Source: a virus
Direction: 5' to 3' (one strand)
Virus record (IMG/VR): IMGVR_UViG_3300031975_001146
Span: 1 to 20,085 of that record
Length of the DNA: 20,085 nt
Positions 1-20,085 of the stretch are shown here, in pieces (position 1 is the stretch's first letter; each line of letters starts with the position of its first letter). The position numbers were made by a program, and so were the translations under genes. The notes under the pieces are model-generated. The model saw nothing but the letters and a program-made list of their open reading frames with translations. It did no database searches and was not told the DNA's origin.

Positions 1-1111
1 CGTTCACATTAGCTTCTATTTCAATAATTCTTTTGTCTACTTGATACCTGCGCTGTTCCCAAGGTCGCCATGTGTCTTCAGTCATTGCGCTGCGCTCGTC
101 CATGTTCTCCATTTCGATGATGGATAAACTTGCTGCGCTTGGTGCGTTGCCTGAGTCATCTCTGGCGTATTTGGCGCGAATATGGTTGTTATTCAATGTG
201 GTTTCTACTAAAAATCTAGTAGAGTCCACTATATCGTTCAAATTACCACCGCTTGAAGTTACGCCAAAGTTTGCCTGTTCTGGCAGGTATAATATCTTAT
301 CTGTGCCAATCGATATGCGTGATGGGTCATCAACACCGCTAATAAACTTGATTCCTAGGCAACCATATCTAATTGCAAGATTTAGCTCAAGTAATGCCAC
401 ATTTACGGCAAGGTCAGTTTGAGCCACGTCCATTGCGTTGCCTACGTGGTAGTCGCGGATCGGTGGATAGCGATGGCAGAAGGTTACTGGTAACATGCCA
501 TATGGATTGATGTCATTTTCATTGACACTCATCACTTTGCCTTCCTCATCAACAAGGAAATGCCTTCCAGGCACACCATAGCGTTCCTCAGTCCATACTG
601 CATACATCACTTCTGAACTACGTGCGTTGCCTTGGTTTTCAATTGGATACATAACACCAATTGGTTTATCTCTTGAGTCACCTGCCAAGAATAGTGGTGT
701 AAAATGCGATAATATCTCATATTCAATCTTTTGATCTACTTCATTCCACTTGCTCCTAAATGCCATTGTACCAAGCAGGAATGTCAAACGCTCTAAGATT
801 CTGCGCTGCGCATTGAGTCCATGTTTATCTATAATAGACAAATAGGATTCGCTGGTGCGCATGCGCGGTGGGCGTTTGTATGTCATCGAACGCAGACTAC
901 AGACACGTCTGGTGAGATTATTTTGTGGGATGACCGTCTGACGCAGAGTCTCTGGGCCAAAGTAATCGCTCACATAATGTTCTAGATTGATGCCTTCGTA
1001 GAAGTCCATCAAATAGTCACGTTCGCGAGTACGCTCATCCTCGATATATTTTAACTGTTCTTGTAATGCGCTAACTATCGCGCCTTCGGATTGATCTTGA
1101 ATTGTAAGCAT
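1..1111 (-). CDS. Portal protein, 3' end cut by the window edge
   Basis: Leftward reading frame open from an ATG at 1111 to the window edge, giving 370 codons without a stop, so the C-terminus is missing. The product begins MLTIQDQSEG and continues with a charged helix (YIEDERTRERDYLMDFYEG), then a segment with VIPQNNLTRRVCSLRSM and TYKRPPRMR. This N-terminal pattern of a helical arm followed by a conserved Asn/Arg-rich stretch is typical of phage portal proteins. Portals form the dodecameric ring at one capsid vertex through which DNA is packed and to which the tail joins. The gene starts 8 bases after the large terminase stop, the usual terminase-portal order. The family call rests on the pattern and this order; I could not run a profile search. 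Confidence 0.82.
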   Translation of the reverse strand, partial: MLTIQDQSEGAIVSALQEQLKYIEDERTRERDYLMDFYEGINLEHYVSDYFGPETLRQTVIPQNNLTRRVCSLRSMTYKRPPRMRTSESYLSIIDKHGLNAQRRILERLTFLLGTMAFRSKWNEVDQKIEYEILSHFTPLFLAGDSRDKPIGVMYPIENQGNARSSEVMYAVWTEERYGVPGRHFLVDEEGKVMSVNENDINPYGMLPVTFCHRYPPIRDYHVGNAMDVAQTDLAVNVALLELNLAIRYGCLGIKFISGVDDPSRISIGTDKILYLPEQANFGVTSSGGNLNDIVDSTRFLVETTLNNNHIRAKYARDDSGNAPSAASLSIIEMENMDERSAMTEDTWRPWEQRRYQVDKRIIEIEANVN

Positions 1112-1119
1112 ATCTACCT

Positions 1120-2427
1120 TTAAAAGAAATCGATGACACCAGCGTGTCGGTTTTTCATTGGAAATAAGTTAGTCAACAGAAAACGTAAAGCATCACATGC
1201 ATGATCAAACTTACCATCTTTTTTTGGTTCATGGCGTAAGGTTTGATCTTCTCTATGTTCTGGATAGTGATAATTCTCATACGATTCTATACTTTTCTGG
1301 CATTTTGGATGAATAAAGAAGTGTGGTTCTCCATTTGCATCCTCAAACCATCTGCGCACATGAGATACTCCAGATACTACGTTTCTGGTTACTGCATCGC
1401 GTTTTACGCTGACGCGCAGGCCTTGGTTAGCAAATACCTGTATATCACTGATTCCTGACTGCAAATTTGTACCACTCCCCGCAGGATCGCCCCAGATACC
1501 AGTAAATTCGTAGCCAAGTGACTTAATCTTTGTCGCAAACTCCTCTGTGCGCGTGTTTTGCAGGCTGACCTCATCAATTTGATGCACATCAGCGAAATTC
1601 TTATCTTTATTATGTAACTGAACGATTACTGCATGCGCATGCCTGTATCCAAAGTCAATTCCAGCATATACTGGTTTGGATGGATCGTATTGTACGTCTT
1701 CTCGTATTTGTGTGGTCCTGTCTAAAGGAAACACCTTACCCGCATAGCTCTGGAACTCGCAGAGAATCTCCTGAAGATAGGTTTCTTTGGTCAGTGTGCG
1801 CTTTAATTCTTCGTGATCATCCTTAAAATATGGTGATAAGGTACTGGGAAAACGCCAAGATTCCCAATCTGGGTGTTCTTCGCTCTTTCCAAACTCGTAT
1901 AACTTGTGTAAATAGTTGAATCCACGCGGAGTGGAGCAGAATAACGCCCATCCTTGTCTATCAGATAGCGTTGGCCGCAGGTACATCTCAAATGTGTTTC
2001 TAGGTATCAAAGCCATTTCATCGCATACCAGGTAGTCAATTCCTTCTCCAATCAATGAATCTGGCGCGTCCGCTGATTTTACTACTAGCTCGCTTTGTAA
2101 ACCTGCGAGTTTCATGTAATACAGGTCACCAGATATTTCTTTTTTACTTTCCAGTGGCAGTTTCAGCTCTGTCATCACTACGCGTTTTACCTCACGCGCT
2201 ATCTTATTAGCCAGTGAGTAGTTTGGACCTACAATCCAGCCACGCGTTCTGGGCGTTAGCAACCAAGGCAGGATTTCGTGCGCTGCCATAAAGGATTTTC
2301 CAGAGCGTCGCCCCATGAGACAGACGCGCCATCTAGATTTACTGTTATGAACTGCCAGCTGTTGTGGAGTCGGGTGATACCCCAAAAGACTCCAGAGCTT
2401 TTGCTTGTTCACTATTTGCTTTATCAA
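1120..2427 (-). CDS. terL: Terminase large subunit (packaging ATPase-nuclease)
   Basis: Motor that cuts concatemeric DNA and pumps it through the portal. The 435-residue product has the expected two halves. In the ATPase, the Walker A is GRRSGKS (residues 39-45), the Walker B is DYLVCDE (131-137, with D136 and E137), and the coupling motif is FCSTPRG (163-169). In the RNase H-like nuclease, the metal-binding acids lie in AGIDFG (D258), WGDPAG (D314) and FDHACDALRF (D408, D412). The length is normal for the family. The start codon is TTG, supported by a GAGGA ribosome site 8 bases upstream; a GTG five codons downstream is the alternative. The gene overlaps the upstream small-subunit candidate by about 83 bases, which suggests coupled translation. 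Confidence 0.95.
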   Translation of the reverse strand: MIKQIVNKQKLWSLLGYHPTPQQLAVHNSKSRWRVCLMGRRSGKSFMAAHEILPWLLTPRTRGWIVGPNYSLANKIAREVKRVVMTELKLPLESKKEISGDLYYMKLAGLQSELVVKSADAPDSLIGEGIDYLVCDEMALIPRNTFEMYLRPTLSDRQGWALFCSTPRGFNYLHKLYEFGKSEEHPDWESWRFPSTLSPYFKDDHEELKRTLTKETYLQEILCEFQSYAGKVFPLDRTTQIREDVQYDPSKPVYAGIDFGYRHAHAVIVQLHNKDKNFADVHQIDEVSLQNTRTEEFATKIKSLGYEFTGIWGDPAGSGTNLQSGISDIQVFANQGLRVSVKRDAVTRNVVSGVSHVRRWFEDANGEPHFFIHPKCQKSIESYENYHYPEHREDQTLRHEPKKDGKFDHACDALRFLLTNLFPMKNRHAGVIDFF

Positions 2428-2743
2428 TTGGATTGTCCTCGAACCCGCACTGCTGTAACACAGTTTGCAGGTTACCAGTCATGTCAACGGCTGTCTTATC
2501 ACTCATACCAAGGTAGTTCTTAGCCATGAATATCTGCATTGCGATTGCGTTGTTTTCGATTGCAGATACCCACATGGCGCGTCTGAGCTTGAACTTCATC
2601 TCTTCGCGACCTGCTTCGTACTGTGGTTTGAAACTTTGACGTATGTGATTTTCACCTACCTCGAAGTATTTACCGATTTCTGCGTAGTTACATCCAAATG
2701 ATGCAAGCATTCGTACTTTATCTTTATCTACTTTACTCTTCAT
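2345..2743 (-). CDS. Probable terminase small subunit
   Basis: Product of 132 residues from the ATG at 2743 (MKSKVDKDKVRML); an upstream in-frame ATG at 2767 would add eight residues. The N-terminal half reads like a helix-turn-helix (VRMLASFGCNYAEIGKYFEVGENHIRQSF), as in small terminases that recognise the packaging site. A basic helical segment follows (MKFKLRRAMWVSAIENNAIAMQIFMAKNYLGM), resembling the oligomerisation region of many small subunits. The C-terminal tail is polar and probably flexible. It lies directly before terL and overlaps it by about 83 bases, the classic position for this subunit. It also overlaps the preceding gene by 11 bases. Its role would be to bind phage DNA as a ring and hand it to TerL. 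The call comes from fold pattern plus position. Confidence 0.75.
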   Translation of the reverse strand: MKSKVDKDKVRMLASFGCNYAEIGKYFEVGENHIRQSFKPQYEAGREEMKFKLRRAMWVSAIENNAIAMQIFMAKNYLGMSDKTAVDMTGNLQTVLQQCGFEDNPIDKANSEQAKALESFGVSPDSTTAGSS

Positions 2744-3065
2744 CAATATTAGCCTGTTCGATGACATTCTTTATTTTATTAAGTGTTCTGCGCCAGTATT
2801 CCTTTACGCTGGACTCGGTGATGTCCATCTCCTTTGCTATGTCAACAAAGGCGTGTCCGAGTGTGCGCTGTTTGAATACGCGAAGTTCCTGTGGAGACAT
2901 GAGATCATAAAACTTATGTGCGCTGAGTTGCAGGTTGCGCAGGTGTGGTTCGATGAGTCCGCTTCGGAATACTAGCATGTGGAGATGGTAGCGGTCTGCG
3001 CGGTCGATGGCGTGCAGCCACTTGTCTGTATTTTCATCAGTTAGATTAGACCAAACCTCTTCCAT
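2733..3065 (-). CDS. Sigma-70 region 4-like / LuxR-type helix-turn-helix protein
   Basis: First gene of the leftward packaging group, 110 residues from an ATG at 3065. The C-terminal half (about residues 55-102) reads LMSPQELRVFKQRT, GHAFVDIAKEMDITESSVKEYW and RRTLNKIKNVIE. That is the shape of sigma-70 region 4 or LuxR-type DNA-binding domains: a Pro-Gln-Glu helix start, then a helix-turn-helix and a basic recognition helix. The N-terminal half (ENTDKWLHAIDRADRYHLHML) is helical and unfamiliar. No sigma region 2 is present, so it is not a full sigma factor. It could activate the late genes it heads, or be a DNA-binding partner in packaging-site recognition. No clear ribosome site precedes the ATG. 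Confidence 0.7.
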   Translation of the reverse strand: MEEVWSNLTDENTDKWLHAIDRADRYHLHMLVFRSGLIEPHLRNLQLSAHKFYDLMSPQELRVFKQRTLGHAFVDIAKEMDITESSVKEYWRRTLNKIKNVIEQANIDEE

Positions 3066-3179
3066 TATTTGAATTTACGCATAAGGTGTTGACAAAAACG
3101 AAAGTAAAAATTTTAAGACGCGGTAAGCGGCAATAATAAAATTTTGCCTTGGTGTACCCAAAAGTTATACATAATGTAA

Positions 3180-3207
3180 GTTATATGCAATTTTAAAACG
3201 GTGTCAC
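3180..3207 (-). promoter_or_regulatory. Possible leftward promoter for the packaging genes
   Basis: On the minus strand, GTGACA (3207-3202) is separated by 16 bases from TATAAC (3185-3180), a fair sigma70 match. It would drive the sigma-like, terminase and portal genes with a leader of roughly 110 bases. Other AT-rich hexamers lie nearby, so the exact boxes are uncertain. Confidence 0.35.
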
Positions 3208-3354
3208 ATTCTGATATACTCAACAATATCAACACTTAACAATTCACGCGGGTTTTATGCGGTATGGTTTGCGCGGGTTTTGTGTCAATGTGGCAAAGTG
3301 CGCGCAGCTCTCTTTTTGTTTTGGTTAGATAGAGTTTTTTTATTTTTAATGCTG

Positions 3355-3382
3355 TTGACATATACAAGTATATTAGTATATT
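3355..3382 (+). promoter_or_regulatory. Strong rightward (early) promoter
   Basis: A perfect -35 box TTGACA (3355-3360), a 16-base spacer and a TATATT -10 box (3377-3382). Transcription should begin near 3389, leaving a leader of about 48 bases before the first gene at 3437. The spacer contains ATACAAGTAT, a small inverted repeat that could be a regulator site. Near-consensus boxes and no intervening gene mark this as the promoter of the rightward block. Confidence 0.75.
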
Positions 3383-3436
3383 CCAGAGCGGCGTGAGAGA
3401 CCGCAAGAAACACTAAACAATAAAAGAGAGAGTAAA

Positions 3437-3676
3437 ATGACTGAATTATTACTTAAACTATTAGGAAAGCGCGAAGTGAAACGCATTCTTAATTTATGGA
3501 TTAAAGACCAAATTAATGTATGCTTAGAACAAAATGCGCGCATTCAATTAGATAGTACCATATGGATGGAACATTATATTACAACTTCTAAAAAATTCAA
3601 TGAATGCCCAGAGTATTTAATTGATGAACCTTTAGAAGTGGATGATCTTTTTAATTTTATTGGAGGAAAAATATAA
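3437..3676 (+). CDS. Small unknown protein, first gene of the rightward block
   Basis: 79 residues, beginning MTELLLKLLGKREVKRIL. An AAGAGAGAG ribosome site lies just upstream of the ATG, the same leader motif seen before other genes of this block. The N-terminal third is an amphipathic, basic helix; the C-terminal third is acidic (DEPLEVDDLFNF). No Cys cluster, membrane segment or enzyme motif is visible, and I do not recognise the family. Its stop shares one base with the start of the GP88-like gene, so the two are probably translationally coupled. As the first gene behind the strong promoter it is expected to be made early. Confidence 0.75.
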   Translation: MTELLLKLLGKREVKRILNLWIKDQINVCLEQNARIQLDSTIWMEHYITTSKKFNECPEYLIDEPLEVDDLFNFIGGKI

Positions 3677-4371
3677 TGTCATTAATCAAACTACTAACCG
3701 CGCCGCATGGCAGCACTAAAACCAATAAGAGTATGAAATACGGTTTTGCGAATTTCATAATGTATTTATCACCATTTAAAAAAAGCGGCTGGAACACGTG
3801 CGCCGCGGCTACTAAAGGCTGTATAGCTTCATGTTTAGATGAAAGCGGCCGCGGTAATTGGACAGAAAAAAACGGTAAAAAAAATCCGATCCACGAAGCG
3901 CGATTAAAGCGCACGCAATTCTTTTTTAATGATCGCGGCGCGTTTCTTGAACAACTAGATAGAGAGATTAAAAACGGTATTAAATGGGCATTAAAACGCG
4001 ATTTAAAACCCGTTTTTAGGTTAAATGGCACTAGCGATCTACGGTGGGAGAATTACGGTATAATTCAGAAATTTAATGATATTCAATTTTACGATTATAC
4101 TAAACTATGGAACCGCCGCGATTTACCCGATAATTATCACTTAACATTTAGCCGCGCGGAATCTAACCAAAAAGAAACATTAAACGCCGTCGTTAACGGT
4201 TTAAATATTGCGGCCGTGTTTAGACATGAGTTGCCTAAAGAATATTTAGGATTAAAGGTAGTAAACGGCGATAAACACGATTTACGATTTATGGATCCTA
4301 AAAACGTTTGTATTGGTTTAATTGCTAAAGGAAAGGCTAAACATGACACAAGCGGTTTTGTACTTAACTAA
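3676..4371 (+). CDS. GP88-family phage protein
   Basis: 231 residues from the ATG at 3676, preceded by GGAGG in the end of the gene upstream. The sequence matches the pattern I know for the GP88 family (named after a mycobacteriophage gene). It has a Cys cluster C42-x6-C49-x3-C53 within CAAATKGCIASCLDESGRG, then RLKRTQFFF, RLNGTSDL (115-122), FYDYTK (138-143) and a late VVNGDKHDLRFMDP (195-208). The alternating motifs suggest a barrel-like fold. The Cys cluster could bind a metal or an iron-sulfur centre, but it is not the CxxxCxxC of radical-SAM enzymes. The biochemical function of the family is unknown to me. Placement in the early block suggests an activity directed at host or nucleic-acid metabolism (inference). 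Confidence 0.8.
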   Translation: MSLIKLLTAPHGSTKTNKSMKYGFANFIMYLSPFKKSGWNTCAAATKGCIASCLDESGRGNWTEKNGKKNPIHEARLKRTQFFFNDRGAFLEQLDREIKNGIKWALKRDLKPVFRLNGTSDLRWENYGIIQKFNDIQFYDYTKLWNRRDLPDNYHLTFSRAESNQKETLNAVVNGLNIAAVFRHELPKEYLGLKVVNGDKHDLRFMDPKNVCIGLIAKGKAKHDTSGFVLN

Positions 4372-4396
4372 ACAACAAAAAAAGAGAGGTTAAACA

Positions 4397-4681
4397 ATGT
4401 ATACAGCATTTAAAACATGGATAACAGCAACCACGCAACTAAGTAAAAAATCAATAAATAATTATTGCGGCGGTCTTAACAAAATAACGCGCGATTTAAT
4501 CGATGAAAATATGATTAATAATAGTTTGGATGAAATCGAGCAGGTTGAACAGGTTGAGCAGATCAAGGCAGAATATTTTGCAATTGCTAAATATAAAGAG
4601 CAAGACACGCGCGGGCGGAATATGTATAACGCAGCATTTAATAAATATATTTATTTTAGAAAAGAAACCGCGAAACTTTAA
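4397..4681 (+). CDS. Stand-alone domain like the N-terminus of some restriction/HNH endonucleases
   Basis: 94 residues with an AAGAGAGG ribosome site before the ATG. The pattern FKTWITATTQLSKKSINNYCGG, an acidic spacer, then EQDTRGRNMYNAAFNKYIYF resembles the small helical N-terminal domain attached to several bacterial restriction or HNH endonucleases (phage-integrase SAM-like helices, then a TRGNxMYxxAxxxY motif). Here it stands alone: the gene stops right after this domain and no nuclease domain follows in any frame. An internal VEQ repeat (VEQVEQVEQ, residues about 49-57) comes from short tandem DNA repeats. It might bind DNA, or act as a decoy subunit against a host nuclease (inference). 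Family resemblance is from memory and should be tested by profile search. Confidence 0.7.
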   Translation: MYTAFKTWITATTQLSKKSINNYCGGLNKITRDLIDENMINNSLDEIEQVEQVEQIKAEYFAIAKYKEQDTRGRNMYNAAFNKYIYFRKETAKL

Positions 4682-4728
4682 AAAACATGCTTAAAAAAGG
4701 TTTTTTAAATTCATAGCCATACTGATGA

Positions 4729-4774
4729 GCGCGATTAGTTATCGCGCGAAATATCGCCGTTTTTACGGCGGTAT
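4729..4774 (+). repeat. Two adjacent hairpins between early genes
   Basis: The first is GCGCGAT-TAGTT-ATCGCGC (4729-4747), a perfect 7-bp stem. The second is centred on CGCCGT-TTTT-ACGGCG (4755-4770) and extends to about 10 bp through flanking A-T and one G-T pair (4751-4774). No T run follows, so these are not standard terminators. They may stabilise or process the transcript between the gene ending at 4681 and that starting at 4801. A weaker AT-only palindrome lies just before them at 4691-4708. Confidence 0.6.
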
Positions 4775-4800
4775 ATATGGAAACTAAGAGAGGTATTAAA

Positions 4801-5088
4801 ATGACATGTCATATACATGAAAAAATAGATAATGACTGCGTTTTATGCGTTCCTAAAATACAATTAACGAAATTAATTAGATTCAAATTTGAATTTAGTT
4901 TATGCGAAAATATTGACGATTTAATAAATGAGCTTGATGAAATAAAAAAGGAGCTTATTTATTTAAAATCAATAAATGCGGAATATGAACAAGGCGAAAT
5001 AGATTGGCATTTTTTCGATATTGTAACCAATGATAAAAACCTTATAAAAGAGCTTAAAAATAGAGGTTTTTACGATCCTAACGAATAA
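4801..5088 (+). CDS. Small Cys/His-containing unknown protein
   Basis: 95 residues from the ATG at 4801 (MTCHIHEKIDNDC). An in-frame ATG at 4777 exists, but the AAGAGAGG ribosome motif lies between the two and points to 4801. The N-terminus has C3, H4, H6, C13 and C16 (CHIH...CVLC), a possible zinc site. The middle (NIDDLINELDEIKKELIYLKSINAEYEQGE) is a likely coiled coil. The C-terminus (FDIVTNDKNLIKELKNRGFYDPNE) is polar. I do not recognise the family. It lies downstream of two hairpins and upstream of two membrane micro-ORFs in the same transcript. Confidence 0.72.
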   Translation: MTCHIHEKIDNDCVLCVPKIQLTKLIRFKFEFSLCENIDDLINELDEIKKELIYLKSINAEYEQGEIDWHFFDIVTNDKNLIKELKNRGFYDPNE

Positions 5089-5126
5089 GCGCAGCCTAAA
5101 CGAAATAATAAAAGAGAGTGAAATAG

Positions 5127-5201
5127 ATGATAACTAAAATACTAACCGCATATGTGAAAATATGCGCTGTCATATGGATAATATTATGGCTTTTGAGCTA
5201 A
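5127..5201 (+). CDS. 24-residue hydrophobic micro-protein
   Basis: The frame reads MITKILTAYVKICAVIWIIL then WLLS and stop. An AAAAGAGAGTG ribosome motif lies upstream, as for the longer genes of this block, which is the main support for translation. A short basic start is followed by one hydrophobic stretch long enough to span or insert into a membrane. It could be a toxin-, holin- or antiholin-like peptide, or a modulator of a host membrane protein; nothing in the sequence decides. It overlaps the next micro-ORF by 16 bases. Confidence 0.5.
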   Translation: MITKILTAYVKICAVIWIILWLLS

Positions 5202-5254
5202 TTATCTATGTTTTAATGGCCGTTATTTTGGTTTTAATGCTAGATATTCAATAA
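5186..5254 (+). CDS. 22-residue hydrophobic micro-protein overlapping the previous one
   Basis: The frame reads MAFELIIYVLMAVILVLMLD then IQ and stop, almost entirely hydrophobic between an N-terminal Glu and a C-terminal Asp. It has no separate ribosome site; its ATG lies inside the end of the preceding micro-ORF, so expression would need translational coupling. A Rho-independent terminator follows 20 bases later, which makes this the last possible gene of the rightward block. A single-pass membrane peptide is the only call the sequence allows. Confidence 0.38.
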   Translation: MAFELIIYVLMAVILVLMLDIQ

Positions 5255-5274
5255 CACCAAAAACGCAACAAAGG

Positions 5275-5299
5275 AACCCGCATTTATGCGGGTTTTTTT
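5275..5299 (+). terminator. Rho-independent terminator of the rightward block
   Basis: The stem AACCCGCA / TGCGGGTT closes a TTTA loop and runs into seven T residues (5293-5299). It sits 20 bases after the last rightward micro-ORF. On the opposite strand the stem is followed by few T residues, so it probably works mainly rightward. Confidence 0.88.
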
Positions 5300-5434
5300 G
5301 TGTCTAAAATTGGTGCAATTTTCACTGTATCATTTTGTTAATAGACATAATACGAATTACGCGCAATTTTTTTTATGAGCTTTTTGAGCTTTTTTTATCG
5401 ATTTTTGCGCCCAAATATGAAAAAATATCTCAAA

Positions 5435-5480
5435 ATTATATTATACTGGCAGGGTTCATTATATTATTCACTCAGGGTTT
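5435..5480. repeat. Two imperfect 23-bp direct repeats in the convergent region
   Basis: ATTATATTAT followed by a variable 5-6 bases and CAGGGTT occurs at 5435-5456 and again at 5458-5479, a 23-bp period. The flanking DNA (5300-5463) is very AT-rich, with runs of T and repeated GAGCTTTTT, and holds no convincing gene. The repeats lie at the 3' end of the leftward transcript; they could be a protein-binding site or remnants of slippage. Confidence 0.5.
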
Positions 5481-5682
5481 TTTTCTTTTTTAGCATTCGG
5501 TTCCGCCACGCCAATTTGTCACGCGACCACATGCGCAACCAACACCGATCTAAATTGCAAACTCTGGTGTCTTCGTACCACTCCAAAACCAGCGCACAAC
5601 GCTCACCATCATTGGCGATCTGTACGAATTCGCAGGACTTGTCCTTTTTCTTACTAAGTGAGCATTTTTGAGCTAAAATCAC
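5464..5682 (-). CDS. Small Cys/Trp-rich unknown protein
   Basis: 72 residues from a GTG at 5682, with AGG about 10 bases upstream; no in-frame ATG is available early. The core (CEFVQIANDGERCALVLEWY, then EDTRVCNLDRCWLRMW) has a balanced, protein-like composition with four Cys and several Trp. The opposite-strand frame over the same bases is Leu/Ser/Phe-rich, as shadows usually are. The N- and C-termini are lysine-rich. It would be the last gene of the leftward replication cluster, after the iteron-like array. I do not recognise the family. The start codon is uncertain. Confidence 0.5.
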   Translation of the reverse strand: MILAQKCSLSKKKDKSCEFVQIANDGERCALVLEWYEDTRVCNLDRCWLRMWSRDKLAWRNRMLKKKKTLSE

Positions 5683-5697
5683 TAGAGTACCTAGAAC

Positions 5698-5829
5698 GCA
5701 GAATTTGAAGAATTTGAAGAATATCTCTCTCTCTCTCCTCTATAAACACAGTTTCTCAAATTCTCTTTTTTCACCTCATGGCAGAATTTGAAATTCTGCA
5801 TATTCTGCATATTCTGCGTTTTCTGCATA
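5698..5829. repeat. Iteron-like 9-bp array with palindrome (candidate replication origin or operator)
   Basis: Four copies of a TATTCTGCA-like unit follow each other at an exact 9-bp period (ATTCTGC cores at 5793, 5802, 5811 and 5820; the last begins TTTCTGC). The first copy forms the right arm of a perfect palindrome GCAGAATTT-G-AAATTCTGC (5781-5799). Another GCAGAATTTGAAGAATTTGA lies at 5698-5717. A CT-dinucleotide tract at about 5725-5742 and AT-rich DNA separate the two parts. The array sits immediately after the 3' end of the primase-helicase gene. Iterated short sites beside AT-rich DNA and a replication gene suggest an origin or a regulator cluster; the role is inferred. Confidence 0.6.
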
Positions 5830-5833
5830 CGCG

Positions 5834-7684
5834 CTAATCAACCAAACCGTCTAATTCAGTTTCCATTTTACGATATTGTCCATGCCCAATCTTACTAATT
5901 AAGCCTTGTTTTGTCATACGCTCTAGCCAGTTTGATACCGCTGCATTACTACCAAATCCAACCACCGCATCCAGCGCAGCCTTGAACATTTCTCTACTAA
6001 AGTTATGCCCTTCTGTCGCAATCGCCTGCAACACTTTTTCTTCCACTGATTCCTTCGGATCGGTATACCAGAACATTTCATTCTTTGGCAACGGCTTCAA
6101 GTATTCAAAATACAAATCACCATCACTCACATTATGCAACTTGACTCCAACTGGCACGCCATGCAAATCATTCTGACTGCGCACCTTCGTAATCTTCATC
6201 ACCTTTAATCCAGGCAGACGCTGACTACTAGCAAGCTGTACAATGCCATCCAGATGATTCGTGTACGCACTCCCACCCAACATCATACTGACATCAAGCG
6301 GACTCGCTTCACCCAGCTTCTTATGATGCGATACGATTAAGATAGCAACCTTATGCTTATTCTTCAAATTGACCATCGTACGCAATAGGTCCATCACATC
6401 ATCATTCTTGCTCACATTCTTATTCGTACTCGTATACAGATTATCCACCACCAGCACCTCGCATGGATCAAAGGTCAAATTCGCGTCCATTTCTTCCCAC
6501 TTGTCAGTAAACACGTTGTCCTGCCCACTGCTCAAGATACTCAGGTTCTTGTCAAACCGATGCGCTTCCACTGGATACTTATTAACAAAATGCATCGCGG
6601 TCCGCTCGATCAACTGCTTAAAACTCTCGTCCTTCAACTCAAACTGCACATGCATAACCTTCCTAGGCTTTGGTATTCTAAAGCCCAAGAACGGCACACC
6701 TAGAGCCAAACACGTAGACAACTGCAAACTCATCACCGACTTACCTACGTTCGTACCACCTGCAAGGCCCATAATATCCTTCTCAAAAAACAAATCATCA
6801 ATGATAGGCTCTGGCATATTCACAAAGGTTTTGGCAAACTGCGAAGGACTAAAACTGCGCATTCCGCCAATATCCTCTGGTTTATCACCAAACCGCACAC
6901 AGGACGCAAACAACTGATCCAAACTATGACCATCACTAAACCAGTCAGTAAGATCATACCTAGCAGGCTTACCTTCCCACTTCATTACATACAACTCAAC
7001 CTTCTTCCCAAAGAGCCTTTTCGCCAGTTTTTGCGCACCTAGCTCGCCTTTTTCGTCATTATCGTACACAATATATACTTTATTATATTTTGACGGCAAG
7101 GTTATCTCCGCAGGCAGCGCACCCGCACCTGACGTAAATGTCAAGGCGGATGCGCCATTGCAGTATGCGGTGACTAGGTCCTTTTCTCCTTCACAGATCA
7201 CAAGGCTGGAGAGAGGTAGATGCGGAGTCTCAAACACCTTGCATTCTGCGTCACCGAACTGCGGTCCTTTATGAAATTTTACATGATTTTCATTGATTTG
7301 GAACACTAACTGCGCATTCTTCTTATCATCGCGCCTGACACCGATGGGTAGGTCCAGACACTTCTCATTCCACGGCAACTCCAACTCCTCAACCGCTTTT
7401 TGCCAGTGCTGCACAAATGTCGCCCGCGCTTCTGAATATCCGCTCTTTTTGACCTCTTTTGACTCCACTTTGACCTTGGTATTGGTCAATTTATATTCTA
7501 TACGCGGGGTTTGTATCTTCTCTTCGCTGAAATCCCAACTAAATTGGCACTTATGGCAGTAGGCATAATCACCATTGATCTGCACTGTGCCTTGCTTGCG
7601 TGCGGTTCCATCGTCACACTCAGGACACCAGGCACGCTTACCATTATGAGTTATGCGAGAGAAGACATCTGATGCACTCCTCAA
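5834..7684 (-). CDS. Primase-helicase (zinc finger, TOPRIM, RecA-like helicase)
   Basis: 616 residues; primes and unwinds phage DNA at the fork. The domain order is clear. An N-terminal zinc finger has C20, C23, C43 and C46 (WCPEC...YCHKC). A TOPRIM domain has CEGEKD (164-169) and the metal-binding YDND (207-210). A RecA/AAA_25-type ATPase has Walker A GGTNVGKS (309-316), Walker B VLVVDNL (410-416) and a sensor-like VSHHKKLG (451-458). A C-terminal winged-helix-like segment (about 555-605) ends the protein. The layout recalls T7 gp4. The start is a TTG sharing TTGA with the upstream exonuclease stop, with AGGA just before it. It is followed by the iteron-like array, consistent with a replication role. 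Confidence 0.92.
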   Translation of the reverse strand: MRSASDVFSRITHNGKRAWCPECDDGTARKQGTVQINGDYAYCHKCQFSWDFSEEKIQTPRIEYKLTNTKVKVESKEVKKSGYSEARATFVQHWQKAVEELELPWNEKCLDLPIGVRRDDKKNAQLVFQINENHVKFHKGPQFGDAECKVFETPHLPLSSLVICEGEKDLVTAYCNGASALTFTSGAGALPAEITLPSKYNKVYIVYDNDEKGELGAQKLAKRLFGKKVELYVMKWEGKPARYDLTDWFSDGHSLDQLFASCVRFGDKPEDIGGMRSFSPSQFAKTFVNMPEPIIDDLFFEKDIMGLAGGTNVGKSVMSLQLSTCLALGVPFLGFRIPKPRKVMHVQFELKDESFKQLIERTAMHFVNKYPVEAHRFDKNLSILSSGQDNVFTDKWEEMDANLTFDPCEVLVVDNLYTSTNKNVSKNDDVMDLLRTMVNLKNKHKVAILIVSHHKKLGEASPLDVSMMLGGSAYTNHLDGIVQLASSQRLPGLKVMKITKVRSQNDLHGVPVGVKLHNVSDGDLYFEYLKPLPKNEMFWYTDPKESVEEKVLQAIATEGHNFSREMFKAALDAVVGFGSNAAVSNWLERMTKQGLISKIGHGQYRKMETELDGLVD

Positions 7685-8337
7685 AACTTCCTGCGTAGGT
7701 TATACAGCGCACAGCAATGACGAAACGCCTGCGCACCCGCATCCAACTTGTCACGATCGATAACATGCTTATGAAACTTCCCATCTTCCTTACCAAAGCG
7801 CATAATGATACCATATTTCACTTCCGCTTTAGGCTGCGCAGCTTCGTACATCATTGTATATGCACCTAACTGGATCATCATCTCTGGATATGGACCGCCT
7901 TTACTCGTCTTCCAGTCCACCACCACAAGATCACCATCAATCTTACCAATGCAATCCACCGTACCACCAACGCGTAACTCTTCATTTACCAGCGCAAGCT
8001 CCGCAGCAAGTACCTTGAAGTTTGCCTTATCATACCATGTTTTAAATCCAAAGAATGCTTTAAGTGCCTGCTCTTCTTGATTTGGCGTATAATCCCGCGT
8101 ATCTACGTCAAAACCTTGAAGATAACCTTGTATAAGGATATGTGTTAATGTACCTATATCACCCGCTTCTCGCATTACTGCATCTGCATCTTCGCCCTGC
8201 GCTGTGATGCGCTTCGCCCATGCAATCAGCGTATTTTTATTCCATCCTAGCTGGTTATTAATAATAGTAGTCACACTTGCTGCGCGTTTGCCGTCTTTCA
8301 GCACATAGTTTTGACCATGTAACTTTGTTTTACTCAT
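7681..8337 (-). CDS. RecB/Cas4-like PD-(D/E)XK exonuclease
   Basis: 218 residues from an ATG with a GGAGAG ribosome site. The motifs fit the RecB-type nuclease fold: a GTLTH helix with H66, then GGTVDCIG with D128 and VVVDWKTSKG with D141 and K143, followed by a Q-containing helix (MMIQLGAYTMMYE) that is the usual QxxxY motif. The lack of a Cys cluster argues against a true Cas4 with an iron-sulfur centre. Such phage enzymes resect DNA ends for recombination or replication. The gene is coupled by overlaps on both sides: its ATG overlaps the stop region of a tiny membrane gene, and its stop overlaps the primase-helicase start. Confidence 0.85.
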   Translation of the reverse strand: MSKTKLHGQNYVLKDGKRAASVTTIINNQLGWNKNTLIAWAKRITAQGEDADAVMREAGDIGTLTHILIQGYLQGFDVDTRDYTPNQEEQALKAFFGFKTWYDKANFKVLAAELALVNEELRVGGTVDCIGKIDGDLVVVDWKTSKGGPYPEMMIQLGAYTMMYEAAQPKAEVKYGIIMRFGKEDGKFHKHVIDRDKLDAGAQAFRHCCALYNLRRKF

Positions 8338-8464
8338 CGATGTATCTCTCCTTTATTTCGGTTAATATTAAAAGTGTCATACCAAATGCCAAGGTCCAGA
8401 AAAACAATCCTAAACCTAACACTAGTATATTTGCTACCCATTCTGCTATGTCAAACATGATCAT
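8330..8464 (-). CDS. 44-residue membrane protein
   Basis: The frame starts MIMFDIAEWVANILVLGLGL, continues FFWTLAFGMTLLILTEIKER and ends YIDE. A GGAG ribosome site lies 5 bases before the ATG. The start overlaps the stop of the methyltransferase gene (ATGA), and the stop overlaps the exonuclease start by 8 bases, so it fills the gap exactly as a real operon gene would. One long hydrophobic segment (about residues 10-35) with acidic residues before it and a charged tail predicts a single-pass inner-membrane protein. The function is unknown. Confidence 0.72.
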   Translation of the reverse strand: MIMFDIAEWVANILVLGLGLFFWTLAFGMTLLILTEIKERYIDE

Positions 8465-9381
8465 AGTAACTCCTTTTCTTTTATAATTGTGGCAACGGCC
8501 TGCACTACATCCACCGTCACTGCGTTGCCTGCCTGCTTATATCTTTGTGTATCGCTTATCTCGACTACCTTATCATCAATAATACCATACTTATTATGGT
8601 CATCGCTAAAACCCTGCAAACGATTGCATTCAACTGGTGTCAACCTGCGCACATTCGTATGCGTTTCACCATATACAATTTCTTTGTCATGCAGTAATAA
8701 ATTTTCTGAACCATCCTTATAATATCTTGCGCTTATTGTTCTTGCAATCTGTGAATAGTTGGGCCGAAACCGTTGTTCATGTCTTGATGTTTTTGTTTGT
8801 GATTGACCAGCGTTGTTAACACCTTGTTTGATAGGAAATACTTTTGGTCCACGTCCTGCTCCAATATATCCGACAATGAAGACTCTCTGCCTGCTTTGTG
8901 GGATGGAGAAGTTCCTAGAATTAAGTAATTGGAACTCAATGGTATACCCAAGGTTATTAAGAACTCTGAAGATTGTAGTAAATGTGCGTCCATTGTCGTG
9001 GTTAAGTAAACCTTTAACATTTTCGAGTACCAGACATCTGATCGGTCTTTGTTTCTTTCGATAAAAAGATAAAAGCCGTGCAATTTCAAAAAACAGAGTA
9101 CCTCTGGTGTCATCAATTGCTCTTTTTCCAGCCATGCTGAATGACTGGCATGGAAATCCTCCACAAAGGACATCAATGTTATCTGGCGTATCTTTTCCTG
9201 GTCGAATAAGTTTAATGTCATTTAGCTCCTCACTTTCTCTATATTTATATTTATACACCGCGCTGGCATACTTATCTATCTCACTAAAACCTACCCAGTC
9301 AAACTGGTAACCTGCGCGCTTAAAACCTTCGTGAAATCCACCAATTCCACTAAATAAATCAAGCATGTTTAAACCCGACAT
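8461..9381 (-). CDS. C5-cytosine DNA methyltransferase
   Basis: 306 residues from the ATG at 9381 (MSGLNMLDLFSG), with GGTGG upstream; an in-frame TTG at 9405 or the ATG at 9366 are alternatives. All main motifs are present: motif I DLFSGIGGFHEGF (SAM binding), motif IV GGFPCQSFS with the catalytic Cys near residue 78, motif VI LENVKG, motif VIII QSRQRVFIVG, motif IX RRLTPVECNRLQGF and motif X YKQAGNAVTVDVV. The enzyme transfers methyl from SAM to carbon 5 of cytosine, most likely to shield phage DNA from host restriction. The target site cannot be read from the sequence. No matching restriction enzyme gene is adjacent, so it looks like an orphan phage methylase. Confidence 0.95.
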   Translation of the reverse strand: MSGLNMLDLFSGIGGFHEGFKRAGYQFDWVGFSEIDKYASAVYKYKYRESEELNDIKLIRPGKDTPDNIDVLCGGFPCQSFSMAGKRAIDDTRGTLFFEIARLLSFYRKKQRPIRCLVLENVKGLLNHDNGRTFTTIFRVLNNLGYTIEFQLLNSRNFSIPQSRQRVFIVGYIGAGRGPKVFPIKQGVNNAGQSQTKTSRHEQRFRPNYSQIARTISARYYKDGSENLLLHDKEIVYGETHTNVRRLTPVECNRLQGFSDDHNKYGIIDDKVVEISDTQRYKQAGNAVTVDVVQAVATIIKEKELL

Positions 9382-9414
9382 GGTAGCGTCCACCAAGCCA
9401 ACCAATTCAAACAG

Positions 9415-9669
9415 TCATCCATTTTCATTGTTCGCACTTTTGTCGGGTTTACAGCGTTTACAAATCTTTCTAGGCTTACCATAGCTAACAAAATCATCAT
9501 AATATTCAGTACGATTGTGCCAGTTCACTCTGGAAGGTTCAAAGCATTTCCTGCACTTCGTACAGTAAAATATCGTTTTATCTGCAAGTTCCGCATCTAA
9601 ATTCTTTCTTTGATTGACCTTTTGTAATGCTTTCTGTCTTCTTCCGCCAAAAACAGTAAAATTATCCAT
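9415..9669 (-). CDS. Small zinc-ribbon protein
   Basis: 84 residues, MDNFTVFGGRRQKALQKVNQ at the start. A basic N-terminus is followed by a probable zinc ribbon: C36-x2-C39 (YCTKCRKC, with C42 nearby) and C70-x2-C73 (ICKRC). The ATG lies inside the end of the upstream gene, an 8-base overlap that suggests coupling. Zinc ribbons of this size in phages often bind DNA or RNA or serve as transcription modulators; no more specific role can be read. It lies 33 bases before the cytosine methylase. Confidence 0.72.
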   Translation of the reverse strand: MDNFTVFGGRRQKALQKVNQRKNLDAELADKTIFYCTKCRKCFEPSRVNWHNRTEYYDDFVSYGKPRKICKRCKPDKSANNENG

Positions 9670-9877
9670 TGATCATTTCCTTTATTTTGTCAGTTATATC
9701 ATTTTCTTTACCTTGTCCATCTATGTACGCTGCAAAATGTACCTCTGCATTTTTTCTGCGTTTCATAAATGCTTTCATGTCTTTGCACAAATCTTCCATA
9801 GAAAATGCCATAAACATCGCATCTTCCCATTCATCAACTTCGTTGTCATAGGCTACACTGCCTGCGTAGTGTCTCAA
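9662..9877 (-). CDS. Small acidic unknown protein
   Basis: Up to 71 residues. The upstream limit is a stop 11 bases before the TTG at 9877, and AAAGGA lies 12 bases before that TTG, so a TTG start is likely; the first in-frame ATG would shorten the protein by 20 residues. The sequence is helical and rich in Met and acidic residues (DEWEDAMFMAFSMEDLCKDMKAFMKRRKNAEVHFA), ending DITDKIKEMING. I do not recognise it. Its stop overlaps the zinc-ribbon gene start. Confidence 0.6.
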   Translation of the reverse strand: MRHYAGSVAYDNEVDEWEDAMFMAFSMEDLCKDMKAFMKRRKNAEVHFAAYIDGQGKENDITDKIKEMING

Positions 9878-9892
9878 AATCTAAAAAATCCT

Positions 9893-10492
9893 TTATCTAT
9901 TTTTAACATTACAAAATTCAGTTGCTTTTTGTTTTTTACATTCAAAAGCAATTCTCCAAATTCGTTTAATTTTTTTCACATCTTTTAATGAAAGTAAAAA
10001 CCAATATCTCAAAGCCATGTCAGTTAAGACACCTGTTATGTCTCCTATCGTTGGTCTATCTGAACGCCAAAAGTTGATAAAGTGTTGTTCCGTTATACCA
10101 TTTAGACAGTTTACACCTACTATTGGAAAAGTAAAAATCAACAATGACTTATCGCGCATTAAATCAAAAACTATTGGAAAAAAATGGTCTGGATAACCAT
10201 AGCTATCTATATCTATAACATCCCACTTTTTCTTATCTGCGCGCATTTGATAGATATAATCAAAACTACTTCCAAATTTTTCCTTTGTCATAGACGTAAC
10301 AGAACCATATTGTGTATAATAAGCAGTTAAATTGCCTTGTCCACCAAATACTTCTAATATCTCTTTATTTTTAAAAAATGATTTAAATAAATCTAACTGT
10401 TGTATTTTTTCTTTTGGGTGATGATATTCATCATCATTATTTTTTTGCTTTTGTCTAATCAATATATGACTATTTTTTGTATGTCCTGTCAT
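9893..10492 (-). CDS. Putative SAM-dependent methyltransferase-fold protein
   Basis: 199 residues from the ATG at 10492, sharing ATGA with the upstream stop. A nucleotide-binding pattern ILEVFGGQGNLTAYY (45-59) is followed by DVIDIDSYGYP (91-101). This pair recalls motif I and the D-x-D-PFG/SYG-type motif IV of Trm1-like tRNA methyltransferases and phage relatives. The C-terminal part (about 140-190) is basic (LKDVKKIKRIWRIAFECKKQK). It may modify RNA or DNA, or use the fold for another purpose. The neighbouring C5-methylase makes a modification theme plausible. The reaction is an inference. Confidence 0.55.
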   Translation of the reverse strand: MTGHTKNSHILIRQKQKNNDDEYHHPKEKIQQLDLFKSFFKNKEILEVFGGQGNLTAYYTQYGSVTSMTKEKFGSSFDYIYQMRADKKKWDVIDIDSYGYPDHFFPIVFDLMRDKSLLIFTFPIVGVNCLNGITEQHFINFWRSDRPTIGDITGVLTDMALRYWFLLSLKDVKKIKRIWRIAFECKKQKATEFCNVKNR

Positions 10493-10869
10493 CAGCTAAA
10501 CTCAGGAAACCGCTCATATGAATAGAACCACTTCCTGCCTTTTGTTTGATTGTTCTTGCCAGTTGTGATTGCCAGACTCAATGCATGCGAATTATCGTAA
10601 GGATAGTATGCAATTATATCTTTTGGTAAAAAGTATACTGCGACTACGTCAATTCGATTCGTATCTTTATACTTGGTCAAACTAACCTCAACCGCAGTAC
10701 CTCTCTTTAATTCCATTACAGTTTTCACCTGCACACGCTTCATCGCACCATTACTTAACTCCACCACTAGGTCCACTTGATCTACATCCACAACAGGCGC
10801 ATAAATATTATATCCTTGGCCGATCAAGTCCTTCTGCACCGCCAGTTCACCCAGCGCACCTTTGTTCAT
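10492..10869 (-). CDS. Small PD-(D/E)XK endonuclease-like protein (QxK type)
   Basis: 125 residues from the ATG at 10869 (MNKGALGELA). The same frame stays open far upstream, but that part overlaps the preceding gene and reads as a shadow, so 10869 is chosen. The nuclease core is compact: E8 in GALGELA, D33 in DQVDLVVE and Q47-V-K49 in KRVQVKT, the order E-D-QxK of PD-(D/E)XK enzymes related to Holliday-junction resolvases and PDDEXK_11-type proteins. The C-terminal half (IDVVAVYFLPKDIIAYYPYD) continues the typical strand pattern of that family. It probably cleaves branched or damaged phage or host DNA. It starts two bases after the neighbour's stop. Confidence 0.72.
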   Translation of the reverse strand: MNKGALGELAVQKDLIGQGYNIYAPVVDVDQVDLVVELSNGAMKRVQVKTVMELKRGTAVEVSLTKYKDTNRIDVVAVYFLPKDIIAYYPYDNSHALSLAITTGKNNQTKGRKWFYSYERFPEFS

Positions 10870-10870
10870 A

Positions 10871-11338
10871 CTATGCAAAAAGCGACTCCATAGGTTGAAG
10901 CTGGCTTTGTTCCATAATATATTTAGGACCATAACCCATATCCTGCATATTAACATCCTGCAAAAGTTGCGTGGATTTTGCTCCACCAAGAATAGTAAAT
11001 GTTGGAAACGATACATGCACCAGAATAAATATATCGCAGTCGTTTGGATTCTTCTTTGTCTTTGCCTGTAGGTATCCAGGATTGTAGGTAGTGGTTTTAA
11101 CATCGACCTTCTTACCTCTAACCTTGAGGTCGTATCCACTATAGTGTGGCCCAATGCTGAGATCGGGATACCTGTTAAAGTATTTACACACTGCGATCTC
11201 ACCACCTGCACCATTGATGTCAGGTTCTAGCTTGCGTGGTCCGCGAGAGATCACTCCATTGTTCTGATTTTGGAGCATCCTCGCTGTTCCTGTCTGGACT
11301 GCTATCTGCGCTTCTAACTGGTTTAGTATTATTTGCAT
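10871..11338 (-). CDS. Second small PD-(D/E)XK nuclease-like protein (DxK type)
   Basis: 155 residues from the ATG at 11338, with AGAGGA upstream; a longer in-frame extension overlaps the preceding gene and has no ribosome support. The core is E47 (GAGGEIAVCKYFN), D70 (YDLKVRG) and D79-V-K81 (KKVDVKTTTYN), matching the fold's E-D-x(n)-DxK pattern. A strand-rich part follows (DCDIFILVHVSFPTFTILGG), as in many small restriction-like nucleases. The start lies within the last 119 bases of the upstream gene in another frame. It may be a repair, degradation or restriction-type nuclease; the substrate is unknown. Confidence 0.65.
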   Translation of the reverse strand: MQIILNQLEAQIAVQTGTARMLQNQNNGVISRGPRKLEPDINGAGGEIAVCKYFNRYPDLSIGPHYSGYDLKVRGKKVDVKTTTYNPGYLQAKTKKNPNDCDIFILVHVSFPTFTILGGAKSTQLLQDVNMQDMGYGPKYIMEQSQLQPMESLFA

Positions 11339-11648
11339 GTGGGTTTTCCTCTTTATCCATGGCAGCGTATAACACCATGTAATTAGCCACATCAAGACAT
11401 CGTTGATATGTGGTTTCATCACTGTGGGTCTTGCCTGTTTTAGCATCGTTGCATATTGCATCGACATGTTTTAGTACATAAACCATTAGTGCCTGCTGTG
11501 CTGTGATTCCAAGACGCTCCGCAACGTGCTTGAAATTGTAGAATTTATCTTCATTGCTAATGGTATATTCTATTGATTTACTATCGCTAATTTTGGATGC
11601 GATATTAAAAAACTTAGTTCTAAACTTATTAAATTCATCGTATTTCAT
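11220..11648 (-). CDS. All-helical phage protein, possibly nucleotide-related
   Basis: 142 residues from the ATG at 11648, with GGAG 8 bases upstream; a TTG six codons earlier is less likely. The region YTISNEDKFYNFKHVAERLG, ITAQQALMVYVLKHVDAICN and TYQRCLDVANYMVLYAAM is all helical. The NF...VYVLKH...R..D..NY pattern recalls small helical phage proteins sometimes grouped with nucleotide-modification-associated or MazG-like families; I cannot name the family. The last 40 or so residues (ANNTKPVRSADSSPDRNSED) are polar and probably disordered, and are encoded in the overlap with the next nuclease gene. Confidence 0.68.
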   Translation of the reverse strand: MKYDEFNKFRTKFFNIASKISDSKSIEYTISNEDKFYNFKHVAERLGITAQQALMVYVLKHVDAICNDAKTGKTHSDETTYQRCLDVANYMVLYAAMDKEENPHANNTKPVRSADSSPDRNSEDAPKSEQWSDLSRTTQART

Positions 11649-11811
11649 TGACTTCACTCCAATCAATTAGTGACCTTAATGATTTTATTTCTGTTTTCAG
11701 CGATGTAATCTGCGCATCCATCTCAATAATGGCAGCTGTCTTACTACCATGCTTTTTAACGCGTTTTTTTAGTATCTTTTCTCTATACTCAGACCAGTTA
11801 AACTCTTTCAA
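11635..11811 (-). CDS. 58-residue coiled-coil protein with TTG start
   Basis: The frame begins at a TTG (11811) with AGGAG 8 bases upstream and encodes MKEFNWSEYREKILKKRVKK, then a helical stretch with KTAAIIEMDAQITSLKTEIK and the end SLRSLIDWSEVNEIR. It fills the interval between two other genes precisely, overlapping the upstream stop by 4 bases and the downstream start by 14. The heptad-like spacing of I, L and M residues predicts a short coiled coil with a basic N-terminus. The function is unknown. The fit and ribosome site are good evidence that it is translated. Confidence 0.62.
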   Translation of the reverse strand: MKEFNWSEYREKILKKRVKKHGSKTAAIIEMDAQITSLKTEIKSLRSLIDWSEVNEIR

Positions 11812-12041
11812 TTTGCTCTCTCCTTTTTTGTTATATCATCATACTCATGTTGTAAGATGTGAAATGCTAGATTAATAAGTCCAATCACGCCTACTAAAGT
11901 AAATTCGTGAATAGACTTTCCATTTTTATCTTCCAACTCAACTGGTATAATTTTTGTTTGATTTGGATACAAGTCTGGATTCACCAAGCTCATTAAAAAT
12001 AATGCATATTTTTCACTATCAGACAAATTAGCTCTCTCCAC
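11808..12041 (-). CDS. Small unknown protein with GTG start
   Basis: 77 residues from a GTG at 12041 preceded by AAAGGAG at good spacing (MERANLSDSEKYALFLMSLV). The central part (TKIIPVELEDKNGKSIHEFT) looks like beta strands, and LVGVIGLINLAFHILQHEYD is a hydrophobic helix that may be buried rather than membrane-spanning. The frame ends in DITKKERAN and its stop overlaps the TTG of the next gene. I do not recognise the family. Confidence 0.65.
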   Translation of the reverse strand: MERANLSDSEKYALFLMSLVNPDLYPNQTKIIPVELEDKNGKSIHEFTLVGVIGLINLAFHILQHEYDDITKKERAN

Positions 12042-12213
12042 TCTTCTCTCCTTTACTGTCTATTCTCCTTAATATTTCATCGCAGGCATCCATGCATACG
12101 TCTAATCGTAAATCCTCGCTTACAAGCACCTTTTTCAGCGCATTATTGATACATTCACTAACTAGTTCAACCATTGCTGACCTTACGTTTTTCTGTTTCA
12201 TTGGATATGGCAT
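12028..12213 (-). CDS. Small unknown helical protein
   Basis: 61 residues from an ATG at 12213 with a strong AAGGAGAG site. The start is MPYPMKQKNVRSAMVELVSE; the middle (CINNALKKVLVSEDLRLDVCMDACDEILRRID) is helical with three Cys. The end (SKGEKSGES) overlaps the next gene by 14 bases. It has no recognisable motif. It lies within the run of tiny genes between two nuclease-like genes. Confidence 0.66.
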   Translation of the reverse strand: MPYPMKQKNVRSAMVELVSECINNALKKVLVSEDLRLDVCMDACDEILRRIDSKGEKSGES

Positions 12214-12222
12214 TCTCTCTCC

Positions 12223-12600
12223 TTATAGTTTAGCGGAGCCATGACTATCACGATCATTAGACACGCCATCTTCGGGTTTATGGGTTTCTAAGGCTCCGCT
12301 ATTAAATAAATTCTTCATCCACTCATGCTTGACTATCCAGAGCCAAGGCTTTCTATCTTGGCGAACCATCACTACGTCCGCATTCTTAAAATCTAAAAAT
12401 CCTGCAATCTTTTTCCTGCGCTTAACCTGCACACGAATCGTTAAGTCACCTTTAGTAGCCTTAACGTCAATATCGCTCTTCTCACCAAAGCTACGGCCAT
12501 CACTGCCCCAACTGCGTTCGGCTATGAAGCCGAGATCGCGGAGCAATTCAACGACCTCGACTTCACCTTTGTAGCCTTTACGGGATGCGGAAGAAGGCAT
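12223..12600 (-). CDS. Holliday-junction-resolvase-like PD-(D/E)XK protein
   Basis: 125 residues; TGATG overlap with the SSB-like gene upstream. The N-terminus SRKGYKGEVEVVELLRDLGF is the helix of archaeal-type resolvases and related nucleases, with E13 as the first catalytic acid. It is followed by RSWGSDGRSFGEKSDIDV (D43, D45) and RVQVKRRKK (Q58-V-K60). This E-D-QxK pattern places it in the PD-(D/E)XK fold. The C-terminus after about residue 95 is polar. A resolvase or a branch-specific nuclease fits its place next to a single-strand binding protein and the replication genes. Whether Q instead of E in the core affects activity cannot be told. Confidence 0.8.
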   Translation of the reverse strand: MPSSASRKGYKGEVEVVELLRDLGFIAERSWGSDGRSFGEKSDIDVKATKGDLTIRVQVKRRKKIAGFLDFKNADVVMVRQDRKPWLWIVKHEWMKNLFNSGALETHKPEDGVSNDRDSHGSAKL

Positions 12601-13100
12601 CAGAAAGGTAACTCTTCCTCGCCTTCCGCTGTTGGCGTACTCTCAAAAACCTTGTTTGGTTCGTAGGTTTTCTTAAACTCTGCCAACGCACCTTTCACTT
12701 CATCAGTAATAGGTGCTTTAGGACATGGTGTGGTAGTATACGTAGTATCCATACCATCACCACTACGTGTAACAATAACATCATAATCAGTCAGGTTGCC
12801 CCACTCAGAATTGCGATCCAACTCGGTTAACTGCTTTTGCACAGTGCTTTGAGTTACATCCAATACTTTTATAGAGTGACCATCCCACACTGGTATCTGC
12901 CAAAAGTGTTTTGGCTTCTCACCTGCGGGTGCTTCACCTGCTGTTTTGATGCGAACTGGCGTACGATCATCCTGCCAATACTGATAACCCATTACTGGTG
13001 TATCTAATATTCGGAATCTGTTTTCGCCTTTGACAAATTTCATAAAGCTACTCTCACCAGTGCTTGGCACATCGTAGGTAGGCTCTAGTAGTCCACTCAT
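12600..13100 (-). CDS. Single-stranded DNA-binding protein-like
   Basis: 166 residues with a strong AAAGGAG site 5 bases before the ATG. The pattern is an early GENRFRILDTPVMGYQYW, then HFWQIPVWD with a VLDVTQSTVQKQL helix, a strand pair TDYDVIVTRSGDG, and an acidic tail ending EGEEELPF. The aromatic-rich OB-like core and the acidic, Phe-ending tail match phage SSB proteins, whose tails recruit replication and repair partners. It would coat single-stranded DNA for the primase-helicase and nucleases in the same operon. The call is by pattern; a structure or profile search would settle the family. Confidence 0.78.
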   Translation of the reverse strand: MSGLLEPTYDVPSTGESSFMKFVKGENRFRILDTPVMGYQYWQDDRTPVRIKTAGEAPAGEKPKHFWQIPVWDGHSIKVLDVTQSTVQKQLTELDRNSEWGNLTDYDVIVTRSGDGMDTTYTTTPCPKAPITDEVKGALAEFKKTYEPNKVFESTPTAEGEEELPF

Positions 13101-13102
13101 CG

Positions 13103-13321
13103 TTACTCCTTTATTATGTTATAGGTATATCCATGGCGATCGAGTAAAGCGAGTATCTTCTTATAAGTTGCGTCATCTGTATTAGCTTTGACACCGATGT
13201 CTGCTTGATAGACTTTTCGCGCACCTGGAATGTATGTTTGGGATTCACCCAATAGTTTTCGCACCTTTTGTGCAAAATTAATTCTTTCTTGTTTATCTGG
13301 TATATGGATTGTGAGGAGCAT
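13103..13321 (-). CDS. Small unknown protein with hairpin-buried start
   Basis: 72 residues (MLLTIHIPDKQERINFAQKV). The fold looks alpha/beta: a strand LLTIHIP, a basic helix, then ARKVYQADIGVKANTDDATYKKILALLDRHGYTYNIIKE, in which a short strand leads into a long helix and a final strand. No catalytic motif is visible. The AGGT ribosome site and the A of the ATG are the right arm of a 10-bp inverted repeat (see the separate entry), so translation may be controlled. It sits just ahead of the SSB-like gene, two bases from it, and could be a recombination or replication helper. Confidence 0.7.
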   Translation of the reverse strand: MLLTIHIPDKQERINFAQKVRKLLGESQTYIPGARKVYQADIGVKANTDDATYKKILALLDRHGYTYNIIKE

Positions 13322-13393
13322 GGGCGATACCTAATGACGTAAAAGAGAGAGAGAGTGTAGTTGTGGAAACGTCACTTCAATCAGTATCGCCCA
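13321..13393 (-). promoter_or_regulatory. Long inverted repeat burying the ribosome site of the 72-residue gene
   Basis: On the transcript, TGGGCGATAC (13393-13384) can pair perfectly with GTATCGCCCA (13330-13321). The second arm contains the GT of AGGT, the spacer and the first base of the ATG. Inside, TGACGT (13374-13369) pairs with ACGTCA (13340-13335), giving a second 6-bp stem with an internal loop of 9 and 4 bases. The apical loop of 28 bases holds a pyrimidine CT repeat. The element begins 17 bases after the XRE gene stop. A translation switch, a protein-binding RNA or a DNA operator are all possible. The pairing is seen directly; the function is inferred. Confidence 0.6.
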
Positions 13394-13410
13394 GTATGTA
13401 TGATAAACAA

Positions 13411-13599
13411 CTAATAAGGCCATTGGATAAACTCCATCTTTAAACCAAGAACGCGAGCGATCCTGACCTTATGTTCATAACGAAACTTACGCTTGCCACG
13501 CATCATAAGTGAGAGCATTGATTTATCCAGCGCAATTTCTCGCGCCAATTGGTTTTGACTAAAACCACACTCTCTCATATGTTGTTGTAAAGGCTTCAT
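13411..13599 (-). CDS. Cro/XRE-type helix-turn-helix repressor
   Basis: 62 residues from the ATG at 13599 (MKPLQQHMRECGFSQNQLAR); an in-frame TTG four codons upstream is less likely. The SQNQLAREIALDKSMLSLMMRG segment is a textbook XRE helix-turn-helix, followed by KRKFRYEHKVRIARVLGLKM and a short end FIQWPY. The product is only the DNA-binding domain, so it resembles Cro more than a cleavable CI repressor. No Shine-Dalgarno sequence is obvious before the ATG; instead the operator-like inverted repeat ends two bases upstream of it, pointing to autoregulation. It lies at the boundary between the tail operon and the replication cluster. Confidence 0.87.
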   Translation of the reverse strand: MKPLQQHMRECGFSQNQLAREIALDKSMLSLMMRGKRKFRYEHKVRIARVLGLKMEFIQWPY

Positions 13600-13600
13600 A

Positions 13601-13635
13601 AGTGTTGACAAAGTTTAATGCGCCTTGTCAACACT
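13601..13635. promoter_or_regulatory. Operator-like inverted repeat upstream of the XRE gene
   Basis: AGTGTTGACAA (13601-13611) and TTGTCAACACT (13625-13635) form a perfect 11-bp inverted repeat with a 13-base spacer. Both arms contain TTGACA in opposite orientations, but no well-placed -10 box accompanies either. On the minus strand an AATATAAAATAG stretch (about 13658-13647) could be a -10 element placing the repeat at the transcript start. This is a likely binding site for the adjacent repressor. Confidence 0.68.
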
Positions 13636-13654
13636 AAGCAAGAACTATTTTATA

Positions 13655-14695
13655 TTAGAACTCTTCTTCTATGCGCATACCGACATTATATACGTCTGGA
13701 GCAACTTGTTGCATGTCTAAACTATCTTGGCCAAAGCGAGCAAATAAAAAGTCAGTTTCATCGGTAGAAGTAGAATCACTGCAAAATACAAATGGAAATA
13801 AATTACCTTTTGTCCTATTCCAAACATCTGCAACAACCGTATCAGACGCTTCTACTTCATCACCATAGGTAGTAGGCATAATATCACTAGAAGCCAAATA
13901 ACTAAAGTTTAAATCATAAACAATGCGTCCACCATATACCCCAGATGCATAGGACGTAGTTAAAAATGGAGATTTATTTAATGTATTTCTAAATCTGCGA
14001 CCGATGTGTGTAGCATTAGCATATTTTACTCCACCCATTGTTTGCTGAACATTGACACCATCATATATAATAGACCTAGTTAATGATAAATCTGGAGAAT
14101 GTGGCATCGTGTAGTGTTCACCAACAAGAATACAACCAATTTTCAAATTATTAGTTGCATTAAATAAATTACCACCACCTGCACCTTCAAATTGTATACC
14201 AACAAATTGCTCATCAGTTTCGTCAAAAGTAAAGATTGTTGAACCATTAGTGGCAGGTGTAATGATACTTCCACTAGGACTTGAACCAGAGTTTAAAACA
14301 CCAGCCACATTGGATAAACCATTATCTCTACTAGCTAAATCCACATCATTTATATCATCTAAAGCATCACCAAAAGCTACACGTACCTTTGCTTCTGCAC
14401 TAGCCATGTTGTGATTTAAGATTGCAATAAAATCTGTTTTAAAATTCGTGCTTTGCTTATTGATATTAATTAATACATGATCACCGCGTATATCGGTACT
14501 TGCTGTAGTATTAAATGTCACTTGATTAAATGGCTTCATATCAAACAATTCAGCTTCACTGCCTGTGACGTATGTGTCAATTAAATCTGTGCCAGAAACT
14601 ACATCGAAGTTTCCGCTTTGCGCAGTGCCAATGGACATTAAAAAATTAATACTGTCTGTAAAGAACTTTGGCGTTCTAACGTTCATATTCGCCAT
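13655..14695 (-). CDS. Virion structural protein, probably tail-associated
   Basis: 346 residues from an ATG at 14695 overlapping the upstream stop (TAATG). The composition is typical of structural proteins: many Asn, Thr, Ser and Gly, no Cys-rich site and many predicted beta strands (DHVLININKQSTNFKTDFIA, GNLFPFVFCSD). Segments such as TMPHSPDLSLTRSIIYDGV and RFRNTLNKSPFLTTSY suggest a folded body rather than a fibre of repeats. It is the last of the tail genes, after the tail-tip protein, so a distal tail or receptor-related role is plausible. The specific family is not recognised. Confidence 0.65.
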   Translation of the reverse strand: MANMNVRTPKFFTDSINFLMSIGTAQSGNFDVVSGTDLIDTYVTGSEAELFDMKPFNQVTFNTTASTDIRGDHVLININKQSTNFKTDFIAILNHNMASAEAKVRVAFGDALDDINDVDLASRDNGLSNVAGVLNSGSSPSGSIITPATNGSTIFTFDETDEQFVGIQFEGAGGGNLFNATNNLKIGCILVGEHYTMPHSPDLSLTRSIIYDGVNVQQTMGGVKYANATHIGRRFRNTLNKSPFLTTSYASGVYGGRIVYDLNFSYLASSDIMPTTYGDEVEASDTVVADVWNRTKGNLFPFVFCSDSTSTDETDFLFARFGQDSLDMQQVAPDVYNVGMRIEEEF

Positions 14696-16872
14696 TATCC
14701 GACCTCTCTTGCAGTTATGCTCACTTTTCCAGGTGAACGTTTTAAATCTGTAATCATATAGTAGTCATTCCAGTTATCGCCAAAAGGCTCAATAGGCATA
14801 TCGCCTGCTGTATTACTGAATTGTATTATATCTCCTGTTTCCAATGAATAACCTTTTGCTGGGTTTAAAATATCGCAACTAATGATCTTTTTTATATCAC
14901 CATAAATATTCATGTAATAATCTGCAAATCCATCATTTGGATTACCACCACCAACATCTGCATTACCTGCTTTATTCACGTTATAATCTAAATTGACCTG
15001 CTGTATATTTTCTTTTGCACCAATATTTAAATTAGAACGTGTTGAATTAGTAGAGTCCTCTGAAGTTACACTACTGATATAACTGCTTTGTGCGGGATGT
15101 TTTTCATAACTGATATTCATTTTAGTGATTAATTCACTAAATGGTGTAGTGGATATATTAATATTAGCAATATCATCAGCGCGCAATGTTGCAGAAACGT
15201 CACTTGAACTGTATGAATCTTTTACATACCAATAAGAACCAACGCCATCTGCACGAAATTTGAATATAAATCCAAATTCATATTGAATCTTTTCTAAAAT
15301 CTTTTGTAACGAAGTTGGTTCTAGAACCCAAGCTCGTATGTTCCATGCACTACTATCAATCCTAGCGTCTTCTATGTCCAGATTGCTATTCCAGTTATAA
15401 ATATTACCATCTGTATCATCATAACCAGTAAAGCGGACCAGTAAATCTCTATGCGCTTCTAATCCGCAGGTCGCAGTACCACTACCACCATTATAACTCT
15501 TGTCTAGACCATCACCACCACAATATAGATATTCAATACTTTTTAACGTTTGATAACCTTGATCTTTGTCTGTAAAATCTATTTCAGTAGACACGAAAGC
15601 TCGTATATCATATAAACGCGGTGTGAAGGTGCATGTGCCAGGATTAAGACCTGCTACTTCTGTTCTTACTTCTATTTGAGTGGTATCGGACCAACCATTT
15701 GAACTATTAAAGGAAGAAACCATTTCTGCACTGCCATCTGTTTGTACACTAACCGATGTAGTATCATTTGTAGTATTATTCGTACTATTATCAGTATTGT
15801 CAAAATCATCATTAAATGACCAAGTTTCATTTTTAAAAAAACAATTTTGTGTGCCATCCACAATTGCTGCGCGTGTAATGGTCCATGCATATGATATTGT
15901 CATTGTAGCAGAATCAACTTTATGGTCTGGGCGTAGCCATTTAGCTTTATAATATTTTGTTGTTGTTCCTGCATTTGTTTGAATCAATTGTATTTGCGCA
16001 AACGTACTTGTTTCATTGGCTAGTGGTGTATCAAATGCATTATCACCATTAGTCCAACTGTCTGTAGAAACATCTTCAACAGGTTTCATTCTAAATTTTT
16101 TAGGCATCTTGTGATATGCTCGCACTGCAAAACCATTTTTATAACTTTCATTGGCAGTATCAAAATTTGAAAAATCATCAGAATATACTGGCAAGAATCT
16201 GTCTAGGTTTCTATCATAAAAATGTGGATACGCAGTGCTAGAAATACTATGGATACCAGTCAGTGCAAACACTTCATCACCACGTATTTCATTTACAGGT
16301 ATAGGAAATACAGTCATATTAGGTCTATAATCCTGCGAAGTGCTATTAGCGGTATAATTACCATACGATACTGGAAAGTATTTATTTGTGTCAGATGCTT
16401 TGGTTTGTGGTATTTCTATATAATCCCATGGTGATCTTTCTACCACCATCAAGGTAATAGTATCATTGTCATGCGACATATCCACTAGCCTTCCATTATA
16501 AATTTGAAGACAGTTAGATAATGTATTATCACTATTTAATTGACTGTAAATCTTTACAGTACGATTTAAATAAGTATTTGATCCACCAAATAATTCAGCA
16601 GAAAAATCATCACCTTTATAAGTAAAGTTTGCTAATTGTAGTGAAATATTGCCTGTTTTCGCACTACTGCGAGCTAGGTCCAATGAACTACGTATAGATA
16701 AGCTACGATTAATAATTGCGCCATGATAAAAATCTCCACCTACCTTTGTATCATTAAGTGCGATTGGTGTGAAGTTTGTTTCATCGCCATAATATAGTTG
16801 AACAATCCAATTTTCAACAAAATTTGTTGCTTTAGTTGCATTGCTATATACTGAAGGTAAGGTAAGACTCAC
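14695..16872 (-). CDS. Large tail-tip / baseplate-hub-like protein
   Basis: 725 residues from a GTG at 16872 that overlaps the tape-measure stop (GTGA). The N-terminal domain (about 1-170) is beta-rich, with SIRSSLDLARSSAKTGNISL and NRTVKIYSQLN followed by LQIYNGRLVDMSHDNDTITL and ERSPWDY. A long Thr/Ser/Asn-rich middle follows, including TNNTTNDTTSVSV. The last 200 residues contain QKILEKIQYEFGFIFKFRAD, GSYWYVKDSY and a C-terminal DIIQFSNTAGDMPIEPFGDN with YYMITDLKRSPGKVSITAREVG. These are features of hub or distal-tail proteins that follow the tape measure in long-tailed phages. The host-contact role is inferred from order. Confidence 0.7.
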   Translation of the reverse strand: MSLTLPSVYSNATKATNFVENWIVQLYYGDETNFTPIALNDTKVGGDFYHGAIINRSLSIRSSLDLARSSAKTGNISLQLANFTYKGDDFSAELFGGSNTYLNRTVKIYSQLNSDNTLSNCLQIYNGRLVDMSHDNDTITLMVVERSPWDYIEIPQTKASDTNKYFPVSYGNYTANSTSQDYRPNMTVFPIPVNEIRGDEVFALTGIHSISSTAYPHFYDRNLDRFLPVYSDDFSNFDTANESYKNGFAVRAYHKMPKKFRMKPVEDVSTDSWTNGDNAFDTPLANETSTFAQIQLIQTNAGTTTKYYKAKWLRPDHKVDSATMTISYAWTITRAAIVDGTQNCFFKNETWSFNDDFDNTDNSTNNTTNDTTSVSVQTDGSAEMVSSFNSSNGWSDTTQIEVRTEVAGLNPGTCTFTPRLYDIRAFVSTEIDFTDKDQGYQTLKSIEYLYCGGDGLDKSYNGGSGTATCGLEAHRDLLVRFTGYDDTDGNIYNWNSNLDIEDARIDSSAWNIRAWVLEPTSLQKILEKIQYEFGFIFKFRADGVGSYWYVKDSYSSSDVSATLRADDIANINISTTPFSELITKMNISYEKHPAQSSYISSVTSEDSTNSTRSNLNIGAKENIQQVNLDYNVNKAGNADVGGGNPNDGFADYYMNIYGDIKKIISCDILNPAKGYSLETGDIIQFSNTAGDMPIEPFGDNWNDYYMITDLKRSPGKVSITAREVG

Positions 16873-19280
16873 GCAAGATTCCGATTCGTTGCTTTGTTGA
16901 TTGCAGGTATAATATGGTCTATTACTGTCTCATCGACTAATGGTGCGGAAATGTTTACTGTTACTCCACCTGCATCGCCAGTACGATTCATCTGCGCTAA
17001 GTTCTGCACACCAATATTTTGAACCGCTTCTCTGCGCATGACAAACTCGCCTGCCTGTGCCATAATAGGTACGTTATCTTGACCTTGAACCACACCGCCA
17101 TTTGCGAAGCGTTGTATTCCTCTATTCGTAATCAGTCCACCAGTATGCGCAAAGAAACTTGAAAGTAAATTTAATCCTGCACCCCCAACTGCATTACCAG
17201 ATAATGCTAGTAACGATCCTACGGTTCTTAAAAACACACCAAACATTTGACCTGCGTCTTTTGTGTCTCCTTTTAAAGCAGACATTGCGCCTGCAAGCAC
17301 ATTAATGGACGCTGCAGCTTTTTGGCTACTATTACTTGTTGAATCAACATCACTACCTACATTATTAAGATCACTACCTACAGCACTAAGATCGTCTTTT
17401 AACTTAGCTAACACCGCATCAACATTACCTAACTCTGCAAACAACTTACGATTTTCCTCAACCATTTTAATTGTTGCTTCAATATTTTTTCTTTGGCCTT
17501 CTTCTGTTTGTGCAAACAAATTGATAAAAGTTTTTTGTCTATCTATACTAGCTTTGTTTTGCTCTTCCATCTCTTTAACAGCTTGTGCAGCCTTTTCTAA
17601 TTCTGCGGTTAATAAGTTGTTAGCCTGCGCATTTCTTACAATTACCGATATTGCATTAGCCTGCTCCTTGGTCAATCCAACATAAAAATCGTTTGCAACC
17701 TGAAGAAACTTAGAATTTTCATCAATTGAAGCTGTATTTACGTCAAAACTGTTTTTTAAATTAGCTAACACCGCATCTTCGGCTTGAAGAACTTGACCTA
17801 TTTCATTAATAACATCTAATCGTCTTTGTTGGGCTTCAACATTAGATTCAACATCTTCTTTTTCTGACTTTCTTGCTGTATTAACTAAAATCAGTGCATC
17901 TTGTAACTCTACAGAGCGATCTGTGGCTAGTTTTATATTGTCATTGCGCAGTTTTTCTGCTTCAGTAAGTCTATCTACTTCACTTTTTAATTTCCTTATT
18001 TCAGCCAACTGATCTAATACTGATTTTGATACAAGTTCGCCTGTTTCTGCAAAGACTGTCATTTGATCGCTAGAATCGGTTAAAGACATTAATTGCAATA
18101 CTAATGATTTTTCCTGCTTATCTAAGGACTTTCTAAATTTCTCCATAGCAGTTTCTGCTTTACTGCTACTTGACTCCATTTCATTGGTAGCATCCGCAGC
18201 ATTGGCTAATCTTTCAGCATACGCCTTCAAATCTTTTTCACCTTGCTTGATTTCTTTGTCAAACTCTTTTATTTCTTCAGTGAGATGATCAAATGTTCCC
18301 ATAAGTTCGAATAGTTTATCAAATGCTAATCCAGCAATAGCCAGTAATGATCCTATACCTATTTTCTTTAATGCTACGCCAAATTTTAATGTAGTAATTG
18401 CTGCAAGATTTGCTTGAATTTTATATGCAAGAAAAGCACTGCTAACAAGACTGATTGCTAGCGCACCTTCTGCTAATTCTTTTTTGTTAATACCTTTTAA
18501 AAACTCCTGCGTAGCTTTTATTGCTTCCATCAATGATGGCATTAAAATATCACCTATTACAGCCTGCACTCTTACAATTTGATCTTGCATATTGCTCATA
18601 GCACCTGTAAAGGTTTCAGATAAACGCTCTGCACTACCTGCAATTCTTCCATCTGGATCAGCTAACGCATTAATCAGTGCTTTTCTAAACTCAGGTAGTG
18701 TGATTTTACTTAAATCTTTTATTCCTTGAGAATCTTTAATGATTTGAAGTATTCCTCTTTCTCTGAGTATATCTGCTGCCCCAGCTCCTCCCGCAAACGC
18801 ACGACCCAGCGCACTTGCTGCTTCAGTAGCGTTAGTACCCATAAACGCAGCCAAATCAGTTAATGCGGATAGTGTAGCTTTTGAGTCTACACCAAATGCT
18901 TCTAACTGCGCACCTGCATTAACTACATCCTGGAGTTGGAATGGTGTGGTTGATGCTATCGCATTAAAGCGATCGAAGGCCGCTTCTGCGCCTTGGACAC
19001 TGCCAGTCAATCCAACTAATCTAGTTTTAACATCTTCAAAACCAGATGATGCCTGTACAAATTTATTTACAAAAACAGTTGCGCCACCTAAAGCAAAACC
19101 ATATACTAATAATCTATTTCTTAAACTTCCTAAACTACCAATTAGGCCATTGGTAGAGCCACGTAATCTATCGGCTGCCTTATTGTAATCTCTAGTATTC
19201 TTATCTAGGTCTTGAAAGTCTTTTGTAGCTCGTGAAAAGCCTTTGGTGCGAACTTCAATTATAAATTTTTTATCAGCCAT
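16869..19280 (-). CDS. Tape measure protein
   Basis: 803 residues; sets tail length and helps DNA enter the cell. The N-terminal part (about 75-245) carries the tape-measure domain with SSGFEDVKTRLVGLTGSVQG, NAIASTTPFQLQDVVNAGAQ and LGRAFAGGAGAADILRERGI. Hydrophobic stretches (about 55-70, 275-310 and 680-705) alternate with long coiled-coil-prone, charged helices. The C-terminus has the repeated Gly-rich pattern FANGGVVQGQDNVPIMAQAGEFVMRREAVQ often seen at the end of these proteins. By the usual rule of about 1.5 angstroms per residue, the tail would be roughly 120 nm (inference). It begins inside the end of the chaperone gene. Confidence 0.93.
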   Translation of the reverse strand: MADKKFIIEVRTKGFSRATKDFQDLDKNTRDYNKAADRLRGSTNGLIGSLGSLRNRLLVYGFALGGATVFVNKFVQASSGFEDVKTRLVGLTGSVQGAEAAFDRFNAIASTTPFQLQDVVNAGAQLEAFGVDSKATLSALTDLAAFMGTNATEAASALGRAFAGGAGAADILRERGILQIIKDSQGIKDLSKITLPEFRKALINALADPDGRIAGSAERLSETFTGAMSNMQDQIVRVQAVIGDILMPSLMEAIKATQEFLKGINKKELAEGALAISLVSSAFLAYKIQANLAAITTLKFGVALKKIGIGSLLAIAGLAFDKLFELMGTFDHLTEEIKEFDKEIKQGEKDLKAYAERLANAADATNEMESSSSKAETAMEKFRKSLDKQEKSLVLQLMSLTDSSDQMTVFAETGELVSKSVLDQLAEIRKLKSEVDRLTEAEKLRNDNIKLATDRSVELQDALILVNTARKSEKEDVESNVEAQQRRLDVINEIGQVLQAEDAVLANLKNSFDVNTASIDENSKFLQVANDFYVGLTKEQANAISVIVRNAQANNLLTAELEKAAQAVKEMEEQNKASIDRQKTFINLFAQTEEGQRKNIEATIKMVEENRKLFAELGNVDAVLAKLKDDLSAVGSDLNNVGSDVDSTSNSSQKAAASINVLAGAMSALKGDTKDAGQMFGVFLRTVGSLLALSGNAVGGAGLNLLSSFFAHTGGLITNRGIQRFANGGVVQGQDNVPIMAQAGEFVMRREAVQNIGVQNLAQMNRTGDAGGVTVNISAPLVDETVIDHIIPAINKATNRNLA

Positions 19281-19671
19281 TTTGTTTCTTTATATCTTCT
19301 GATTGGAGTGCATTAAATTCTTCATCTATAGCCGAAAAGATGACTAAACGGTGATAATCTGCTTCATCTATGTTATTTGCTAAAGGTAGATTGAATCGTT
19401 TCATAACCATATACTCCTCAAGCGCAAATACAGTCTCAGGCGTTAAGAAGTACGTTGAGTCGGCACAGAATACTAATGAATGATATAACGCAGCACCAAG
19501 CGTAAATTTCCCATCTTTGCTTTCATCTACGATACGCCAAATCTCATTCCATAGTTCATCTTCATCATACGTGATGGTTTGCTTGAGCGTTGGAGACTGC
19601 GCTTGGTATGGAAAATGCAGGTTGCGACTAGGCTGGCTTTTATAGCTCATCCACATCGCAACGCGGTGCAT
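19273..19671 (-). CDS. Tail assembly chaperone, downstream frame (T-like)
   Basis: 132 residues if counted from the ATG at 19671, beginning MHRVAMWMSYKSQPSRNL. It lies exactly where lambda-type phages carry the T frame, between gene G and the tape measure. The ATG has no ribosome site, and the reading frame is the one reached by a -1 slip at the AAAAAAG site just upstream. So it is probably made mainly as a fused G-T product of about 221 residues (87 + VI + 132). The body is helical (DELWNEIWRIVDES, LEEYMVMKRFN). Such fusions bind the tape measure and recruit major tail protein. Confidence 0.8.
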   Translation of the reverse strand: MHRVAMWMSYKSQPSRNLHFPYQAQSPTLKQTITYDEDELWNEIWRIVDESKDGKFTLGAALYHSLVFCADSTYFLTPETVFALEEYMVMKRFNLPLANNIDEADYHRLVIFSAIDEEFNALQSEDIKKQNG

Positions 19672-19673
19672 TA

Positions 19674-19684
19674 TTACTTTTTTT
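19674..19684 (-). other. Programmed -1 frameshift site at the G/T boundary
   Basis: The end of the G frame reads CAA AAA AAG TAA. The heptamer A-AAA-AAG (19683-19677) is the classic slippery sequence and lies directly before the stop. Slipping back one base continues AAA GTA ATA ATG and enters the T frame. Codon phase and placement are exactly as needed. A run of seven A residues could also allow other slips. I did not find a convincing strong stimulatory hairpin downstream, only a short CGC/GCG stem possibility. Confidence 0.82.
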
Positions 19685-19937
19685 GATTTACGTCCTTGTA
19701 AGCGTTATAGATACTCATTAACACTGTATCTATGTCATTATCATCCAGTTTACCTAATGACTTTTCTGGATCGGTAAATGCGTAGTTTAATATCCAATCT
19801 AATACATCAAAAAATTTAGCAGTATCAATCTCACCTTCTTTGGTGATTGCTTTTACTTCTAACTGATGTAACTGTCTACGCGCTTTAAAGGTTATTTCTG
19901 GTACATCAAATGTACCATTGTCTGTTTTTACTTTCAT
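19674..19937 (-). CDS. Tail assembly chaperone, upstream frame (G-like)
   Basis: 87 residues from an ATG with AGGA six bases upstream (MKVKTDNGTFDVPEITFKAR). A short strand-rich start is followed by helices (RQLHQLEVKAI, FFDVLDWILNYAFT, DIDTVLMSIYNAYKDVN) and a lysine-rich end encoded by the slippery site. The length, helical make-up and position between the major tail protein and the tape measure fit gpG-type chaperones of long-tailed phages. It would be made in excess over the frameshifted form, and the two together keep the tape measure soluble until the tail tube grows around it. Confidence 0.8.
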   Translation of the reverse strand: MKVKTDNGTFDVPEITFKARRQLHQLEVKAITKEGEIDTAKFFDVLDWILNYAFTDPEKSLGKLDDNDIDTVLMSIYNAYKDVNQKK

Positions 19938-19969
19938 TTTGCATCCTAGAAAGATGAAAATGGCGTGAT

Positions 19970-20085
19970 TTAAGAGATCGTGATTGAAATAATACTTGCT
20001 GATTCACTAGCTCCAAATGCTCTGAATGGTATGGTTTGTGTTAAGAAATCACCCACTTCTGGTTTGGAGTTATCTATCATTATAT
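19970..20085 (-). CDS. Probable major tail protein, C-terminal end only
   Basis: A leftward frame enters the window at the right edge and ends at a TAA (19972-19970). The visible 38 codons include MIDNSKPEVGDFLTQTIPFR and AFGASESASIISITIS. This strand-like ending with PFRAFG resembles the C-terminus of tail tube proteins, and the position directly before the chaperone pair is where the major tail protein normally lies. Only the end is seen, so the name rests mainly on gene order. Confidence 0.55.
   Translation of the reverse strand, partial: IMIDNSKPEVGDFLTQTIPFRAFGASESASIISITIS

Follow-up and report, generated by a model that had tools for sequence, protein, structure and literature searches.

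In E. coli McrB, the N-terminal position is occupied by a DNA-binding domain, and this domain in isolation is a monomer (PMC6344862). In the HNH endonuclease VcaM4I, an N-terminal EVE domain serves as the sensor of modified bases, and an inter-domain linker helix holds the HNH dimer inactive (PMC7897488); in EcoWI, the stretch between the sulfur-binding domain (SBD) and the HNH part has been termed a variable linker (PMC7461809). On the phage side, the T4 proteins Ip1, Ip2 and Ip3 inhibit type IV enzymes of the GmrSD kind (PMC12373910). Hammerhead ribozymes in bacteria and prophages flank single genes, including ardA anti-restriction genes (PMC3088659).

The window analysed here is a 20,085-base stretch of viral DNA (positions 1 to 20,085 of virus record IMGVR_UViG_3300031975_001146). 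At 4397..4681 on its + strand lies an ATG-initiated ORF whose 94-residue product appears, from profiles, predicted structure and selection, to be a free-standing five-helix domain of the core-binding/SAM-like type. By reciprocal profiles, the same domain stands at the N-terminal side of HNH_2 (PF13391) endonucleases resembling modification-dependent enzymes, including the SBD-containing L026, with FxxW, Y23 and GxxMYxxAxN kept, and it also occupies the N-terminal position of McrB-like AAA+ ATPases (AAA_5, with weak PRK11331 matches; L009, L010 and L037). The phage protein differs from the former in having no HNH part and from the latter in having no AAA+ part. Like Ip1 to Ip3, it is a small phage protein, and the job that we propose for it is likewise the blocking of type IV enzymes; the T4 proteins are injected internal proteins, whereas the window protein is a copy of an enzyme domain. 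In the open literature we found no description of this domain, whether as part of a restriction enzyme or as an inhibitor standing alone, nor of any phage inhibitor of type IV enzymes copied from a domain of an enzyme.

Results

A single-domain gene in a short plus-strand block

Most of the large ORFs of the window lie on the - strand, and the 94-aa gene belongs to a short + strand block. Ahead of this block, a sigma-70-type promoter-like site (TTGACA-16-TATATT; 3355..3382, +) has 11 of 12 consensus matches; this is a consensus match only, promoter-like sites in the region numbering 16 against a mean of 12.6 in shuffles. From its + strand position behind this site, the block may be early. It opens with a 79-aa ORF from the ORF list (3437..3676, +), to which family searches assigned no family, followed by a GP88 (PF17338) protein of 231 aa directly upstream of the 94-aa gene (3676..4371, +; E 1.8e-41). 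A GAGAGG site sits a few bases 5' of the ATG of the 94-aa ORF. The next gene, beyond the RNA element described below, is placed at 4801..5088 (+). In the ORF list its start is given as 4777 (103 aa), but we consider the internal ATG at 4801 the likelier start because it is preceded by GAGAGG and is clear of the RNA element, which 4777 overlaps. Elsewhere in the window, a DNA cytosine-5 methyltransferase was recognized by family and PADLOC searches (8461..9405, -), with which the phage may methylate its own DNA, and two PD-(D/E)XK proteins were recognized by Pfam on the strand opposite to the 94-aa gene, a PDDEXK_5 protein at 10492-11214 and a PDDEXK_1 protein at 7681-8337.

The 94-aa protein consists of a single domain with the stop codon directly after it. 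The first-pass annotation had described the product in this way, as standing alone, and the description holds for every phage copy found. The fused nuclease or AAA+ part of a complete HNH/McrB enzyme is absent, the ORF ending after the domain. The protein is weakly basic (net charge +2, pI 8.6). DNA mimics of the Ocr and ArdA type have a strongly acidic, DNA-like surface, and the charge of the window protein does not fit an anti-restriction protein of that type.

Kinship with the N-terminal domains of restriction enzymes

No model in NCBIfam or PADLOC matched the window protein, and the domain is without a Pfam model of its own. A sequence search of the PDB returned nothing meaningful; no solved structure contains the domain by sequence. 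A degenerate DNA pattern, based on the window protein together with a GxxMY motif, led to 9 bacterial loci. Three of these carry the domain in front of HNH_2 as judged by Pfam (L012, L013 and L016), and three carry it in front of a McrB-like ATPase (L009 and L010 above the AAA_5 cut-off; the AAA matches of L015, like those of L033, are below the Pfam cut-offs). L011 and L014 are cut or truncated frames, the former ending at the locus edge with AAA matches at sub-threshold level only and the latter having no Pfam match, and L008 is the domain alone.

Since the loci had been selected by this self-built pattern, two pattern-independent checks were made, with a phage-only and a bacterial-only profile. 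The phage-only profile (A3), composed of four phage proteins, was searched against bacterial genomes at E <= 0.001 and gave matches in 10 of 617 (5/321 and 5/296), all ten in restriction-type enzymes: 9 with HNH_2 by Pfam and 1 McrB-like protein with AAA matches (L015). Neither a recombinase nor a regulator was matched at this threshold among the 617 genomes. These samples were drawn from groups holding the seed genomes, two of which (G001 and G003) are among the 10 matches; the seed G004, where half of the domain is missing, was not matched by the profile. In the opposite direction, the bacterial-only profile, made from 16 bacterial domains, gave the window protein 63.2 bits, while the highest score among 1000 shuffles was 10.3. 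When the GxxMY motif part was removed, the first 64 residues of the protein scored 34.6 bits against 11.2 for the best shuffle. F5, W8, Y23, G73, M76, Y77, A80 and N82 are kept in the window protein, and L017 has V at the F5 column. L013 was excluded from the domain alignments because half of its domain is missing; the A4 alignment also omits L027, L028, L033 and L034, as these are weak, cut or divergent, and does not include L035 or L037 either. At the level of sequence profiles, the nearest cellular relatives found are confirmed as the N-terminal domains of two enzyme groups, the HNH_2 endonucleases and the McrB-like AAA+ restriction ATPases, in line with the earlier proposal that the product resembles a domain fronting bacterial restriction or HNH enzymes.

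Among viruses, scans with the bacterial seeds A2 and A8 gave no match, and a scan seeded with L010 yielded a single match (L047), which is short and weak. A tblastn search with the window protein gave no match in 50,697 phage records or 72,556 plasmids, and searches of phages with the L017 and L012 domains gave none.

Position of the domain in bacterial enzymes

The domain is widespread in the bacteria sampled: the mixed profile A1 matched in 18 of 770 genomes (7/274, 7/296 and 4/200). By Pfam and by reading, these matches are 12 HNH proteins, 4 AAA/McrB-like proteins, 1 tyrosine recombinase and 1 frame with stops, so that 16 of the 18 have the domain joined to an HNH or AAA part. The tyrosine recombinase (L034) is the weakest of them, with E 7.9e-4. 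No intact free-standing copy occurs among the 18 matches in the 770 genomes; the stand-alone bacterial copy, of 95 aa in Neobacillus (L008), is fragment-like.

Two layouts bear on what the domain does. In L026 (1069-2220, -) the order is SBD, domain and HNH, the domain being an extra part between the sulfur-binding and nuclease domains; its SBD matches SBDHga1 (8h0l, E 2e-32) and its HNH part matches VcaM4I (6yex, E 9.3e-25). In L010 the McrB-like gene lies directly before a DUF2357-PDDEXK_7 gene, making a McrBC-like pair. Because of the VcaM4I match and these two layouts, the domain is placed where DNA or modification sensing, or specificity, sits in solved relatives, and by analogy it may sense DNA. 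The window protein is weakly basic, and the net charge is negative in 9 of the 16 enzyme domains; DNA binding by the domain is therefore not obvious. The names given to these enzymes by PADLOC and NCBIfam are weak, falling below the NCBIfam cut-offs, and their type IV status thus rests on homology.

The locus L036 has a domain-like frame with two in-frame TGA stops and, nearby, a 316-aa ORF that by eye resembles a HaeIII-type restriction enzyme.

Predicted structure and likeness to tyrosine recombinases

AlphaFold2 (20 rows) predicted five helices with a mean pLDDT of 94.6 and a pTM of 0.85. A search of restriction enzymes by profile and by predicted structure had been proposed with the first-pass annotation: the profiles did reach such enzymes, and Foldseek against PDB and BFVD returned nothing at E <= 0.001. 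A second look at 10 chains with VIA-align placed XerA (Z 6.5, 80 residues, 3.9 Å), an archaeal Xer protein (Z 6.4, 74 residues, 3.3 Å) and lambda integrase (Z 6.3, 79 residues, 3.1 Å) above BFL1 and Mcl-1 (Z 3.4 and less), the values of 6.3-6.5 being under the level trusted for helical models. The model is thus weakly suggestive of a fold of the tyrosine-recombinase core-binding type. The core-binding (SAM-like) domain of these recombinases may have a similar helix arrangement, and one of the enzyme relatives, L015, scores 25.0 bits with PF02899, above the cut-off of 22.3. The window protein differs in remaining sub-threshold for Phage_int_SAM_1 (PF02899) and Phage_int_SAM_5 (PF13102), where it scores 13.9 and 13.6 bits and the cut-off is 22.3, and the 5 phage records contain no catalytic integrase domain. 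A split tyrosine recombinase was set aside on the ground that PF00589 is absent from 5 of 5 phage records, which may be fragments.

Phage copies and selection

The phage copies are those of the window, L001, L002, L003 and L017, all free-standing and 94-137 aa long. L001 is not independent, since it is 99.98% identical to the window over 4,699 bp. The L017 copy, of 137 aa and 37% identical, stands in an unrelated phage. Between the window and L002, dS is 0.62 and dN 0.018; between the window and L003, dS is 0.47 and dN 0.037; between L002 and L003, dS is 0.47 and dN 0.046. The ORF is under strong purifying selection. The four distinct phage copies fall on one side of a branch with support 95/95, L017 and others forming long branches; the domain was probably captured once by phages and retained by selection without the nuclease. 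D70, F81 and R/K74 are common to both phage lineages; at these positions the residues of the enzymes are N (15/16), L (16/16) and N (13/16), respectively.

The C-terminus is variable, L003 having an in-frame tail of 32 aa and L017 another tail. The window is 61 bp shorter than L003 between short direct repeats, and its frame therefore stops at 4681; comparison with L003 places a remnant of the L003-type tail at 4676..4715 (+).

An exchangeable slot ending in a hammerhead-like RNA

In L002, the gene forms an island of 90.7% identity (window 4348-4668), and the genes on both sides of it are exchanged. The GP88 proteins of L002 (4405-4983) and the window (3676-4371) have 27% identity and occupy the same locus in otherwise related phages. 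In L059, L060 and L061, with GP88 81-93% identical, the slot holds an unrelated gene of 114-115 aa or 57 aa; L062 ends inside GP88. Such exchange is the pattern of accessory genes. All 5 of the 5 records that contain the free domain, which represent two independent lineages only, also encode GP88; in the L017 phage its gene is found some 1.1 kb from the domain gene, on the opposite strand. A tblastn search with the window GP88 found matches in 264 of 50,697 phage records. Its predicted structure has a pLDDT of 38.4, and a search of the open literature for GP88 names found nothing. As for the host, searches with the terminase, the primase and the L017 portal gave matches below 60% identity, naming no host.

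Downstream of the 94-aa gene, at 4717..4780 (+), folding and alignment indicate a hammerhead-ribozyme-like three-way junction with an open stem I and a CUGAUGA / GAAA core, scoring below the Rfam gathering score. The fold has -29.1 kcal/mol and a z of -4.1. The CUGANGA/GAAA core is kept in six phage copies at the end of the variable gene slot: window 4717-4780 (+), L002 5581-5642, L003 2709-2772, L059 5066-5129, L060 4561-4624 and L061 1993-2056. In the alignment of the six copies, 93% of cells pair, a share that falls to 16-56% after a shift of 1 to 3 columns, and 4 pairs have both sides changed. No Rfam family matched at its gathering score, RAGATH-1-hammerhead reaching 26.3 bits against a cut-off of 56.3.

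Discussion

Based on these findings, we propose a mechanism in which the 94-aa protein, as a free copy of the N-terminal core-binding-type helical domain of HNH_2/McrB-like (type IV-like) enzymes, would act in trans on host enzymes of that kind. The protein could sit on the DNA feature with which the resident N-terminal domain has to make contact; alternatively, it could pack on the nuclease or the ATPase and displace the resident domain. By either route, cleavage would not be triggered and the nuclease would stay off. For a defence-enzyme domain that is present as a free copy, in an accessory gene and under selection, action in trans on those enzymes is, in our opinion, the best explanation, and anti-restriction through competition for DNA or for the nuclease is the mechanism that we tentatively prefer, while rating it somewhat below an even chance. 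DNA binding, the target enzyme and inhibition by the 94-aa protein are what we infer for this scheme. Since the isolated N-terminal domain of McrB is a monomer, competition for DNA would be likelier than competition for subunits, and mixed oligomers less likely, by analogy and provided that the two domains are homologous.

In favor of anti-restriction we count the sequence kinship, the place that the domain takes in the bacterial enzymes, the purifying selection, the accessory-slot pattern and the hammerhead-like RNA 3' of the gene. Against it we count the C5 methyltransferase, which is found in only 2 of 5 records (the others may be fragments), the absence of a PADLOC match and the weak basicity of the protein. 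Because of the 2 of 5 records, a link to m5C protection is not established. The first-pass interpretation of the protein as a decoy is partly supported: the identity of the domain and its free-standing state are borne out, and the decoy role itself is plausible from the position of the domain, the exchangeable slot and the hammerhead neighbor. A more specific scenario, which we regard as rather doubtful as a whole, is that phages took over the N-terminal domain that HNH_2 and McrB-like enzymes have in common and dropped the nuclease, and so obtained a dedicated trans-acting inhibitor able to blunt many enzymes at once, carried in a swap slot of counter-defence genes that is marked by a hammerhead ribozyme.

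A serious rival, nearly as likely as anti-restriction because the effect of the protein on restriction is itself a prediction, is that the core-binding-type fold has been reused as a free DNA-binding regulator, a small factor of transcription, replication or the nucleoid that has nothing to do with host restriction. The protein is small, weakly basic and conserved, and its best second-look fold matches, with Z 6.3-6.5 across 74-80 residues, are the core-binding domains of XerA, an archaeal Xer protein and lambda integrase; however, its sequence kinship is with restriction enzymes, in 10 of 10 matches of the phage-only profile, and an exchangeable accessory gene would be unusual for a core regulator. 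The HNH or AAA part that accompanies the domain in 16 of the 18 bacterial matches, together with the separate PD-(D/E)XK proteins encoded by the phage (10492-11214 and 7681-8337), could also be read to mean that the domain is a specificity subunit supplied in trans to a phage nuclease, for instance in the exclusion of rival phages or in DNA processing. We consider such a split nuclease improbable, since HNH_2 and a tyrosine recombinase are each found in 0 of 5 phage records, and the PDDEXK genes lie on the other strand without adjoining the 94-aa gene.

The presence of GP88 in all 5 free-domain records, including the unrelated L017 phage, and the rarity of the window GP88 among phage records (264 of 50,697) raise the idea that GP88 and the 94-aa protein act jointly in an early function. 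This, too, has little probability in our estimation, as only two independent phage lineages are concerned and L002 has a 27%-identical GP88 swapped in beside the domain gene; with this swap, and with GP88 present without the domain in L059, L060 and L061, an obligate partnership was rejected. Least probable by far is a functionless fragment, eroded or accidental, of a complete restriction enzyme. The variable C-terminus, with the 32-aa tail lost from the window by the 61-bp change, and the fragment-like 95-aa copy in Neobacillus would agree with erosion, but dN is 0.018-0.046 against dS of 0.47-0.62, HNH_2 is absent from 5 of 5 records, and the phage copies, every one of them free-standing at 94-137 aa, form one supported clade. 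Relatives in which the gene is simply an eroded complete nuclease, which the first-pass annotation had named as grounds for abandoning its reading, were therefore not seen.

Returning to anti-restriction, if the 94-aa protein does inhibit these enzymes, it would be an inhibitor built from the defence enzyme's own recognition part. That strong selection maintains solely this part in a phage suggests that the domain functions as a unit, and the phage protein is a ready probe for what the domain recognizes. Of additional note, the 114-115-aa protein that replaces the domain gene in two related phages (L059 4717-5064 and L060 4214-4558) has no Pfam match and contains a GIGPKVLQK stretch that looks helix-hairpin-helix-like by eye.
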